DNA from: Agrobacterium larrymoorei
GTDB lineage: Bacteria; Pseudomonadota; Alphaproteobacteria; Rhizobiales; Rhizobiaceae
DNA length: 64,000 nt
Direction of reading: 5' to 3'
Assembly: GCF_030819275.1 (NCBI RefSeq)
Contig: NZ_JAUTBL010000001.1
Span: 1,483,501-1,547,500 of the forward strand
The notes under the pieces are model-generated. The model saw only the letters and a program-made list of their open reading frames with translations, did no database searches and was not told the origin of the DNA. Below are positions 1 to 64,000 of this stretch, piece after piece. The first letter of the stretch is position 1, and each line of letters opens with the position of its first letter. A program made the position numbers and the translations under genes.

Positions 1-69
1 GAGGCTGGGAATGCGTTTGGTCTGGTCGTCGGGATTTCCGAGGAACTCGACGGAAAAGCCGTTATCCAT
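1..69 (-). CDS. 5' end of an unidentified gene (partial)
   Basis: An open reading frame starts with ATG at 69 and runs off the left edge after 23 codons, beginning M-D-N-G-F-S-V-E-F. It starts 17 bases after the stop of the flavoprotein gene on the same strand, and an AAGGG lies 10-11 bases before the ATG. Spacing and strand suggest it is the third gene of the minus-strand operon. Too little is visible to name a family. Confidence 0.45.
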   Translation of the reverse strand, partial: MDNGFSVEFLGNPDDQTKRIPSL

Positions 70-86
70 GAGCTTTGATCCCTTTA

Positions 87-1676
87 TCAACGCAAAGACG
101 AGGCGAGCAGGAAACCGGAGCCACCTGCAAGACCCGGGCCTGGATGCGTGGACGCTCCGATATGATAGAGCCCCGCAACATGGGTCTTGTGGTTAACCGA
201 GCTTTTGAACGGACGCCAGAGAAAGAATTGGTCGAGACCGCAGAAACCGCCATAAGGATCGCCACCAACGAGGTTCATGTTCATCGCTTCCAGGTCTGAT
301 GGGGCATACGCCCGACGCTTCAGCACGATCTCGTCGAAATTCTCGATCTGCGCGCGCAGCATCGCCTCGATGCGGTCGGCAAAGGCCTCTCGCAGCGGCT
401 CCGTCCAGCGTCCGTCAGCGGGGCAGGCCAATTCACTCGCCGCATCGCCCTTGATGTGACGCGGCGTATCCGGCACTTGCAGCCATAAAATGGCGGCGCC
501 ATCCGGCGCGCGGCTGGGATCGAGCGATGTCGGCTGACCGACGCAGACCGTCGGCTCTGCAGGCAGAAGCCCACGTTCGGCCTCGTTGGCGGAGCAGGAC
601 ACGCCGTCGAGACCGGGTGTGAGATGCAACAGCGCCACCTTGCTCAGTTCTTCCCCGGCGCGCCAGCGGGGCGCTGCCTGCAGCGCATAATGGATCTGCA
701 TATTGCCTTTGCCATATCGATAGCTGGCAAGTCCTTCCTGCACCGGCTGCGGCAGGCTGGTAGACGACGCGCTGAGCAGGCGCTCGTAAAGCTGGTGTGG
801 TGTGACCGATGCAATGACGCCCTGGGCTGCCCGCAATTGTTTCCCATCGGCAAGCGTGACGCCGGCTGCCTTGCCTGAGGAATTGACATCGATCCGGTTC
901 ACATCGGCGTTGCGCATGATGCTGCCACCCTGATCTGTGATCAGCCGCTCGAAGGCTATGAGCAGATTATCCGCCCCACCTTTGACGATGGGGCAACCGG
1001 CCGCCTCAATGGCAAAGCCGATGACGCGGGTCATCTCGGCAGAATAGGCGCTTTCCGGCCCGAGGCCGCAATGCAGCGCCCAGGGGGCGAACAGCCCGCG
1101 CAGTTCTTCCGAGCGATAGGTGGTCTCCAAGTAGCCGCGTGCGGGCGCCAAGGCCTCGCCGAAAAACGCGGTCAGCCCCTTCAGGCCACGTTTCCACACC
1201 TCGCGACCGAGCAGCTTGGCAGTTGCCGTGGACCAGAGATTGCCGCCGAGCAGGCCGAAGACGAAACCGGCATTGCCGCCGAAGCGTGCCATCTCCCGGT
1301 CGAATGCCTTGCCGTCTCCCTCGGCGATCGCGTCAAAATGGGTGATGTTGCGGGCGCGATCCATGGAGAGGATGGCATGGGTGCCATCTGGTCGCAGCAC
1401 ACCGGTCGGCGTTGCCGTATGGCAGAATTCCAACCCTCTCGCCTCCAGATCCTTGCCGAGAGCGGCAAAGGCCGGTGAGGTGAGGAACAGAACCATGGTC
1501 GTCGCCATGACATCGTGACTGAAGCCTGGAAGAGTGATCTCTTCGGTCCGAAGGCAGCCGCCGATGCGATCGTTTCTCTCGAGCAGCAAGACGCGTTTGC
1601 CTTTCTTACCGAGGAGAGCCGCAGCCACCAACGCATTGATGCCGCTTCCGACGATGATGTAATCAGGATCAGCCAT
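87..1676 (-). CDS. Phytoene-desaturase-like FAD-dependent oxidoreductase
   Basis: The 529-residue product begins with a dinucleotide-binding fold (GSGINALVAAALL near residue 9, then LLERNDRIGG) and ends with the motif GASTHPGPGLAGGSG near residue 510. Both are typical of the phytoene desaturase/CrtI-CrtO flavoprotein family. No signal peptide or clear membrane segment is visible. Members desaturate or oxidise carotenoids, but many in non-pigmented bacteria have unknown substrates, and no phytoene synthase or other carotenoid gene is nearby. It lies about 100 bases after the cyclase-family gene on the same strand, so the two probably form an operon with the truncated gene at the left edge. The substrate is unknown. 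Confidence 0.85.
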   Translation of the reverse strand: MADPDYIIVGSGINALVAAALLGKKGKRVLLLERNDRIGGCLRTEEITLPGFSHDVMATTMVLFLTSPAFAALGKDLEARGLEFCHTATPTGVLRPDGTHAILSMDRARNITHFDAIAEGDGKAFDREMARFGGNAGFVFGLLGGNLWSTATAKLLGREVWKRGLKGLTAFFGEALAPARGYLETTYRSEELRGLFAPWALHCGLGPESAYSAEMTRVIGFAIEAAGCPIVKGGADNLLIAFERLITDQGGSIMRNADVNRIDVNSSGKAAGVTLADGKQLRAAQGVIASVTPHQLYERLLSASSTSLPQPVQEGLASYRYGKGNMQIHYALQAAPRWRAGEELSKVALLHLTPGLDGVSCSANEAERGLLPAEPTVCVGQPTSLDPSRAPDGAAILWLQVPDTPRHIKGDAASELACPADGRWTEPLREAFADRIEAMLRAQIENFDEIVLKRRAYAPSDLEAMNMNLVGGDPYGGFCGLDQFFLWRPFKSSVNHKTHVAGLYHIGASTHPGPGLAGGSGFLLASSLR

Positions 1677-1774
1677 GGGAAACTCCGGGAGAAGCGAAGC
1701 GCATCTTCATGATGGGGCGATACGGAGGCGTGAGCCACGTCTCCGACCGCCAGATAAAGCCGTGACAGGCTGGT

Positions 1775-2560
1775 TTAGACGACGAGCGCCAGCGCCCGTA
1801 CCGGTGAACCGGTTCCCTTGACCAGCTTCAGCGGTGCCGCAATCAGGATCGCGCCTTTGGGTGGCAGCTGATCGAGATGGCAGAGGCTGGCAAGACCGTA
1901 TTTGTTGGCCTTGTGCATCAGATTATGAGCAGGGAAGGGCGGGTTCATGCCGCCAGCGGAGCCTGCATCCGTGCCGATGGTTTCCTGACCCCAGCCGATG
2001 ATGCCTTTGGAGAGTAGATATTCGATAGCTTCGGCGGTTGGGCCTGGGGAATGCGGGCCGTTCTCATCGGCGTTCAGGAAGGTTTCCGTCGAGCCGTTGC
2101 GCTTGTACCAGTCGGTTCGCAGCAGCACCCAGGTGCCGGGCTCGATTGCGCCATGCTGGGCTTCCCATTCCTGAATGCTTTCGACAGTCAGCAGATAATC
2201 CGGGTTTTCAGCCGCTTCCTTTGAGCGGTCGATGACGTTGACCGGCGCGACGAAGTTCTGCGGCGGAATGGTGTCGGTCGTGTTTTCGGCATTGTCCTTG
2301 CCGGTAATCCAGTGGCACGGCGCATCGAAATGGGTGCCGGTATGTTCGCCAAGCTCCAGCCAGTTCCAGGCCCAGAACGGACCGTCCTGATCATAGGCGG
2401 AAATGGTGTGGACTTTGACGTTGGGCGTGTTCTTGCCAAACTGTGGCGGCAGGTAAAGAACCGGCGTGTCCGGCCCAAGCGGCGCGGTCAGGTCCACCAC
2501 CTTCACCTTGCCGGAAAGCAACCCGCTGGCAAGCCCTGCAATCGTCGAAGCGTCGGTCAT
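1775..2560 (-). CDS. Cyclase-family (kynurenine-formamidase-like) metal-dependent hydrolase
   Basis: The 261-residue product carries the metal-binding motif HTGTHFDAPCH near residue 95, the HxGTHxDxPxH signature of the cyclase family that includes KynB formamidase and isatin hydrolase. The family cleaves amides, lactones or similar substrates using Mn or Zn. The motif EXXGTDAGSAGG near residue 195 fits the same fold. There is no signal peptide. It is the first gene of a minus-strand operon with the flavoprotein and is divergent from the MarR-type regulator at 3090, so the regulator may control it. Its length is near 260 residues, normal for the family. The substrate cannot be read from sequence. 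Confidence 0.85.
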   Translation of the reverse strand: MTDASTIAGLASGLLSGKVKVVDLTAPLGPDTPVLYLPPQFGKNTPNVKVHTISAYDQDGPFWAWNWLELGEHTGTHFDAPCHWITGKDNAENTTDTIPPQNFVAPVNVIDRSKEAAENPDYLLTVESIQEWEAQHGAIEPGTWVLLRTDWYKRNGSTETFLNADENGPHSPGPTAEAIEYLLSKGIIGWGQETIGTDAGSAGGMNPPFPAHNLMHKANKYGLASLCHLDQLPPKGAILIAAPLKLVKGTGSPVRALALVV

Positions 2561-3089
2561 TCAAGTTCCCCTTATTTTGAACCGTCTGTTCCTGCTTCGT
2601 CAGCGCTGCTGGAAGAAGCAGATGCGATAATGGGAAAAACCTATGACCAAAAATATGGATATGCAAGAATTTTGTTTAAGCTTAAATTGTTTTTCGGATA
2701 GAGCTCGAATGGCTGTGCTTCGCACTCAGATCAAGCGCTATGAAGGACATAGCAGTGGTTGCGGATCGCACGAGATGAAGTCTCGCAGCTCTCGAGATAT
2801 TTTCAAATCTGTGTATGCATATTTCAGCGGCAGTGACGATCAAGGATCGAGGCCAACTTGAGAACCCTCAAGCCGGGGCAAACGCCCGCCTGCCGCGCCG
2901 GAAACATTGCTTGAAGCTTTGAGAATGTTGACCCTGCGCGGCGAATGGTGTTTGAGACTACTAATAAGAGCATGGCGCGTGAAAATCAGGCAAGGGTTTT
3001 GCCGTTTTGACATGCGTTAAAACAAGAAACTTGAAGGGCGTGATCCGAACTTCAGAGATCACGGCACATTTCAAGACAAGGGATGGGTT
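2561..3089. promoter_or_regulatory. Divergent control region between cyclase-family gene and MarR gene
   Basis: This 529-base gap holds no convincing gene. It contains a perfect 12-base palindrome TTTAAGCTTAAA at 2675-2686 in an AT-rich context, about 115 bases upstream of the cyclase-family start, and an inverted repeat GTGATC-N11-GATCAC at 3040-3062, 27 bases before the MarR start. Both are the size of MarR-type operators. Their use by this regulator is inferred from position only. Confidence 0.35.
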
Positions 3090-3596
3090 ATGTCGGCTAT
3101 CGATCTAGAAGCGATCATCAGCGGTACACAAGATGGCAAGAAGCAGGAGTTGCGCCTGTGGCTGCGTCTGCTGTCCACGACCAAACTCATCTCCCAGGAA
3201 ATCCGCCGCCGCCTGCGCCGCGAATTCGGCGCCACGCTGCCGCAGTTCGATCTCCTTTCGCAGCTCTACCGCGAAACCGACGGCCTGCGGCTTGGCGAAC
3301 TCTCCAAGCGAACCATGGTCACCAACGGCAATATCACCGGCCTGGTCGAGCGCCTGGAAGCCGATGGCCTCGTCATCCGCGAACGCCTCCCCGACGACCG
3401 CCGCGTCATCGTCGCCTATCTCACCGACAAGGGCCGCACCACCTTCGACGCCATGGCAAAGGCCCATGACGGCTGGCTGAAAGACATGATGGCTGATGTC
3501 GATCCCATCGTGATTTCGGGTCTGATCACGCATGTGGGACAGGTGAAGCAGTCAACGCGTAATCATCTTTCGGGGGATGATGGGGACGAGGAGTAA
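3090..3596 (+). CDS. MarR-family transcriptional regulator
   Basis: The 168-residue product has the MarR winged-helix layout: an N-terminal dimerisation helix (LWLRLLSTTKLISQEIRRRL, residues 21-40), recognition region with LSKRTMVTNGNITGLVERLE (about 72-91) and a wing with RLPDDRRVIVAYLTDKG (about 97-113), the DxR wing being diagnostic. Length is normal. It is divergent from the cyclase/flavoprotein operon, the usual arrangement of a MarR repressor and its target. The start at 3090 follows a GGGATGGG stretch. The ligand is unknown, though MarR proteins near such hydrolases often sense an aromatic acid. Confidence 0.85.
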   Translation: MSAIDLEAIISGTQDGKKQELRLWLRLLSTTKLISQEIRRRLRREFGATLPQFDLLSQLYRETDGLRLGELSKRTMVTNGNITGLVERLEADGLVIRERLPDDRRVIVAYLTDKGRTTFDAMAKAHDGWLKDMMADVDPIVISGLITHVGQVKQSTRNHLSGDDGDEE

Positions 3597-3750
3597 GGTT
3601 CGGCACCTGTAAGATATCGTGACAGCGTCCATATCCTGAACGCCAGACATGGTCCACGCGACTTACGGACTAATCCAGGCACACCACTTGTTTTTCATGA
3701 CTCGCTTACGGCCGTTCCCCTGCGGCCTTTTTGCGGGGCGGCCTTGCCCT

Positions 3751-3984
3751 CTACAGCCTGAAGGGCTTCGTCGGCGGCCTACGCGCCTCCTCTCGCGCTA
3801 TACGGAGTCTTTCGTCCAACTCAGATTGCGCAGCAGGCGTGCTTTCTGAATATGTTCCCTGCGCTCGCTTCCCGTTTGGAAGCAAGCTTACCGTGTCGAG
3901 CAAGTTAATCACGAAGACTATCGCTGCGCAGAGGAGAACTATGCAGACGAATCCCAGCCGTCCTCTCATTCTGCCTTTAAGCAT
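3751..3984 (-). CDS. Small single-pass membrane protein of unknown function
   Basis: The 77-residue product starts MLKGRMRGR and then has one hydrophobic segment (about residues 10-29, LGFVCIVLLCAAIVFVINLL), followed by a charged C-terminal half with an ELDERLRIAREEARR helix. A GGGAG lies about 4 bases before the ATG. The arrangement (basic N terminus, one transmembrane helix, charged tail outside) is that of a type II anchor protein. No family is recognised. It stands alone between the MarR gene and the next small gene; the flanking gaps of about 150 bases show nothing else. Confidence 0.55.
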   Translation of the reverse strand: MLKGRMRGRLGFVCIVLLCAAIVFVINLLDTVSLLPNGKRAQGTYSESTPAAQSELDERLRIAREEARRPPTKPFRL

Positions 3985-4137
3985 GGTCTCCCGCCTTCAA
4001 GCCCGATAGAGTTTAAAGCGTCTTGGGTCCGGCAGCGAAGCGGTGGTTTCCATTCGATGTCAGCTTTAGATGCTCCAGCCGGCTAGCGGGTCTCGAAAGT
4101 CCTTTGAAACCCGCGCCGTATATGGAGAAGCAGAGAA

Positions 4138-4266
4138 TTACTGCGGCTTCTTCTGCTTGCTGGCCTCTACGGCCTTTGCGCCCAAAGTAGGAGCAGCAGG
4201 CGGTGGTGCCTTGTCCTTCTTCGGTTTGCGGATTTCCTTGTTGCTTCTCACTTGACCCTTAGCCAT
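4138..4266 (-). CDS. Small basic lysine/proline-rich protein (42 aa)
   Basis: The product begins MAKGQVRSNKEIRKPKKDK and is rich in Lys, Pro and Ala over 42 residues. The ATG at 4266 was chosen because AGGAG sits 5-7 bases upstream; a longer frame upstream has no such site. Small proteins starting MAKGQxRSNKExRKPKK are, from memory, widely conserved but uncharacterised in Rhizobiales. There is no hydrophobic segment, so a cytosolic, nucleic-acid-binding role is possible, but this is inference. Confidence 0.7.
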   Translation of the reverse strand: MAKGQVRSNKEIRKPKKDKAPPPAAPTLGAKAVEASKQKKPQ

Positions 4267-4405
4267 GGGAATCTCCTCTTCAGAAGAGGAAGTAGTCGCT
4301 GTTTGCGGGGGAATAGCAAGAGAAATCGCAACGGTCCTCTGAGTGAAATGCAGACCGAGCCGAAACCGTTGATTCTGGTGAGATTTTATCAAGTGCTGGA
4401 AAATT

Positions 4406-4481
<76 letters not shown>

Positions 4482-4580
4482 ATAAGGGTTCCGGTATGTT
4501 TGATCCGGTTCCGGGAACCGAAGCGGTTGTTTCCGTTCGGTGGCGGCTTGATACTTCTCATGAATGAAGATGGCAAGCCG

Positions 4581-4619
4581 AAAAATTCGCCCGGCGACAT
4601 TTTTTTGTGGCCGGGCGAA
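4581..4619 (-). terminator. Rho-independent terminator of the FYDLN-acid gene
   Basis: A perfect 10-bp stem TTCGCCCGGC/GCCGGGCGAA with a loop at 4596-4609, followed on the minus strand by five T residues. It begins 15 bases after the stop codon of the FYDLN-acid gene. Confidence 0.85.
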
Positions 4620-4633
4620 AAAACTTTGAAAAA

Positions 4634-5020
4634 TCAGGACTCTTCGTCGTCACCACCGACGCCGATGATGCCGGTCATGTCGTCGTCATCGTCATCTTCG
4701 TCGGCTTCGAGGAAGGTGTCGTCGTCATCGTCCAGTTCGACATCGTCATCGCCGATATCATCAGGAACTTCGTCGTTGGTGTTGTCGCCATCGGCGTCTT
4801 CCAGCGAAACGAGTTCGACGTCCGTGCTTTCGGTATCGACTTCCTGCACGTCCTCTTCTTCGGCCTGTTCCATCTTGGCCTGCGCCGTCGTTTCCTCGAA
4901 GAAGGAAAGCGGCCAGGACTTGCCGGTATAAGGGGAGACCACGGGATCGCGGTTCAGGTCGTAGAATTTCTTGCCGGTATCCGGGTCGGTGCGCTTGGTT
5001 CCAAGTTCCGCTTTTGCCAC
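4634..5020 (-). CDS. FYDLN-acid family protein (TIGR02300)
   Basis: The 128-residue product starts (GTG) with VAKAELGTKRTDPDTGKKFY and continues DLNRDPVVSPYTGKSWPLSF, the hallmark N-terminal block of the FYDLN_acid family. The rest is extremely acidic, with runs of Asp and Glu up to the C terminus. I chose the GTG at 5020 because family members begin at this residue and GAGG lies about 8 bases before it; the open frame upstream has no homology. The family is nearly confined to Alphaproteobacteria and its role is unknown. It is normally divergent from aroA-cmk-rpsA; here cmk follows directly. Confidence 0.92.
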   Translation of the reverse strand: MAKAELGTKRTDPDTGKKFYDLNRDPVVSPYTGKSWPLSFFEETTAQAKMEQAEEEDVQEVDTESTDVELVSLEDADGDNTNDEVPDDIGDDDVELDDDDDTFLEADEDDDDDDMTGIIGVGGDDEES

Positions 5021-5246
5021 TGTCAAAGCCTCGAATTTTTGAATGAGTTCGGTCTTAACGCCGTGAATTCGGCAGTAGACGGTAAATTTATAGCCGGTCC
5101 CCTTAATCCCTGCGGTCTTGCCTGTCAAAGATAAACTGCATGGGATTGCGGGGGTGGAAGTTTTCCGCCGCTCGCGGGGTGAATACCCGCATTCTTTATG
5201 ATAAAGCCCGCAGCCGAGGCAAACGTCCATTCGAGATTTTATCCCC

Positions 5247-5879
5247 ATGACTTTTATTATCGCCATCGATGGCCCGGCGGCCGCAGGCAAGGGTACGCTT
5301 TCGCGCAAGATCGCCGAGGTTTACGGCTTTCATCACCTCGATACCGGCCTGACCTATCGCGCCACCGCCAAGGCACTTCTTGATGCGGGCAAGACCCTGG
5401 ATGATGAGGCGATTGCGGAAGCGACCGCGCTTCATCTGGATCTCGCCGGACTGGATCGCTCGGTTCTTTCGCGACATGAGGTGGGTGAGGCGGCCTCGAA
5501 GATCGCGGTGATGCCTGCCGTGCGGCGCGCTCTGGTAACGGCGCAGCGCGCCTTTTCGATGCGCGAGCCCGGCACGGTTCTGGATGGGCGCGATATCGGC
5601 ACCGTCGTTTGCCCGGAGGCACCGGTGAAGCTTTACGTCACGGCCTCGCCGGAGATCCGCGCGAGACGGCGTTATGACGAGATTGTCGAGGGCGGCGGTA
5701 CTGCCGATTACGAAGCGATTTTCGCAGATGTGAAGAAGCGTGACGAGCGGGATATGGGCAGGACTGATAGTCCTTTGAAACCAGCCGAAGACGCGCACTT
5801 GCTTGATACGTCGGAAATGAGTATAGAGGCGGCGTTTCAAGCGGCAAAAGTCATTATCGATGCCGCGATGAAGAAATGA
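5247..5879 (+). CDS. cmk: Cytidylate kinase
   Basis: The 210-residue product begins [20 protein letters not shown], the P-loop of CMP kinase, followed by [11 protein letters not shown], the [10 protein letters not shown] block near residue 112 and the lid region [13 protein letters not shown]. It phosphorylates CMP and dCMP with ATP in pyrimidine nucleotide salvage. The length is normal for the family. It is followed after 167 bases by rpsA, the classical cmk-rpsA pair. In most Rhizobiales and in enterics aroA lies directly upstream; here the 226 bases before cmk contain no aroA sequence that I can recognise. Confidence 0.97.
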
Positions 5880-5922
5880 GAATTGCACGGGAACCGGCAG
5901 GTCCGATTTCCGTTCTGGACTA

Positions 5923-5983
5923 TCCCGAAAGCATGCCCTGCGCCGGAAAGCCTTGCACGACAAGGCGGGCATGGATTTCGGGA
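5923..5983 (+). promoter_or_regulatory. Structured rpsA leader (candidate S1 autoregulatory element)
   Basis: The cmk-rpsA gap contains a nested hairpin: outer arms TCCCGAAA/TTTCGGGA (5923-5930, 5976-5983), then ATGCCC/GGGCAT (5933-5938, 5967-5972), and inside it CCTTG-CACGA-CAAGG (5951-5965). It ends about 60 bases before the rpsA ATG. Ribosomal protein S1 represses its own mRNA in several bacteria, so a structured leader here is plausible. No U-run follows, so it is not a terminator. Confidence 0.5.
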
Positions 5984-6046
5984 ATGATCAACGCAAACCC
6001 CCGGCGCTTGTGTGTCCTTGAATAGATGGACACTTCAGGAGATTTA

Positions 6047-7747
6047 ATGTCTGTAGCTACCCCCACGCGCGACGATTTCGCAGCCCTGCTCGAAGAGTCC
6101 TTTGCTTCCAACGATCTGGCCGAAGGCTACGTTGCCAAGGGCATCGTAACGGCCATCGAAAAGGATGTCGCGATCGTTGACGTTGGCCTCAAGGTCGAAG
6201 GCCGCGTTCCGCTCAAGGAATTCGGTGCCAAGTCCAAGGACGGCACGCTGAAAGTCGGCGACGAAGTCGAAGTTTATGTCGAGCGCATCGAAAACGCTCT
6301 GGGCGAAGCCGTTCTGTCGCGCGAGAAGGCTCGCCGCGAAGAGAGCTGGGTCAAGCTCGAAGCCAAGTTCGAAGCTGGCGAGCGCGTTGAAGGCGTTATC
6401 TTCAACCAGGTCAAGGGCGGCTTCACGGTCGATCTCGACGGCGCTGTTGCCTTCCTTCCGCGTTCGCAGGTCGACATCCGTCCGATCCGCGACGTCACGC
6501 CTCTGATGCACAACCCGCAGCCCTTCGAAATCCTCAAGATGGACAAGCGTCGCGGCAACATCGTCGTTTCGCGTCGTACGGTTCTCGAAGAGTCCCGTGC
6601 CGAGCAGCGTTCTGAAATCGTTCAGAACCTCGAAGAAGGTCAGGTTGTTGACGGCGTCGTCAAGAACATCACCGATTACGGTGCGTTCGTTGACCTCGGC
6701 GGCATCGACGGCCTGCTGCACGTCACCGACATGGCATGGCGCCGCGTCAACCATCCTTCGGAAATCCTCAACATTGGCCAGCAGGTCAAGGTTCAGATCA
6801 TCCGCATCAACCAGGAAACCCACCGTATCTCGCTCGGCATGAAGCAGCTCGAGTCCGATCCGTGGGATGGCATCTCCGCCAAGTACCCGGTTGGCAAGAA
6901 GATCTCCGGTACGGTCACGAACATCACCGACTACGGTGCATTCGTCGAGCTGGAGCCGGGCATCGAAGGCCTGATCCACATTTCCGAAATGTCCTGGACC
7001 AAGAAGAACGTACATCCCGGCAAGATCCTGTCCACGAGCCAGGAAGTCGACGTTGTCGTTCTCGAAGTCGATCCGTCCAAGCGCCGTATCTCGCTCGGCC
7101 TCAAGCAGACGCTGGAAAACCCATGGCAGGCATTTGCCTACAGCCATCCGGCCGGCACTGAAGTTGAAGGCGAAGTCAAGAACAAGACCGAATTCGGCCT
7201 GTTCATTGGCCTCGAAGGCGATGTCGACGGCATGGTTCACCTGTCGGATCTCGACTGGAACCGTCCGGGCGAGCAGGTCATCGAAGAGTTCAACAAGGGC
7301 GACGTCGTCAAGGCTGTCGTTCTGGACGTTGACGTCGAGAAGGAGCGTATCTCTCTCGGTATCAAGCAGCTCGGCAAGGATTCCGTCGGCGAAGCTGCAA
7401 CGTCTGGCGAACTGCGCAAGAACGCTGTCGTTTCCGCTGAAGTCATCGGCGTCAACGAAGGCGGCATCGAAGTGAAGCTCGTCAACCACGAAGACATCAC
7501 TTCCTTCATCCGCCGCAACGACCTGGCACGCGATCGTGACGATCAGCGTCCTGAGCGTTTCTCGGTTGGTCAGGTTCTCGACGCCCGCGTCGTCAACTTC
7601 TCCAAGAAGGATCGCAAGGTCATGCTTTCGATCAAGGCTCTGGAAATCGCAGAAGAGAAGGAAGCCGTCGCTCAGTTCGGTTCGTCCGACTCCGGCGCTT
7701 CGCTCGGCGATATCCTTGGCGCGGCTCTGAAGAACCGCGGCGAGTAA
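6047..7747 (+). CDS. rpsA: 30S ribosomal protein S1
   Basis: The 566-residue product has six repeated S1 OB-fold domains; the signature NITDYGAFVDLGGIDGLLHV recurs as NITDYGAFVELEPGIEGLIH and NKTEFGLFIGLEGDVDGMVH. S1 binds mRNA on the 30S subunit and helps initiation on structured or weak Shine-Dalgarno messages. The ATG at 6047 follows AGGAG with 5 bases between, better than the in-frame ATG 21 bases upstream. Length matches alphaproteobacterial S1. A terminator follows. Confidence 0.98.
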   Translation: MSVATPTRDDFAALLEESFASNDLAEGYVAKGIVTAIEKDVAIVDVGLKVEGRVPLKEFGAKSKDGTLKVGDEVEVYVERIENALGEAVLSREKARREESWVKLEAKFEAGERVEGVIFNQVKGGFTVDLDGAVAFLPRSQVDIRPIRDVTPLMHNPQPFEILKMDKRRGNIVVSRRTVLEESRAEQRSEIVQNLEEGQVVDGVVKNITDYGAFVDLGGIDGLLHVTDMAWRRVNHPSEILNIGQQVKVQIIRINQETHRISLGMKQLESDPWDGISAKYPVGKKISGTVTNITDYGAFVELEPGIEGLIHISEMSWTKKNVHPGKILSTSQEVDVVVLEVDPSKRRISLGLKQTLENPWQAFAYSHPAGTEVEGEVKNKTEFGLFIGLEGDVDGMVHLSDLDWNRPGEQVIEEFNKGDVVKAVVLDVDVEKERISLGIKQLGKDSVGEAATSGELRKNAVVSAEVIGVNEGGIEVKLVNHEDITSFIRRNDLARDRDDQRPERFSVGQVLDARVVNFSKKDRKVMLSIKALEIAEEKEAVAQFGSSDSGASLGDILGAALKNRGE

Positions 7748-7771
7748 TCGTCAGCCTCTAAAGCTTAAAAG

Positions 7772-7802
7772 AACCCGCTGGAGCGATCCGGCGGGTTTTT
7801 TG
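7772..7802 (+). terminator. Rho-independent terminator after rpsA
   Basis: Stem AACCCGC/GCGGGTT with a 12-base loop, followed by a run of six T residues, 25 bases after the rpsA stop. Confidence 0.9.
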
Positions 7803-7859
7803 TTGCGGTTCTTTCAGGCGAGAGGACAAGGCACGATCAATGCAATGCCTGCCAGCAGA

Positions 7860-9458
7860 TCAGGCGAAGTTGCCCATGCGCAGATAGTAGGATTCGGCGT
7901 CGCCCACTCGGCCATCTTCTCGCGCGCCATCCGAGACCGAATGATCGACCGGCTCATCATTGGCGGCCACACGCTCTTCCTGGCCGGATAGATCGTCTGG
8001 ATTGTCACGGCTCGCATCGTTCTGGTCGGCCTGGCCATGCCCGGCCTCTTCGCCAGCTTCGCCTTCGCTTCCCCCGTCAGAGGAGGGCCAGCGACCGCGC
8101 GGCGGTGCATCCTCATCACGTCTCTGCTCTTCAATCGGATAGTTGACGAACGGGAGCGGTGTGCCCGGCTTTATCGCCAGCGAGGCGACGGCGGATTGAA
8201 GCGCCGCTTGCTCGAAGACAATGGTCTTTCCGTCGGCAGCGGCCAAGGCGCGTGCGGCTGCTTGCGCTTCCGGGCGCACAATCCCGTTTGGCGTCTCTTC
8301 ATTTGGTGACCCGGCGGAATCGTCCTGCGTCTGACCGGATGTTGTGGCCTGCTGCTTTTTTGTGGCCTCGGCATCGGAGGCTTCTTCGTGCGGTGGGACT
8401 GGCAGAGCGGACAATGTGCCCGCGAGCGGATCGGCACGCTCAGGCACTCTACCCAAGAGGGCTGCCAATAGCAGTTTTTCCATCTCCTGTGGGCTCGCAC
8501 CATGAAGCTGCGCCGCAATCGTTGACGCATCCGCTTTCGAGAACGGAGCAAGAGCAGCGTCATCCATTGCATCATTTGACATCATCATCGGTAGCTCTGC
8601 GTTTGATAGAGGAGCGATGGATGATCCGGTGTTGCTGGACAAAGCGGCCTGCGCTTGGGTTGCGGGCGGCGAAGCTTGGGGTGCACCAGGGGCTGCGGGA
8701 ATGGAGGCTGTGGCTGGCGTGGTATCTTGGGGACGGAGCGGTGTCTGCGCCGTCATTCTTGCTGACGCCTCTGTTGAGGTTTGAGCCGCGGTGGACGCCG
8801 GAGAGGACGTATCGTCGATGAGCTCCCCTGTCGGCGCCGGAGTGGTGGGCAAAGGTTTGCCTGGTGGAGAGACGCTTTGGTCCGCTGTGAGCGGCGCTCG
8901 GGAGACCTGAAAGGCGGGTGGTGGTGCCTTGCTCGGCAGAAGAGTAAGGGCAGGGCTGTCCGGCAGGAGATCCTGAAGATAGGGCGGCAGTGTCACCTTC
9001 ACGCCATCTTTCGATTGCCCGACACGTGCAAGCTCCAGCATCACGGCCAGCCTTGCGGCGTTGGGTCCCGCGTTGTTTTTCAGAATGTCCAGCATGAGTG
9101 CAATCGTCATGCCCTTCAGCAACTTTCCGAGTTGCTGTTCCAGTGCAGCTTTCTGCGCCAATGGGAGAGATTGAAGCGCCGAGGTAAGACGGGTCACATA
9201 GGCTTCTGCATCTCCCCCTTCCAAACGCTCCATTCCCAGAAGCGAGCCCAGCACCTCTGTCAGCACAGTCCCAGTGCGATGAAGCTCGGCTTCACCTGAG
9301 ACAGCGCGTGCGGCGACGACCGGGGAGTTGGGCGAGGTATCCGAGATGGCCTGCGGGGCGGTTCGCTGACTGACCGGTGAACTGACCGAATCCTGCTTCT
9401 GCCCCGCAGTCTGCGAGGAAAGCTCTCCTGCTGTGACGGCACTGACGGGCGGCAACAT
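7860..9458 (-). CDS. Large low-complexity hypothetical protein
   Basis: The 532-residue product is not assigned to a family. It has three parts: an N-terminal leucine-containing helical region (about residues 60-160, including LPLAQKAALEQQLGKLLKGM), a long stretch rich in Pro, Ala, Thr and Ser (about 170-330), and an acidic C-terminal region rich in Glu, Asp, Gly and Gln that ends DAESYYLRMGNFA. There is no signal peptide or membrane segment. GGAAGAG precedes the ATG. The architecture resembles flagellar hook-length or secreted substrate proteins in a general way, but no flagellar gene is near, so no function is given. Confidence 0.7.
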   Translation of the reverse strand: MLPPVSAVTAGELSSQTAGQKQDSVSSPVSQRTAPQAISDTSPNSPVVAARAVSGEAELHRTGTVLTEVLGSLLGMERLEGGDAEAYVTRLTSALQSLPLAQKAALEQQLGKLLKGMTIALMLDILKNNAGPNAARLAVMLELARVGQSKDGVKVTLPPYLQDLLPDSPALTLLPSKAPPPAFQVSRAPLTADQSVSPPGKPLPTTPAPTGELIDDTSSPASTAAQTSTEASARMTAQTPLRPQDTTPATASIPAAPGAPQASPPATQAQAALSSNTGSSIAPLSNAELPMMMSNDAMDDAALAPFSKADASTIAAQLHGASPQEMEKLLLAALLGRVPERADPLAGTLSALPVPPHEEASDAEATKKQQATTSGQTQDDSAGSPNEETPNGIVRPEAQAAARALAAADGKTIVFEQAALQSAVASLAIKPGTPLPFVNYPIEEQRRDEDAPPRGRWPSSDGGSEGEAGEEAGHGQADQNDASRDNPDDLSGQEERVAANDEPVDHSVSDGAREDGRVGDAESYYLRMGNFA

Positions 9459-9697
9459 GGCGCGCTCTTCCTTCGGTCCGAAGCGCGTTGATCCGCTGTC
9501 ATCGCGTCGCAGCTTTGATGCTCAGGGATGCGCTCGAGCCTGTGCTCGTCATCCGCACCACCAGGGGATGATGTCCGGAGCCCGTCTATCGAAGGGAACG
9601 GAGGAATCATGAGAGCAATCATGACCGCAAATTATTAATCGACCGCTAACCATAAGTGCGTCCTAATCAAAGCACTCACTGTCGATACGAGTGATCC

Positions 9698-10324
9698 TCA
9701 ACTGTGGGCGAAGATGTCGGTATCGTCCCAGCCGAGAAGATCGAGCTTTGCGCGCGTGGGCAGGAAGGCGAAGCAGGCGGTTGCGTGGTCATAGCGGCCG
9801 TCACGGATCAGCCGGTAGGTCAGCTTATCGCGCAGGGCATGCAGGTGAAGAACATCGGATGCGGCATATTCGAGCTGCGCCGGGGAGAGCGTTTCGGCTG
9901 CCCAGTCGGAGGACTGCTGTGCCTTGGAGATGTCGATCTCCAGCATCTCTTTCAGATTGTCCTTTAGTCCGTGCCGATCCGTATAGGTGCGGCAGAGTCT
10001 CGAAGCGATCTTGGTGCAGAAGACCGGAGTTGTCGTCACGCCGAAGGTGTGGAACAGCACGGCGATATCGAAGCGGCCGTAATGGAATATTTTCTCGCGG
10101 CTTGGATCTTCCAGCATGGCGACGAGGTTTGGCGCTTCCTTCTGACCCGCGGCAATGCGCACCACGTCGGCCGTACCATCGCCAGGGGAGAGCTGGACGA
10201 CGCAGAGGCGATCGCGACGCGGCACCAGACCCAGCGTTTCCGTATCGACAGCGATAGCACCCGTATAGCGGGCGGCATCGCTCGCAGAAATATCGCCCTC
10301 ATGATAACGGATTTTGGCAGCCAT
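9698..10324 (-). CDS. RNase D-like 3'-5' exonuclease
   Basis: The 208-residue product has the DEDDy exonuclease motifs: AVDTETLGL (D27, E29), HYGRFDIAVL with the third Asp, and YAASDVLHLH with the catalytic Tyr and last Asp. It consists of the exonuclease domain only and lacks the HRDC domains of full-length RNase D, as is usual for the short alphaproteobacterial form. It probably trims RNA 3' ends. It is divergent from the deoxyribosyltransferase gene across 152 bases. Confidence 0.9.
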   Translation of the reverse strand: MAAKIRYHEGDISASDAARYTGAIAVDTETLGLVPRRDRLCVVQLSPGDGTADVVRIAAGQKEAPNLVAMLEDPSREKIFHYGRFDIAVLFHTFGVTTTPVFCTKIASRLCRTYTDRHGLKDNLKEMLEIDISKAQQSSDWAAETLSPAQLEYAASDVLHLHALRDKLTYRLIRDGRYDHATACFAFLPTRAKLDLLGWDDTDIFAHS

Positions 10325-10476
10325 TTGGTACTCCGGTGACGCGTCTTACAGTTCCGGCTATAGCGCAAAGCGCTGGCGGGCGATACCGCTTTTGGGTCCG
10401 GCGGTCTTGCCTCTTTGATGAGAGCCGGTTTAGGTTGCCCTTTCACATCCTTCCAGAGACGAAATTTCCCATATCC

Positions 10477-11046
10477 ATGACCAAGAAAATCTACCTCGCC
10501 GGACCTGAGGTCTTTCTCTCCAACGCGCGCGACATGTTGGATGCCAAGGCAAAGCTTGCCCGTGAAGCCGGGTTCACGCCCCTGTCTCCCGGCGATCTGG
10601 AGATCCCGCCAGCCGAGACCAAAACCGGCCACGGCTGCAACATCAATGCCATCGACGAGCATATGATGCTCAAGGCAGACGCCATCATTGCCAACCTGAC
10701 GCCCTTCCGGGGGATCGCCGCCGATGTCGGCACGAGCTTCGAGCTCGGCTTCATGTGCGCGCTCGGGAAGCCGGTGTTCGCCTATACCAATATGGCGAAG
10801 AACCATTTTACCCGCATCCACGATCATTACGATGGCGATGTCTCGTTGGGCGATGATGGGCGTTACAGAGGACCCGACGGGCTTTCAGTCGAGAACTTCG
10901 ACATGGTGGACAACCTCATGCTTCACGGCAGTATCCTGCGTCGCGGCGGCGCCGTTGTCGTCGGCGACGCGACGCCTGGGGAACTCTACACCGATCTTAC
11001 AGCATTCAAAGAGTGCCTGAAGCTCGCTGCGGCAAAGCTTCTTTAA
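10477..11046 (+). CDS. Nucleoside 2-deoxyribosyltransferase-family protein
   Basis: The 189-residue product begins MTKKIYLAGPEVFLSNA and contains DAIIANLTPFRGIAADVGTSFELGFMCALG, with the Asp and Glu expected of the nucleoside 2-deoxyribosyltransferase/RCL fold (PF05014). Such enzymes exchange or hydrolyse the N-glycosidic bond of deoxynucleosides. I chose the ATG at 10477 because the family starts at this residue. A 27-base gap separates it from the SDR gene, so they may be cotranscribed. Confidence 0.85.
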   Translation: MTKKIYLAGPEVFLSNARDMLDAKAKLAREAGFTPLSPGDLEIPPAETKTGHGCNINAIDEHMMLKADAIIANLTPFRGIAADVGTSFELGFMCALGKPVFAYTNMAKNHFTRIHDHYDGDVSLGDDGRYRGPDGLSVENFDMVDNLMLHGSILRRGGAVVVGDATPGELYTDLTAFKECLKLAAAKLL

Positions 11047-11073
11047 AACAGCACCATGACTCGGAGAGCAGAT

Positions 11074-11826
11074 ATGACAGCTACGATTCTCATCACTGGA
11101 GCGACCTCCGGCTTCGGCCTTTCCACCGCCCGCCTCTTTGCAAGCCATGGCTGGAAGGTCATTGGCACGGGCCGCCGGGCTGAGCGCCTGCAATCTTTGA
11201 AAGATGAACTTGGATCGTCCTTCCACGGTTTGGCTTTCGACATCACGGATCAGGAGGCAATGCAATCGGCTTTTGCCGACCTGCCCCCGGAGTTTTCCGC
11301 AATCGACGTCCTCGTCAACAATGCCGGTCTGGCGCTTGGAACGGCACCTGCGCCGCAAGTGCCGCTTCAGGATTGGCACACGATGGTCAACACCAATATC
11401 ACAGGCCTGTTGAACATCACCCACCACCTGCTGCCAACCCTGATCGAGCGCAGGGGCATCGTCGTCAACCTCTCGTCGGTCGCCGCGAGCTGGCCCTATG
11501 CCGGTGGCAATGTCTATGCTGGCACCAAGGCATTCCTGCGCCAGTTTTCCCTCGGTCTCCGTTCCGACCTGCATGGCAAGGGTGTGCGTGTTACATCCAT
11601 CGAGCCTGGTATGTGCGAAACCGAGTTCACGCTGGTGCGCACCGGCGGCAACCAGCAGGCGTCCGACACGCTGTATAAGGGCGTCAACCCGCTCCTGCCG
11701 GAGGATATCGCCAATACCATTCACTGGGTGGTCTCCCAGCCGAAGCACGTCAACATCAACGCCATCGAGTTGATGCCGGTGAACCAATCCTTTGCAGGCT
11801 TCCAGGTCCATCGAGACGCGCAGTGA
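11074..11826 (+). CDS. SDR-family NAD(P)-dependent oxidoreductase
   Basis: The 250-residue product has the classical short-chain dehydrogenase motifs: TGATSGFGLSTA at the N terminus, NNAG near residue 88, and the catalytic Ser, Tyr and Lys in NLSSVAASW and VYAGTK. Overall it resembles the YdfG group, which oxidises 3-hydroxy acids such as serine or 3-hydroxypropionate with NADP. The ATG at 11074 follows GGAGAG; an upstream in-frame ATG at 11056 would add six residues. The exact substrate is not shown by the sequence. Confidence 0.88.
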   Translation: MTATILITGATSGFGLSTARLFASHGWKVIGTGRRAERLQSLKDELGSSFHGLAFDITDQEAMQSAFADLPPEFSAIDVLVNNAGLALGTAPAPQVPLQDWHTMVNTNITGLLNITHHLLPTLIERRGIVVNLSSVAASWPYAGGNVYAGTKAFLRQFSLGLRSDLHGKGVRVTSIEPGMCETEFTLVRTGGNQQASDTLYKGVNPLLPEDIANTIHWVVSQPKHVNINAIELMPVNQSFAGFQVHRDAQ

Positions 11827-11927
11827 TCAAAAAAACGTCATATTAATAGCAGTTATGCAATTCACGCATTGCTGCCCTGCGAGGGCCGCGCTTTTCAGGC
11901 CGGGATGACCAGAGTATATATTGATCA

Positions 11928-12047
11928 TCGAAACGACGCACTCCTCCTCCCAGCGTCGCTCGATGTGGATTGGCGATACTCCTCCTCCCAATTGCCAATC
12001 AAGTTCAAAGCCTGCCGCACCTCCTCCCGCGGCAGGCTTTTTCTTTT
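11928..12047 (+). ncRNA. Alpha-r14-type (NfeR1-like) trans-acting small RNA
   Basis: Three consecutive hairpins each display an anti-Shine-Dalgarno loop. Hairpin 1 has CGACGC/GCGTCG (11934-11958) around ACTCCTCCTCCCA. Hairpin 2 has GATTGGCGAT/ATTGCCAATC (11968-12000) around the identical 13-base loop. Hairpin 3 has GCCTGCCGC/GCGGCAGGC (12010-12037) around ACCTCCTCCC and is followed by TTTTT, making it the terminator. Known alpha-r14 RNAs of rhizobia have this layout and pair with ribosome binding sites through CCUCCUCCC. A TATATT at 11917-11922 is a possible -10 box. The RNA is convergent with nasA. Confidence 0.88.
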
Positions 12048-12167
12048 CTGGATACCTCTCCTACATTTTGCTTTGCCTGCGGCGCGCGCGTGCGATCAAG
12101 GTTTCGCAAGAGATGGGTGCCGCATCGCGCGCCCAAAGCTTCCCCACCTCGTTGCCTATCGAAAATG

Positions 12168-14826
12168 TCACTCGGCTGAGGTTTTCAGGCAACCGTCGAT
12201 GATGGTGCGGATTTCCGCGCGGCAGGAACCGCAATTGGTCCCGGCGTTGACGCGCGCCCCTACCGCCTCAACCGTGTGGCAACCCTCGCGGATCGCGCTG
12301 GTGATCTGGTTGATGCCCACATTGAAGCAGGAGCAGACGGTGGCACCGGGATCGGGTCGTCCGGCACCGGGCCTGCCAGCGACAAGCGCGAACCGGTTGC
12401 CCATATCCTCATGCCGCTCGTTCAACTGCGTGACAGCCCAGTTTCGCGCAACCGCGACCGGTTCGGCCGCGATGAAAAGCGCCGCCAGCAATTTGTCGCC
12501 ATCGAAAAAGACCAGCCGAATGTCGCCGGTTCGATTGTCGGCATACCCAAGCGGCTCGATATGGGCATCGATCCCGAAGATGTCTCTGCTCCAGGAAATC
12601 CAGTCTTGCGGCATCGTGTCGAAGGCAAGCTCCAGACGATAACCGCCTTCGGCCTTGGCGAGAGCCCAATAGGCGCAATCCGGCTTTCGGGGAGCCATGG
12701 CACTCACCGCAAAGGCGTATGCCTTTGCAGGAAAGCGTCGGGCCGCAGCGGCGACGTTTTTCGATGCTGGTTGACCGGAATATGGATCGGTGGATGGCGG
12801 CACCAGCCTGTCGATCCGGGCATTGGCGGCGAACTGGTCGTTCCAATGCATCGGTACGAAGAGGCTGCCGCGTGCCTGCCTGTCGGTGACGAGTGCGCGC
12901 AGGACCACCGCGCCGAGCGGGCTTTCAACCTGCACCAGATCGGCGCTCGCAATTCCAGCTGCCATGGCATCGCGTGGATGAAGCTCGACGAAGGGCTCCG
13001 CGAGATGCGAAGACAGGCGGGCGCTTTTTGCCTGTGCGTGTCATGGTGTGCCACTGGTCGCGAATTCGCCCGGTGTTCAAGGTCAGCGGGTAGTCGGCGG
13101 TGGTGCGGTTGGTCTGCGGCAGAGCCGTCGGGACGAAGCGTGCCTTTCCATCCACATGGAAAAATTTGCCATCAGAGAAGAAGCGCGTCGTGTTTCGTGT
13201 TTCGCCGGAAGGCTGAGGCCAGTTGAAAGGCGCCATGTCGTCATAGGCTTGTGGCTCCACATCGGAATAAGCGCCGATATCGAAGTCGCGCGTGCCATTG
13301 TTCTCGAAGGCCGAAAGACTTGCGTGCTCGGCGAAAATCTCTGCAGGACTGGAATAGGTAAAGGCGTCCGGCTGGCCCATGCGCTTGCCGACTTCGGCAA
13401 ACTGCCACCAATCCGCCTTCGCTTCTCCGGGCGCCGTCAGATAGCCGCGCTGGCGGGAGATGCGTCTTTCCGAATTTGTGACGGTGCCATCCTTCTCGCC
13501 CCAGCCGAGCGAAGGAAGCAACACATGGGCGTGGCGCGCGGTATCGGTCGTCGCCATGATGTCGGAGACGACGACGAAGGGACATTGCTTCAGCGCCGCT
13601 TCCACGGACCCGGCATCGGGCATCGATACCACCGGGTTGGTCGCCATGATCCAGAGCGCCTTGATGCGACCATCGGCCACCGCCTGGAAAAGATCGACGG
13701 CTTTGAGGCCGGGCTTGTTCGCGATCGTCGGCGCTTGCCAGAAGCGCTGCACCCGGTCGCGATCCTCCGCGCTTTCGATCGCCATATGGGCGGCCAGCAT
13801 ATTTGCGAGACCACCCACCTCGCGCCCGCCCATGGCATTGGGCTGACCGGTCAGCGAAAACGGCCCCGCGCCGGGCTTGCCGATGCGGCCCGTCGCCAGA
13901 TGACAGTTAATAATGGCGTTGACTTTGTCGGTGCCACTGGACGACTGGTTGACGCCCTGGCTGTAGCAGGTGACGACTTTTTCGGTGCGCTCGAAAAGCT
14001 CATAGAAGCGGATGAGCTCAGCAAGGCTTAAGCCCGTTGCCTCGACGATGCTCGCCAAGCTGATGTCAGAGGCGGTTCGGACGGCTTCTTCGAAACCGAG
14101 CGTGTGGCTTTCGATATAGGTGGTGTCGAGCGTCGCGCCCTTGGCCAGATGCGCCAGCAGTGCGGTAAAAAGAGCCACATCGCCATCCGGTCTGATGGCA
14201 AGATGCATGTCCGCAATATCACAGGTCATGGTGCGGCGAGGATCGATCACCACCACCTTCATTTCAGGCCGTTCGGCTTTGGCCGCTGCAAGGCGCTGAT
14301 AGATGACCGGGTGGCACCAGGCGAGATTGGAACCGGTCAGGATGACGAGATCGGCGAGGAAGAGGTCTTCATAGAGGCCGGGAACGGTATCCGAGCCAAA
14401 GGCGCGGCGGTGGCCTGCCACGGAGGACGACATGCAGAGCCGCGAATTGGTGTCGATATTGGCCGACCCGATAAAGCCCTTCATAAGCTTGTTGGCGAGG
14501 TAATAGTCTTCGGTCAGCAATTGTCCGGACACGTAGAAGGCAACCGAATCCGGTCCGTGCATTGCGATCGCTTCGGAAAATTTCGAGGCGATGAGGTCAA
14601 GCGCCTCATCCCAGTTCACCCGTGCGCCGTCTATCTGCGGATAAAGCAGCCGGTTTTCGAGATCGAGTGTTTCGCCAAGGGCCGATCCCTTGGAGCAGAG
14701 CCTGCCGTAATTGGCCGGATGCTCCGGATCGCCCTTCACCGACACGCCGCCAGCATCATCGATTTTCGCGATGACGCCGCAGCCGACGCCGCAGTAGGGA
14801 CAGGTGGTCTTGACCTCGTGTGCCAT
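12168..14826 (-). pseudogene. nasA: Assimilatory nitrate reductase catalytic subunit, frameshifted
   Basis: The intact protein would be 885 residues: an N-terminal [4Fe-4S] site (C9, C12, C16, C44), a molybdopterin-binding oxidoreductase domain, and a C-terminal BFD-type [2Fe-2S] domain with CSC and CGSC. It reduces nitrate to nitrite in the cytosol. Translation from ATG 14826 leaves the frame after residue about 599, at five T (A5 in the coding sense) at 13025-13029. Four A would restore TGKSARLSSHLAEPFVELHP and join the remaining frame exactly. As written, the first frame stops at 12925 after 633 residues. Either the gene is broken or the run was miscounted. The overlapping stop/start region places it 2 bases after nirD. 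Confidence 0.9.
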
Positions 14827-14828
14827 GC

Positions 14829-15167
14829 TTACTCCGCAGCGATCATCGCGCTTTCAAGGGTGATGGAGAGGTTGCCTTCGATGTTGCGCACGGGGATGGT
14901 GCGCACAGCGCCTTCATCGGCCCCTTGCGCCTTGCCGGTTTCAAGCGAAATGACCCAATTGTGCAGCGGGCAGGTCACGGACGTGCCATGGACGATGCCT
15001 TGAGAGAGCGGGCCGCCCTTGTGCGGGCAATGATCCTCAATGGCAAAAACCTCATTATCCGCCGTGCGGAAAACGGCGATCTTGCCGGAAGGTGTTTTGA
15101 CGCAGCGGGCGCCGCGCAATGGAATGTCGGAAATATTGCCGATTTCGACCCAGTTCATCGTCGTCAT
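14829..15167 (-). CDS. nirD: Nitrite reductase (NADH) small subunit
   Basis: The 112-residue product is a Rieske-like NirD: it has CPHKGGPLSQG and CPLHNWVISLETG, so both Cys-x-His and Cys-x-x-His pairs of a [2Fe-2S] Rieske site are present. It partners NirB in reducing nitrite to ammonium in the cytoplasm. It lies between nirB and nasA on the same strand, 2 bases before the nasA start. Confidence 0.96.
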   Translation of the reverse strand: MTTMNWVEIGNISDIPLRGARCVKTPSGKIAVFRTADNEVFAIEDHCPHKGGPLSQGIVHGTSVTCPLHNWVISLETGKAQGADEGAVRTIPVRNIEGNLSITLESAMIAAE

Positions 15168-15191
15168 CCTATCATCGGTTGAAGCTTGAGA

Positions 15192-15224
15192 GATGGGGCG
15201 ACATCTCCTCCATGTCGCCCCATC
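15192..15224 (-). repeat. Intercistronic hairpin between nirB and nirD with GGAGGAG loop
   Basis: A perfect 13-bp stem (arms at 15192-15204 and 15212-15224) encloses a 7-base loop that reads GGAGGAG in the transcript. It starts about 35 bases after the nirB stop and ends 25 bases before nirD. No U-run follows, so it is not a simple terminator; it may stabilise or set the ratio of the two messages. The loop is complementary to the CUCCUCC loops of the nearby sRNA and of the nrtA leader. Confidence 0.7.
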
Positions 15225-15258
15225 CAGCGCTGTGCACCAAGGCCCTTAGGCCAAGCGG

Positions 15259-17718
15259 TCACTCTGCGGCTTGATTGAAACCGATGGTCGCCATCGGCTT
15301 GAACTCGTGCTTGTGTTCGCCCGAAACACGCTCCGACCAGGGATCGACCTGTGCGAATTTCTGGCTGAAGACGAAGCGCTCGTAAAAGCTTTTGCGCTTG
15401 TCGGCATCGTCCATGATCTGGCGGCGGATCTCGTCATAGCCGATGCGCTTTGCCCATTTGTAGATACGCTCGAGATAGCGCGCCTGCTCGCGATACATCT
15501 GCGTCAGCGCCACGATATGCTCCAGCGCTTCATCCTCGGTCTTCACCAGCCCCAGAATTTCAGTCCCCTTGATGTCGAGGCCTGCGGCACCGGCAAAGTG
15601 GATTTCGAAGCCGGAATCCACGCAGATCACACCGATATCCTTGCACGTCGCCTCTGCGCAGTTGCGCGGACAGCCCGAGACGGCAAGCTTCAGCTTGGCT
15701 GGCGTCCAGGAGCCCCACATGAACTTTTCAATGCGAATGCCGAGCCCGGTGGAATCCTGCGTGCCGAAGCGGCACCATTGCTGCCCCACACAGGTTTTGA
15801 CGGTACGCAGGCCCTTGGCATAGGCCTGACCGGAAATGAAGCCGGCCTTGCCGAGATCGGCCCAGACGGCGGGCAGGTCTTCCTTCTCGATGCCGAGAAG
15901 GTCGATGCGCTGGCCGCCGGTGACCTTGACCAGCGGGATTTCGAACTTGTCGACCACGTCGGCAATGGCGCGCAGTTCGTTGGAATTGGTGACGCCGCCC
16001 CACATGCGCGGAACGACGGAATAAGTGCCGTCCTTCTGGATGTTGGCGTGAACGCGCTCATTGATGAAGCGGGACTGATAGTCATCCGCATATTCATCCG
16101 GCCAGTCGCAGACGAGGTAGTAGTTCAGCGCCGGACGACACTTGGCGCAGCCGCAGGAGGTCTTCCATTCCAGCTCCTGCATCACTGCGGGAATGGTCTT
16201 CAGCCCCTTGGCCTTGATCAGGCGGCGCACATCGTCATGGCCAAGATCGGTGCATTTGCACATGGGCTGGACGGCGGCAGGGTTGTAGCTGTCGCCGAGC
16301 GTCAGCGTCATCAACTGCTCGACAAGGCCGGTGCAATTGCCGCAAGAGGCCGAGGCCTTGGTATGGGCGCGCACATCGTCCAGCGAGGTCAGGCCCTTGC
16401 CGGTGATGGTGGAGGTGATTTTTCCCTTGCAAACGCCGTTGCAGCCGCAGATTTCCGCATCATCCGGCAAGGCTGCAACGGCCGCCATAGGGTCCAGAGG
16501 GGAGCCCCCCTGATAGGCCTGGCCAAAAATCAGTGTTTCGCGCATCTCGGCAATATCGGTGCCCTTCTTCATCAGATCGAAGAACCAGGAGCCATCCGAA
16601 GTCTCGCCATAGAGAACCGCACCGATAATGCGGTTCTCCTTGAGGATCAGACGTTTGTAGACGCCTGCCGTCGCATCGCGCAGCACGATTTCTTCACGGT
16701 CATCACCCTCGGCAAAATCGCCTGCGGAGAAGAGGTTGATGCCAGTGACCTTGAGCTTCGTGTTGGTGACGGAGCCATGATACTCGGACTGACCGCCGAT
16801 CAGGCGGTCGGCCAGCACCTTGGCGCTTTCGTAAAGCGGTGCGACGAGACCATAACAAATGCCGCGATGCTCGGCGCATTCGCCAAGGGCGTAGATCGAC
16901 GAGTCCGATGTCATCATGCCGTCGTCGACGACGATGCCGCGATTGACGGCGAGGCCCGCTTCCTTGGCAAGGCTGGAGGCCGGGCGAATGCCGACCGCCA
17001 TCACCACCATCGTGCCTTCGATGATGCGGCCGTCTTCGAGCTCGATGCCCTCTACCTTGTCTTCACCAAGAATGCGCTTGGTGTTGGCCTTGGTAATGAT
17101 GTCGATGCCCCGCTCGGTCAGCGCCTTTTCCAGAAGGTAGGCGGCCGCCGGATCGAGTTGGCGCTCCATGATCGTCGGCATCAGGTGGATGACGGTGACA
17201 TCCATGCCTTGACGCTTCAAGCCATAGGCTGCTTCGAGACCAAGAAGACCGGCACCGATGACGATGGCGCGGCCTTTGCCGCCGGCAATCTCCAGCATCT
17301 TCGTCACGTCATCAAGATCGCGGTAGGGAAGAACGCCGGGTAGTTGATGGCCGGGAACCGGGATGATGAAGGGCGAAGAGCCCGTGGCGATCACCAGCTT
17401 GTCGTAGGAGGCGGTGATGCCGTTTTCGCTGGTGACGGTTTTGCGCTCACGGTCGATATGGCTGACTTTCGCACCCTTGTGCAAGGTCACGCCGTGGGCC
17501 GCATACCAGTCGTCATTATGAATGACGATGTCTTCATAGGCTTTTTCGCCGGAGAGAACCGGGGAGAGCATGATGCGGTCGTAATTGACGCGCGGCTCGG
17601 CGTTGAAGATGGTGACGTCGAAGAGGCCGGGTGCGGTCTCGAAGAGGTTTTCCAGCATGCGGCCCGGCGCCATGCCGTTGCCGATGATGACGAGTTTCTG
17701 GGGCGTTGTTTCGAACAT
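15259..17718 (-). CDS. nirB: Nitrite reductase (NADH) large subunit
   Basis: The 819-residue product has the full NirB layout: an FAD/NAD-binding pyridine-nucleotide-disulfide reductase part (residues 1-310, with VIGAGLLGLEAAYGL near 152), a BFD-type [2Fe-2S] domain (C424-C462, CGCNG and CGNC), a second cysteine cluster (C487, C489, CGCAKC near 522), and nitrite/sulfite reductase domains with TCVGQQWC near 642 and SGCPRNCAEATC near 681 that hold the [4Fe-4S]-siroheme centre. It reduces nitrite to ammonium with NADH. All key cysteines are present and the length is normal. No siroheme synthase (cysG) is in the window. Confidence 0.97.
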   Translation of the reverse strand: MFETTPQKLVIIGNGMAPGRMLENLFETAPGLFDVTIFNAEPRVNYDRIMLSPVLSGEKAYEDIVIHNDDWYAAHGVTLHKGAKVSHIDRERKTVTSENGITASYDKLVIATGSSPFIIPVPGHQLPGVLPYRDLDDVTKMLEIAGGKGRAIVIGAGLLGLEAAYGLKRQGMDVTVIHLMPTIMERQLDPAAAYLLEKALTERGIDIITKANTKRILGEDKVEGIELEDGRIIEGTMVVMAVGIRPASSLAKEAGLAVNRGIVVDDGMMTSDSSIYALGECAEHRGICYGLVAPLYESAKVLADRLIGGQSEYHGSVTNTKLKVTGINLFSAGDFAEGDDREEIVLRDATAGVYKRLILKENRIIGAVLYGETSDGSWFFDLMKKGTDIAEMRETLIFGQAYQGGSPLDPMAAVAALPDDAEICGCNGVCKGKITSTITGKGLTSLDDVRAHTKASASCGNCTGLVEQLMTLTLGDSYNPAAVQPMCKCTDLGHDDVRRLIKAKGLKTIPAVMQELEWKTSCGCAKCRPALNYYLVCDWPDEYADDYQSRFINERVHANIQKDGTYSVVPRMWGGVTNSNELRAIADVVDKFEIPLVKVTGGQRIDLLGIEKEDLPAVWADLGKAGFISGQAYAKGLRTVKTCVGQQWCRFGTQDSTGLGIRIEKFMWGSWTPAKLKLAVSGCPRNCAEATCKDIGVICVDSGFEIHFAGAAGLDIKGTEILGLVKTEDEALEHIVALTQMYREQARYLERIYKWAKRIGYDEIRRQIMDDADKRKSFYERFVFSQKFAQVDPWSERVSGEHKHEFKPMATIGFNQAAE

Positions 17719-17724
17719 GGGGTC

Positions 17725-18522
17725 TTACTCCGCAGCTTCGACGAAGCGGTGACGTTCGTAGAGGAACTTCAGCACAGCTTCGCGGCATTTGAGATAGGTT
17801 CGGTCGGATGCAAGCTCGATGCGGTTGCGTGGTCGCGCCAGTGGCACATCCAGAATTTCACCGATATGAGCGGCCGGGCCGTTGGTCATCATCACGATAC
17901 GGTCGGAAAGCAGCACCGCCTCATCCACGTCATGGGTGATCATGATCATGGTGTTGCCAAGCCGCGCATGAATTTCCATGACGGCATCCTGAAGATGGGC
18001 GCGGGTGAGCGCGTCCAGTGCACCGAACGGTTCATCCAGCAGCAGGATTTTCGGCTCCATCGCCAGCGCTCTGGCTATGCCGACGCGCTGCTTCATACCG
18101 CCGGAAATTTCAGCCGGCTTCTTGTCCTTGGCATGCGCCATCTGCACGAGGTCAAGATTGTGCATGACCCAATCATGGCGTTCGGCCTTGGATTTGGTGA
18201 AGCGGAAGACCTTCTCGACGCCGAGATTGACGTTTTCATAGACGGTGAGCCATGGCAGCAGACTGTGGTTCTGGAAGACGACAGCACGCTCCGGGCCTGG
18301 CTCATTGACCTCGCGGTTCTCTAGCAGCACTGCGCCGGAGGATACTTTGGTCAGGCCGGCAATCAGGTTCAGCATGGTGGACTTGCCGCAGCCTGAATGG
18401 CCAATGACCGAGACGAATTCGCCCTTGTCGATGGTGAGGTTGATACCCTTCAATACCTCGGCGCGGGTGCCGCCCTTGTCGAAATATTTGTCGATGTGAT
18501 CGAGCTTCAAATAGGCGTTCAT
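17725..18522 (-). CDS. nrtC: Nitrate ABC transporter ATP-binding protein
   Basis: The 265-residue product has Walker A GHSGCGKS (41-48), the signature SGGMKQRVGIARAL and Walker B KILLLDEPFGALD, followed by an H-loop in MITHDVDEAVLLSDR. It matches the NrtD/SsuB/TauB group and, with NrtA and NrtB beside it, energises nitrate or nitrite import. It ends 6 bases before nirB, indicating tight cotranscription. It lacks the C-terminal solute-binding-like extension found in cyanobacterial NrtC. Confidence 0.93.
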   Translation of the reverse strand: MNAYLKLDHIDKYFDKGGTRAEVLKGINLTIDKGEFVSVIGHSGCGKSTMLNLIAGLTKVSSGAVLLENREVNEPGPERAVVFQNHSLLPWLTVYENVNLGVEKVFRFTKSKAERHDWVMHNLDLVQMAHAKDKKPAEISGGMKQRVGIARALAMEPKILLLDEPFGALDALTRAHLQDAVMEIHARLGNTMIMITHDVDEAVLLSDRIVMMTNGPAAHIGEILDVPLARPRNRIELASDRTYLKCREAVLKFLYERHRFVEAAE

Positions 18523-18534
18523 GGAGAAACCCTC

Positions 18535-19431
18535 TTAGTTCGCTGCCGCGCCGCGGGTGATGACCTTGCCGATGGCGGCCACCAGCTTGTCGAGCACGAA
18601 GCCGACGACGCCGATGTAAGCGAGAGCGACGATGATGTCGGGCAGGCGGGATGAATTCCACGCGTCCCAGATGAAGAAGCCGATGCCTACGCCACCCGTC
18701 AGCATTTCAGCCGCGACGATGGCGAGCCATGAAAGGCCGACGCCGATGCGAAGACCGGTGAAGATGTAGGGCGCGGCCGATGGCAGCATGATCTTGTAGA
18801 AGAATTCGATCTGGTTCAGGCGCAGCACCTGAGCGACATTGCGGTAATCCTGGGGAATGTTGCGAACGCCGACCGCGGTGTTGATGATGACAGGCCAGAT
18901 GGAGGTGATGAAGATGACAAAGATGGCCGACGGATTGCTGTCTTGAAAGGCAGCAAGCGACAGCGGCAACCATGCGAGTGGCGGGACGGTGCGCAGCACC
19001 TGAAAGATCGGATCGAGGCCGCGCATCGCCCAGACGGACTGGCCGATAATGGCGCCGACGACGACACCAACGATTGCCGCAAGACCGAAACCATAGGCGA
19101 CACGTTCCAGCGAAACGAGGACGCGCCAGCCAAGGCCGATATCCTGAGAGCCATAATGGAAGAACGGATGGACGATCAGATCGTAGCTTTCCTCGAACAC
19201 CTGGCTCGGAGGCGGCAGCGAAGCGCCGGGCGCCGAACAGAGTGCTTGCCAGAGGCCTAGCATGATCACCAGAACGACGAGCGGCGGGACGACGTTTCGC
19301 GTGATTGAAACAGCGATCTTGCGTGCGGAGAATACCGACGCCGGGCGGCGTGTCATGGCAATCACGGTGCCGCTCCTTGGCGTCGCGGCCTGGATGGCCG
19401 TGCTTTCTGTCTTGCGTGCGGTTGCGGTCAT
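18535..19431 (-). CDS. nrtB: Nitrate ABC transporter permease
   Basis: The 298-residue product has a short polar N terminus and about six membrane segments, with the permease EAA-like loop near GVRNIPQDYRNVAQVLRLNQ. It belongs to the NrtB/TauC/SsuC family. I chose the ATG at 19431 because AGGA lies about 8 bases upstream; the frame continues further without homology. The gene is between nrtA and nrtC and is separated from nrtC by 12 bases. Confidence 0.92.
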   Translation of the reverse strand: MTATARKTESTAIQAATPRSGTVIAMTRRPASVFSARKIAVSITRNVVPPLVVLVIMLGLWQALCSAPGASLPPPSQVFEESYDLIVHPFFHYGSQDIGLGWRVLVSLERVAYGFGLAAIVGVVVGAIIGQSVWAMRGLDPIFQVLRTVPPLAWLPLSLAAFQDSNPSAIFVIFITSIWPVIINTAVGVRNIPQDYRNVAQVLRLNQIEFFYKIMLPSAAPYIFTGLRIGVGLSWLAIVAAEMLTGGVGIGFFIWDAWNSSRLPDIIVALAYIGVVGFVLDKLVAAIGKVITRGAAAN

Positions 19432-19469
19432 GGTCGGGTCCTGTTTCCGATAGGGTGTTGCACGGGTTG

Positions 19470-19500
19470 CTGGCTCCTGCGCCCGTGGCGAAGGAGCCAG
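19470..19500 (-). repeat. Hairpin between nrtA and nrtB
   Basis: Perfect 9-bp arms CTGGCTCCT/AGGAGCCAG enclose a GC-rich, partly paired 13-base loop, 5 bases after the nrtA stop. No U-run follows. Such hairpins commonly protect the upstream message from 3' decay, which would raise the binding protein over the permease; that role is inferred. Confidence 0.6.
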
Positions 19501-19505
19501 GATCA

Positions 19506-20804
19506 TCAAGAGGCGGCCTTGATCGAAAGGCTTGCGAGATAGGCGGACGGGTTTTCTGGATCGAAGACCTTGCCGTCGAAGAAGGTCTCCTTGCCGCGAG
19601 AGGTCGAGGCCGGAATATCGGCAGCCGCAACACCCAGATCCTTTGCGGCTGCGCGCCACAGGTCTTCTCGGTTCACCTGCGACACCAGCGCCTTGATGTC
19701 GGTATCGGGTGCGAACTTGCCCCAGCGGATATTCTCGGCAATGAACCAGCTGTCATGGCTCTGGAACGGATAGGATGCGGCGTCCTTCCAGAACTTCATG
19801 TAGAGATCGGTGCCATGGGCGACGCGGCCATTGCCGTAATTGATGTCGCCCTTCAAGCGACCGAGCACATCCTTCGGCGGAACGTTGAACCACTGGCGCT
19901 TGCCGAGAATGGTGGACATTTCTTCCTTGTTGTCCATGCTGTCGCACCATTGCTGGGCTTCCATCACGGCCATCAGCATGGCCTTGGCGGCGTTCGGGTT
20001 CTTCTCCACCCAGTCGGCGCGCATGCCGAGTGCCTTTTCGGGGTGACCCTTCCACAGTTCTCCGGTGGTACAGGCGGTAAAGCCGATGCCCTGGTTGACG
20101 AGCTGCTCGTTCCAGGGTTCGCCGACACAGAAGACGTCCATATTGCCGACCTTCATATTGGCAACCATCTGCGGTGGCGGAACGACGATGGTGGAAACGT
20201 CCTTGTCCGGATCGATGCCGCCTGCTGCCAGCCAATAGCGGATCCATAGGTCATGCGTGCCGCCCGGGAACGTCATGGCCGCTTTGATCTCCTTACCGTC
20301 CGCCTTCTTCTTCTCGAAAGCAGCCTTGAGCTTGGCGGAGTCGAGCTGGACGCCGGTGTCGGCATATTCCTTGGCAACGGAGATGCCCTGGCTATCGAGA
20401 TTGAGACGGGCGAGGATCGCCATTGGCACCGGCACGTTGTTTTGCGTGACCTTGCCGGTGTGCATGAGATAAGGCATCGGGGTCAGAATATGCGCACCGT
20501 CGATCCCGTTGGACGCGCCGCCGAGAACGAGGTTGTCACGTGTTGCGCCCCACGAGGCCTGCTTTAAAACTTCGACGTCGGGCATGCCATGCTTGGCAAA
20601 CAGACCCTTCTCAGAGGCGACGATCAGGGGCGCGGCGTCGGTCAGTGCGATGAAGCCGAGTTTTGCACCCTTGACTTCAGGTTCGGACGTGGCAGCGAAG
20701 GCGCCAGATGGGAAGGCTGTCCGCACGGCGGTAATCAGGGCGGCGGTTGCCGTTGTCTTCAGGATCGAGCGGCGGCTGATCGAACTGGAAAGCATTTTCT
20801 TCAT
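19506..20804 (-). CDS. nrtA: Nitrate ABC transporter substrate-binding protein
   Basis: The 432-residue product starts with a twin-arginine signal (SRRSILK at residues 10-16, then a hydrophobic stretch and AFA-A cleavage near residue 38), so it is exported folded by Tat. The body is the NrtA/CmpA fold, with GFIALTDAAPLIVASEKGLF, WIRYWLAAGGIDPDKD and FCVGEPWNEQLV. It binds nitrate in the periplasm for NrtBC. The first gene of the nrtABC-nirBD-nasA operon, it is preceded by a long regulated leader. Confidence 0.95.
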   Translation of the reverse strand: MKKMLSSSISRRSILKTTATAALITAVRTAFPSGAFAATSEPEVKGAKLGFIALTDAAPLIVASEKGLFAKHGMPDVEVLKQASWGATRDNLVLGGASNGIDGAHILTPMPYLMHTGKVTQNNVPVPMAILARLNLDSQGISVAKEYADTGVQLDSAKLKAAFEKKKADGKEIKAAMTFPGGTHDLWIRYWLAAGGIDPDKDVSTIVVPPPQMVANMKVGNMDVFCVGEPWNEQLVNQGIGFTACTTGELWKGHPEKALGMRADWVEKNPNAAKAMLMAVMEAQQWCDSMDNKEEMSTILGKRQWFNVPPKDVLGRLKGDINYGNGRVAHGTDLYMKFWKDAASYPFQSHDSWFIAENIRWGKFAPDTDIKALVSQVNREDLWRAAAKDLGVAAADIPASTSRGKETFFDGKVFDPENPSAYLASLSIKAAS

Positions 20805-20994
20805 GTCGCATGTTCCCCTTTGGCGGCCTCATGGCGCCCTATGATTTTCAAAGCCCAAAAACAAAAAAAACGCCGCTCGGTTATGCGCCTTCGGAACGGG
20901 AGGAGGGTTCCGGGCTGCATACCTTGCGACGTCGATGTCGTTTGAAGAACGCTTGAGCGCGTCCCTGCTGCTCTGATCGCCGTTGACCCGAGCG
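20805..20994 (-). promoter_or_regulatory. NasT-responsive antitermination leader of the nrtABC-nir-nas operon
   Basis: Read on the minus strand, the leader has two hairpins with six-base loops that both have A at position 1 and G at position 4, the ANTAR recognition pattern: P1 GAGCAGC-AGGGAC-GCGCTC (20955-20973, one bulged A) and P2 CGAC-ATCGAC-GTCG (20927-20940), 14 bases apart. The 3' half of P2 is also the base of the terminator stem that follows, so the two folds exclude each other. This matches the known mechanism in which NasT holds P1/P2 and prevents termination when nitrate releases it from NasS. Confidence 0.85.
20863..20932 (-). terminator. Attenuator terminator in the nrtA leader, tip loop CCUCCUCCC
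   Basis: The base stem is ACGTCGC/GCGGCGT (with one G-U), directly followed by eight T. It continues as GGTATGC/GCATAACC with one bulge, then GCC/GGC, and ends in CGGAAC/GTTCCG around the 9-base loop CCTCCTCCC. Its first arm overlaps the 3' half of hairpin P2, so binding of NasT should block it. The terminated transcript would be about 130 nt from the sigma-54 start. Confidence 0.8.
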
Positions 20995-21004
20995 TTTTAT
21001 ACCA

Positions 21005-21020
21005 AGCAAAGACCGTGCCA
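21005..21020 (-). promoter_or_regulatory. Sigma-54 (RpoN) promoter of the nitrate operon
   Basis: TGGCACG-GTCT-TTGCT matches the -24/-12 consensus in all main positions, with ten bases between the GG and the GC. The transcription start would be near 20995. It implies activation by an enhancer-binding protein, most likely NtrC under nitrogen limitation. I did not find a clear NtrC palindrome upstream. Confidence 0.9.
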
Positions 21021-21164
21021 GTTTTTGTGGTTCTGCTTAGTCTGTTGATAGTTATCGGCTTTTTTACTGTGTCGGATAATCAGTCGTTTATCGATCAAAC
21101 AGTTTTAGGCTATTATTTAATCTCGGCGCCTGTGACGGGCATTAAAAATGCAGCAGTCCACCTT

Positions 21165-22437
21165 TCAAAACTCGCCAATACCAAGGCCGCTGATCGCCGA
21201 GTTCTTGACGGAAAAGCGCTCGACATAGGCAGGAATATCGGATGGATCGAAGGTTAAGCCATCCATGAAGCGCGTCGTAACACTGGGATCGTCGTCCTGA
21301 AGCGCGTGGTCGCCGCCGCCGAGTGCTGCGCGATAGAGATCCGGTCGATAGGCAGCTGACGCCGCCCTGGCGCCGTCCTGCGAAAACGCCGTCTGCCCCC
21401 AGCGGATCATCTGGCTATAAATCCAAAGTGCCTGGTTGGGGTGCGGGTAGTTGGCGCGATCGTCGTGAAACTGGAAGTAATTATCGATGACGCGCTGGTT
21501 TCCTTGGGCATCTATGTTGAACTCTCCCCCCCAAAACCCGCCGCAGAATATGTTCGGGCGCGCCGATATAACGTGGATCGGCAAGCGCCTCGCTCAAAGC
21601 GGGGCGATTTTCCAGCCTGTCGCACCAGCGCGCGGCCGCATCCAACGCCACGAGAAGTCGGGCTACGCTTTCCTGCTGGGTTTCCGCCCAATCCGGCCTC
21701 ATGCCGATGACTTTCTCAGGGGCTGATGGCCATATGTCCTGCTTGACGGCAACGATCTGACCAACGCCGCGCTCGCATGCGATCATGTTCCACGGTGCAC
21801 CGACGCAAAAGCCGTCGATCGCACCCGCCGCAAGTGCATCAGACGTGAGTGGCGGCGGCACGACGACCAGCTTCACATCCTTGTCCGGATGAATGCCTCC
21901 AGCCGCCAGCCAGTAACGAAACTCGTAATTATGCGAGGAGAAAGGATAGGTCATGCCGAGAGTCGGCATGGGTTCTCCGTTTGCGCGCATCGCATCCAGT
22001 ACAGTCTTCAAGGCGCGGGCGTTGTCTAGCGCACCAGCCGTTGCAGAGACGCCGGTTGTCTCCCGCATACGGGTAAACAGCGCCGTGGACAGCGTGATGG
22101 CATTGCCGCCACGCCCCAGAGAAAAGGGCGTGATCGTCGGAGAGGGGTTCGAGCCAAGACCGAGCATCGAGGCAACCGGCATGGGTGATAGCATGTGCGC
22201 AATATCAAACTGACGGAAGGCGAGGCGGTCGCGCACATTTGCCCAGGAGACATCCTTGACCAGATCGAGCTTCAGGCCTTCCTTTTCAGCAAAGCCAAAT
22301 TCGGCGGCTGCGATCAGCACGGAGGCATCCACCAGCGGTATGAAGCCGGCTCTTAGCGTCCGCTGTCTGTCATTACCGACCGGTGCGGGTGCCGCGATAC
22401 CGGATTGTTTCTCTGCAAGATCGTCCATGACCGTCAT
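21165..22437 (-). pseudogene. nasS: Nitrate-sensing regulator NasS, frameshifted
   Basis: The corrected protein of about 423 residues is an NrtA-like periplasmic-binding fold without a signal peptide (LRAGFIPLVDASVLIAAAEF, FRYWLAAGGIHPDKD, FCVGAPWNMIACERG). Placed directly after nasT, it is NasS, the cytosolic nitrate sensor that sequesters NasT. From ATG 22437 the frame is lost at a G7 run (C7 on the plus strand, 21526-21532) after residue about 302. Six G would give RRVLGGEFNIDAQGNQRVI and join the remaining frame. As written, the protein ends at 318 residues and lacks its C-terminal lobe. Confidence 0.87.
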
Positions 22438-22465
22438 GCTATCGCTCCCTGTCCGGTGGCGGCCG

Positions 22466-23053
22466 TCACATCAATAGTCCGGCAGCCGTGACCACGCTCT
22501 GCGCGATCTCGGACAATTTCTTTTTCTCATTCATCGCCGTCTGGCGCAGCAGCGCGAAGGCTTCCTCTTCGGAAAGCCCGCGCATCTTCATCAGAATACC
22601 TTTGGCGCGCTCGACCACCTTGCGTTCTTCGAGCGCGGATTTTGCCTCGGCCAGTTCTCTTTGCAGGCGGCTGAAGGCGTTGAAGCGGCTCACCGCCATG
22701 TCGAGGATCGGCTTTACCCGTTCTTTCTTCAAGCCATCGACAATATAGGCGGAGACTCCGGCTTCGACCGCAGCCTCGATGGAGGCGGTGTCCGATCTGT
22801 CCACGAACATGGCGATGGGCCGGCTGACCGTGCGGGTCAGCTGAAACAGATGCTCCATCATATCGCGATTGGGATTTTCAAGATCGATGACGATCACGTC
22901 CGGCTGCAGCGTCTCGATGGTGCGCGCAACGCCGTTGACCTCATGAATGACGGTGACCCGCAGATGGCCCGCTTCACGCAGGCCCTCCTCAATAATCGAG
23001 GCGCGGATTGCGTTTTCATCGATCACAAGAATGGTCAGGTCTCGAAGCGTCAT
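22466..23053 (-). CDS. nasT: ANTAR-domain antiterminator of nitrate assimilation
   Basis: The 195-residue product has an N-terminal receiver-like domain (LTILVIDEN, then VIVIDLENPNRD) and a C-terminal ANTAR domain (ERKVVERAKGILMKMRGLSE to the end) that binds RNA hexaloops. NasT antiterminates nitrate operons when NasS releases it. I chose the ATG at 23053, where family members begin; the frame extends 12 codons upstream. nasS follows after 28 bases. Its probable target is the leader in front of nrtA. Confidence 0.93.
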   Translation of the reverse strand: MTLRDLTILVIDENAIRASIIEEGLREAGHLRVTVIHEVNGVARTIETLQPDVIVIDLENPNRDMMEHLFQLTRTVSRPIAMFVDRSDTASIEAAVEAGVSAYIVDGLKKERVKPILDMAVSRFNAFSRLQRELAEAKSALEERKVVERAKGILMKMRGLSEEEAFALLRQTAMNEKKKLSEIAQSVVTAAGLLM

Positions 23054-23209
23054 GCGCGCATCAATGACGCAGCGCAGTGGAATTGGCAATCTTTTTCGGC
23101 AGGTCTAAAATTTAGGCAAATGCTGTTGAGCACAGCTTTCTTTGGTCGCCGTCATTCAGGCGCATGAGCGGTTCTTGACAAATATATGATGTTTGGAAAG
23201 GTTACTCGC

Positions 23210-23917
23210 ATGAGTGCAGGGGCTGATTGGATTTACGAGGCGAACCCGGTCAATCGCAAGAATGCGGCTGAATCGGTATTTGAAGATTTGCGGTCAGCCA
23301 TTGTGTCTGGCCGGCTGACGGTTGGCACGCGTCTGCCGTCGGAAACGCATCTTGCCGGTCGCTATGGCGTCAGCCGTCCCATCGTGCGCGAAGCCTTGCG
23401 TTCGCTTCAGACGCTCGGCATGACCCAGACGCGCACGGGTAGCGGCACCTTCGTGCTGACCGATTCTCCGCGCCACGAACTGCGTTATGGCGGCTATTCA
23501 GCCCGTGATTTGATGGAGGCGCGCCCGTTCATCGAGGTGCCTGCCGCCGGATGGGCAGCGCTTCGCCGCTCCGACGAGCAACTTTCCCGGATGATGAAGC
23601 TGTGTTCGGAAATGGATCAGCAGGAAGATTTGCACAAATGGGTGCTTCTCGACTGTGAGTTCCACAGTGCCATCGCAGAAGCGTCCGGCAATTCGCTGTT
23701 TGCCAAGGTCATTGCGGATGCGCGCGACAGCGTCAGCCAGCAATCAGGGCTACTGAACCTCATGGCACATCGCCGCGTGGCGTCGAATATCGAGCATCGC
23801 AAAATTGCCGAAGCCATTGAGGCAGGTTCAGAAGATGGCGCTCGTCAGGCAATGGAGGCCCATCTCGGCAAGGTCAAGCAGGCCGTCACCTCGATCATGG
23901 GTGATGACGCCCGATAA
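23210..23917 (+). CDS. ansR: FadR/GntR-family regulator, probable AnsR
   Basis: The 235-residue product has an N-terminal GntR winged helix (SVFEDLRSAIVSGRLTVGTR, then SRPIVREALRSLQTLGMTQT) and a C-terminal FadR-type (FCD) ligand domain with the metal-binding pattern EFHSAIAEASGN and MAHRRVASNIEHRKIAEAI. It is next to aspartase, asparagine permease and asparaginase genes; in Rhizobium etli a GntR regulator called AnsR controls ansPAB. A GGAAAGG precedes the ATG at 23210; the frame also opens 8 codons upstream. TTGACA lies just before at 23175. Confidence 0.82.
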   Translation: MSAGADWIYEANPVNRKNAAESVFEDLRSAIVSGRLTVGTRLPSETHLAGRYGVSRPIVREALRSLQTLGMTQTRTGSGTFVLTDSPRHELRYGGYSARDLMEARPFIEVPAAGWAALRRSDEQLSRMMKLCSEMDQQEDLHKWVLLDCEFHSAIAEASGNSLFAKVIADARDSVSQQSGLLNLMAHRRVASNIEHRKIAEAIEAGSEDGARQAMEAHLGKVKQAVTSIMGDDAR

Positions 23918-23982
23918 TGCTTGCGGCGCGGCGTGCCGGAAGACATTGCACACATCCGCCGGCACCATCGTTTCGAATGTCT

Positions 23983-25425
23983 TCACGCTCTGCTCTGCGC
24001 TCTGCCTGCCTCTTCCTCCTGCAAGACGGGTGCGGCAATGTTCGCCAGCAATTCCGGCCTTAATGCTTCGATCAGTTGTTCGGCGCTCATATAGCCTTTT
24101 TCAAGCACGACCTGCGGTACGGTCCGGCCGCTTGCGAGCGCCTCGCGCGCAACCTCTGTCGCAGCGTAATAGCCGATCAACGGGTTGAGCGCCGTCGCAA
24201 GGCCTATCGATTCTTCCAAGCGGCGAGCCATAATATCGACATTGGCGGTAATGCCGACGACGCAGCGTTCCGCCAGTGTTCCGCAGGCAGTGCCGAGTTG
24301 GGCAATACTCTCCGACAGCGCCCGGACAATGACGGGCTCGAAGGCGTTCAGCTGAAGCTGTCCACCTTCTGCCGCCATGGTGACGGTGATGTCGTTGCCG
24401 ATGACCACGAAGGCCACCTGGTTGACGACTTCCGGGATGACAGGATTGACCTTGCCGGGCATGATGCTTGAGCCGGCCTGTACAGCTGGGAGATTGATTT
24501 CGCCAATGCCAGCGCGAGGGCCAGAGGACAGCAGGCGCAGGTCGTTGCAGGTCTTGGAGAGTTTGACTGCGATGCGCTTCAATACGCCCGAGAGATGGAC
24601 GAAAGCGCCGGGATCCTGCGTTGCCTCGATCAAGTCGCTCGCCGTCACCAGTGGTCGACCTGTCAGTTGCACGAGATGCTTGCAGGCAATCGCGGCATAA
24701 CCGGCAGGGGCGTTGAGGCCTGTGCCGATCGCCGTGGCGCCCAGATTGATCTCATGTAGCAATGCTGCGGATTCAATCAGGCGAGCGCGGTCTTCCCCCA
24801 GCATCACGGCAAAGGTGCGGAATTCCTGGCCGAGGGTCATCGGCACGGCATCCTGCAATTGCGTGCGCCCGACTTTCAGAATGCCGTCGAACTCACGGGC
24901 CTTGGCCTCGAAGGCGTCCTGGAGCACGAGCATGGAAGCGGCCAGTTCATCGATGGATTCGATCAAAGCTATGTTGATCGCCGTCGGATAGGCATCGTTG
25001 GTCGACTGGCTGAGGTTCACGTGGTCGTTCGGGTGCAGCCGACTGTAGTCACCTTTTGCATATCCGAGAATTTCCAGCGCGCGGTTGGCGATCACCTCGT
25101 TGGCATTCATGTTGGTCGACGTTCCGGCCCCACCCTGAATAACATCGACGATGAATTGATCATGGAGGGCACCGTCGCGGATCTCGCGGCAGGCTTTGAC
25201 GATGGCGTCCATGCGCTCCTGATCCAGCAGGCCCAGCTCATGGTTTGCCAGCGCAGCCGCCTCCTTCACAAAGGTCAGGCCGCGGATGAGATAGGGGTAG
25301 CGGCCGATCGTTGTCCCGGTGATCGGAAAATTCTCCGCCGCGCGCTGCGTATGCACACCCCAATAGGCTGCTTCCGGAATATCTTTTGGCCCGAGAAGAT
25401 CGCGTTCCTGACGCATCGTGATCAT
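23983..25425 (-). CDS. ansB: Aspartate ammonia-lyase (aspartase)
   Basis: The 480-residue product has the fumarase/aspartase signature GSSIMPGKVNPVIPEV and the substrate-loop residues TSTNMNANEV and HPNDHVNLSQSTND. It deaminates aspartate to fumarate and ammonia, the step after asparaginase. I chose the ATG at 25425 because GGAGG lies 6 bases before it. In R. etli the aspartase is the last gene of ansPAB; here it is inverted and divergent from ansPA. It converges on ansR. Confidence 0.93.
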   Translation of the reverse strand: MITMRQERDLLGPKDIPEAAYWGVHTQRAAENFPITGTTIGRYPYLIRGLTFVKEAAALANHELGLLDQERMDAIVKACREIRDGALHDQFIVDVIQGGAGTSTNMNANEVIANRALEILGYAKGDYSRLHPNDHVNLSQSTNDAYPTAINIALIESIDELAASMLVLQDAFEAKAREFDGILKVGRTQLQDAVPMTLGQEFRTFAVMLGEDRARLIESAALLHEINLGATAIGTGLNAPAGYAAIACKHLVQLTGRPLVTASDLIEATQDPGAFVHLSGVLKRIAVKLSKTCNDLRLLSSGPRAGIGEINLPAVQAGSSIMPGKVNPVIPEVVNQVAFVVIGNDITVTMAAEGGQLQLNAFEPVIVRALSESIAQLGTACGTLAERCVVGITANVDIMARRLEESIGLATALNPLIGYYAATEVAREALASGRTVPQVVLEKGYMSAEQLIEALRPELLANIAAPVLQEEEAGRAQSRA

Positions 25426-25448
25426 GTCATCCTCCATGGTGATCCGAT

Positions 25449-25475
25449 AAATCTGTAAAGCTGCTAGACAGATTT
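25449..25475. promoter_or_regulatory. Candidate AnsR operator 1 (aspartase side)
   Basis: Perfect inverted repeat AAATCTGT-N11-ACAGATTT, 24 bases upstream of the aspartase start. A second copy with the same 11-base spacing lies at 25560-25584. Confidence 0.6.
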
Positions 25476-25559
25476 TTCTTGGTTTAGTCCTGTCCATGAT
25501 GTAGGTCAATGGCCGGGGAGAGGGTTGACGGGCGCGCAGCCGGAAACTAAGGGGATCAA

Positions 25560-25584
25560 AAATCTGTCATGCAGCCTTACAGAA
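25560..25584. promoter_or_regulatory. Candidate AnsR operator 2 (permease side)
   Basis: AAATCTGT-N11-ACAGAA repeats operator 1 (left arm identical, right arm 5 of 8 positions) with identical spacing, 112 bases upstream of the ansP start. Confidence 0.5.
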
Positions 25585-25695
25585 CGGCTGCGTCGTTCTC
25601 CGGGCGCTTACCTTGTGAAGGGCATTCTTGCATAAGGACAGAACGGGTCATTCATCAAGTCTATGGACGATAGCTCTGAGGGAGGAGCGACACCA

Positions 25696-27165
25696 GTGGA
25701 TAAGGTAACTCAAGCAAACCATGAACGTCAGGTCGAAGTCCAGGAGGATTTCGGCTATCACAAGGCACTCAAACCGCGCCAGATTCAGATGATCGCCATT
25801 GGCGGCGCGATCGGAACGGGGCTTTTCCTTGGGGCAGGCGGGCGCCTTGCCATTGCTGGTCCCGCTCTCATCTTCGTCTATGCAATCTGCGGCTTCTTCG
25901 CCTTTCTGGTGCTTCGAGCCCTTGGCGAATTGATCATGCACCGTCCGACCTCCGGCTCTTTTGTCTCCTATGCGCGTGAGTTCTACGGCGAGAAGATGGC
26001 CTTTGCCGTTGGTTGGATGTACTGGATGAACTGGGCGATGACCTCGGTTGCCGATGTGACGGCCGTCGCCCTCTACATGAATTTCTTCAAGCAATATGTG
26101 CCCTGGATGCAGGGCATCGACCAGTGGGTGTTTGCGCTCGGGGCGCTCATCATCGTGCTCGGTATGAACATGCTGTCGGTCAAGGTGTTCGGCGAACTGG
26201 AATTTTGGTTCAGCCTGATCAAAGTCCTGGCGCTGTTCACCTTCCTGATCGTCGGCGTCTACTTCGTCATTTTCGGAACGCCGATTGAAGGCCACGTCAC
26301 CGGCTTCAGCCTGATTGCCGATAATGGCGGCTTCTTCCCCAACGGTATCCTGCCGGCCTTCGTCATCATTCAAGGCGTGCTCTTTGCCTATGCCTCTATC
26401 GAATTGATCGGTACGACGGCGGGTGAGACGGAGGATCCACGCAAGGTCATGCCGAAAGCAATCCGCACCGTCGTCTTCCGCCTTCTGGTTTTCTACGTCG
26501 GCTCAGTCCTGCTTCTTACGCTTCTCCTGCCCTACACGGCTTACAAGGCAGGCGAGAGCCCCTTCGTGACCTTCTTCGGCTCCATCGGTGTTGAAGGTGC
26601 AGACATCGTGATGAACCTCGTGGTGCTGACCGCTGTGCTGTCGTCGCTCAATGCCGGCCTTTACTCAACTGGTCGCATCCTGCATTCGATGGCAGTTTCC
26701 GGTTCTGCGCCGGCCGCGCTTGCGAAGATGAACAAGGCAGGGGTGCCCTATGGCGGTATTGCGGTAACGGCGGTCGTCACTGTGTTCGGCGTCATCCTCA
26801 ACGCCATTGTTCCTTCTGAAGCGTTTGAAATTGCGCTCAATCTTGCCGCACTTGGCATCATTTGCGCCTGGGGCGTCATCGTGTTATGCCAACTCAAGCT
26901 GTGGCATCTGTCCCGGCAGGGGAAGATGCAGCGTCCGGATTTCAGCATGTTTGGCGCGCCTTACACGGGCATTCTGACACTTGTCTTCCTGTTTGGCGTT
27001 CTGGTGCTGATGGCATTCGATTACCCCGCGGGCACATATACCGTTGGCTCTCTTATCGTCATCGCGCCGACTTTGGTGGGGGGATGGTATTTGATGCGTG
27101 GGCGTATCCAGCAATTGTCGAAAGCACAGGCGCCGAGTGACGCCGCTGCGCCGGGCCAGAGATGA
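25696..27165 (+). CDS. ansP: L-asparagine permease
   Basis: The 489-residue product is an amino acid permease of the APC superfamily with about 12 membrane segments. Its first transmembrane segment carries the signature [19 protein letters not shown], and [20 protein letters not shown] lies between segments 6 and 7. It resembles AnsP/GabP/CycA. I chose the GTG at 25696 because GGAGGAG ends 8 bases before it. Its stop overlaps the asparaginase start by 4 bases (ATGA), so the two are translationally coupled. Confidence 0.9.
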
Positions 27166-28121
27166 CCGTAAGCATTTCGACCGATCATCACGAAGGGCTG
27201 GTGGCGGTCATTGCCACCGGCGGAACCATCGCAAGTCAGCGTGACGAGACGGGCGCTGCGAAACCCTCGCTATCCGGGGAAAATCTGCTCTCAGGTCTTG
27301 GTGGCGAGATTTCCCTGAAGCCGGTTGAACTCATGGCGACGGATTCGTCCAGCCTGACGATTTCCGACATGCAGGCAATAAGCGATGCGGTGGGCAAAGA
27401 GCTTGCCGACCCGACGGTTCGGGGTGTCGTGGTGCTTCACGGCACGGATGCCATGGAAGAAACCTCTTTGCTCGTGCATTTACAGCACAGCTTGAGCAAA
27501 CCGGTTATTTTCACGGGCGCCCAATTCACGGCTGACAATCCACAATCGGACGGGCCGGGAAATCTCCAGGCTGCGATTGCCGCCGCCGCTGACGCATCCA
27601 ACAGCGATAAGGGCGTGCTGATTTCCTTCGGCGGTAAGTTGCTGACCGTCTGGGGGCTTTACAAGCGTTCGGCAGACGATCCGGATGCCTTTGATCTCGC
27701 AGACCCTGATATCTGTCCTCAGAGCGCCACGCTGCCAGCGCCAGTCCGCACTGTCCGCGTCGATATCGTCGCGATCTATCCCGGTTGCGAGGCTACTCAT
27801 ATCGATGCCAGCCTCGCGGCTGGCGCAAAAGGAATCGTTTTGTCCGCACTCGGCTCGGGCAACGCCAATGCCCGCATCGTGGAGGCCGTGCAGCGTTGTT
27901 GCGACAGGAACGTCCCGGTCGTCGTGTCCAGCCGCGTGCCCGTCGGTCGTCTTGTCGCCGGTTATGGCGGCGGTGGAGGCGGTCACGACATGGGCAATGT
28001 TGGAGCGGTGCATTCGACGACCTTGAGGCCAGGTCAGGCGAGAATTCTGTTGGCTTGCCTTCTTGCAGCGTCGGCCAGCCGTGATAACATTGCGCGCGCT
28101 TTCAACGATTTCTGCGATTGA
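27162..28121 (+). CDS. ansA: L-asparaginase
   Basis: The 319-residue product has both threonine motifs of the bacterial-type asparaginase: IATGGTIAS (T22) and HGTDAMEET (residues 93-101). It hydrolyses asparagine to aspartate and ammonia. No signal peptide is visible, so it is cytosolic. A glycine-rich [11 protein letters not shown] stretch lies near residue 270. It is translationally coupled to ansP, fitting uptake and hydrolysis, with aspartase next. Confidence 0.92.
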
Positions 28122-28224
28122 AATTCGTGGCCGGATAACACAGAAATGGCAAAAATGTGATCTCCGCGGAACCTATCCTGTTGCATCCTGTTAAGCATCA
28201 AGGGAAATTAATAGGGGGCTTTTC

Positions 28225-30564
28225 ATGGCGGTTACTGTCACTGCTGTCGCTCTGACGCTCATTGGGCTTGCGCTTTTCGGCTTCGGATCCCAACTCGTAA
28301 TGCTTGGCGGCAGCGTATATTATGCGCTCGCCGGGCTCGCCTTCATCATTACGGCAATTCTTCTTTTCAAGCGAAACAAGGCGGCGCTGCATTTTTACGC
28401 GCTCTTCGTGCTCGCGACACTCTGCTGGGCTCTCTGGGAAGTCGGTCTGGACTGGTGGCAGCTTGGGCCGCGTGGCGGCCTGATCATCGTGATTGGCATC
28501 TGGCTGCTGATGCCCTGGATCCGTAAGCCGCTCGGTTTTGTCAGTCCAACGGGCATTCGTTACGGAGCCAACGCCGTTCCGCTGCTTGCAGCCGTCGTCA
28601 TTTCCATGGGCGTGGCCGCCTTCTCGATGACGCAGGACCCGCATGACCAGGAGGGCAATTTGCCGACGGAGGTCGTCAACAATGCGCCATCTTATGGAAA
28701 CCCTGTTCCAGACGGCGAGTGGCATCAATATGGGCGGACCTCCTATGGACAGCGTTATTCGCCGCTGACACAGATCACCACCGCAAATGTCGGCGATCTG
28801 AAAGAGGCCTGGCGTTACCAGACCGGCGACGTCAAGCTTCCCGGCGACGTTGGCGAAACGACCTATCAGGTGACGCCGCTGAAGGTCGGCAAAACGCTTT
28901 ACCTCTGCACACCGCACAATTGGGCGATCGCCATCGATGCGGCGACTGGCAAGGAAAAGTGGAAGTACGATCCGAATGTTGGTCTCAATCCCAATCGTCA
29001 GCATCAGACATGCCGCGGCGTAACCTATTATGCCGATCCGACCGCTCAGGCAGGCGCGCAATGCGCCGCCCGCGTCTATCTCCCAACATCCGACGCTCGC
29101 CTGATCGCGCTCGACGCCGAAAACGGCCAGGTTTGCACGTCTTTTGCTGACCAGGGTGTTCTGCACCTGGAGACCGGCATGAAGTACAACCCGGCTGGCT
29201 ACTACTATTCCACGTCGCCGCCCGCCATCGCCGGCAACAAGATCATCGTCGGTGGCGCAGTCAATGACAACTACTCCACCCAGGAACAGTCCGGCGTTAT
29301 CCGCGCCTTCGACGTGAACAGCGGCGAGTTGCTGTGGAACTGGGATTCCGGAAACCCTACCCAGACCCAACCGCTTCCGCCGGGTCAGACCTATACGACC
29401 AACTCTCCCAACAGCTGGTCCGTATTCAGCGTCGATGAAGCGCTTGGGCTCGTCTACATTCCTTTGGGGAATCAAGTTCCAGACCAGCTCGGAATGGGTC
29501 GGAGCGAGAGTGTAGAGAAATACTCCTCGTCGATTGTGGCACTCGACGTAAACACCGGGCAGGACCGCTGGGTCCGGCAGACCGTGCATCACGACCTATG
29601 GGATATGGATGTGCCTGCACAGCCGGTACTACTCGACATAACAAAGCCGGATGGTCAGTCTGTTCCCGCTCTCGTCGGGCCGACCAAGCAGGGCGATATC
29701 TATGTGCTGGACCGTCGGACGGGTGAACCGATCCTGCCGGTGACCGAAGAACCGGCACCCGGTGGCGCAATTCCGGAAGATTTCTCCGCGCCAACGCAGC
29801 CGACCTCTGCATTGACGTTCAAGCCCGAGCCGCTGCAAGAAAAGAACATGTGGGGCGTCTCACTGTTCGATCAGCTCGCCTGCCGCATCAAGTTCCATCA
29901 GCTGAATTACGAAGGTCGCTACACGCCGCCGTCCTTGAAGGGTACGCTCGTTTATCCGGGCAACTTCGGTACCTTCAATTGGGGCAGTGTTGCGGTCGAT
30001 CCCGAGCGCCAGGTGATGTTCGGAATGCCGACCTATCTTGCCTTCACCTCGCAGCTCATTCCGCGCGACAAAGTCCCGCCGAAGGGGCAGGATGAGAAGG
30101 GCAGTGAGCAGGGTCTGAACCGCAACGACGGCGCGCCCTATGCCGTGTTGATGGGCCCGTTCCTGAGCCCGATCGGCATCCCTTGCCAGGCGCCACCGTG
30201 GGGCTATGTCGCAGGAGCCGATCTCAGAACCGGCAAGGTTGCGTATAAGCACAAGAACGGCACGGTCTATGACATGACGCCACTGCCGCTTCCCTTCAGG
30301 GTCGGCGTGCCGGGTATCGGCGGCCCGATGATCACCAAGGGTGGCGTGGCCTTCCTCGGTGCAGCGGTCGACAACTATCTGCGCGCCTACGATCTGACCA
30401 GCGGAAAGCAGTTATGGGAGGCAAGATTGCCCGCGGGCGGGCAGGCCACGCCCATGACCTACGCTCTCGACGATGGCAAGCAATATGTCGTGATGGTTGC
30501 AGGCGGTCACGGATCGGTCGGCACGAAGCCTGGTGATTACGTCATCGCCTATACGCTCCCCTAA
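28225..30564 (+). CDS. gcd: Membrane-bound PQQ-dependent glucose dehydrogenase
   Basis: The 779-residue product has five N-terminal membrane helices (residues about 5-140), then a periplasmic beta-propeller with the PQQ-binding blocks PVPDGEWHQYGRTSYGQRYS, GMKYNPAGYYYSTSPP and DLWDMDVPAQP. It oxidises glucose to gluconolactone in the periplasm and passes electrons to ubiquinone. AGGGGG precedes the ATG. It stands alone and is followed by a terminator. No PQQ biosynthesis gene is in the window. Confidence 0.95.
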   Translation: MAVTVTAVALTLIGLALFGFGSQLVMLGGSVYYALAGLAFIITAILLFKRNKAALHFYALFVLATLCWALWEVGLDWWQLGPRGGLIIVIGIWLLMPWIRKPLGFVSPTGIRYGANAVPLLAAVVISMGVAAFSMTQDPHDQEGNLPTEVVNNAPSYGNPVPDGEWHQYGRTSYGQRYSPLTQITTANVGDLKEAWRYQTGDVKLPGDVGETTYQVTPLKVGKTLYLCTPHNWAIAIDAATGKEKWKYDPNVGLNPNRQHQTCRGVTYYADPTAQAGAQCAARVYLPTSDARLIALDAENGQVCTSFADQGVLHLETGMKYNPAGYYYSTSPPAIAGNKIIVGGAVNDNYSTQEQSGVIRAFDVNSGELLWNWDSGNPTQTQPLPPGQTYTTNSPNSWSVFSVDEALGLVYIPLGNQVPDQLGMGRSESVEKYSSSIVALDVNTGQDRWVRQTVHHDLWDMDVPAQPVLLDITKPDGQSVPALVGPTKQGDIYVLDRRTGEPILPVTEEPAPGGAIPEDFSAPTQPTSALTFKPEPLQEKNMWGVSLFDQLACRIKFHQLNYEGRYTPPSLKGTLVYPGNFGTFNWGSVAVDPERQVMFGMPTYLAFTSQLIPRDKVPPKGQDEKGSEQGLNRNDGAPYAVLMGPFLSPIGIPCQAPPWGYVAGADLRTGKVAYKHKNGTVYDMTPLPLPFRVGVPGIGGPMITKGGVAFLGAAVDNYLRAYDLTSGKQLWEARLPAGGQATPMTYALDDGKQYVVMVAGGHGSVGTKPGDYVIAYTLP

Positions 30565-30590
30565 CCGGAGCATTTCGTTAAAACCCTTGA

Positions 30591-30617
30591 TGGCCGGGAC
30601 TTGTTTCCGGCCATTTT
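30591..30617 (+). terminator. Rho-independent terminator after gcd
   Basis: Stem TGGCCGG/CCGGCCA with a 9-base loop, followed by TTTTG, 27 bases after the stop codon. Confidence 0.8.
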
Positions 30618-30677
30618 GTTTCTCAAGCGCAAGTTAATAAGCTTGTATTTGGTATGTAATAACATTACACGACGTCG

Positions 30678-30706
30678 CTTGACGGACCAGATCAAATAGG
30701 TCTATC
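30678..30706 (+). promoter_or_regulatory. Probable promoter of the riboswitch transcript
   Basis: CTTGAC at 30678-30683 and CTATCT 18 bases later resemble the alphaproteobacterial housekeeping consensus (CTTGAC-N17-CTATAT). They lie just before the riboswitch. Confidence 0.5.
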
Positions 30707-30715
30707 TGGCTTATG

Positions 30716-30912
30716 ACGGTTCCAAGCGAGAGATCGCGAGGAATAATAGGGAACACGGTGCGGGGATTGTCTCCAAGGCCGTGGCTGCCCCCGCAACTGT
30801 TAGCGGATTGTCGAGCACTCGTGACGCATTTACCTGCGTCGGGCCACTGCGAATCTATCGTGGGAAGGCGGGCAAGACGATCATCCGTGAGCCAGGAGAC
30901 CTGCCGTCATAA
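30716..30912 (+). promoter_or_regulatory. Cobalamin riboswitch
   Basis: The conserved core is present in order: GGTTCC, TAATAGGGAACACGGTG, GGCTGCCCCCGCAACTGT, the B12-box element GCCACTG at 30843-30849, GGGAAGGCGGG, and GAGCCAGGAGACCTGCC at 30889-30905. It precedes the BtuFCD-like importer, so adenosylcobalamin should repress the importer. No terminator follows the aptamer; a strong Shine-Dalgarno (CAGGAGACGTC before the ATG at 30959) lies downstream, so control is probably at translation. Confidence 0.93.
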
Positions 30913-30958
30913 GTTCATTCCAATGTCACGGGCGGGGATGCCCTGAACAGGAGACGTC

Positions 30959-31069
30959 ATGATTGTTATTTGCGCCCTTCAGCGCTCACATCCATCTGTG
31001 TTTTTTCCTCGTTCTCGATCGTCTCACGCACGTTGCTGTCGAATGAGTGTTTCATTCGCGCTCACATGA
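30959..31069 (+). CDS. Short leader ORF under riboswitch control (36 aa)
   Basis: An ATG at 30959 with the best Shine-Dalgarno in the region (CAGGAG, 5-bp spacing) opens a 36-codon frame, MIVICALQRSHPSVFF and so on. Its TGA overlaps an in-frame ATG (31066) of the binding-protein gene as ATGA. This is the arrangement of a leader peptide translationally coupled to the main gene, so the riboswitch could act on its initiation. The peptide has no recognised family and might not be functional in itself. Confidence 0.5.
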   Translation: MIVICALQRSHPSVFFPRSRSSHARCCRMSVSFALT

Positions 31070-31116
31070 CGGCGTATGCCTTTGGCAACGTCGACGATTT
31101 CGGGGATTATCGAACC

Positions 31117-32142
31117 ATGACATTTCACTTCACCGGCGCATTTCTCGCGGCGGCATTCGCTGCACTCTCGACGGTGCCGAACACGGCAGAGGCTGCGGAA
31201 ACGACCTACCCCTTGACGCTGAAAAATTGCGGCAGGGACGTCACCTTCAAGCACGCGCCACAGCGCACCGTTTCTCTCGGTCAAAGCACCACGGAAATCC
31301 TTTATCTGTTGGGACTGGCCGATAGGGTTGTGGGAACGGCCGTCTGGATCGGACCCGTGATCAAGGGTTATGAAGAGGCCAACGCCAAGGTGGAGCGCCT
31401 CGCGGACAATGATCCGAGTTTTGAGAGCGTTGTGGCGAAGAAGCCGGATCTCGTCACCGCTCAGTTTCAATGGCATGTCGGTCCGGAAGGCATCGTTGCG
31501 AAGCCTGAGCAATTCGAAGAGCTCGGGATTTCCGTATATACATCGCCTGCGGATTGCACCGGAAAGGACAATTCGGGCGGTGGCGATGGCGTCAGACGTT
31601 CTGTCTTCACCATGGACCAGATCTACCAAGAGATCGCTGAACTCGCGCAAATCTTCAATGTCGAAGACCGAGGTGAGAAGCTCATCGCCGACCTGAAGGC
31701 CCGCGAGGACGCTGCGCGTCAGAAGATCGCATCGATGGATGGCAAGCTCTCTGCCGTCTTCTGGTTCTCCAGCGCTGAGCTGGATATCGATCCTTACGTC
31801 GCAGGCAAGAACGGTGCGCCCGGCTATATCATGTCAGCGCTCGGCATCAAAAATGTCATCGATAGCGAAGAGGAATGGCCCACAGTCGGCTGGGAAACCA
31901 TCGCCAAATCCAATCCCAGCATCATCGTTGCGGGTAAGATGGACCGTCGCCGTTTTCCAGCTGACGATATCGCCGTGAAGCTGAAATTCCTGAAGGATGA
32001 TCCGGTCACAAGCCTGATGCCGGCCGTCAAGGACAACCATATCGTCGTGATGGATGCACAGGCGATGAACCCGACGATCCGAACCATCGACGGCATCGAG
32101 GTGTTGGCCGACCAGATCGTTCAACTCGGCCTGGCGAAGTAA
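31117..32142 (+). CDS. BtuF-like periplasmic binding protein of a cobalamin/corrinoid importer
   Basis: From ATG 31117 the product is 341 residues and begins with a Sec signal peptide (MTFHFTGAFLAAAFAALSTV, cleaved near AEA-A). The mature part is the TroA/BtuF/FhuD fold: APQRTVSLGQSTTEILYLLG is the canonical first block. It is the first of three transporter genes after the cobalamin riboswitch, so it probably binds B12 or a corrinoid. An in-frame ATG at 31066 coupled to the leader ORF could add 17 residues. Iron-siderophore uptake cannot be excluded from the protein alone. Confidence 0.8.
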   Translation: MTFHFTGAFLAAAFAALSTVPNTAEAAETTYPLTLKNCGRDVTFKHAPQRTVSLGQSTTEILYLLGLADRVVGTAVWIGPVIKGYEEANAKVERLADNDPSFESVVAKKPDLVTAQFQWHVGPEGIVAKPEQFEELGISVYTSPADCTGKDNSGGGDGVRRSVFTMDQIYQEIAELAQIFNVEDRGEKLIADLKAREDAARQKIASMDGKLSAVFWFSSAELDIDPYVAGKNGAPGYIMSALGIKNVIDSEEEWPTVGWETIAKSNPSIIVAGKMDRRRFPADDIAVKLKFLKDDPVTSLMPAVKDNHIVVMDAQAMNPTIRTIDGIEVLADQIVQLGLAK

Positions 32143-32146
32143 GCCT

Positions 32147-33166
32147 ATGCCCGTTTCTTTGCTCTACGCCCGTGCTGCCGTCATTGCAGCCGGGTGCCTT
32201 TTGGTGGCGCTTTGGCTTGGCGCCTCCATTGGCGAAACCTCCATTCCGATGGAGGTTGTCGCCAAGACGGTCGCCAATCGCCTCTGGCATGCCGGATATC
32301 CGCTGGATGCCATCGATGAAGGCATTATCTGGAATTATCGTTTGAGCCGCGCCGTAGTCGCCGCCTGTTGTGGGGCAGCCCTCGCCGTGTCTGGGGTGGT
32401 GTTGCAATCGCTGCTGCGCAATCCGCTTGCTGACCCCTACATTCTCGGCATCTCCGCCGGGGCGTCGACCGGCGCCGTCGGCGTTGCAATCCTTGGCCTG
32501 GGTGCTGGCATGCTGACCATGCCTCTCGGTGCATTTCTCGGCGCGCTCCTCGCCTTTGCGCTTGTCAGCCTGCTGGCGCTTAGGGCCGGGCGGGGCAACA
32601 GCGCAATCATTCTGGCCGGCGTCGCCGGTTCGCAGTTGTTCAACGCGCTCACCTCTTTCATCGTCACCAAGGCTGCCAATGCTGAGCAGGCCAGGGGCAT
32701 CATGTTCTGGTTGCTCGGCAACCTGTCCGGCGTTCGCTGGACGGATGTCTCGCTTGCCCTTCCGATCGCCATTTTCGGCCTCGTTGTCTGCCTCTGGCAT
32801 GCCCGGGCGCTGGACGCCTTTACCTTCGGAGCGGGATCGGCCGCTTCTCTAGGAGTACCCGTGCGTCGCGTCTATGTGGTGCTGACAGGCACCGCTGCCC
32901 TGATGACGGCGGTCATGGTCAGCATCGTCGGCTCGATCGGCTTTATTGGTCTCGTTATTCCCCATGCTGCACGCCTGGTCGTCGGCGTTCGCCACGGACG
33001 CCTGCTTCCGGCTGCCGCATTGATCGGCGCCATCTTCATGATCGGTGCCGATATTCTTTCCCGCACCATCATCGCCGGCCAGGTTCTGCCAATTGGTGTC
33101 ATCACCGCACTATTCGGTGCGCCCGCCTTCGCGCTTATCCTTTCGCAGCGGCGGAGGGTGGCATAA
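32147..33166 (+). CDS. BtuC-like FecCD-family permease
   Basis: The 339-residue product has about nine or ten membrane helices and the FecCD blocks YRLSRAVVAACCGAALAVSG and LRNPLADPYILGISAGASTG. It forms the channel of a vitamin B12 or siderophore importer. It follows the binding protein after 4 bases and its stop TAA overlaps the next ATG (TAATG), showing a tight operon. Confidence 0.88.
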   Translation: MPVSLLYARAAVIAAGCLLVALWLGASIGETSIPMEVVAKTVANRLWHAGYPLDAIDEGIIWNYRLSRAVVAACCGAALAVSGVVLQSLLRNPLADPYILGISAGASTGAVGVAILGLGAGMLTMPLGAFLGALLAFALVSLLALRAGRGNSAIILAGVAGSQLFNALTSFIVTKAANAEQARGIMFWLLGNLSGVRWTDVSLALPIAIFGLVVCLWHARALDAFTFGAGSAASLGVPVRRVYVVLTGTAALMTAVMVSIVGSIGFIGLVIPHAARLVVGVRHGRLLPAAALIGAIFMIGADILSRTIIAGQVLPIGVITALFGAPAFALILSQRRRVA

Positions 33167-33942
33167 TGCTTTCCGCGCGCAACCTAAGCTGGACAACGGG
33201 CGGTATCGACATCGTCAATAACATCAGCCTCGATCTTTCTGCTGGTGAATTTCTTGGCATCGTCGGGCCCAACGGATCTGGCAAGACGAGCCTCATGGCT
33301 ATGCTTTCGGGCCTGAGAAAACCGCGCTCCGGCGAGGTCTTGCTGGACGGTAAGTCGATGAACCTTTTCCAGCGTCGTGATGTGGCGCGCCAGATCGCGC
33401 TTGTCGAGCAGCAGGCTGAGACACAGGAGCGCATCAATGCTCGCCAGGCGGTGGAGCTTGGCCGCATTCCGCATAAGGGCGCCCTGTCTCCTTGGTCCCC
33501 TGAAGATGACGAGATTGTCGATCAGGCGTTGCGTGACGTCGATATGGAGGGTTTCGGGAGGCGCATGTGGCACACGCTTTCTGGCGGAGAGCGTCAACGT
33601 CTGCATATTGCCCGTGCTTTGGCACAGCAGCCGAAGATCCTGCTCCTGGACGAGCCGACCAATCATCTCGACATCGGCCACCAGATCGCACTTCTGCATC
33701 TGGTTCGCCAGCAGAGGTTAACCGTCGTTGCCGCTTTGCATGATCTCAATCACGCGGCGATGTTCTGTGACCGGATCGCTGTGCTCAAGGCGGGAGCGCT
33801 CGTTGCGATGGGTAGGCCCTGCAAGGTCCTGACCCCGGAACTCATCTTCGATGTGTTTGGCGTTCATGTCGATGTGGAACGAGAAAGCGAGGATGCCTGC
33901 CATATCCGCTATCGCGCCCCGGTCATGATCGAAACCCAATAA
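33166..33942 (+). CDS. BtuD-like ABC transporter ATP-binding protein
   Basis: The 258-residue product has Walker A GPNGSGKTS, signature LSGGERQRLHIARAL and Walker B KILLLDEPTNHLD followed by HDLNHAAMFCDR. It belongs to the FepC/BtuD family and powers the upstream permease. The start overlaps the permease stop. The pseudoazurin gene follows after 10 bases on the same strand. Confidence 0.9.
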   Translation: MLSARNLSWTTGGIDIVNNISLDLSAGEFLGIVGPNGSGKTSLMAMLSGLRKPRSGEVLLDGKSMNLFQRRDVARQIALVEQQAETQERINARQAVELGRIPHKGALSPWSPEDDEIVDQALRDVDMEGFGRRMWHTLSGGERQRLHIARALAQQPKILLLDEPTNHLDIGHQIALLHLVRQQRLTVVAALHDLNHAAMFCDRIAVLKAGALVAMGRPCKVLTPELIFDVFGVHVDVERESEDACHIRYRAPVMIETQ

Positions 33943-33952
33943 GGATATCACG

Positions 33953-34408
33953 ATGAAATTGCTTCTCTCCATTGCTACGGCTGTCGTCATTTTGTCGATG
34001 AGTGCGGCTCTTTCCTTGGCGGAGACCGTCGAGGTCAGGATGCTCAATCAGGGTGAGAAGGGCTCAATGGTCTTCGAACCTGACTATCTTCACCTCCAGC
34101 CCGGCGACACGGTAAAGTTCATCGCAACGCATAAGAGCCACAATGCCGCGACCATCGACGGCATGGTGCCGGAGGGCACGAAGGGGTTCAAGGGCAAGAT
34201 CAACGAGGAAATTGAAGTCACTTTCGAACGGGACGGCTTCTACGGCATCAAATGCTCACCGCATTTCGGTATGGGCATGGTCATGTTGATCAAGGTGGGC
34301 GAGACCAGTCTGCCGGAAAGCTATAGAAGTGTGGCCGTTCCCGCCCGCGCCAAGCCGCGACTCGATGCTCTCTTCGCCGAGGCCGAGGCGGACCAGGGTA
34401 AACCTTGA
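33953..34408 (+). CDS. Pseudoazurin (periplasmic blue copper protein)
   Basis: The 151-residue product has a signal peptide (residues 1-23, ending SLA) and a cupredoxin fold with the type 1 copper ligands H63 (KSHN), C101, H104 and M109 (CSPHFGMGM). Pseudoazurins carry electrons, usually to copper nitrite reductase, but no denitrification gene is in the window. It lies 10 bases after the importer ATPase, so it is read from the cobalamin-controlled operon. Length is normal for a family member with a C-terminal tail. Confidence 0.92.
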   Translation: MKLLLSIATAVVILSMSAALSLAETVEVRMLNQGEKGSMVFEPDYLHLQPGDTVKFIATHKSHNAATIDGMVPEGTKGFKGKINEEIEVTFERDGFYGIKCSPHFGMGMVMLIKVGETSLPESYRSVAVPARAKPRLDALFAEAEADQGKP

Positions 34409-34424
34409 GCACGAGATAGGGATC

Positions 34425-34450
34425 AGGCGCACTTTTCAGAGGCGCCTTTG
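34425..34450 (+). terminator. Possible terminator after the pseudoazurin gene
   Basis: Stem AGGCGC/GCGCCT with an 11-base loop, followed by only TTG; a weak candidate, 17 bases after the stop. Confidence 0.4.
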
Positions 34451-34599
34451 TGCGAAAGTCCGCTTTACGATCTTGAAGCGGAAGGCGCTCATCCTACATC
34501 TCCATCAACCCGCTGGTCCGGGCCCCTCTGGTGAAAGTCCCGGCGCTTTCACGATGTCGGACCGTTTCCGACACCGCGCCGAGACTAAGAGGTCCGTTC

Positions 34600-34911
34600 A
34601 TGCTTTCCGATATCGCCGCATGGTTCATTACGCTGCTCGTCGTCGATCCGCTTCAAGCCGAAATGCGCGAACAGCTCGATCGTGCAAACGCATCCACTGA
34701 AATCATCCAGCAATCGCAGCGATGCGTCGCAGGCCAGGCGCCGCAGCTTCTCAACCGCGCCGGCGAAGACCCGGCCTGGGCGATCGCCACCGTTGTCGGT
34801 TTTACCTTCGGCTGGACGTCACCGGCGCAATTGCTGGATAAGGGCGATCCGAACTGCGCAGCCGTTCTTGGCTTGCTGCAGGGCGGCGATGAAGGGGAGA
34901 CGGAGGTCTAA
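34600..34911 (+). CDS. Small conserved protein with N-terminal membrane segment
   Basis: The 103-residue product begins MLSDIAAWFITLLVVDPLQA, a hydrophobic segment that could be an anchor or uncleaved signal, then a helix rich in Glu, Arg and Gln, and a C-terminal part with GFTFGWTSPAQLLDKGDPNC. There are two cysteines (in SQRCV and PNCAA). AGAGG precedes the ATG at 34600. No family is recognised. Confidence 0.6.
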   Translation: MLSDIAAWFITLLVVDPLQAEMREQLDRANASTEIIQQSQRCVAGQAPQLLNRAGEDPAWAIATVVGFTFGWTSPAQLLDKGDPNCAAVLGLLQGGDEGETEV

Positions 34912-34922
34912 GCTCCTACGCC

Positions 34923-35942
34923 TCAGACATTTTCGTTGCGCCAGCCCCGGTACCATTCAACAAAATGCTGGACGCCTGTTTCAACCGACGTTTCCGGCGC
35001 ATAGCCTGTGAGCGCTCGCAGCAGATCCGGCGAGGCATAGGTACGCGGCACGTCACCCTGTTGCATGGGCAGCATGTTGCGGATGGCCTTCTGGCCGAGA
35101 ACAGTCTCCACCGTTTCGACGAAGCGCATCAACTCAACAGGTTGGCCACCGCCAATATTGACCACACGGAACGGTGCATGTTTCGACAGCGTATCGGTCA
35201 CACCCTCTTCGGTGACGCGATTGTCTTCCGAAGGTGCTATGTGGCTGAGGCGGATGATGCCTTCCACCAGATCGTCGATATAGGTGAAATCGCGGCTCAT
35301 CTTGCCTTCGCCGTAAATATCGATCGGCTGACCCTTGAGGATGGCATCGACGAATTTGAAGAGCGCCATGTCGGGTCGGCCATAGGGACCGTATACCGTG
35401 AAAAAGCGGAAAGCCGTCGTCGGCACCTTATGCAGATGCGCATAACTATGCGCCATCAGTTCCATGGACTTCTTGGTGGCCGCATAGATCGTCATCGGCT
35501 CATCGGCACGGTCACTCTCGGCAAAGCAGGGCACCTTCTCATTCGATCCGTAGATCGAGGAGGTCGAGGCGAGCAGGAGATGCTTTGGCTGAAGATTTTT
35601 CGCCAGCTCCAGAATATTCCACGAGCCGATGAGGTTGGAGTTCACATAGTCCTCCGGGCACTCGATGCTGTAGCGAACGCCCGCCTGCGCCGCGAGATGG
35701 ATGATCACCTCCGGCTCGGCGAGGTCGGCTGCGCGGTTCAGCGCATCGGCATCTTCCAGCATGCCGATTTCAGCCTTGAAGCCGTTCGAACGCGCAAGGA
35801 TCGCGTGCCGCTTTTCCTTCAGCGCAACATCGTAATATTGCGTCATCCCATCGAAGCCGACGACGAAGTGACCATCGTTCAGCAACCGCTTGGCGAGATG
35901 AAAGCCGATGAAACCCGCCGTTCCGGTAATCAGATAACGCAT
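34923..35942 (-). CDS. lpsL: UDP-glucuronate 4-epimerase-type NAD-dependent epimerase
   Basis: The 339-residue product starts [20 protein letters not shown], the NAD-binding Rossmann motif, and has the catalytic Tyr-Lys pair in YAATKKS. With ugd beside it on the same strand, it resembles LpsL, which turns UDP-glucuronate into UDP-galacturonate for lipopolysaccharide and exopolysaccharide. The ATG at 35942 was chosen because the family begins at MRYLITG. ugd precedes it by 19 bases, supporting one operon. Confidence 0.87.
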
Positions 35943-35961
35943 GGGATGTGCAGACCTTCCG

Positions 35962-37272
35962 TTACTGTTCCGAGCGACCGATGCTCGAATAGGAGAAGCC
36001 ATGGGCTGTGACTTCGTCGGCGCGATAGATGTTGCGCAGGTCGACGAGGACAGGGCTCTTCATGATGCTTTTGAGACGGGCGAGATCGAGCGCGCGGAAC
36101 TGATTCCATTCGGTCACGATCACCAGCGCTTCGGCATCCTGCGCGGCCTCGTAGGGACCCTGGGCATAATCGATGCCCTCGATGAGCGGCTTGGCGTTCG
36201 CCATGCCTTCCGGATCGTAGGCTGTGACTTTAGCGCCGGCATCCTGCAATGTCTGGATGACAGTGATCGCCGGGCTGTCGCGCATGTCGTCGGTATTCGG
36301 CTTGAAGGTCAATCCGAGAACGGCCACCTTCTTGCCGCGGATATCGCCGCCAGCGGCTGCGATCACCTTGCGGCCCATGGCGCGCTTGCGATTGTCGTTG
36401 ACGGAAATCGTTGCCTCGATCAGACGAACCGGGCTGTCATAATCCTGCGCCGTCTTGGCGAGCGCCAGCGTATCCTTGGGGAAGCAGGAACCGCCATAAC
36501 CCGGGCCTGCATGCAGGAATTTCGAGCCGATACGGCCATCGAGCCCGATACCGCGAGAGACGTCCTGCACATCGCCACCCACCTTTTCGCACAGATCGGC
36601 GATCTCGTTGATGAAGGTAATCTTCATCGCCAGGAAGGCGTTGGCGGCGTATTTGATCAGTTCGGAGGTGCGCCGCGTGGTGAAGAGCAGCGGCGACTGG
36701 TTGAGATAGAGTGGACGGTAAACTTCCGTCATCACCGGACGTGCGCGCTCGTCGGAAAGACCGACAACGATGCGGTCGGGACGCTTGAAGTCGTCGATGG
36801 CAGCACCTTCGCGCAGAAACTCCGGGTTGGATACGACAGCAAAATCTGCTGTCGGATTTTCCTCATGGATGATGCGCTCTACCTCGTCACCGGTGCCGAC
36901 TGGCACGGTGGACTTGGTGACGATGACGGTAAAGCCGGTGATGGCGGCTGCGATTTCTTTTGCTGCGGCATAAACGTATCCAAGGTCGGCATGGCCGTCA
37001 CCGCGGCGCGATGGCGTGCCGACGGCGATGAACACGACATCCGCATCTGCCACAGCCGTTTTCAGTTCAGTGGTGAAGCTCAGGCGACCGGCCTTGGCAT
37101 TGGTGGAAACGATGACATCGAGACCAGGCTCAAAAATCGGAATCTGGCCGTTCTTCAGCGCCTCGATCTTTTCCGGCATCTTGTCGACGCAGATCACGTC
37201 ATGGCCGAAATCCGCAAAGCAGGCGCCAGACACCAGGCCGACATAACCGGAGCCGATCATCACAATACGCAT
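35962..37272 (-). CDS. ugd: UDP-glucose 6-dehydrogenase
   Basis: The 436-residue product has the N-terminal NAD-binding motif [17 protein letters not shown] and the active-site block [16 protein letters not shown] with catalytic Cys. It oxidises UDP-glucose to UDP-glucuronate with NAD, feeding the adjacent epimerase. Length is normal for the Rhizobium RkpK/ExoA-type enzyme. Confidence 0.95.
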
Positions 37273-37485
37273 TGAACAACCTTTCAGGGTGCGGGGCGGT
37301 CAAGCCCTTCCACAACTTCGATATCGTTTCTGGAGTTGGTATCTATCCGCCTTCGTTCCCAAGTCCAAGCTTACAGAGCGTATTCAAGTGTAATTTCAAA
37401 ATTTTGTTGCAAATGAATCAAACCAGACGACCCTTCCAGCCATTCAGTGTTAGACTTCCCAGTACCTCCATTCCGCAGGCATTCG

Positions 37486-38700
37486 ATGACCGAAAACAAT
37501 ACCCTTCAGGAAATCGCTTTCTGGCTTTCTCGACAGGGCTACGAAGGCACGCCGGAGGAGGAGCTTCTCGCTGGATTTTGCGAACGCTGCAACGCGGCTG
37601 GTATCGCCATTTCCTCGGCTTTGATCCTGATGGACACGCTCCATCCGGATTTCGAGGGGCATGCGTTTCAGTGGGATAGCCGCGATGCCGTCGACCCGTC
37701 CAGCGTCTATGACTTCACCGATGAGGGTAAAGCGCGTGAGGCGTGGGAGAGTTCGGTATTCTTCCATCTTCTGAAAGAGGATGCCGAGGAAATCCGGCAC
37801 CGATTGTTCCTCAATGAGGAGGCGAGCTTCTACAAGCTGGATGAACTGCGCAATGCCGGCCATACGGACTACATTGCGTCCATCCATCGCTTCACGGAAC
37901 GCGGCAGCATCGGGGAAATGAGTGCCTTTTATTCCCGCTGGCTCACCCGGCAGCCGGAGGGCTTTCATGACGATGAGCTGGCCGCACTGCGCATGCTGCT
38001 GCCGACGCTTGCGCTAGCAGTGAAGACGGCGTGCTGCATGCGCATCATCGAAACGATTACGGATGTCTATCTTGGCCGGGATGCCGGTCGCAAGGTGATG
38101 AGTGGCACGATCACAAGAGGAGAAGTCGAGCGGATCGAAGCGGTCCTGTGGTTTTCCGATCTTCGAGATTTTACCGGCATCTCAGACCGGGCGAAGCCAG
38201 ACCAGATTATTCCTTTTCTCAATGACTATGCCAGTCTTGTCATCGATGCGATCCATGCGCATGGCGGCAGCGTGCTAAAGCTGATCGGAGACGGCGTTCT
38301 GGCGATCTTTCGAACAGGCAATCGGCAGGATGATTGCGCCGCGGCACTTGCCGCGGAAATGACGATGCGGACGCGCCTTTCCGTTCTAAACCACGAGCGT
38401 CAAGCGAAAGACCTTCCCGCCACCGATGTTTATCTCGGATTGCATGTCGGCGAGGTCTTTTATGGCAATATTGGGAGTCGAAGCAGGCTGGATTTCACCG
38501 TGGTCGGCCCGGCGGTCAATATGGTCAGCCGCATCGGAGGTCTCTGCGCTTCCGTAGATCGCGATACGGTGATGTCGAGGGATTTTGTCGCCACCTGCCC
38601 TGAGGAGATGCAGGCGCTGATGGTCTCGCTTGGACGATATGCCTTGCGCGGCTTCGCGAGGGCGCATGAGCTTTTCACCATTGATCCCGAACTCTCTTGA
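37486..38700 (+). CDS. Class III adenylate/guanylate cyclase
   Basis: The 404-residue product has a unique N-terminal half of about 200 residues, without membrane segments, and a C-terminal class III catalytic domain (about residues 220-395). Metal-binding Asp residues lie in LWFSDLRDFTGIS and LIGDGVLAIF; TVVGPAVNMVSRI matches the catalytic strand-helix. It makes cAMP or cGMP. Rhizobia carry many such single-gene cyclases. The ATG at 37486 is chosen because homologous sequence seems to start there; no strong Shine-Dalgarno is seen. Confidence 0.88.
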   Translation: MTENNTLQEIAFWLSRQGYEGTPEEELLAGFCERCNAAGIAISSALILMDTLHPDFEGHAFQWDSRDAVDPSSVYDFTDEGKAREAWESSVFFHLLKEDAEEIRHRLFLNEEASFYKLDELRNAGHTDYIASIHRFTERGSIGEMSAFYSRWLTRQPEGFHDDELAALRMLLPTLALAVKTACCMRIIETITDVYLGRDAGRKVMSGTITRGEVERIEAVLWFSDLRDFTGISDRAKPDQIIPFLNDYASLVIDAIHAHGGSVLKLIGDGVLAIFRTGNRQDDCAAALAAEMTMRTRLSVLNHERQAKDLPATDVYLGLHVGEVFYGNIGSRSRLDFTVVGPAVNMVSRIGGLCASVDRDTVMSRDFVATCPEEMQALMVSLGRYALRGFARAHELFTIDPELS

Positions 38701-38894
38701 TAATGCACGAGCATATGACCGTTGCGGAAATGCCAAGGATACCATTTTTATGCATTTTCGTCTTGTGACCACGCAGCATGAGGCGTAGCCCTTGTAGTGA
38801 GGAGCCATCCACAATCCTGATCTGACGCGCATTCCATCGTGAGCGCAGACTGGCTCTGCCGTGTCTTTGCCCATTCCAGTTCGGATTGTTCGCC

Positions 38895-39782
38895 ATGCAA
38901 AAAGGTTTTCTTCTCGGACTGCTCGCTTACGCCAGCTTTTCCTGGGGAGACGCCACCATCAAGTCGCTCGGCACGCAGGTTACAGTTTTTGAAATAGGCT
39001 TCTTCAGCATCCTGTCCTCCGCAGCCATCATTTTCTTCACCAAACCGCGGGAAGAGCGCTGGCGCGAGTTCTGGCGCATGAGTAGGCCGTTTGCCGTGCA
39101 TGGGCGCGCAATCTCCGGCCTGCTTGCCGGTATTCTCGGCATTTACGCCTTCACCACGCTGCCTTTGGCGGAAGCCTATGCGCTGATATTTCTATCGCCC
39201 CTGTTCGTGACCATCCTATCGGCCGTGGTGTTGAAGGAAGACATCGGGCTCTGGCGCTGGTCTGCCGTCTTTGCTGGCATCATCGGCGTGTTTCTCGTCG
39301 TGCGACCTGGCTTCAAGGCTCTGGAGCTCGGCCATCTGGCGGCGGTGGGTGTCGCTTTTCTGGCGGCGATGACGATCGTTATTTTGCGTTCGCTTGCCGG
39401 GCGCGAAAAGCGCACCTCGATCATGGGCGTTCTGCTCGTCTACGGCCTTACTTTCAACGGCCTTTTGGCCATTCCCTATTTTCACGTTCCGACCTTTCAT
39501 CAGGTTGGCGCCTTTATCGTGATCGGCATTTGCACGGCGGTCGGCCAGATCACGTTGCTGACAGCAACGAAGATCGCGCCTGCCAGCCAGATCGCGCCGT
39601 CACACTATTCGCAGATACTTTGGGCCGTCGGGATCGGCGCTTTCTTCTTTGGAGAGTATCCGGACACGCTCGCAGTGTTCGGGCTAATCGTCATTGCCAG
39701 TGCCGGGCTCCTGACGATGATGCGAGAAAAGATCCGGCTCGGGACCGTGCGCTGGAACCCGTTTTTTCGCAATCGCCTGTAA
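38895..39782 (+). CDS. DMT-superfamily (EamA) transporter
   Basis: The 295-residue product has ten predicted membrane helices in two EamA repeats, including LPLAEAYALIFLSPLFVTIL and APASQIAPSHYSQILWAVGI. Such proteins export or import metabolites such as amino acids or S-adenosylmethionine. The substrate is not evident. It starts with ATG at 38895, although a TTG lies three codons upstream. It converges with the LysR gene. Confidence 0.85.
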   Translation: MQKGFLLGLLAYASFSWGDATIKSLGTQVTVFEIGFFSILSSAAIIFFTKPREERWREFWRMSRPFAVHGRAISGLLAGILGIYAFTTLPLAEAYALIFLSPLFVTILSAVVLKEDIGLWRWSAVFAGIIGVFLVVRPGFKALELGHLAAVGVAFLAAMTIVILRSLAGREKRTSIMGVLLVYGLTFNGLLAIPYFHVPTFHQVGAFIVIGICTAVGQITLLTATKIAPASQIAPSHYSQILWAVGIGAFFFGEYPDTLAVFGLIVIASAGLLTMMREKIRLGTVRWNPFFRNRL

Positions 39783-39809
39783 CGATGCCGGCTTGAGGAT
39801 GTTCGGGCG

Positions 39810-40712
39810 TTATGGTGGCTTCCCGACCTGCTCCAAAAGCCAGGTCTGGAATGCCCGAGCGAGAACATTGTCCTGGCGCCCCTCGGGAAGTGCGATATGG
39901 TAGCTCTTGTCGGTCTTGAGCGGCACATCGAAAACCACAACAAGCTGGCCCGATGCCAATTCTGCCTCGATCAGATATTTGGGCAGAAGCGCGAAACCGA
40001 GGCCGCTGACGGCTGCTTCGATCAACATCGAGAACTGGTCGAAACGGCTCCCCCTGTAGGCGCCGTCTGACGAGATGCCGTTCATCTCGAACCAGTCCGT
40101 CCACAGCTTTGGGCGCGTCGTCACGTGGAGGAGGGGGCTCGTCAGGAGATCTGCATGGTTCGCTGGGGCATATCTCGAAAGCATCGATCCTGCCGCGACC
40201 GGAACGATGACCTCGTTGCAAAGAAACGTGCAGGTGCCACGCGCCCAGACGGGTTGACCATAGTGAATTGCGATATCGAAGCTCTCTTCGTCGAAATCGA
40301 AAGGCTGGGATCGCGATCCAACGGTCAGGACTGTTTCCGGGTAGAGTGCCATGAACTTGTGCAGGCGCGGTGTCAGCCAGCGGCTGCCGAATGTGGGCAA
40401 TGTGGCGATGGACAGCGAGGCGCTGGAGGTGCCAGCGGTGACGGCGCGCACCATCAGTTGCTCGGACTGATGCAAGAGCTTCTGCACATCGGGCAGGAAC
40501 TTGCGCCCCGCATCGGAAAGCACCACCCGCCGCCGAATGCGTTCGAAGAGCAGCATACCGGTTTGCGCCTCGAGATCGCTGATCTGGCGACTGACAGCGC
40601 TTTGCGTCAGGTTCAGTTCTTCCGCCGCACGGGTGAAATTGCCGTGTCTTGCAGCGCATTCGAAAGCTTGCAACGTGACGATATCGGGTACCAGCCGTCT
40701 GCGCGTATCCAT
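39810..40712 (-). CDS. LysR-family regulator (GcvA-like)
   Basis: The 300-residue product begins with a LysR helix-turn-helix (LQAFECAARHGNFTRAAEEL, then LTQSAVSRQISDLE) followed by a substrate-binding domain (about residues 92-295). It is divergent from the aldehyde dehydrogenase gene across 168 bases, so it probably controls lysine/aminoadipate catabolism. The inducer is unknown. Confidence 0.88.
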   Translation of the reverse strand: MDTRRRLVPDIVTLQAFECAARHGNFTRAAEELNLTQSAVSRQISDLEAQTGMLLFERIRRRVVLSDAGRKFLPDVQKLLHQSEQLMVRAVTAGTSSASLSIATLPTFGSRWLTPRLHKFMALYPETVLTVGSRSQPFDFDEESFDIAIHYGQPVWARGTCTFLCNEVIVPVAAGSMLSRYAPANHADLLTSPLLHVTTRPKLWTDWFEMNGISSDGAYRGSRFDQFSMLIEAAVSGLGFALLPKYLIEAELASGQLVVVFDVPLKTDKSYHIALPEGRQDNVLARAFQTWLLEQVGKPP

Positions 40713-40747
40713 TCCTGCCTCGCATCAACACACCCGCTTTCCTCATT

Positions 40748-40802
40748 TGAAATGGGCGGTTCCAGACGTATATGATCTGGAAAGAGAATGAAATGGGTGG
40801 TT
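40748..40802. promoter_or_regulatory. Direct repeats between LysR and aldehyde dehydrogenase genes
   Basis: TGAAATGGGCGGTT at 40748-40761 recurs as TGAAATGGGTGGTT at 40789-40802 (13 of 14 identical), 41 bases apart, close to four helical turns. Position and phasing suit binding of a regulator dimer pair on one DNA face. Confidence 0.5.
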
Positions 40803-40880
40803 TGCCATCCGAGCCAATGCGTTGAGCCATCGCTTGCATGCTGCGAGACGACGTGGCGAAATCCTTGAAGGAGCCAGAAT

Positions 40881-42407
40881 ATGACCGCAATCAAAGTCGA
40901 CGTCGTCAAAGAAGCCGCCGCACTTCTTTCAAAGATGGGCGTTTCGTCCGCACTCTATCAGGGCGGCGACATGGCCTCCTTCAGCCCTGTCACCGGCGAA
41001 CAGGTGGCAAGTCTCAAGACCGTTTCCCCCTCTGAGGTGGCAGACATCGTTGAGAAGGCGGATGTCGCGTTTCGGGCATGGCGTCTTGTTCCGGCACCCC
41101 GGCGCGGCGAGCTGATCCGGCTTTTGGGCGAGGAGCTGCGTGCCTTCAAGACGGATCTCGGTCGCCTCGTCTCGCTCGAAGCGGGCAAGATTCCCTCCGA
41201 AGGCCTTGGCGAAGTACAGGAAATGATCGACATCTGCGATTTCGCCGTCGGCCTTTCGCGCCAGCTCTACGGCCTGACGATTGCGACGGAACGCCCCGGC
41301 CACCGCATGATGGAAACCTGGCATCCACTCGGCGTCGTCGGCGTGATCTCTGCGTTCAACTTCCCCGTTGCGGTCTGGTCCTGGAATGCGGCTCTTGCCA
41401 TCGTCTGCGGCAACTCCGTCGTTTGGAAGCCTTCGGAAAAGACGCCGCTGACGGCTCTCGCCGTGCAGGGTATTTTCGAGCGCGCGGTCGCCCGCTTTGG
41501 CGATGCGCCGGAAGGCCTCAGCCAACTCATCATCGGCGATCGCGCCGTGGGCGAAGCACTTGTCGATCACCCGAAAGTTCCGCTGGTGTCTGCGACGGGC
41601 TCAACGCGCATGGGCCGCGATGTCGGCCCGCGTCTTGCCAAGCGCTTTGCCCGCGCCATCCTCGAACTTGGCGGCAACAATGCCGGTATCGTCTGCCCAT
41701 CGGCAGATCTCGACATGGCGTTGCGCGCCATCGCTTTCGGTGCCATGGGAACGGCTGGCCAGCGCTGCACGACCTTACGCCGCCTCTTCGTGCATGACAG
41801 CGTCTACGACCAGCTCGTGCCGCGTCTGAAGAAGGCCTATGCCTCGGTCTCCGTCGGCAATCCGCTGGAAACCACCGCACTGGTCGGCCCGCTGGTCGAT
41901 AAGGCCGCATTCGACGGCATGCAGAAGGCGCTCGCCGAGGCGAAGGCGCATGGTGGCGTGGTCGCCGGTGGCGAGCGCGTCGATACCGGTGCTGCCAACG
42001 GCTATTATGTAAAGCCCGCACTTGTGGAAATGCCCAAGCAGGTCGGTCCGGTTCTTGAAGAAACCTTCGCGCCTATCCTCTATGTGATGAAGTATTCTGA
42101 TCTGGATTCTGCGATCGAGGAGCATAACGCCGTTGCAGCCGGTCTTTCGTCCTCCATCTTCACGAAGGACCTTCAGGAGGCCGAACGTTTTCTGGCCGCC
42201 GATGGGTCGGACTGCGGTATCGCCAACGTCAATATCGGCACCTCGGGTGCTGAAATTGGCGGCGCATTCGGCGGTGAAAAGGAAACCGGCGGCGGCCGTG
42301 AATCCGGTTCAGACTCCTGGAAGGCCTATATGCGCCGCGCCACCAATACGGTGAACTACTCTAAGGCGCTGCCTCTGGCGCAGGGCGTGTCGTTTGACAT
42401 CGAGTGA
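40881..42407 (+). CDS. L-2-aminoadipate 6-semialdehyde dehydrogenase
   Basis: The 508-residue product is an ALDH7-type aldehyde dehydrogenase. LELGGNNAGIV holds the catalytic Glu region and GTAGQRCTTLRRL the catalytic Cys; the long NIGTSGAEIGGAFGGEKETG block is typical of the aminoadipate-semialdehyde/piperideine-6-carboxylate group. It oxidises the semialdehyde to 2-aminoadipate in lysine breakdown. AAGGAG precedes the ATG. A shared terminator separates it from the convergent putA gene. Confidence 0.9.
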   Translation: MTAIKVDVVKEAAALLSKMGVSSALYQGGDMASFSPVTGEQVASLKTVSPSEVADIVEKADVAFRAWRLVPAPRRGELIRLLGEELRAFKTDLGRLVSLEAGKIPSEGLGEVQEMIDICDFAVGLSRQLYGLTIATERPGHRMMETWHPLGVVGVISAFNFPVAVWSWNAALAIVCGNSVVWKPSEKTPLTALAVQGIFERAVARFGDAPEGLSQLIIGDRAVGEALVDHPKVPLVSATGSTRMGRDVGPRLAKRFARAILELGGNNAGIVCPSADLDMALRAIAFGAMGTAGQRCTTLRRLFVHDSVYDQLVPRLKKAYASVSVGNPLETTALVGPLVDKAAFDGMQKALAEAKAHGGVVAGGERVDTGAANGYYVKPALVEMPKQVGPVLEETFAPILYVMKYSDLDSAIEEHNAVAAGLSSSIFTKDLQEAERFLAADGSDCGIANVNIGTSGAEIGGAFGGEKETGGGRESGSDSWKAYMRRATNTVNYSKALPLAQGVSFDIE

Positions 42408-42436
42408 AAATCACCCGATTTAACATGACATGGATG

Positions 42437-42468
42437 GGCTGGCAGGGACGTGTCCTGCCAGCCTTTTT
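42437..42468 (+). terminator. Terminator after the aldehyde dehydrogenase gene
   Basis: Arms GGCTGGCAGG and CCTGCCAGCC form a near-perfect stem with a short loop, followed by TTTTT; 29 bases after the stop. It may also serve putA from the other side. Confidence 0.85.
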
Positions 42469-42471
42469 CGT

Positions 42472-45400
42472 TCAGCCGATGGACATCAGGCTGGCGTTGC
42501 CGCCAGCAGCCGTCGTGTTGACGCTAACGGAGACTTCTTCCAGCAGCCAGTTGAGATTGTAGGGTTGGCTTACACCCTGTACCTCTTCCATTGATGCGGC
42601 TTGAACCAAAACGAGCGGCCCCTCAAGCGTGGCGATCCGGCTGTTGACGGCACGAACGCGATCCGCTTCACCCTCGACCAGCGCCCCCGCGAAGGGTCCA
42701 GCGGCCTGCCAGTTGGCGCTCCAAGAGAGACGGTTCTTGACTGAGGCTGGTAGTCCGGAGACTGCCTCCTCCAGGCCGCTATCCTTGTCGATAACGGCGC
42801 TGTTGCCGGTTGCCAAAGCTGCCGCTAGCTGGCGATAAAGCCCGTGGGTGGAAACGGGTGCGAGCAGGACCTTGCCGCGCGGATGAAGCGCATAGATGTT
42901 GCGTTCTCCCACTGGGCCAGCAAGCTCCGTCTCGAAGCTAAGCGCGGACGATAGCGCAGAGGTTCTGGCCACCTCCGCGGCCTGCGTTTCGTTCTTGCCA
43001 TCCAACCATTGTGCGAGATCGAGAACCGCCTGATCCTTGTGCTGTACTGCGCGCTCCACCTCCGGGGCAACGCGTGTCAGCCTGCCGAGATAAAGTGGAC
43101 CGCCTGCCTTGGGGCCGGTGCCGGAAAGGCCGCGGCCACCGAACGGCTGGACGCCCACGACAGCACCGATGATGTTGCGGTTCACGTAAAGATTGCCAAC
43201 CTTCACCCGCGATAGAACATGCGCGATGGTGGCATCGAGGCGGGTGTGCAGACCAAAGGTCAGGCCGTAACCCGTTGCGTTGATATCGTCGATCAGCTGA
43301 TCGAGCTTTTCGCGCTTGAAGCGGATGACATGCAGGACAGGACCGAAGACCTCGCGCTTCAGATCGGCGAGCGACTTCAGCTCTATGATGGTCGGCGGCA
43401 CGAAGGTCCCGTTCTGACTGTCACCGGCGAGCGCAATCTGCTCGATTGTGTTGCCGAGGCGGCGCATGGCTTCGATGTGCTTTTCGATATTGTCCTTGGC
43501 TTCCGCGCTAATCACCGGGCCGACGTCGACCGAGAGCTGATCGGTTCTGCCGATGCGCAACTCGTGCAGTGCGCCCTTCAGCATCGTCAGCGTCCGATCA
43601 GCGACATCGTCCTGGAGGCAGAGGACGCGCAGTGCCGAGCAGCGCTGGCCCGCGCTGTCGAACGCCGAAGCGATCACGTCTGCCACCACCTGCTCTGCAA
43701 GCGCGGAAGAGTCGACGATCATGGCGTTCTGGCCGCCCGTTTCGGCAATCAGTGGAATGGTACGGCCATCGCTTGAGACCCGTTCGGCAAGCTGTTTCTG
43801 GATCAGACGCGCCACCTCCGTCGAGCCGGTGAACATCACGCCAGCCGTTTGCGGCGCTGCGACGAGCTGCGCGCCCGTCTGTCCCGCACCCGGTAGAAGC
43901 TGCACGGCATCGGCAGGAACCCCGGCCTCGTGTAGAAGACGCACACCCTCTGCCGCGATCAGCGGTGTTTCTTCCGCAGGTTTTGCCAGAACCGGGTTGC
44001 CAGCCACCAGAGCCGCCGCGACCTGACCGATGAAGATGGCCAGCGGGAAGTTCCATGGGCTGATGCAGACGATCGGTCCGAGGGGCTGTTGCAGCAGGCC
44101 GAACGTGTTGCGGGCTTCGGCTGCATAGTAGCGTAGGAAGTCGATGGCTTCCCGCACTTCGGCAATTGCATTTGGTGCCGATTTTCCCGCCTCTCGCATG
44201 ATGAGCCCGAGCAGCGTCGGCATTCTTGCCTGCATCAGGTCCGCTGCCTTTTCCAGGCAATAGGCGCGTGTCTCAACGCTGGACTGCGCCCAAGACGAGG
44301 CCGCTGCCACCGCCAGAGCCTTGGCGACATCCTCCTGCGTCGGCTCGATTACATAGCCGACCGTGTCATTGCGATCACCGGGATTGATGACCGGACGTGT
44401 CTGACCGGACGCATTTAGAGCCGCGGCCTTCCACTCCATCGTCACACTCTCGGAGAGTGCTGCGCTCAGTTCGGCGAGCGTGTTCTCATTGGCAAGGTCC
44501 AGGCCGCTGGAATTGATGCGCGTGCCGTAGAGGGCTTCCGGCTTGGCGATCTTGTCATGCTGGGCACCCGGGACAGGCATCGCCTTCACCACGGCGACAG
44601 GATCTTCCAGAAGAGAATCGACAGGGACCTTCGGATCGGCGATGCGATTGACGAAAGAGGAGTTGGCGCCATTTTCCAGCAGGCGGCGGACCAGATAGGC
44701 CAACAGGGTTTCATGGGTGCCGACCGGCGCATAGAAGCGGCACGGACGATCAAGGTTCTGCTTGCCGACGACCTCGCTGTAAAGCGGCTCTCCCATGCCA
44801 TGCAGGCATTGAAACTCATAGTCGCCGATTTTGAAGTCCGGACCGGCCAGATGGTAGATCGTCGCCATCGACTGCGCATTGTGGGTGGCAAATTGTGGGA
44901 AGATGACGTCGCGCGCTGCCAGCAGCTTTCGGGCGCATGCGATATAAGAGACGTCCGTATGAACTTTGCGGGTGAAGACCGGAAAATCCTCCAGACCATC
45001 GAGTTGCGCGCGCTTGATCTCCGCGTCCCAATAGGCGCCCTTGACCAGACGCACCATGATTCGGCGGTTCGAGCGCCGCGCCAGATCGATAATGTAATCG
45101 AGCACGAAGGGGCAGCGGCGGCCATAGGCCTGAACGACGAAACCAAGCCCCGACCAGCTGCCAAGATCGGTGTCCAGCGCCAGAGATTCCAGCAGATCTA
45201 GCGAAATCTCCAGGCGGTCGGCCTCTTCCGCGTCGATGTTCAATCCGATGTCATAGCTCTTCGCCAGCACCATCAGCGACTTCACGCGAGGCAGAAGTTC
45301 CGCTATCACCCGCTCGGCTTGCGAGCGGGAATAGCGCGGATGGAGCGCGGAAAGCTTGATGGAAATCCCAGGGCCACCATAGACGCCGCGCCCGGCTGAC

Positions 45401-46155
45401 GCCTTGCCGATGGCATGGATCGCTTGTTCGTAATCGCGGTAATACCGCTCGGCATCCTTGGCGGTCGTCGCGGCTTCACCGAGCATGTCGTAGGAATACT
45501 GGAAGCCTTTGGCTTCAAGCGGTCTTGAGCGGCTGATGGCTTCTTCGATCGTCTGACCGGTAACAAATTGCTCGCCCATCATGCGCATCGCCATATCGAC
45601 GCCACGGCGAATGACAGGCTCGCCGGCACGGGAGATCAACTTCGTCAGCGCTGCGGACAGACCCTTGTCGTTGACAGTCGAGGTGAGCTTGCCAGTGATG
45701 ACGAGACCCCAGGTCGCGGCGTTGACGAAGAGCGAACGACCGCCGCCAAGATGCGCTTTCCAGTCGCCGGTGGCGATCTTGTCGCGGATCAACGCGTCGC
45801 GCGTTGCGGTGTCGGGAATACGCAACAGGGCTTCGGCCAGGCACATCAGCGCAACGCCTTCCTGGCTGGAGAGGGAATATTCTTGCACCAATCCCTCGAC
45901 ACCTGTGCCCTTGGCCTTTGCTCGCAACGCTTCGATAAGCCGGCGTGCCGTCGAGCGGATCGTCTCCGCTTCCCTGTCGCTTACTGTCGCCGCTTCGAGA
46001 AGAGGGGCGAGGCATTCCGGTTCAGAGCGGCGATAGGCTGCGGTGATGGCCTGGCGGAGCGCGCTCGGCTCACTGACCTGCGGAGCGAAACGGTCAAAAA
46101 TGCCTGCTGGCGCTATCGTCTCATTCAATGCAACGGTGGATGCAGTGCCCGCCAT
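42472..46155 (-). CDS. putA: Bifunctional proline dehydrogenase / P5C dehydrogenase
   Basis: The 1227-residue product fuses proline dehydrogenase (about residues 170-480, with MVRLVKGAYWDAEIKRAQ and YAPVGTHETLLAYLVRR) to P5C dehydrogenase (about 560-1010, with catalytic Cys in FDSAGQRCSALRVL and AETGGQNAMIVDSS) and a C-terminal ALDH-like tail domain. It converts proline to glutamate at the membrane. It lacks an N-terminal ribbon-helix-helix domain, so it is not its own repressor; the divergent PutR takes that role. Length is that of the type B/C rhizobial PutA. Confidence 0.95.
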   Translation of the reverse strand: MAGTASTVALNETIAPAGIFDRFAPQVSEPSALRQAITAAYRRSEPECLAPLLEAATVSDREAETIRSTARRLIEALRAKAKGTGVEGLVQEYSLSSQEGVALMCLAEALLRIPDTATRDALIRDKIATGDWKAHLGGGRSLFVNAATWGLVITGKLTSTVNDKGLSAALTKLISRAGEPVIRRGVDMAMRMMGEQFVTGQTIEEAISRSRPLEAKGFQYSYDMLGEAATTAKDAERYYRDYEQAIHAIGKASAGRGVYGGPGISIKLSALHPRYSRSQAERVIAELLPRVKSLMVLAKSYDIGLNIDAEEADRLEISLDLLESLALDTDLGSWSGLGFVVQAYGRRCPFVLDYIIDLARRSNRRIMVRLVKGAYWDAEIKRAQLDGLEDFPVFTRKVHTDVSYIACARKLLAARDVIFPQFATHNAQSMATIYHLAGPDFKIGDYEFQCLHGMGEPLYSEVVGKQNLDRPCRFYAPVGTHETLLAYLVRRLLENGANSSFVNRIADPKVPVDSLLEDPVAVVKAMPVPGAQHDKIAKPEALYGTRINSSGLDLANENTLAELSAALSESVTMEWKAAALNASGQTRPVINPGDRNDTVGYVIEPTQEDVAKALAVAAASSWAQSSVETRAYCLEKAADLMQARMPTLLGLIMREAGKSAPNAIAEVREAIDFLRYYAAEARNTFGLLQQPLGPIVCISPWNFPLAIFIGQVAAALVAGNPVLAKPAEETPLIAAEGVRLLHEAGVPADAVQLLPGAGQTGAQLVAAPQTAGVMFTGSTEVARLIQKQLAERVSSDGRTIPLIAETGGQNAMIVDSSALAEQVVADVIASAFDSAGQRCSALRVLCLQDDVADRTLTMLKGALHELRIGRTDQLSVDVGPVISAEAKDNIEKHIEAMRRLGNTIEQIALAGDSQNGTFVPPTIIELKSLADLKREVFGPVLHVIRFKREKLDQLIDDINATGYGLTFGLHTRLDATIAHVLSRVKVGNLYVNRNIIGAVVGVQPFGGRGLSGTGPKAGGPLYLGRLTRVAPEVERAVQHKDQAVLDLAQWLDGKNETQAAEVARTSALSSALSFETELAGPVGERNIYALHPRGKVLLAPVSTHGLYRQLAAALATGNSAVIDKDSGLEEAVSGLPASVKNRLSWSANWQAAGPFAGALVEGEADRVRAVNSRIATLEGPLVLVQAASMEEVQGVSQPYNLNWLLEEVSVSVNTTAAGGNASLMSIG

Positions 46156-46253
46156 CGGTTCGGCCCTCGATTGGATCTAGAAAATAGGTGGTTCGGCGTT
46201 ATCGCCTTCACGTGTCTGCGGACAGAATATCACTGCTCAGGAAATTGATATGG

Positions 46254-46301
46254 CCTTATTTTCATCGTAAATAAGGAAATACGAACTTTTATTTTGTATT
46301 T
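46254..46301. promoter_or_regulatory. Paired palindromes in the putA-putR intergenic region
   Basis: CCTTATTT-N7-AAATAAGG at 46254-46276 is a perfect inverted repeat; AAATAC-N13-GTATTT at 46277-46301 follows immediately, up to the first candidate start of putR. Both have the size and AT-rich character of Lrp-type operators. Confidence 0.55.
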
Positions 46302-46787
46302 ATGCAGGAAAACAGGATGATGAAAGTGCCAGAAGCAGGCGATCTGGATCACTTCGATATCAGGATCATGGAGGCGTTGAGCGAGGATGGGCGAATGTCT
46401 GTGCTGGAATTGTCGCGCCGTGTTGGGCTGTCGAAAACGCCCTGCCAGACTCGCCTGAAGCGCCTTGTCGATGAAGGTTACATTCTCGGGTTTCGCGCAT
46501 CTCTCAACGCAGCAAAACTTGGGCTGGAACACATCGCTTTCACCGAGGTCAAGCTTTCCGATACGAGAGAGAAGGCGTTGGATGAGTTCAATGCGGCGGT
46601 GCGCAAGATCAAGGAGGTGGAGGAGTGCCACATGATCGCAGGCGCCTTCGACTACCTGCTGAAGGTGAGAACCACGGACATTCGCAAATATCGACGGGTG
46701 CTTGGCGAGAAAATCTCAAGCCTGCCTTCGGTCGCCAATACATCGACCTTCGTCGTCATGGAGTCAGTCAAGGATACGGGCATGTGA
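46302..46787 (+). CDS. putR: Lrp/AsnC-family proline-responsive activator
   Basis: The 161-residue product has the Lrp helix-turn-helix (DHFDIRIMEALSEDGRMSVL, then SRRVGLSKTPCQTRLKRLVD) and a C-terminal RAM ligand domain (VEECHMIAGAFDYLLKV). Divergent from putA, it matches PutR, which activates putA with proline. An AGGA 7 bases before a second ATG at 46317 suggests that the real start may be there (156 residues). Confidence 0.9.
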   Translation: MQENRMMKVPEAGDLDHFDIRIMEALSEDGRMSVLELSRRVGLSKTPCQTRLKRLVDEGYILGFRASLNAAKLGLEHIAFTEVKLSDTREKALDEFNAAVRKIKEVEECHMIAGAFDYLLKVRTTDIRKYRRVLGEKISSLPSVANTSTFVVMESVKDTGM

Positions 46788-46829
46788 CGGGCAGCGTGAG
46801 AACGCCACCCGTCATATTGGTGAAGACGT

Positions 46830-47399
46830 TCAGCGAAGCGCCATCGCAGCCGTGACTGCGGTCGTCTGGGCATCGGGACCGAATTCGTTTTCGTTTTCGA
46901 TGCCGAGCAGTTCTTGCAGACGCATGCGTGCGCGGCTGACGCGGCTCTTGATCGTGCCGACGGGGCAACCGCAAATTTCTGCAGCCTCCTCATAGGCAAA
47001 GCCGGAAGCCCCGATCAGCAGAATCGCTTCGCGCTGATCATCCGGCAACTTTTCGAGGGCCTGGCGGAAATCATGCAAATCGACCGAGCCATGCTGTTCC
47101 GGCGGGACGGACAGGCGCGAGGTATATGCACCGTCAGTATCCTGAACTTCACGGCCGGACTTGCGGATCTGGCTGTAGAACTCGTTGCGTAGAATGGTCA
47201 CGAGCCATGCGCGCATGTTCGTGCCGGGCTGGTAGCTTTCCTGCTTTGCCCAAGCTTTCATGATCGTATCTTGTACAAGATCGTCAGCGCGGTCGCGAGA
47301 TCGAATGAGGGAGATAGCGAATGCACGCAGGTTCGGCAGCGCCGCCAGCATTTCGCGTTTAAAGTTGTGGCCGTTGGTTTCCGCGTCTTCTGTCATCAT
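46830..47399 (-). CDS. ecfG: General stress response ECF sigma factor EcfG
   Basis: The 189-residue product has sigma region 2 (LPNLRAFAISLIRSRDRADD, then LVQDTIMKAW) and region 4 (LEKLPDDQREAILLIGASGF, then YEEAAEICGCPVGTIKSRVS). It matches the EcfG/RpoE group that directs the alphaproteobacterial general stress response. Its ATG overlaps the nepR stop by 4 bases (ATGA), so sigma and anti-sigma are translationally coupled. Confidence 0.95.
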   Translation of the reverse strand: MMTEDAETNGHNFKREMLAALPNLRAFAISLIRSRDRADDLVQDTIMKAWAKQESYQPGTNMRAWLVTILRNEFYSQIRKSGREVQDTDGAYTSRLSVPPEQHGSVDLHDFRQALEKLPDDQREAILLIGASGFAYEEAAEICGCPVGTIKSRVSRARMRLQELLGIENENEFGPDAQTTAVTAAMALR

Positions 47400-47596
47400 T
47401 CACCCGAAGCTTTCGATCTGCGCTCAGCCTCGTCAAGCTTTTCGAGAAGGTCGAGAAACTTGTCCGGGATACCTTCATCCTGGACAGCGTCGTAAAGTTC
47501 TCTCAATTTACGGGTGATGACCGCTCGTCCGGAGTCGGGCACGCTCGGGCCCACCCCGTTATCAGACGAATCCTGATCCGATTGAAACATGCTCAT
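47396..47596 (-). CDS. nepR: Anti-sigma factor NepR
   Basis: The 66-residue product has the NepR core ITRKLRELYDAVQDEGIPDKFLDLLEKLDEA. NepR holds EcfG inactive until phosphorylated PhyR takes NepR away. It precedes ecfG, and the genes overlap. It is the standard partner of phyR, which lies divergent at 47734. Confidence 0.95.
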   Translation of the reverse strand: MSMFQSDQDSSDNGVGPSVPDSGRAVITRKLRELYDAVQDEGIPDKFLDLLEKLDEAERRSKASGE

Positions 47597-47628
47597 GAGT
47601 GCGGGTATTCCTTTTGTGACGCATTATA

Positions 47629-47653
47629 AATGCACGCACAAAAAAAACGTTCC
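47629..47653 (-). promoter_or_regulatory. EcfG-type promoter of nepR-ecfG
   Basis: GGAAC-N16-CATT; consensus for EcfG is GGAAC-N16/17-CGTT, so one position differs. It implies positive autoregulation. Confidence 0.6.
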
Positions 47654-47661
47654 AGGCCTGT

Positions 47662-47686
47662 GGAACTTTTTTTTCCGTTGGGCATT
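47662..47686 (+). promoter_or_regulatory. EcfG-type promoter of phyR
   Basis: GGAAC-N16-CATT facing phyR. The two -35 boxes form an inverted repeat GTTCC-N8-GGAAC at 47649-47666, giving a symmetrical back-to-back pair. Confidence 0.6.
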
Positions 47687-47733
47687 AATCCCGCAGGTTT
47701 GCGCTGCAGACCGCATGAACAGGGGAGAATTAC

Positions 47734-48528
47734 ATGTCCGTTTCTACACGCATTGCACCGCACCTGCCTTATCTCCGTAGGTTTGCGCGTGCTGTTTGCG
47801 GCTCTCAATCTACCGGCGACGCCTACGTGGCTGCTAGTCTCGAAGCGCTGATCGCCGATGTCAGCATCTTTCCGCAGACGAGCAGCGATCGTGTTTCGCT
47901 CTATCAATTGTTTGTCTCTATTTTTAGTTCCGTCACGATCAACATCAAGACGGATGAGAATTTGACCGGCTGGGAAAAGCGGGCGTCTGCCAACCTTTCC
48001 GCCGTTCCGGCTGTGCCGCGCCAGGCGTTTCTGTTGACGACCGTCGAAGAATTTTCTCCCTCCGAAGCTGCTGAAGTTCTTCAGGTTGCGGAAAGCGAAA
48101 TCGGCAAGTTGATCGATGAGGCCGCGTCGGAAATCGCCCGTCAGGTTGCGACCGACATCATGATCATCGAAGACGAACCGTTGATCGCCATGGATATCGA
48201 GCAGATGGTCACCGATCTCGGTCACAACGTCACCGGTATCGCACGCACCCACAAGGAAGCGCTGGAACTCTTCCACCGCACTCAGCCGAAGATGATTCTC
48301 GCGGACATCCAGCTCGCAGACGGCAGCTCCGGTCTCGACGCGATGAAGGACATCCTCCAGATGACGTCTCTTCCCGTCATCTTCATCACCGCCTTCCCTG
48401 AGCGTCTGCTGACGGGTGAGCGGCCTGAGCCGACCTTCCTCGTGACCAAGCCGTTCAATCCCGATATGGTCAAGGCCCTGATCAGTCAGGCTCTGTTCTT
48501 TAATGAAAGTTCACGTGTTGCCGCGTAA
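47734..48528 (+). CDS. phyR: Stress response regulator PhyR
   Basis: The 264-residue product has an N-terminal sigma-factor-like domain (about residues 1-130) and a C-terminal receiver (140-264) with D191 as phospho-acceptor in MILADIQLADG and K at TKPFNPD. When phosphorylated, PhyR binds NepR and frees EcfG. A GGGGAG lies 7 bases before the ATG. It is divergent from nepR-ecfG. Confidence 0.96.
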   Translation: MSVSTRIAPHLPYLRRFARAVCGSQSTGDAYVAASLEALIADVSIFPQTSSDRVSLYQLFVSIFSSVTINIKTDENLTGWEKRASANLSAVPAVPRQAFLLTTVEEFSPSEAAEVLQVAESEIGKLIDEAASEIARQVATDIMIIEDEPLIAMDIEQMVTDLGHNVTGIARTHKEALELFHRTQPKMILADIQLADGSSGLDAMKDILQMTSLPVIFITAFPERLLTGERPEPTFLVTKPFNPDMVKALISQALFFNESSRVAA

Positions 48529-48642
48529 TCCATGCTGAGTGTCGTCATGTCCAGCAACTCTTGCGGCTGCTGGGCGTTTGACGCAGGAATGGTCGGCGCC
48601 GGTGGTTTGCCGCTCGACGTCGTTTTCCGCTAGGAGATCAAA

Positions 48643-49635
48643 TTGCATCGGCTCGCGTGGCACAACAGGGACCGGAACGAGGGTGAATTGCACGATTCGC
48701 TGGTGTTGGCTTTGCTCGACTCCGGCGAAACTGTGATGCTGCAAGACCGTGACCGGGACTATATCTTCATCGCCAATCTGCCGGATGTTTGGAACCTCCC
48801 GACTGAGCGGGAGAACGAGCCAACGGATGTCAACATCTTTGGCAAGGAACTTGCTCAGCGTCTGTCAGAGTTGAAGAAGGACCTGAATGCTGCTGGCAGC
48901 CGCGGCACCCTAGAGGTCATGGCTGGAAAGGACAGGATATTTCAGTTCCATGTCTACTCCACGGTCAACATGTCCGGCCAAAGGGTGTTAAAGACGACGA
49001 TCCGCGAGGTCACAGTCGAGCGCCGCCGCGAGCAGTTGCTACGCTCCCTGCTGCGCGAGGTCAGTCATCGTTCGAAAAATCTTCTGGCGATCATCCAGAG
49101 CCTTTCGGCACAGACGGCACGGTTCAGCTTCACCAAGGAAGATTTCTTAAGGAAATTCCGGGGTCGGCTGCATGCGTTGGCACAATCCCAGGATCTGATC
49201 ACCGATTCCGATTGGCGGGGAGCGGAAATTTTCGAGTTGTTGAAACAGCAATCGGATCTGTACCTTCCGGAATATCCCCATCTGATACAGATGAAGGGTG
49301 AGAACCTGCTGCTCAATCCGAACGGCGCTCTTTATGTGGGGCTGGCCTTCCACGAATTGGTGGTCAATACCGTCAGCCACAGCCCTAACCTCGCGCTTCA
49401 CTTACCCATCACGCTGGAGTGCCGGCGCGAGGAGGATTTTTTCGAAGTGAGTTGGAGCGAACCCCTCTCTCAAGATGATCTGTTAGCGTCGCAAGACAGC
49501 GACCGGCGAAGCAATTTCGGTAGCGTGGTTCTGGAAAAGGTCGTGCCCGCGGCACTCGCCGGCGACGCTCGGTACGATGTGTCGGCAAGCGACATCGGAT
49601 ATACGCTACGCTTCCCAGCGCCTGCCGCTTCCTGA
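48643..49635 (+). CDS. HWE/HisKA_2-family sensor histidine kinase (soluble)
   Basis: The 330-residue product has an N-terminal PAS-like region (about residues 20-125), a phospho-acceptor helix with EVSHRSKNLLAIIQSLSAQT, and a HATPase-like domain with FHELVVNTVSHSP and FGSVVLEKVVPAALAG. There is no membrane segment. It starts with TTG at 48643, supported by AGGAG 6 bases upstream. Downstream of phyR on the same strand, it is a good candidate for a PhyK-type kinase acting on PhyR. Confidence 0.88.
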   Translation: MHRLAWHNRDRNEGELHDSLVLALLDSGETVMLQDRDRDYIFIANLPDVWNLPTERENEPTDVNIFGKELAQRLSELKKDLNAAGSRGTLEVMAGKDRIFQFHVYSTVNMSGQRVLKTTIREVTVERRREQLLRSLLREVSHRSKNLLAIIQSLSAQTARFSFTKEDFLRKFRGRLHALAQSQDLITDSDWRGAEIFELLKQQSDLYLPEYPHLIQMKGENLLLNPNGALYVGLAFHELVVNTVSHSPNLALHLPITLECRREEDFFEVSWSEPLSQDDLLASQDSDRRSNFGSVVLEKVVPAALAGDARYDVSASDIGYTLRFPAPAAS

Positions 49636-49648
49636 CGCGGCAGGCTTC
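49620..49648 (+). terminator. Hairpin overlapping the stop of the soluble kinase gene
   Basis: Perfect 9-bp stem GCCTGCCGC/GCGGCAGGC at 49620-49645 with the stop codon in the loop; only TTCTC follows, so terminator strength is uncertain. Confidence 0.5.
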
Positions 49649-49789
49649 TCGGCGTGAACAACGTCAGGCGGTCTGCCGTCACGAGATGTTTTCAAGAAGT
49701 AAGTTGAAGAGTGGAAGCGTATGGGAAATGCCCCATCGCCTTTCAGGCTCGACTTCGTGGACGATCAATGTCCGTCCGTCAGTGAGCCC

Positions 49790-49824
49790 AAAAAGAAAAG
49801 CACGGCTCGGGGGAGAGCCGTGCT
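49790..49824 (-). terminator. Terminator of the membrane kinase gene
   Basis: On the minus strand, AGCACGGCTC and GAGCCGTGCT form a 10-bp stem followed by TTTTCTTTTT, about 125 bases after the kinase stop. The rest of the 314-base gap between the two convergent kinases shows only a small GGTTTT/AAAACC hairpin and no gene. Confidence 0.75.
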
Positions 49825-49949
49825 ATTCAGGGGCAGGTTTTCAGGGGCAAAACCTGCTGCGCCGGGCCTCTAGGCGGGGACGGGGAAATGGCCTGGCGTG
49901 CTTGAAAAACGTACACAGTCTTTCTTGGTTCCAATTCATTCAAGATATT

Positions 49950-51641
49950 TTACGCAGTGTCTGTGCCAGTATTTCTTTTCTGCAGCCGCTTCACCGGCGC
50001 CGTCATCGTCCAAGTAAATCCGGTTTCTGCGTAATCTGTTGATACAGTGGCAGAAAACGCGCTCTCTGCGTGTCGCTTTATGATCGTCGAGCCAAATCCA
50101 CGACGGGAAGGCTGGCTTGCCGGCGGACCGCCGTTTTCGATCCACTCCATCTTCACCATATCGTGATCGGAGGGGTCGAGAGCCCAATGAAGGCGCACGC
50201 GTCCTTCCTTAACAGAGAGCGCGCCATACTTGATTGAGTTGGTGCTGAGCTCGTGAAGGATGAGGCCAAGATTCTGCGCCGCCTCTGGCGAAAGCAGAAA
50301 ATCCTCGCCTGATACCGTCACCTGGTCCGCTGTCGAGCCGAACACCTCAAGGTGACCTTTGACCAGACGGTGGATTGGCAGACCGTCCCATTGGACTTCA
50401 GCCAGTGCCGAGATCGACATAGCGAGACCACGAAGTCTGTGATCGACCTCCTTCTGTAATTCGGGAACTGTTGTGTTCTCCCGCGCCAACTGGCGCATCA
50501 TGGCTTGCACCAGCGTTAACATGTTTTTGGATCGATGAACCAGTTCGTGCAAGATTAGCTGGTTGCGATCTTCCGCCTGGCTGCGGTCGAAAGACGCGTT
50601 GGAGAGCGCCACACCGACCTGGTTGAGTTCCTTGACATTGGTTTCGACGCGCGACACGATTTCGCCTGCGCCGATGCGTTCTGCAACATCGACGAGCTGT
50701 TTGACGGACTGCCGCAATTGCCGGCCGACAAGGTAGGTGCCGAAGACTGCGACCAGTACGATGAAGAGGCTGCCGATCAACATTTGTCGCCAGGTGCTTC
50801 GCAGGGCCGAGTCGCTTCGGTCTATCGCCCCGGCCACCACGGCCTTCCAAGGCCAGCCGGGAAGCTGGGCATAGGCATAGATATTGTTGTGCGTATCAGT
50901 AAAGCTACCGCTGAATGCGGACATGTCGGCCGCCAGTTGTGCAGGCTCGTAGATCTTGCCGGGTGTTGCCTGTTCCATATTGCTGGAAATCACCACGCGC
51001 TCGCCGCTGTCGAGCAAAGTTGCCGACCATCCAGCCGGGATCGCATCCGTAGAAATCAGGCTCGAAAGATCTCGCGCGGCTTGGGTAACGATCAATACGT
51101 CGCCGGCGGCTGCGAGCTGACGGGGCAGGGGAAGGGTGACTGTGAACACCCACTCCTTCCGATTGTTGGCGTAGAAGATGTTCGAAAGCATGATCCGCTT
51201 GGCATCGATCGCCTCCTTTATATGGGCGTCTGCTGGGACCTGACCCAGAGGCTGCCCATAGGGCACACGCGTATTGACCTTCTGGACGCCGTCGCGCGTG
51301 GCGACCACCACGTAGATGTTTCGCCTGCGCAGGCTTTCACTGACACGCTGATGAAAGCTGGCAAGATCTCCGTCTTCCAACTCTGGAAACTGCGCGAGGA
51401 GATTAAGCGTGGTGCTCAGTTCCTGAAGACGCCGCTCGATGTTTCGGCTGATGGCACGGGCATCGTCGACAGCTTCACGCTGCAAATCTTCCCGCTCATC
51501 CGCTTCCAGCCGCAGCATCAGATAACCGGCGAAGATAATCAGCGGTAGGGTTACCAGCGTCGTCATGATGACGATGTAGGTACCGATCGATGCTGTAGGA
51601 GACAGTCTGGCGAAGAATGCTCGAAACCTGGAAATTGTCAC
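49950..51641 (-). CDS. Membrane HWE/HisKA_2-family sensor histidine kinase
   Basis: The 563-residue product has a membrane helix near residues 17-42, a periplasmic sensing region of about 230 residues that looks like a double Cache domain, a second helix near 283-303, a HAMP-like linker, then the kinase core with HELVHRSKNMLTLVQAMMRQ (the phospho-acceptor His) and HELSTNSIKYGALS (N box). Located in the stress response cluster, it could feed phosphate to PhyR. Confidence 0.88.
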   Translation of the reverse strand: MTISRFRAFFARLSPTASIGTYIVIMTTLVTLPLIIFAGYLMLRLEADEREDLQREAVDDARAISRNIERRLQELSTTLNLLAQFPELEDGDLASFHQRVSESLRRRNIYVVVATRDGVQKVNTRVPYGQPLGQVPADAHIKEAIDAKRIMLSNIFYANNRKEWVFTVTLPLPRQLAAAGDVLIVTQAARDLSSLISTDAIPAGWSATLLDSGERVVISSNMEQATPGKIYEPAQLAADMSAFSGSFTDTHNNIYAYAQLPGWPWKAVVAGAIDRSDSALRSTWRQMLIGSLFIVLVAVFGTYLVGRQLRQSVKQLVDVAERIGAGEIVSRVETNVKELNQVGVALSNASFDRSQAEDRNQLILHELVHRSKNMLTLVQAMMRQLARENTTVPELQKEVDHRLRGLAMSISALAEVQWDGLPIHRLVKGHLEVFGSTADQVTVSGEDFLLSPEAAQNLGLILHELSTNSIKYGALSVKEGRVRLHWALDPSDHDMVKMEWIENGGPPASQPSRRGFGSTIIKRHAESAFSATVSTDYAETGFTWTMTAPVKRLQKRNTGTDTA

Positions 51642-51795
51642 GCCCTTAAACGTCCATGAATGTCAGCTTTTATGCTGAATTGCGTATAGATAATACCTGT
51701 CTAATTTGGCGGCACAATGCCGTTCGTTGCGGCAGAGAGGGATATCTATAGGCTTTTTTCTCCTTTCACCCTTTGTTGATCACGGCGAAAAACCC

Positions 51796-51821
51796 GGAAC
51801 CAATTTTGCGGCCGTCTCGTT
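51796..51821 (+). promoter_or_regulatory. EcfG-type promoter of the PRC-barrel gene
   Basis: GGAAC-N17-CGTT, a full match to the EcfG consensus, 83 bases before the ATG. Confidence 0.85.
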
Positions 51822-51904
51822 TGCTCGGCGAACAGGTTGAAGAAAAGGACGGATGAACTGTCCCCAGCCAGTTTAGTTTTACGACGATGAAAGGAAGGTA
51901 CGAC

Positions 51905-52483
51905 ATGAAAAAGACATTGACCCTTATCGCGACGGCCGCCCTCATGGGTTCAACAGCGTTCGCACCGCTCGCCATCGCCCAGGACGCAACTCAGCCTGCA
52001 CCAAGCACGACGGCACCTGCAAGCCCGAACGCTGCGCCGGCAACCCCGGTCATGCCGACAACGCCTGGTGCAACCGACACGTCCGCTAACGCTGGCACTG
52101 CATCCGGCTCCTACCTGACGGAGCAGGCAGCCAACCAGATCAGCGCCAATGACTACATCGGCAACTCGGTCTACACTTCTGCCGACGAGAGCATCGGTAA
52201 CGTGACCAACCTTATCCTCGAAGAAAACGGCGGCATCGTTGCGGCTGTGGTCGGTGTGGGTGGCTTCCTCGGAATCGGCGCCAAGGACGTCGCCGTCCCG
52301 ATGGACAAGATTACCGTTACCCGCGACACCGACAACGGTACCATTCGTCTGACGACGACCGAAACCGCTGAATCGCTGAAGGCAGCGCCTGAGTTCATGA
52401 CCTTGAAGGACAAGAACGCGAATGCAAGCACCACGGCGCCGGCGGCAACCGACACCACGCAGACGGGTGCCACAAAGCCCTAA
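51905..52483 (+). CDS. Exported PRC-barrel domain protein
   Basis: The 192-residue product has a signal peptide (residues 1-25, MKKTLTLIATAALMGSTAFA), a Pro/Ala/Thr-rich linker, and a PRC-barrel domain (about residues 80-160) with NSVYTSADESIGNVTNLILE and GIGAKDVAVPMDKI. AGGAAGG precedes the ATG. PRC-barrel proteins of this type are common stress response targets in Rhizobiales; an EcfG promoter lies upstream. Precise role is unknown. Confidence 0.88.
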   Translation: MKKTLTLIATAALMGSTAFAPLAIAQDATQPAPSTTAPASPNAAPATPVMPTTPGATDTSANAGTASGSYLTEQAANQISANDYIGNSVYTSADESIGNVTNLILEENGGIVAAVVGVGGFLGIGAKDVAVPMDKITVTRDTDNGTIRLTTTETAESLKAAPEFMTLKDKNANASTTAPAATDTTQTGATKP

Positions 52484-52530
52484 TCCTGTTACGGGAGAGG
52501 AGCGAGAGGCAGCTTGACGCTGTTTCTCAG

Positions 52531-52562
52531 AACACCGGCCTCATTGGGGCCGGTGTTTTTTT
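52531..52562 (+). terminator. Terminator after the PRC-barrel gene
   Basis: Stem ACACCGGCC/GGCCGGTGT followed by seven T; 48 bases after the stop and 14 before the end of convergent galE. Confidence 0.9.
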
Positions 52563-52576
52563 GCGTCGCGTTGAGG

Positions 52577-53560
52577 TCAGCGCTCCGCGTTATGGGTCGA
52601 GTGCCAGCGCCATGCGGAAGAAATGATGTCCTCCAGCGTATAGCGCGGTTCCCATCCCAGAACGTCCCGCGCCTTGTCGTTGTTGGCGACAAGTGTGGTG
52701 GAGTCGCCTTCGCGCCGCTCGGCAAACTCCACGGGAAACGGGCGGCCTGAGACTTTCGAAATCGCGTTGAGCAACTCCTTGACAGTCGTTCCGGTCCCGG
52801 TGCCGAGGTTGAGCTCTACGGTCTTTCCACCAGACAAAAGATAGTCCACCGCCCTGACATGGGCATCGGCGAGATCGAGAATGTGGATATAGTCGCGCAC
52901 GCATGTGCCGTCGCGCGTGTCATAATCCGTGCCAAACACTTTGAAACCCTGGCGGCGTCCAAGTGCCGCCTCGATCGCGAGTGGGATGGCATGCGTTTCC
53001 GGCTTGTGCCATTCTCCAATGCGGCCCTCAAAGTCAGCACCCGCCGCGTTGAAATAGCGCAGCATCACAGAGTTTAAATCCTTGTAGGTGCTGAAATCCT
53101 TGAGCGCCTGCTCCACGATCCATTTGGTTCTGCCGTAAGGGTTGATGGGAGCCTGGGGATGGCCTTCATCCAGCGGAACACGTTCGGGCAAACCATAGGT
53201 CGCGCATGTGGATGAAAAGACGAAAGCCTTCACGCCCGCGTCCATCGTCGCGGACAATAGAGTCAGGGCGCCAATGACGTTGTTGTCGTAAAAGGCGACC
53301 GGGTTCTTGACCGATTCACCGACCTCGATCAGCGCTGCGAAGTGAAGAACCGCCTCCGGTTGATGCTTGGCGAAGACCTCGTCCAGCCTCGCCCTATCGC
53401 GAATATCCCCTTGCTCGAATGGTCCCCAGCGAACAAACTCTTCATGGCCATTGGAGAGATTGTCGAAAACGACAGGTTCGTAGCCGCGCTCTGCAAGCAA
53501 CAGGCAGGTGTGGGAGCCAATATATCCGGCCCCGCCGACAACGAGAACTTTCTTTCGCAT
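52577..53560 (-). CDS. galE: UDP-glucose 4-epimerase
   Basis: The 327-residue product has GGAGYIGSHTCLLLAERG at the N terminus, the catalytic Ser-Tyr-Lys in SSTCATYG and YGRTKWIVE, and the HILDLADAH block. It interconverts UDP-glucose and UDP-galactose; in rhizobia the same enzyme is called ExoB in exopolysaccharide work. Together with lpsL and ugd, it supplies sugars for surface polysaccharides. Length is normal. Confidence 0.94.
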   Translation of the reverse strand: MRKKVLVVGGAGYIGSHTCLLLAERGYEPVVFDNLSNGHEEFVRWGPFEQGDIRDRARLDEVFAKHQPEAVLHFAALIEVGESVKNPVAFYDNNVIGALTLLSATMDAGVKAFVFSSTCATYGLPERVPLDEGHPQAPINPYGRTKWIVEQALKDFSTYKDLNSVMLRYFNAAGADFEGRIGEWHKPETHAIPLAIEAALGRRQGFKVFGTDYDTRDGTCVRDYIHILDLADAHVRAVDYLLSGGKTVELNLGTGTGTTVKELLNAISKVSGRPFPVEFAERREGDSTTLVANNDKARDVLGWEPRYTLEDIISSAWRWHSTHNAER

Positions 53561-53696
53561 CCAACATCCTTTCGTAAAGCGACTGTTGGAGACTGCGTAT
53601 CATTTTGTCGGAAGAAGGGTAGGGGGAATTTTTTGGAAAGAACTGCAAAGGTAAATGCGCGCGTCCCTTGCAAACAGCGGGACGCGCGTAATGATT

Positions 53697-54116
53697 TTAC
53701 TTCTTACGAATTGTCGTGCGTGTGGTGATGAAACCAAGCGCCATGGCAATCAGCAGTGTTGTAAACGGGCGTTTTCCGAGAGCGCCGGCTGCCATCGCCT
53801 CAACCGCCAACGGCGCCGTTGCAAGCGGCGACACCACCGGCGCACGGCGATAAGCCGTCGGGCGACGAAGGAGCGCTAGCCAAACCAGCATGATCACACC
53901 CAGCAGAAAAGCGACGCCAGCAATGACCAAAGCGGCCGGGCCAGCACCAATTTCCTTAGCGAGATAGATAGATCCCCCGATACCGCCAGCGATGACGGCA
54001 ATCAGGAAGAAAAAGCCAGCAAGCACTCTCAGCACGATACCGGTTTTTATCCGGCGCGTGACGAAAGTGCCTTCCCGCTGTGTGTCGCCCAGATAGAGCA
54101 AAAATGCTTGAAGCAT
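53697..54116 (-). CDS. Small membrane protein next to DUF883 gene
   Basis: The 139-residue product has three hydrophobic segments (about residues 26-52, 58-84 and 110-132) and a basic C terminus (TTRTTIRKK). No family is recognised with certainty. It follows the DUF883 gene after 9 bases on the same strand. The pairing recalls the yqjD-yqjE pair of enterics by layout only. Confidence 0.75.
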   Translation of the reverse strand: MLQAFLLYLGDTQREGTFVTRRIKTGIVLRVLAGFFFLIAVIAGGIGGSIYLAKEIGAGPAALVIAGVAFLLGVIMLVWLALLRRPTAYRRAPVVSPLATAPLAVEAMAAGALGKRPFTTLLIAMALGFITTRTTIRKK

Positions 54117-54125
54117 GTTTGCGCC

Positions 54126-54467
54126 TTATCGACGCGTAACAAGGGCAAGAAGGAAACCGGTTGCGACCGCGATGCTGAGAGACTGAAGCGGGTTGCGCTG
54201 AACCTGGTAGACCAGGTTGTCGTTCAGTGTCTGAATTTCGTCGCGAACCGCGTGAACGGTCTGCTCAGACTTCGCCATAGCGTCATCAGCAACGCGAGAT
54301 GCCTGTGCCTTGACCTCGTGGGAAACGCCAACGCCAAGTGCCTTGACGCTCTTTGCAAGGTTGGAAAGGTCGTCACGCAGCTGCGACAGCTGTGCCGACA
54401 CATCCTCGGCCTCAGCGCTATTGAGGGTTTCGCGTACCTTGTCTTCCACGTTGCGAACGCTTGCCAT
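54126..54467 (-). CDS. DUF883-family (ElaB/YqjD-like) protein
   Basis: The 113-residue product is a long amphipathic helix region (residues about 8-85, KVRETLNSAEAEDVSAQLSQ and following) ending in one C-terminal hydrophobic segment (NPLQSLSIAVATGFLLALVT), the DUF883 layout. E. coli YqjD and ElaB are membrane-anchored, ribosome-binding stress proteins. AAGGA sits 6 bases before the ATG at 54467. An EcfG promoter is upstream. Confidence 0.88.
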   Translation of the reverse strand: MASVRNVEDKVRETLNSAEAEDVSAQLSQLRDDLSNLAKSVKALGVGVSHEVKAQASRVADDAMAKSEQTVHAVRDEIQTLNDNLVYQVQRNPLQSLSIAVATGFLLALVTRR

Positions 54468-54509
54468 GTTCAATCCTTCTCTAAGGTGTCAAAATGCGCC
54501 TGATCTCAA

Positions 54510-54534
54510 AACGTAGGGCTTAGAGTTTTGTTCC
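54510..54534 (-). promoter_or_regulatory. EcfG-type promoter of the DUF883 operon
   Basis: On the minus strand GGAAC-N16-CGTT, a full consensus match, 43 bases before the ATG. Confidence 0.85.
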
Positions 54535-54665
54535 CGCAATTTGCGAAAACTCGTCAGAGAATCTTTTCAATTGTTTTCGACAGGTTTGTTTTCCTGTCAC
54601 AAGCATCATATAAGGCCCGGAAAATGATCGTATGATCTCTATCAATGGGACGATGTAACTGGCCG

Positions 54666-55763
54666 ATGCTGCAAACACCTTACTACCTGATCGACAAGAC
54701 CAAGCTTCTCCGCAACATGGAGAAGATTGCCTATGTGCGCGAAAAATCGGGCGCCAAGGCTCTTCTCGCGCTCAAGTGCTTTGCCACATGGTCGGTCTTC
54801 GATTTTATGGCTGAGTTTATGGACGGCACGACGTCGTCCTCGCTCTACGAGGTGCGACTGGGACACGAAAAGTTCGGCGGCGAAACGCACGCCTATTCCG
54901 TCGCCTATGCCGATTACGAGATCGATGAGGTCGTATCCCATGCCGACAAGATCATCTTCAACTCCGTAGGTCAGCTTGAACGCTTCGCCGACAAGGCGTC
55001 CGGCATCGTTCGTGGCCTTCGCCTCAATCCGCAGGTGAGTTCTTCCACTTTCGATCTCGCAGACCCAGCTCGCCCTTTCAGCCGTCTCGGCGAATGGGAT
55101 GTGGCGAAGGTTGAAAAGGTCATGGACCGCATTTCCGGTTTCATGATCCATAACAACTGCGAAAACAATGATTTCGGCCTCTTCGACAAGATGCTTGGCC
55201 AGATCGAGAAAAAGTTCGGCTCGCTTTTGTCTAAGGCCGAGTGGGTCAGCCTCGGCGGCGGCATTCATTTTACTGGCGAGAACTACCCACTCGACCAGTT
55301 CTGCGACCGCCTCAAGCAGTTTTCTGAAAAATATGGCGTGCAGGTCTATCTTGAGCCCGGCGAAGCATCGATCACCAAGAGCACGACGCTGGAAGTCTCT
55401 GTTCTCGACACGCTGTTCAATGGCAAGAACCTCGCCATTGTCGATAGCTCCATCGAAGCCCATATGCTGGATCTCTTGATCTATCGCGAGAACGCCAAAG
55501 TCTCTCCCAACGAAGGCAATCATTCCTATATGGTATGCGGCAAGTCCTGCCTCGCGGGCGATGTTTTCGGCGAGTTCAAGTTCGCAAACGAGTTGAAGGT
55601 CGGCGATCGCGTCTCTTTCCAGGATGCAGCGGGCTATACGATGGTCAAGAAGAACTGGTTCAACGGTGTGAAGATGCCGGCGATCGCCATCAAGGAACTG
55701 GACGGCAGCATTCGAACCGTCCGTGAATTCGACTTTGTCGACTATCAGCAAAGTCTGTCGTAA
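54666..55763 (+). CDS. nspC: Carboxynorspermidine/carboxyspermidine decarboxylase
   Basis: The 365-residue product is a fold III PLP enzyme of the alanine racemase/ornithine decarboxylase class: K37 in LLALKCFATW is the PLP lysine, SLGGGIHFTGENYPLDQF binds the phosphate, and VCGKSCLAGDVFG holds the catalytic Cys. It decarboxylates carboxy(nor)spermidine to (nor)spermidine. It is followed by the synthase. The ATG at 54666 matches family starts. Confidence 0.93.
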   Translation: MLQTPYYLIDKTKLLRNMEKIAYVREKSGAKALLALKCFATWSVFDFMAEFMDGTTSSSLYEVRLGHEKFGGETHAYSVAYADYEIDEVVSHADKIIFNSVGQLERFADKASGIVRGLRLNPQVSSSTFDLADPARPFSRLGEWDVAKVEKVMDRISGFMIHNNCENNDFGLFDKMLGQIEKKFGSLLSKAEWVSLGGGIHFTGENYPLDQFCDRLKQFSEKYGVQVYLEPGEASITKSTTLEVSVLDTLFNGKNLAIVDSSIEAHMLDLLIYRENAKVSPNEGNHSYMVCGKSCLAGDVFGEFKFANELKVGDRVSFQDAAGYTMVKKNWFNGVKMPAIAIKELDGSIRTVREFDFVDYQQSLS

Positions 55764-55840
55764 CAGCGCGCTTTGAAAGGCGCATGTAGCACTCATTCTC
55801 AACAAGCCATCCCTGCGGGGAAAAGGAGGCATCACCTGAA

Positions 55841-57079
55841 ATGAAGAAGAACGTTCTCATCATCGGCGCCGGTGGCGTAGCACAGGTCGTGGCGCATAAG
55901 TGCGCCCAGAATAGCGATGTATTGGGAGACATTCATATTGCGTCACGCACTGTCGATAAGTGCCGCAAGATTGTCGAATCCGTACGTGAAAAGAAGAGCC
56001 TCAAGACAGAGGTGAAACTGGAAGCCCATGCGCTGGACGCCATGGATATCGAGGCCACGAAGGCCTTGATAGAGAAGACGGGCGTCCAGATCGTCATCAA
56101 CGTCGGTTCGGCCTTCGTCAACATGTCCGTTCTTCAGGCCTGCATGGACACAGGTGTTGCCTATATGGATACCGCGATCCACGAGGATCCGACAAAGATT
56201 TGCGAGACGCCACCGTGGTACGGAAACTACGAATGGAAGCGTGCCGCCGAATGCAAGGACAAGGGCGTCACCGCCATTCTCGGCGTCGGCTTCGATCCCG
56301 GTGTGGTCAATGCCTATGCGCGTCTGGCCAAGAATGAGTATTTCGACAAAGTGACTTCGGTCGATATCGTCGATATCAATGCCGGTAGCCATGGCCGCTG
56401 GTTCTCGACCAACTTCGACCCGGAAATCAACTTCCGTGAATTCACCGGCGTGGTCTATTCCTGGCAGAACGGCCAGTGGCAGACGAACCAGATGTTCGAA
56501 GTCGGACAGGAATTCGACCTGCCGGTCGTCGGCAAGCAGAAGGCCTATATGACGGGCCATGATGAAGTGCATTCGCTCTCCAAGAATATGGATGGCGCGG
56601 ATGTTCGTTTCTGGATGGGCTTTGGCGACCATTACATCAACGTCTTCACCGTTCTGAAGAACCTTGGCCTCCTGTCCGAAAAGCCGGTCAAGACGGCTGA
56701 AGGTCTGGAAGTGGTTCCGCTCAAGGTGGTCAAGGCCGTGCTGCCCGATCCGTCTTCGCTGGCGCCCGACTATGTCGGCAAGACCTGCATTGGCGATATC
56801 GTCAAGGGTACGAAGGACGGCAAGGAGCGCGAAGTCTTCATCTACAACGTGGCTGACCACAAGGAAGCCTACGAAGAAGTCGGCTCGCAGGGCATCTCCT
56901 ACACGGCTGGCGTTCCGCCGGTCGCAGCAGCGATGCTGATTGCCACGGGTGAATGGGACGTGAAGCAGATGGCGAATGTCGAAGAACTTCCGCCGCAGCC
57001 GTTCCTCAACCTCTTGAACAAGATCGGCTTGCCGAGCCGGATCAAGGACGAAAACGGCGATCGCGCTTTGACGTTCTAA
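55841..57079 (+). CDS. Carboxy(nor)spermidine synthase (saccharopine-dehydrogenase family)
   Basis: The 412-residue product starts MKKNVLIIGAGGVAQVVAHK, a Rossmann motif, and has the saccharopine-dehydrogenase layout with GFDPGVVNAYARLA. Next to nspC it is the CANSDH enzyme, which reductively condenses aspartate semialdehyde with putrescine or diaminopropane. Together they make spermidine without S-adenosylmethionine decarboxylase. AAAGGAGG precedes the ATG by about 10 bases. Confidence 0.92.
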   Translation: MKKNVLIIGAGGVAQVVAHKCAQNSDVLGDIHIASRTVDKCRKIVESVREKKSLKTEVKLEAHALDAMDIEATKALIEKTGVQIVINVGSAFVNMSVLQACMDTGVAYMDTAIHEDPTKICETPPWYGNYEWKRAAECKDKGVTAILGVGFDPGVVNAYARLAKNEYFDKVTSVDIVDINAGSHGRWFSTNFDPEINFREFTGVVYSWQNGQWQTNQMFEVGQEFDLPVVGKQKAYMTGHDEVHSLSKNMDGADVRFWMGFGDHYINVFTVLKNLGLLSEKPVKTAEGLEVVPLKVVKAVLPDPSSLAPDYVGKTCIGDIVKGTKDGKEREVFIYNVADHKEAYEEVGSQGISYTAGVPPVAAAMLIATGEWDVKQMANVEELPPQPFLNLLNKIGLPSRIKDENGDRALTF

Positions 57080-57144
57080 AGCGTCACCCGCCCGCAAAAC
57101 GCTGCTCAGTCTTGCGCAGCGTGCGTCTTGTCAGTCGATACGAT

Positions 57145-57176
57145 AAAGCCCCGCTCTGCTTGAACGGGGCTTTTTT
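57145..57176 (+). terminator. Terminator after the carboxynorspermidine synthase gene
   Basis: Stem AAAGCCCCG/CGGGGCTTT with an 11-base loop, followed by TTTT; 65 bases after the stop. Confidence 0.9.
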
Positions 57177-57219
57177 ATGCAGGCTGGAGTATCTGAAGGG
57201 CTGACTTGTTCTGAGGCCT

Positions 57220-57459
57220 TTATTGGGTCGCAGACTTCTTGGCGCGTGGCTTGGGTTTTGTTGTCTCGGGAGGGACGGGGGCTGCTTTGACTTCGCCCTT
57301 TTTGCGGTGCGCGGGCTTGGTCGCCTTCGTGCTCTGCAGCAGAGTGAATTCCTTTTTCGCCTGCTCCCAGTGCTCGGCATCACGACCGTGCGGGCGGCCT
57401 TCGCTCTCCCAAAGCGTATAAGCCCGCTTGCTGATCCACTCTTGTTCTGAAACCTGCAT
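57220..57459 (-). CDS. DUF2934-family small protein
   Basis: The 79-residue product begins MQVSEQEWISKRAYTLWESE and continues GRPHGRDAEHWEQAKKE, the DUF2934 core, followed by a Lys/Pro/Ala-rich tail. AGGAG precedes the ATG at 57459 by 6 bases. The family is common in Rhizobiales and unknown in function. Confidence 0.85.
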   Translation of the reverse strand: MQVSEQEWISKRAYTLWESEGRPHGRDAEHWEQAKKEFTLLQSTKATKPAHRKKGEVKAAPVPPETTKPKPRAKKSATQ

Positions 57460-58208
57460 GTCTATCTCCTGGCGTAACACTTAACCCGTTACGGGCTGTC
57501 TGCATGGTCCAGCGGCAACGCTGGACAGGAATGAGTCGCGGTCTTCTATGGCTCCAGAGCGACATGCGTCCTTTTGAATGTACTAAGGACGCCTCTCACT
57601 CTCTAAATCTACGCATCGTGCTTTTCCGAAAATCGATTCCGATTTTCGCGCCGATGTTGTAGTAGATGCCACGATTCGGCAGTCGGTCAAGTCAATTTGC
57701 TGCGTCGCAATAGGCAGCATTTTTTGTTTCTCTAAGATACTCAATACGCTTCGCGGTGCCCTGTCTTCCCTCCCTTCGATAAATGGTGTGTGATCGAGTA
57801 GCGGCATCCGAACTCTGCTAAAACAGGTTTGGAAGTGCGACATGCGAAATAATTTTGGCGACGCAATAAGAGGGGCTCGGAGGCCGGCATAAACCGCGTA
57901 TTTGGAGCCGGAGCGTCAATAGATCGGTTCTCTATGAAGTCATGGGACGTCACCTCATGCGGTCGTATCCAAAACGTTACTCGCCCGTACTGCAAGCCAC
58001 ATCTAATATCGACGCGGTTGCTCTGCGAGCTTCAGGGTTCAGCTTTTGCCAGCGCATGGGTTTAGAGGCCTGCCGGAAAATTACTGCGAAAAGAGCGGTC
58101 AGGGGAGATGAACATTCTCAAGATGGATGGGCTTGAGGTTCACCGTTCCTCGCGGAGGCTATATTCCTTCTCTATTCTCCGCCTCCAATGGTATCCATGG
58201 GGGCTTAC
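57460..58208. other. Long intergenic stretch without a convincing gene
   Basis: Open frames here are short, lack ribosome sites and have no recognisable family. The stretch contains the extragenic palindrome at 57626-57647 and, just before the sulfate-binding protein, overlapping inverted repeats GCGGAG/CTCCGC and GGAGGC/GCCTCC (58152-58186) that could form alternative stems. Confidence 0.5.
57626..57647. repeat. Extragenic palindromic element
   Basis: Perfect inverted repeat CGAAAATCG-ATTC-CGATTTTCG. From memory, this core with flanking CTTTTC occurs many times between genes of Agrobacterium and Rhizobium. Confidence 0.6.
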
Positions 58209-59195
58209 ATGAAACGGATTGCGCTTATTGGCGCCGCACTTGCTGCTTTGATTTCCACCACCGTCTCCGCAGAGGAGCCGAAGACGCTACTCAACGCATC
58301 CTACGATGTCGCGCGTGAGCTCTTTGCGGCTGAAAACGCAGCCTTTGTTAAAACCCATCCGGGCGTGACGATTGACCAATCGCATGCAGGCACCTCCAAG
58401 CAAGCCCGCGCCATCGTTGAAGGTCTGGCCGCAGATGTCGTCACCTTCAATCAGGTCACGGATATCGATTTCCTTGTAAAGCAGGGTTTTGTGTCCGCCG
58501 ACTGGCAGAAGGATTTCCCCAACGACGCATCACCCTTTTACTCCTTCCCGTCCTTTCTCGTGCGCAAGGGCAATCCCAAGAATATTAAAGATTGGGATGA
58601 TCTCGTTCGTGATGACGTGAAGATCGTCTTCCCGAACCCGAAGACGTCCGGCAATGCGCGCTATACCTATTTGGCCGCTGTCGCTTTCGCCAATGAGAAA
58701 TTCAATGGCGAGCAGGCCAAGGTCGATGAATTCATCAGGAAGATCTTCGCCAACGTCCCTGTCTTCGATACCGGAGGCCGCGCCGCCACGACCACCTTCG
58801 TCGAGCGTGAGATCGGCGACGTTTTGATCACCTTTGAGGCCGAGACCCGCGGCATTGCCAAGCAGTATGGCACGGACAAGTTCGAAGGCGTCGTCCCGTC
58901 GGTGAGCCTGCTGTCGGAATTCCCGGTCACGATCGTCGACAAGGTCGCGGACAAGCGTGGCTCCCGCGAATTGGCAAAGTCTTACCTCGACTTCCTCTAT
59001 ACCGAGGAAGGCCAGCGCATCGCCGCCGAGTTCGGCCATCGCGTTCACAATGAAAAGGTGGCGGCCGAGTTCAAGGACCAGTTCCCAAGCATTCGCCTTG
59101 TCAACGTCAACGATGTTTTCGGCGGCTGGGACAAGATCCAGAAAGAACATTTCGCCTCTGGCGGAAAACTGGATGCGCTTTACGGCAATCGCTAA
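58209..59195 (+). CDS. sbp: Sulfate/thiosulfate ABC transporter substrate-binding protein
   Basis: The 328-residue product has a signal peptide (MKRIALIGAALAALISTTVS, cleaved near SAEE) and the sulfate-binding family blocks NASYDVARELFAAEN, QSHAGTSKQARAIVEGLAAD and KTSGNARYTYLAA. It binds sulfate in the periplasm. The ATG at 58209 is preceded by GGGGG. cysT, cysW and cysA follow after a strong terminator. Confidence 0.93.
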   Translation: MKRIALIGAALAALISTTVSAEEPKTLLNASYDVARELFAAENAAFVKTHPGVTIDQSHAGTSKQARAIVEGLAADVVTFNQVTDIDFLVKQGFVSADWQKDFPNDASPFYSFPSFLVRKGNPKNIKDWDDLVRDDVKIVFPNPKTSGNARYTYLAAVAFANEKFNGEQAKVDEFIRKIFANVPVFDTGGRAATTTFVEREIGDVLITFEAETRGIAKQYGTDKFEGVVPSVSLLSEFPVTIVDKVADKRGSRELAKSYLDFLYTEEGQRIAAEFGHRVHNEKVAAEFKDQFPSIRLVNVNDVFGGWDKIQKEHFASGGKLDALYGNR

Positions 59196-59218
59196 TCGTT
59201 CTATGGCACGAATAGACA

Positions 59219-59252
59219 TCGACCCGGCGGGTTTCCCGCCGGGTCGATTTTT
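59219..59252 (+). terminator. Internal terminator between sbp and cysT
   Basis: A 14-bp GC-rich perfect stem (ATCGACCCGGCGGG and its complement) with loop TTT, followed by TTTTT, 24 bases after the sbp stop and about 63 before the permease start. Confidence 0.9.
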
Positions 59253-59314
59253 GATCTTGTGTCTCTCCATTTGTGCCGAGAAACAGGACCTTCGCTGATG
59301 CAAAGGGGGAAGAT

Positions 59315-60136
59315 TTGAAACGCAATGTCCTTCCGGGCCTCAAATTGTCTCTCGGCGTCACGCTGCTTTACGTCGGCATCATCGTCGTCCTTCCCCTGGC
59401 AGCACTCGTCTTCAAGGCGGCTAGTCTTGGACCGGCGGAATATTGGAACATCATATCGTCTCCGCGAGCCGTCGCGAGCTACCGCGTCACGGTTCTTTGC
59501 GCGCTGGCGGCCACGCTCTTCAACGTCATTTTTGGCCTCGCCCTTGCTTGGGTGCTGACGCGCTACCGCTTTCCTGGCTGGCGGGTGGTCGATGCGATCG
59601 TAGATTTGCCATTCGCGTTACCGACGGCGGTGGCGGGAATAGCGCTGACGGCGCTCTTTGCCGGAAACGGCTGGTTCGGTTTCGTTCTGGCTGAAGTCGG
59701 AATAAAGGTTGCTTACACGCCGCTCGGCATCATCGTGGCGATGGCCTTCACCAGTCTACCCTTCATCGTTCGTACCGTGCAGCCCGTACTTGAAGATCTC
59801 GACCCTGCATTGGAAGAAGCCGCCCAGTCGCTCGGTGGATCGGATCTCGAGATTTTCCGCAAGGTCATCCTGCCGCTTTTGACGCCGGCACTTCTTGCCG
59901 GCCTGTCGCTCTCCTTTGCTCGCAGCCTCGGCGAATTCGGCGCCATCATCTTCATTGCCGGCAATCAACCCTTTTCGACCGAAATTACATCCTTGCTGAT
60001 CTTCATCCGGCTGGAGGAATATGATTATCAGGCGGCTGCAGCGATCGCATCCGTCCTGCTGATCACGGCTTTCCTGATGCTGGCGCTCACCAATTATCTA
60101 CAGTCGCGTGCTTTGCGCTATACGGTGAGGAGCTAG
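59315..60136 (+). CDS. cysT: Sulfate ABC transporter permease CysT
   Basis: The 273-residue product has six membrane segments and the EAA motif EEAAQSLGGSDLEIFRKVIL. It belongs to the CysT/CysU family. I chose TTG at 59315 because GGGGGAAG lies 4 bases before it; a GTG 14 codons upstream is an alternative. It ends 3 bases before cysW. Confidence 0.92.
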   Translation: MKRNVLPGLKLSLGVTLLYVGIIVVLPLAALVFKAASLGPAEYWNIISSPRAVASYRVTVLCALAATLFNVIFGLALAWVLTRYRFPGWRVVDAIVDLPFALPTAVAGIALTALFAGNGWFGFVLAEVGIKVAYTPLGIIVAMAFTSLPFIVRTVQPVLEDLDPALEEAAQSLGGSDLEIFRKVILPLLTPALLAGLSLSFARSLGEFGAIIFIAGNQPFSTEITSLLIFIRLEEYDYQAAAAIASVLLITAFLMLALTNYLQSRALRYTVRS

Positions 60137-60139
60137 AGG

Positions 60140-61033
60140 ATGAGCGCTGTTTCCTCCCGTCGCAAGCCGCCGCGGGTCGGCGATACTCCTTGGGTGCGTC
60201 GCAGCCTGATCGCCTTCGTCCTGATTATCGGGGCATTCCTGGTGGTGGCGCCTCTGCTGGTCATTGCTGTTGAGGCTTTTTCCCAGGGCCTGAAGACCTA
60301 TGCTGCGACTATCAATCATCCCGATACACGTCACGCGATCATGCTGACGGTGATCACGGCGCTGATTGCGGTGCCAATCAACACGTTGTTCGGTGTCGCA
60401 GCCGCCTGGGCGATCACCAAGTTCGACTTCTGGGGCAAGCGTTTCCTGCTGGTGATCGTGGAAATTCCCTTCTCTATATCGCCCATCGTTGCCGGCGTGG
60501 CCTATCTCTTCGTCTATGGCTTACAGGGTCTTTTCGGGCCCTTGCTCGATGCCTACGAGATCAAGATACTCTTTGCTCTGCCCGGCATCGTCATCGCCTC
60601 GATGTTCGTCACTGCTCCATTCGTTGCCCGTGAGTTGATCCCGCTGATGCAGGCGCAGGGACGCGACTTGGAAGAGGCGGCAACCTCTCTTGGCGCATCT
60701 GGCTGGCGCACCTTCATCTCTGTGACGCTGCCCAACATCAAATGGGCGCTGCTCTATGGCGTCGTGCTGTGCAACGCCCGCGTGATGGGCGAATTCGGCG
60801 CTGTTTCCATCGTGTCAGGCAATATTCGCGGGCAGACAAATACGCTGCCGCTGCATATCGAGCTTCTATATCACGATTATCAGGCTGCGGGCGCCTTTGC
60901 CTCCGCCTCCATTCTAGCGGCGCTTGCCGTTGTTACGATCATCGCCAAAGTCGCATTGGAGCGGCGCGGGGCAGGTCGCGGCCGTAAAAAGCTGAGCGCC
61001 GCAAACGCCACCGCCACGGAGACGAGTTCATGA
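60140..61033 (+). CDS. cysW: Sulfate ABC transporter permease CysW
   Basis: The 297-residue product has six membrane segments and the EAA motif EEAATSLGASGWRTFISVTL, with VMGEFGAVSIVSGNIRGQTN typical of CysW. It pairs with CysT in the importer. Its stop overlaps the cysA start by 4 bases (ATGA). Confidence 0.93.
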   Translation: MSAVSSRRKPPRVGDTPWVRRSLIAFVLIIGAFLVVAPLLVIAVEAFSQGLKTYAATINHPDTRHAIMLTVITALIAVPINTLFGVAAAWAITKFDFWGKRFLLVIVEIPFSISPIVAGVAYLFVYGLQGLFGPLLDAYEIKILFALPGIVIASMFVTAPFVARELIPLMQAQGRDLEEAATSLGASGWRTFISVTLPNIKWALLYGVVLCNARVMGEFGAVSIVSGNIRGQTNTLPLHIELLYHDYQAAGAFASASILAALAVVTIIAKVALERRGAGRGRKKLSAANATATETSS

Positions 61034-62064
61034 AAATCCGCCTGCAGAATGTCGTCAAAACTTTCGACACGTTTCGTGCCGTGCGCGATGTCTCGCTCGA
61101 TATTGAAAGCGGAGAATTGCTGGCGCTTCTCGGCCCTTCCGGCTCCGGTAAGACGACGATTCTCCGTATGGTGGCCGGGCTCGAATATACCGATGGCGGC
61201 CACATCTATTTTGGCGACACGGATGCGACCAACATTCCCGTCCGCGATCGTGGCGTCGGCTTCGTCTTCCAGCATTATGCACTCTTCCCGCATATGACGC
61301 TGAACGAGAATATCGCCTTTGGGATGAAAGTGTCACGCGTCAAGCGGAGCCGCGCCGAAATCGACGCCCGGGTTCAGGAGTTGCTGCGGCTGGTGAAGCT
61401 TGAGGGGTTGGGCGACAGGTTCCCTGCGCAGATTTCCGGTGGGCAAAGGCAACGCGTCGCCTTGGCACGCGCGCTTTCCGTCGATCCGAAGGTTCTGTTG
61501 CTCGATGAGCCATTCGGGGCACTGGACGCAAATGTGCGTCGCGATCTGCGTCGATGGCTTCGCGAAATCCACGACAAGTTGGGCATTACCACGATTTTTG
61601 TCACACACGATCAGGAAGAGGCGCTCGATCTTGCGGATCGCGTCGTCATCCTCAATCAGGGTGAAATCATTCAGCAGGGCACGCCGAAAGAGGTCTGCCG
61701 CCAGCCGAACAGTGCCTTCGTCATGACTTTTCTGGGAGATACCAACAAGGTTTCCGGTGTTGCGAAGAACGGCAAGGTCTATGTCGGAAACACTGAGGTT
61801 CAGTTTGCCTATGGTCAGGCGGATGGCCCGGTCGAGATCTATGCCCGACCCGCGGATCTGGAATGGGAGGATCTGCATGATGGGATTGCCGCGCAAGTCA
61901 CCCGTGTTCTGGATAGGGCAGGGGAGCGGCGTGTGATCGCCACGACGAAAGAAGGCGATCTCCTCGAGTTCGATGTACCACCGGAATCGTCGGTGGAAGC
62001 CGGAGATCACGGCCATGTCGTCATTCGCCGCGCCAAGATTTTTCCCGCAGCCAAGCGCGCTTAA
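61030..62064 (+). CDS. cysA: Sulfate/thiosulfate importer ATP-binding protein
   Basis: The 344-residue product has Walker A GPSGSGKTT, signature SGGQRQRVALARAL, Walker B LLLDEPFGALD and a C-terminal regulatory TOBE-like domain (about residues 240-340). It powers CysTW. Length is normal. Translationally coupled to cysW. Confidence 0.94.
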   Translation: MKIRLQNVVKTFDTFRAVRDVSLDIESGELLALLGPSGSGKTTILRMVAGLEYTDGGHIYFGDTDATNIPVRDRGVGFVFQHYALFPHMTLNENIAFGMKVSRVKRSRAEIDARVQELLRLVKLEGLGDRFPAQISGGQRQRVALARALSVDPKVLLLDEPFGALDANVRRDLRRWLREIHDKLGITTIFVTHDQEEALDLADRVVILNQGEIIQQGTPKEVCRQPNSAFVMTFLGDTNKVSGVAKNGKVYVGNTEVQFAYGQADGPVEIYARPADLEWEDLHDGIAAQVTRVLDRAGERRVIATTKEGDLLEFDVPPESSVEAGDHGHVVIRRAKIFPAAKRA

Positions 62065-62093
62065 TGTCGCTCCGCTTAGGTGTGACGGCATCT

Positions 62094-62207
62094 AGCAAAA
62101 ATTTGACTAAAGCATGTTGCGCAAAAGTGTGCAGCGGTTTTGCGACAACGATATGCGATAACTAAGACCTAAAGCGTATGAGCGAATCTGAAAGATCGCG
62201 ACACGCT
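62094..62207. repeat. Rhizobial extragenic mosaic repeat
   Basis: The gap between cysA and the M23 gene contains GCAAAA-N11-TTTTGC (inverted), then AAAGCGT and ACGCTTT arms at both ends of a CGAATCTGAAAGATCGCGAC segment. From memory, such segments are dispersed in Agrobacterium and Rhizobium genomes. The last stem may also end both convergent transcripts. Confidence 0.5.
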
Positions 62208-64000
62208 TTATCGGCTGGCGACCTGCTCGCCCTTGCCGTCTATATTCAGCAGGGTGTCGATACGCCGCCGCTCATCCGAGAAGCGTGCGAGTGCTTGGCC
62301 GGACAAGGATTTGCCGCCGGGCAGGCGAACCTTCATCGCATCCACTTTGGTGCCGTTGACGATCAACTCGTAATGCAGGTGCGCGCCCGTTGAAAGACCG
62401 GTAGAGCCGACATAGCCGATCACCTGGCCCTGCGTCACGCGCGCGCCTTCCACGACACCTTTGGCAATAGCGCTCTGGTGGTTGTAGGAGGAAACGTAGC
62501 CATTGGCATGGCGGATCAAAGTCTGGTTTCCGTAACCGGATGCCCATCCAGCCTTTTCGACGATTCCGTTACCCGTGGCAATGATCGGCGTACCGCGTGG
62601 CGCTGCCCAGTCCGTACCTGTATGCATACGGCTGAAGCGCAGAACCGGGTGACGGCGCATGCCAAAACCGGATGTCATGCGACCGTTCGGAACAGGATTG
62701 CGCAGCAGGAACTGGCGGATACTTTTGCCCTCGCCATCGAAGTAATCGATGCTGCCATCTTCCGGATTCTGGAAACGGTAGAAACGCGTCTGGTTGTCGC
62801 CGAACTTGGCGTTGACGTACAGCAATTCGGATTGTTCGGTTGCCTTGCCATCCGGTCCTTCGACAGAGAAGAAGGCCTCAAGAGAATCCGACGGTTTCAG
62901 CTGTGCCTGGAAATCGACGCTGCTCGCCAAAAGCTTGATGAGCTGCGATATCATGTTCTGGTTCATACCATAGGCAAGAGCGGCACGATAAACGCCATCA
63001 TAAACCCGCGGCAAATCGCGATTGGCTGTCATCGGCGCGTTACCGCCGTCGAAGGCGGTCGCTACTGCATCGAGTTGCGGCGGTTCGCTTGCAGCGACAA
63101 ATGTCTTCTTGTCGTTTGCAGCCACCGTCACGACGTGACGGTTCTTTCTATACAGGCTGGCGCGAACGATATCGCTCTTCTCATCGTCCTGCAAAATGCC
63201 GATGCGCAGAACGTCACCCGCCTGGACATCCGGCGTTCCGTTAACGGATGCCAAGGCCGCGGCGGTCTGTTTGGCTTGTTCCTTGGAATAGCCTGCGCCG
63301 AAAAGGGCGGCCTCCATCGTCTGATTTTGCCGCACGGGAATGACGTCGTCGGCATATTCGGGCAGCTTTATCGTCGGCGCCTGCGGCGTCGACACGGACA
63401 TGTTCTGTTCAACGACGCGGGCCGAAAGCCCTGCGGTAATATCCACATCCTCATCCGCTTCGAAACGGCGGGGGTCGATATAGTAGAGAGCAGCAAGCTG
63501 TTCGTTGCCGTCCGTCAGGATAGAACCGTTGGAACGGACCGCTTCTTCCACCTCATCGAAGCTCATCGCGCCGGCATAGGCGAAGGGGCTGTGCTTGGTC
63601 GGGAAAGGAACTGATTTCAGGCTGACTTCCGATTCCACTTCGGACCCGTAGATCGTCCCGGTTTTGCTCGCCCCGGCGGCTTCAGGCTCATCGTCGGTGG
63701 CAAAGATGTTGAGCGGATCGAAAGCGGGATAGTCATCCTGCGTACTATAATTGGCCGCGAGCGAGATCTTCACATGGGCGAAGGGGACCTTGCGAACCAC
63801 TTCCTTGTCACCGTCGTGAATGACGGTGGAGACTTCCATAACGGAGCGGTCGGAGGGACGCGCTGCGATATTGGGTGCCACCAAACGGGTGCCACGGCGA
63901 ACGGTCTCGGAAAGCGAGTGCTCCATATCTCCGCGCGCAAAAGCTTCTGCCGGAATGGCAAGCTGTTGACGTCCGTCCAGCGCTGCAAAAAGAGCCACGC
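62208..64000 (-). CDS. M23-family metallopeptidase (partial, runs off the window)
   Basis: At least 597 residues are visible; the true start is beyond 64000. The N-terminal and middle part is a LysM-like/opacity region, and the C-terminal M23 (lysostaphin-like) domain has Zn ligands in HTGTDWAAP and HLHYELIV. It cleaves peptide crosslinks of peptidoglycan, probably at division or separation, from the periplasm. GSTGLSTGAHLHYEL is typical of the active members, so it should be catalytic. Confidence 0.9.
   Translation of the reverse strand, partial: VALFAALDGRQQLAIPAEAFARGDMEHSLSETVRRGTRLVAPNIAARPSDRSVMEVSTVIHDGDKEVVRKVPFAHVKISLAANYSTQDDYPAFDPLNIFATDDEPEAAGASKTGTIYGSEVESEVSLKSVPFPTKHSPFAYAGAMSFDEVEEAVRSNGSILTDGNEQLAALYYIDPRRFEADEDVDITAGLSARVVEQNMSVSTPQAPTIKLPEYADDVIPVRQNQTMEAALFGAGYSKEQAKQTAAALASVNGTPDVQAGDVLRIGILQDDEKSDIVRASLYRKNRHVVTVAANDKKTFVAASEPPQLDAVATAFDGGNAPMTANRDLPRVYDGVYRAALAYGMNQNMISQLIKLLASSVDFQAQLKPSDSLEAFFSVEGPDGKATEQSELLYVNAKFGDNQTRFYRFQNPEDGSIDYFDGEGKSIRQFLLRNPVPNGRMTSGFGMRRHPVLRFSRMHTGTDWAAPRGTPIIATGNGIVEKAGWASGYGNQTLIRHANGYVSSYNHQSAIAKGVVEGARVTQGQVIGYVGSTGLSTGAHLHYELIVNGTKVDAMKVRLPGGKSLSGQALARFSDERRRIDTLLNIDGKGEQVASR

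Follow-up and report, generated by a model that had tools for sequence, protein, structure and literature searches.

ANTAR proteins bind two hairpins with hexanucleotide loops through the bases A1 and G4, and in the attenuators of NasT, NasR and EutV the second of these hairpins excludes a terminator (PMC3369931, available part). The accessible portions of two further reports indicate that nitrate releases NasT from NasS (PMC3795266) and that NasT prevents the terminator at nosR in Bradyrhizobium (PMC6759348). The small RNAs of the ar14 group (NfeR1, cuckoo RNAs) share a motif described, in the available part of the source, as ultraconserved and present in three loops; with this motif NfeR1, which nitrogen stress induces, silences ntrB (PMC10746234). 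Terminated leaders of Sinorhizobium can also serve as small RNAs: according to the excerpts available, the attenuator stub rnTrpL, from the same family as the organism considered here, acts in trans (PMC7143759), and the terminated SAM-II riboswitch leaders RZ and RA persist as sRNAs (PMC9373788). Unlike the nrtA leader analyzed below, none of these three RNAs is ANTAR-controlled. We know of no CCUCC loop in any of them. The literature searched, mostly partial texts, yielded no report of an anti-Shine-Dalgarno loop on the terminator of a NasT/ANTAR leader, and nitrate and nrt are absent from the main text, the part covered here, of a survey of Agrobacterium non-coding RNAs (PMC3738593).

The nrtA leader and its attenuator class

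The leader lies in the window, i.e. the whole 64,000-nucleotide stretch of Agrobacterium larrymoorei DNA that was analyzed. The open reading frames, together with Pfam and NCBIfam matches, give the minus-strand order nasT, nasS, nrtA and then nrtBC, nirB, nirD and nasA; the nirD assignment and part of the order of this nrt-nir-nas operon are what we take to be the case from general knowledge. The RpoN element and the leader sit between nasS and nrtA, the product of which shows best-segment identities of 77–98% to 80 homologues (among the matches listed). The features of the window to which the analysis refers are:

11923..12044, plus strand: ar14 (NfeR1-type) sRNA with three CCUCCUCCC loops (Rfam RF02344, 116.9 bits, gathering cut-off 58.8)
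19506..20804, minus strand: nrtA, binding protein of a nitrate ABC transporter (Pfam NMT1_2)
20815..20820, minus strand: AAGGGG, judged from the sequence to be the probable Shine-Dalgarno element of nrtA
20863..20932, minus strand: intrinsic terminator with base GTCGC/GCGGC, apical stem CGGAAC/GTTCCG and T8 (fold)
20898..20906, minus strand: apical loop CCUCCUCCC, Shine-Dalgarno-complementary (sequence, fold)
20927..20940, minus strand: P2 hairpin CGAC-ATCGAC-GTCG, with A1 and G4 (sequence)
20947..20964, minus strand: middle hairpin in the interval between P1 and P2 (fold)
20973..20990, minus strand: P1 hairpin of the ANTAR target, hexaloop AACGGC with A1 and G4 (fold)
21006..21020, minus strand: RpoN (-24/-12) promoter TGGCACGGTCTTTGC (sequence; within the Rfam narK model)
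21165..22437, minus strand: nasS, nitrate sensor, with the frame broken near 21.53 kb in the assembly
22466..23089, minus strand: nasT, response regulator with an ANTAR domain (Pfam ANTAR PF03861, E 1.5e-21; Response_reg)

The leader occupies 20994–20863 on the minus strand and closes with the terminator, giving a predicted terminated RNA of about 132 nt with a start site that the promoter would place near 20994; an RpoN-type attenuator before nrtA that yields a short RNA of this size was also what the original prediction contained. It was compared with the nrtA loci of 80 named genomes, where, with the window included, 73 leaders were recognized by the P2-terminator sequence and no leader of this type was found at eight of the 81 nrtA places (L052, L065, L072, L075, L077–L080). 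The element TGGC[AG][CT]-N5-TTGC precedes all 73 leader-bearing nrtA genes, and the 69 leaders with both ends placed are 122–139 nt long.

The locus combines an ANTAR protein encoded nearby, two hairpins with A1/G4 hexaloops and a second hairpin that overlaps the terminator, the arrangement of the NasT, NasR and EutV attenuators. P2 and the terminator are mutually exclusive because GTCG is both the 3′ arm of P2 and the start of the terminator base. By analogy with this family, from which the switching is carried over, the leader is assigned as a transcription attenuator of the known, NasS-NasT-controlled kind.

The 132-nt RNA folds at −54.4 kcal/mol. As originally described, the tip of the terminator reads CGGAAC-CCTCCTCCC-GTTCCG, with a 6-bp apical stem (arms 20912–20907 and 20897–20892) that encloses CCTCCTCCC, and the T8 run follows at 20870–20863 (minus strand). 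The Shine-Dalgarno-complementary loop was also rightly thought to be exposed: its predicted probability of being unpaired is 0.99–1.00, and, when P2 is enforced in the read-through RNA, the apical hairpin persists in the fold with the loop still open.

Conservation of the structure was assessed in 45 of the 73 leaders. The A1 and G4 bases of both hexaloops (AACGGC, ATCGAC) are invariant, as are the three inner stem pairs of P2, and the terminator basal stem is 100% paired in these leaders, the selection pattern of which includes this stem. With the inner stem of P2 invariant and the terminator base nearly so, covariation cannot probe either, and the count was made for P1 (96.7% of cells paired, three pairs changed on both sides) and the middle hairpin (85.5%, also three such pairs), with P2 left out. 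Together, the two hairpins have 94.2% of cells paired and 22 cells changed on both sides, compared with 9.3 in shuffles, only 4 of 500 of which reach that number. A sliding control shifted by +1 gives more doubly changed cells than the structure (31) but only 34.8% of paired cells, and its covariation score is 0.133, compared with 0.178 for the structure. A search for P2-like sites elsewhere in the genome was abandoned as the pattern is too short (81 matches versus 69 in controls).

The leader matches the Rfam model of narK RNA (RF03032) with an E-value of 0.0004 and 29.4 bits, below the gathering cut-off of 43.2. The RpoN element, P1 with its AACGGC loop and P2 ending GACGUCGC align over the whole 72-position model; the leader differs in having the extra middle hairpin and in preceding nrtA, and the model ends before the terminator and its loop. 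Among 11 relatives, the loci of L060 (35.9 bits) and L003 (35.7 bits) match, again below gathering, and the other nine have none with E of 0.01 or below. Judged by these scores, the leader is a sub-threshold relative of narK RNA and not a strict member of RF03032. In Sinorhizobium, SMb20436 is termed a NarK homologue (PMC6616083) and has an RpoN-type promoter for which the start site is mapped (PMC3616915), as far as the available text of both sources goes. Two other RNAs of the window score above Rfam gathering, a cobalamin riboswitch (30700–30922, plus strand, 120.2 bits) and a terC RNA (34510–34569, plus strand, 60.9 bits).

The CUCC core of the terminator tip

A CUCC core is present in the loops of 50 of the 73 leaders, and in 34 of these 50 it is part of CCUCCC. 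A second sample was obtained with a loop-blind pattern search of 394 genomes of the family, which produced 69 matches in 67 genomes; G207, G010 and G067 were excluded as unlikely leaders and the doubtful G201, G246, G358 and G166 were retained, for a total of 66 sequences. CTCC was found in 35 of the 66 sequences and in 13 of the 20 genus codes, with a slight lean toward the motif because, among several hairpins, one with a CTCC loop was chosen first and otherwise the longest; the two samples share species and are not independent. By comparison, CTCC occurs in 14 of the 434 other terminator-like hairpins collected over 783 kb, which come partly from the same 80 neighborhoods with only identical ones merged, and these 14 include three nrtA leaders missed by the filter and one ar14, leaving 10 of 430. 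In the window's own genome, 3 of 168 background hairpins contain CTCC, ar14 included. When only loops of 5–12 nt are considered, CUCC is found in 49 of 63 leaders versus 7 of 254 background hairpins.

The locus could be a plain attenuator, with a pyrimidine-rich loop that results from an unpaired, fast-folding tip or from slippage of the 3′ arm and with CUCC as a by-product. The composition fits, leader loops of 5–12 nt being 91% pyrimidine, and so do the resemblance of some loops to the adjacent arm (e.g. CTCCC beside TCCC in L018), the absence of CUCC from a third of the leaders, and the pairing of the loop with the 5′ part of the leader or the nrtA start, which is no better than that of permuted loops. 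However, composition accounts for only part of the excess: permuting the letters of each loop leaves a mean of 22.3 loops with CUCC, and none of 1000 permutations reaches 50. In background hairpins whose 3′ arm is pyrimidine-rich, the loops are 53% pyrimidine and CUCC is present in only 5 of 49 cases. The core is carried by 14 different flanking arms, and it is found also on GGAT/ATCC, GAAC/GTTC and CGGC/GCCA arms, which show no sign of copying. Taken with these observations, the by-product explanation is possible but doubtful.

On the nrtA tree, taken without an inferred root, the CUCC state needs 15 changes and is present in both halves about the midpoint. In neutral simulations that start from TCCTCCC, with the loop length fixed and a motif-bearing root assumed, none of 300 runs reaches 50 leaves at twice the mean nrtA rate, whereas 10 of 300 (free composition) and 39 of 300 (pyrimidine-rich) do so at the mean rate and 117 and 162 of 300, respectively, at half the mean rate. 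The strength of the CUCC retention thus depends on the assumed rate, because the slower simulations often reach 50. The three codon positions of nrtA take 1.92, 1.04 and 11.94 steps per site (mean 5.0), and the unpaired linker before P2 takes 12–15; given the values for third positions and linker, the higher, third-codon-like rate is taken to be the fair one, which is a judgement. Two observations speak against special retention: loop columns filled in more than 60 rows change 5–12 times per site by parsimony, not far from the third-codon mean of 11.9, and, among 108 four-letter words at third positions, 5 persist equally well, in at least 50 rows. The retention of CUCC exceeds what neutral simulations give at a synonymous-like rate, and does not clearly do so at slower rates. 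As suggested by these comparisons, the Shine-Dalgarno-complementary loop is probably under selection.

The core is missing in 23 of the 73 leaders and wholly so in some clades (7 of 7 leaders of genus code g94). Given that about a third of the leaders, whole clades among them, are without it, CUCC is dispensable for attenuation. Members of the g94 clade (G094, G324, G283, G229, G390, G169) keep the terminator base and have a GGAGC-loop-GCTCC tip, with loops of 3–4 nt and no CU loop. The leader pattern was found in 3 of 121 genomes, one of which is the window's own, the other two being from the 117 of other families; one of these (G506) has the loop CCTCCC and the second is without CCTCCC.

The exact nine-mer and the ar14 RNAs

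That a real ar14-type gene lies in the window was correctly recognized at the outset. The nine-mer has four copies in the window, with 0.45 expected, and since three of the four are loops of this ar14, the one extra copy is unremarkable in itself. Genome-wide enrichment was considered and rejected, with 39 copies versus 50 of the reversed control. Six of the 39 sites have at least six pairs around the motif and a run of at least five T within 71 nt; five belong to ar14-type copies and the sixth is the tip of the nrtA leader.

The exact nine-mer CCTCCTCCC is present in one of the 73 nrtA leaders and in one of the 66 sequences of the second sample, in both cases that of the window's genome. The loops of the nearest relatives are CTCCTCCC (L001) and TCTCCTCCC (L002), those of other Agrobacterium are mostly ACCTCCC or CCTCCC, and Rhizobium and others have CCCTCCC, TCTCCC and TCCTCCC, with some unrelated loops (CATA, ATTG, TTTGTT). 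In the ar14 control, the exact nine-mer is present two to four times in each of 30 loci out of 30, which were taken from among the best-scoring matches to a model in which the motif adds to the score. The identity of the two loops claimed in the original prediction is thus real in the window's sequence and does not hold as a conserved feature: in related leaders the terminator is kept, the exact nine-mer is absent, and only the CUCC/CCUCCC core recurs.

Classing the leader as a member of ar14 fails on two counts. There is no RF02344 match in 20780–21100 at E up to 1, and, in place of the three-hairpin architecture, there is one CCUCCUCCC hairpin with a loop that is not kept among relatives. 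The likeness to ar14, NfeR1 and the cuckoo RNAs consists of the loop sequence, in this one species, and the nitrogen setting. By contrast, ar14 is a stand-alone gene with three loops and several exact motifs per locus, whereas the leader has a single loop that matches exactly in one case of 73, and the promoter is RpoD for NfeR1 (PMC10746234, available part) and of the RpoN type for the leader. Matches to ar14 at E up to 0.001 are found in 78 of 81 genomes of the family, 73 of them over the cut-off, and the window's genome has four. In one ar14 copy (L084, G000:C1 near 521414–521557), a fourth CCTCCTCCC lies directly upstream of the model.

As indicated by these sequences, the exact ar14 nine-mer in the leader is an accident of this species and a misleading match, and the loop of the leader is a looser, often lost element compared with the ar14 motif. 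The unit that appears relevant is CCUCCC, not CCUCCUCCC, in a tip that is moderately conserved and Shine-Dalgarno-complementary.

The exact nine-mer might even depend on a sequencing error, because one C in a C run distinguishes it from the CTCCTCCC loop of the nearest relative, L001. The same assembly has frame breaks in two genes. The frame of nasS, of which L001 has an intact 423-aa copy, is split in two near 21.53 kb, and comparison with L001, L002 and L011 places the break in a run of G; the nasA-type reductase (12168–14826) is also in two frames, as judged from the window's sequence. Both breaks may reflect either decay or assembly error. If they are assembly errors, less confidence can be placed in features that hinge on one base, the additional C in the loop included; if the nasS break is real, NasT would be unrestrained, attenuation weakened and the short RNA scarce. 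Against an error in the loop, L002 also has nine bases there, nasT, nrtA, nrtB and nrtC are free of frame breaks relative to L001, and a run of three C is rarely misread, all of which makes this explanation highly improbable.

Two further sites of the genome carry related motifs. The region L114:807-1110 (G000:C2 near 1867800) contains an ORF of 57 aa and, after it, two stretches that resemble hairpins, with CTCCTCCC, and one that resembles a terminator. We take this layout to resemble that of CIN1 (DUF1127 plus a CcsR-like sRNA); the CIN1-type reading was rejected, as Pfam (E up to 1) has no match to the small ORF and Rfam gives none at gathering. At L116:1043-1074 (G000:C2 near 2457855), an 11-bp minus-strand hairpin has a CCTCCTCCCT loop, with no run of at least five T within 71 nt downstream and no Rfam match at gathering.

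A possible second role of the tip

In the scheme that the family suggests, nitrogen shortage would lead RpoN to transcribe the leader. When nitrate is absent, NasS would hold NasT, the terminator would form and release a stub about 132 nt long; when nitrate is present, the freed NasT would hold P1 and P2, the terminator base could not close and the operon would be read. We consider it likely that the locus is such a NasS-NasT attenuator of the nrt-nir-nas operon and that its CUCC tip has a secondary role through Shine-Dalgarno complementarity, which would most simply consist of weak pairing between the stub and mRNAs. The stub alone would be free to diffuse, and the loop would be displayed in stub and read-through RNA alike. 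Because the loop is open in both states, the nitrate control that was originally proposed concerns the release of the short RNA, as expected from the family, and does not extend to the display of the loop.

A loop that stays exposed in the read-through mRNA could act in cis, by pairing with the nrtA ribosome site and damping translation. The tip hairpin indeed persists with P2 enforced, and in a first swap test none of 100 swapped start regions paired as well, although start codons were misplaced in some loci. After the starts were reassigned, with a shift at 23 of 66 loci, the signal was gone, 95 of 200 swaps being as good; permuted loops were as good or better in 96 of 100 cases and, with reassigned starts, in 200 of 200 (loops of at least 5 nt among the 66 leaders, 57 in the reassigned test). 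Furthermore, such damping would oppose induction, and we regard action in cis as very unlikely. A pseudoknot between the loop and the upstream leader was likewise rejected, with 88 of 100 permuted sets pairing as well.

Action of the stub in trans, as a nitrogen-controlled sRNA that blocks translation via its anti-Shine-Dalgarno loop in the manner of NfeR1, is made plausible by the precedents of NfeR1, which silences ntrB with the same motif (PMC10746234), and of rnTrpL (PMC7143759), both as given in the accessible text. The predicted duplex of the exposed loop with the ntrB start region has −7.3 kcal/mol, equal to that of ar14 loop 3 (loop 1 is stronger, −9.1); this energy is not specific because a CU-rich loop pairs with Shine-Dalgarno sites generally. 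The exact loop being confined to a single leader, the one short loop compared with the three of ar14, and the presence of ar14 itself in nearly all genomes of the family weigh against this role, which appears rather unlikely in the full NfeR1-like form. The stub may accumulate and act, by analogy with these RNAs, as a candidate regulator.

The broader version of this idea, in which rhizobial nitrate attenuators double as sRNA genes and the CCUCCC stub of about 125–135 nt damps nitrogen and transporter mRNAs, with ntrB as a candidate, alongside NfeR1, is, in our view, an unlikely one. If it were true, the stub would signal an active nitrogen response in the absence of nitrate, and ANTAR attenuation and a cuckoo-RNA loop would be combined in one molecule. 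Apart from the outcome, the case shows how claims about loops can be tested, namely, against other terminators, permuted letters and the gene tree. Should the CCUCCC tip be functional, regulation would reside in a terminator loop, a part that usually receives no attention; one promoter-attenuator would have two outputs, the operon mRNA when nitrate is present and a stub that silences mRNAs when it is absent; and the NasS-NasT switch would be linked to the circuit of NtrBC and NfeR1 that is known in Sinorhizobium.
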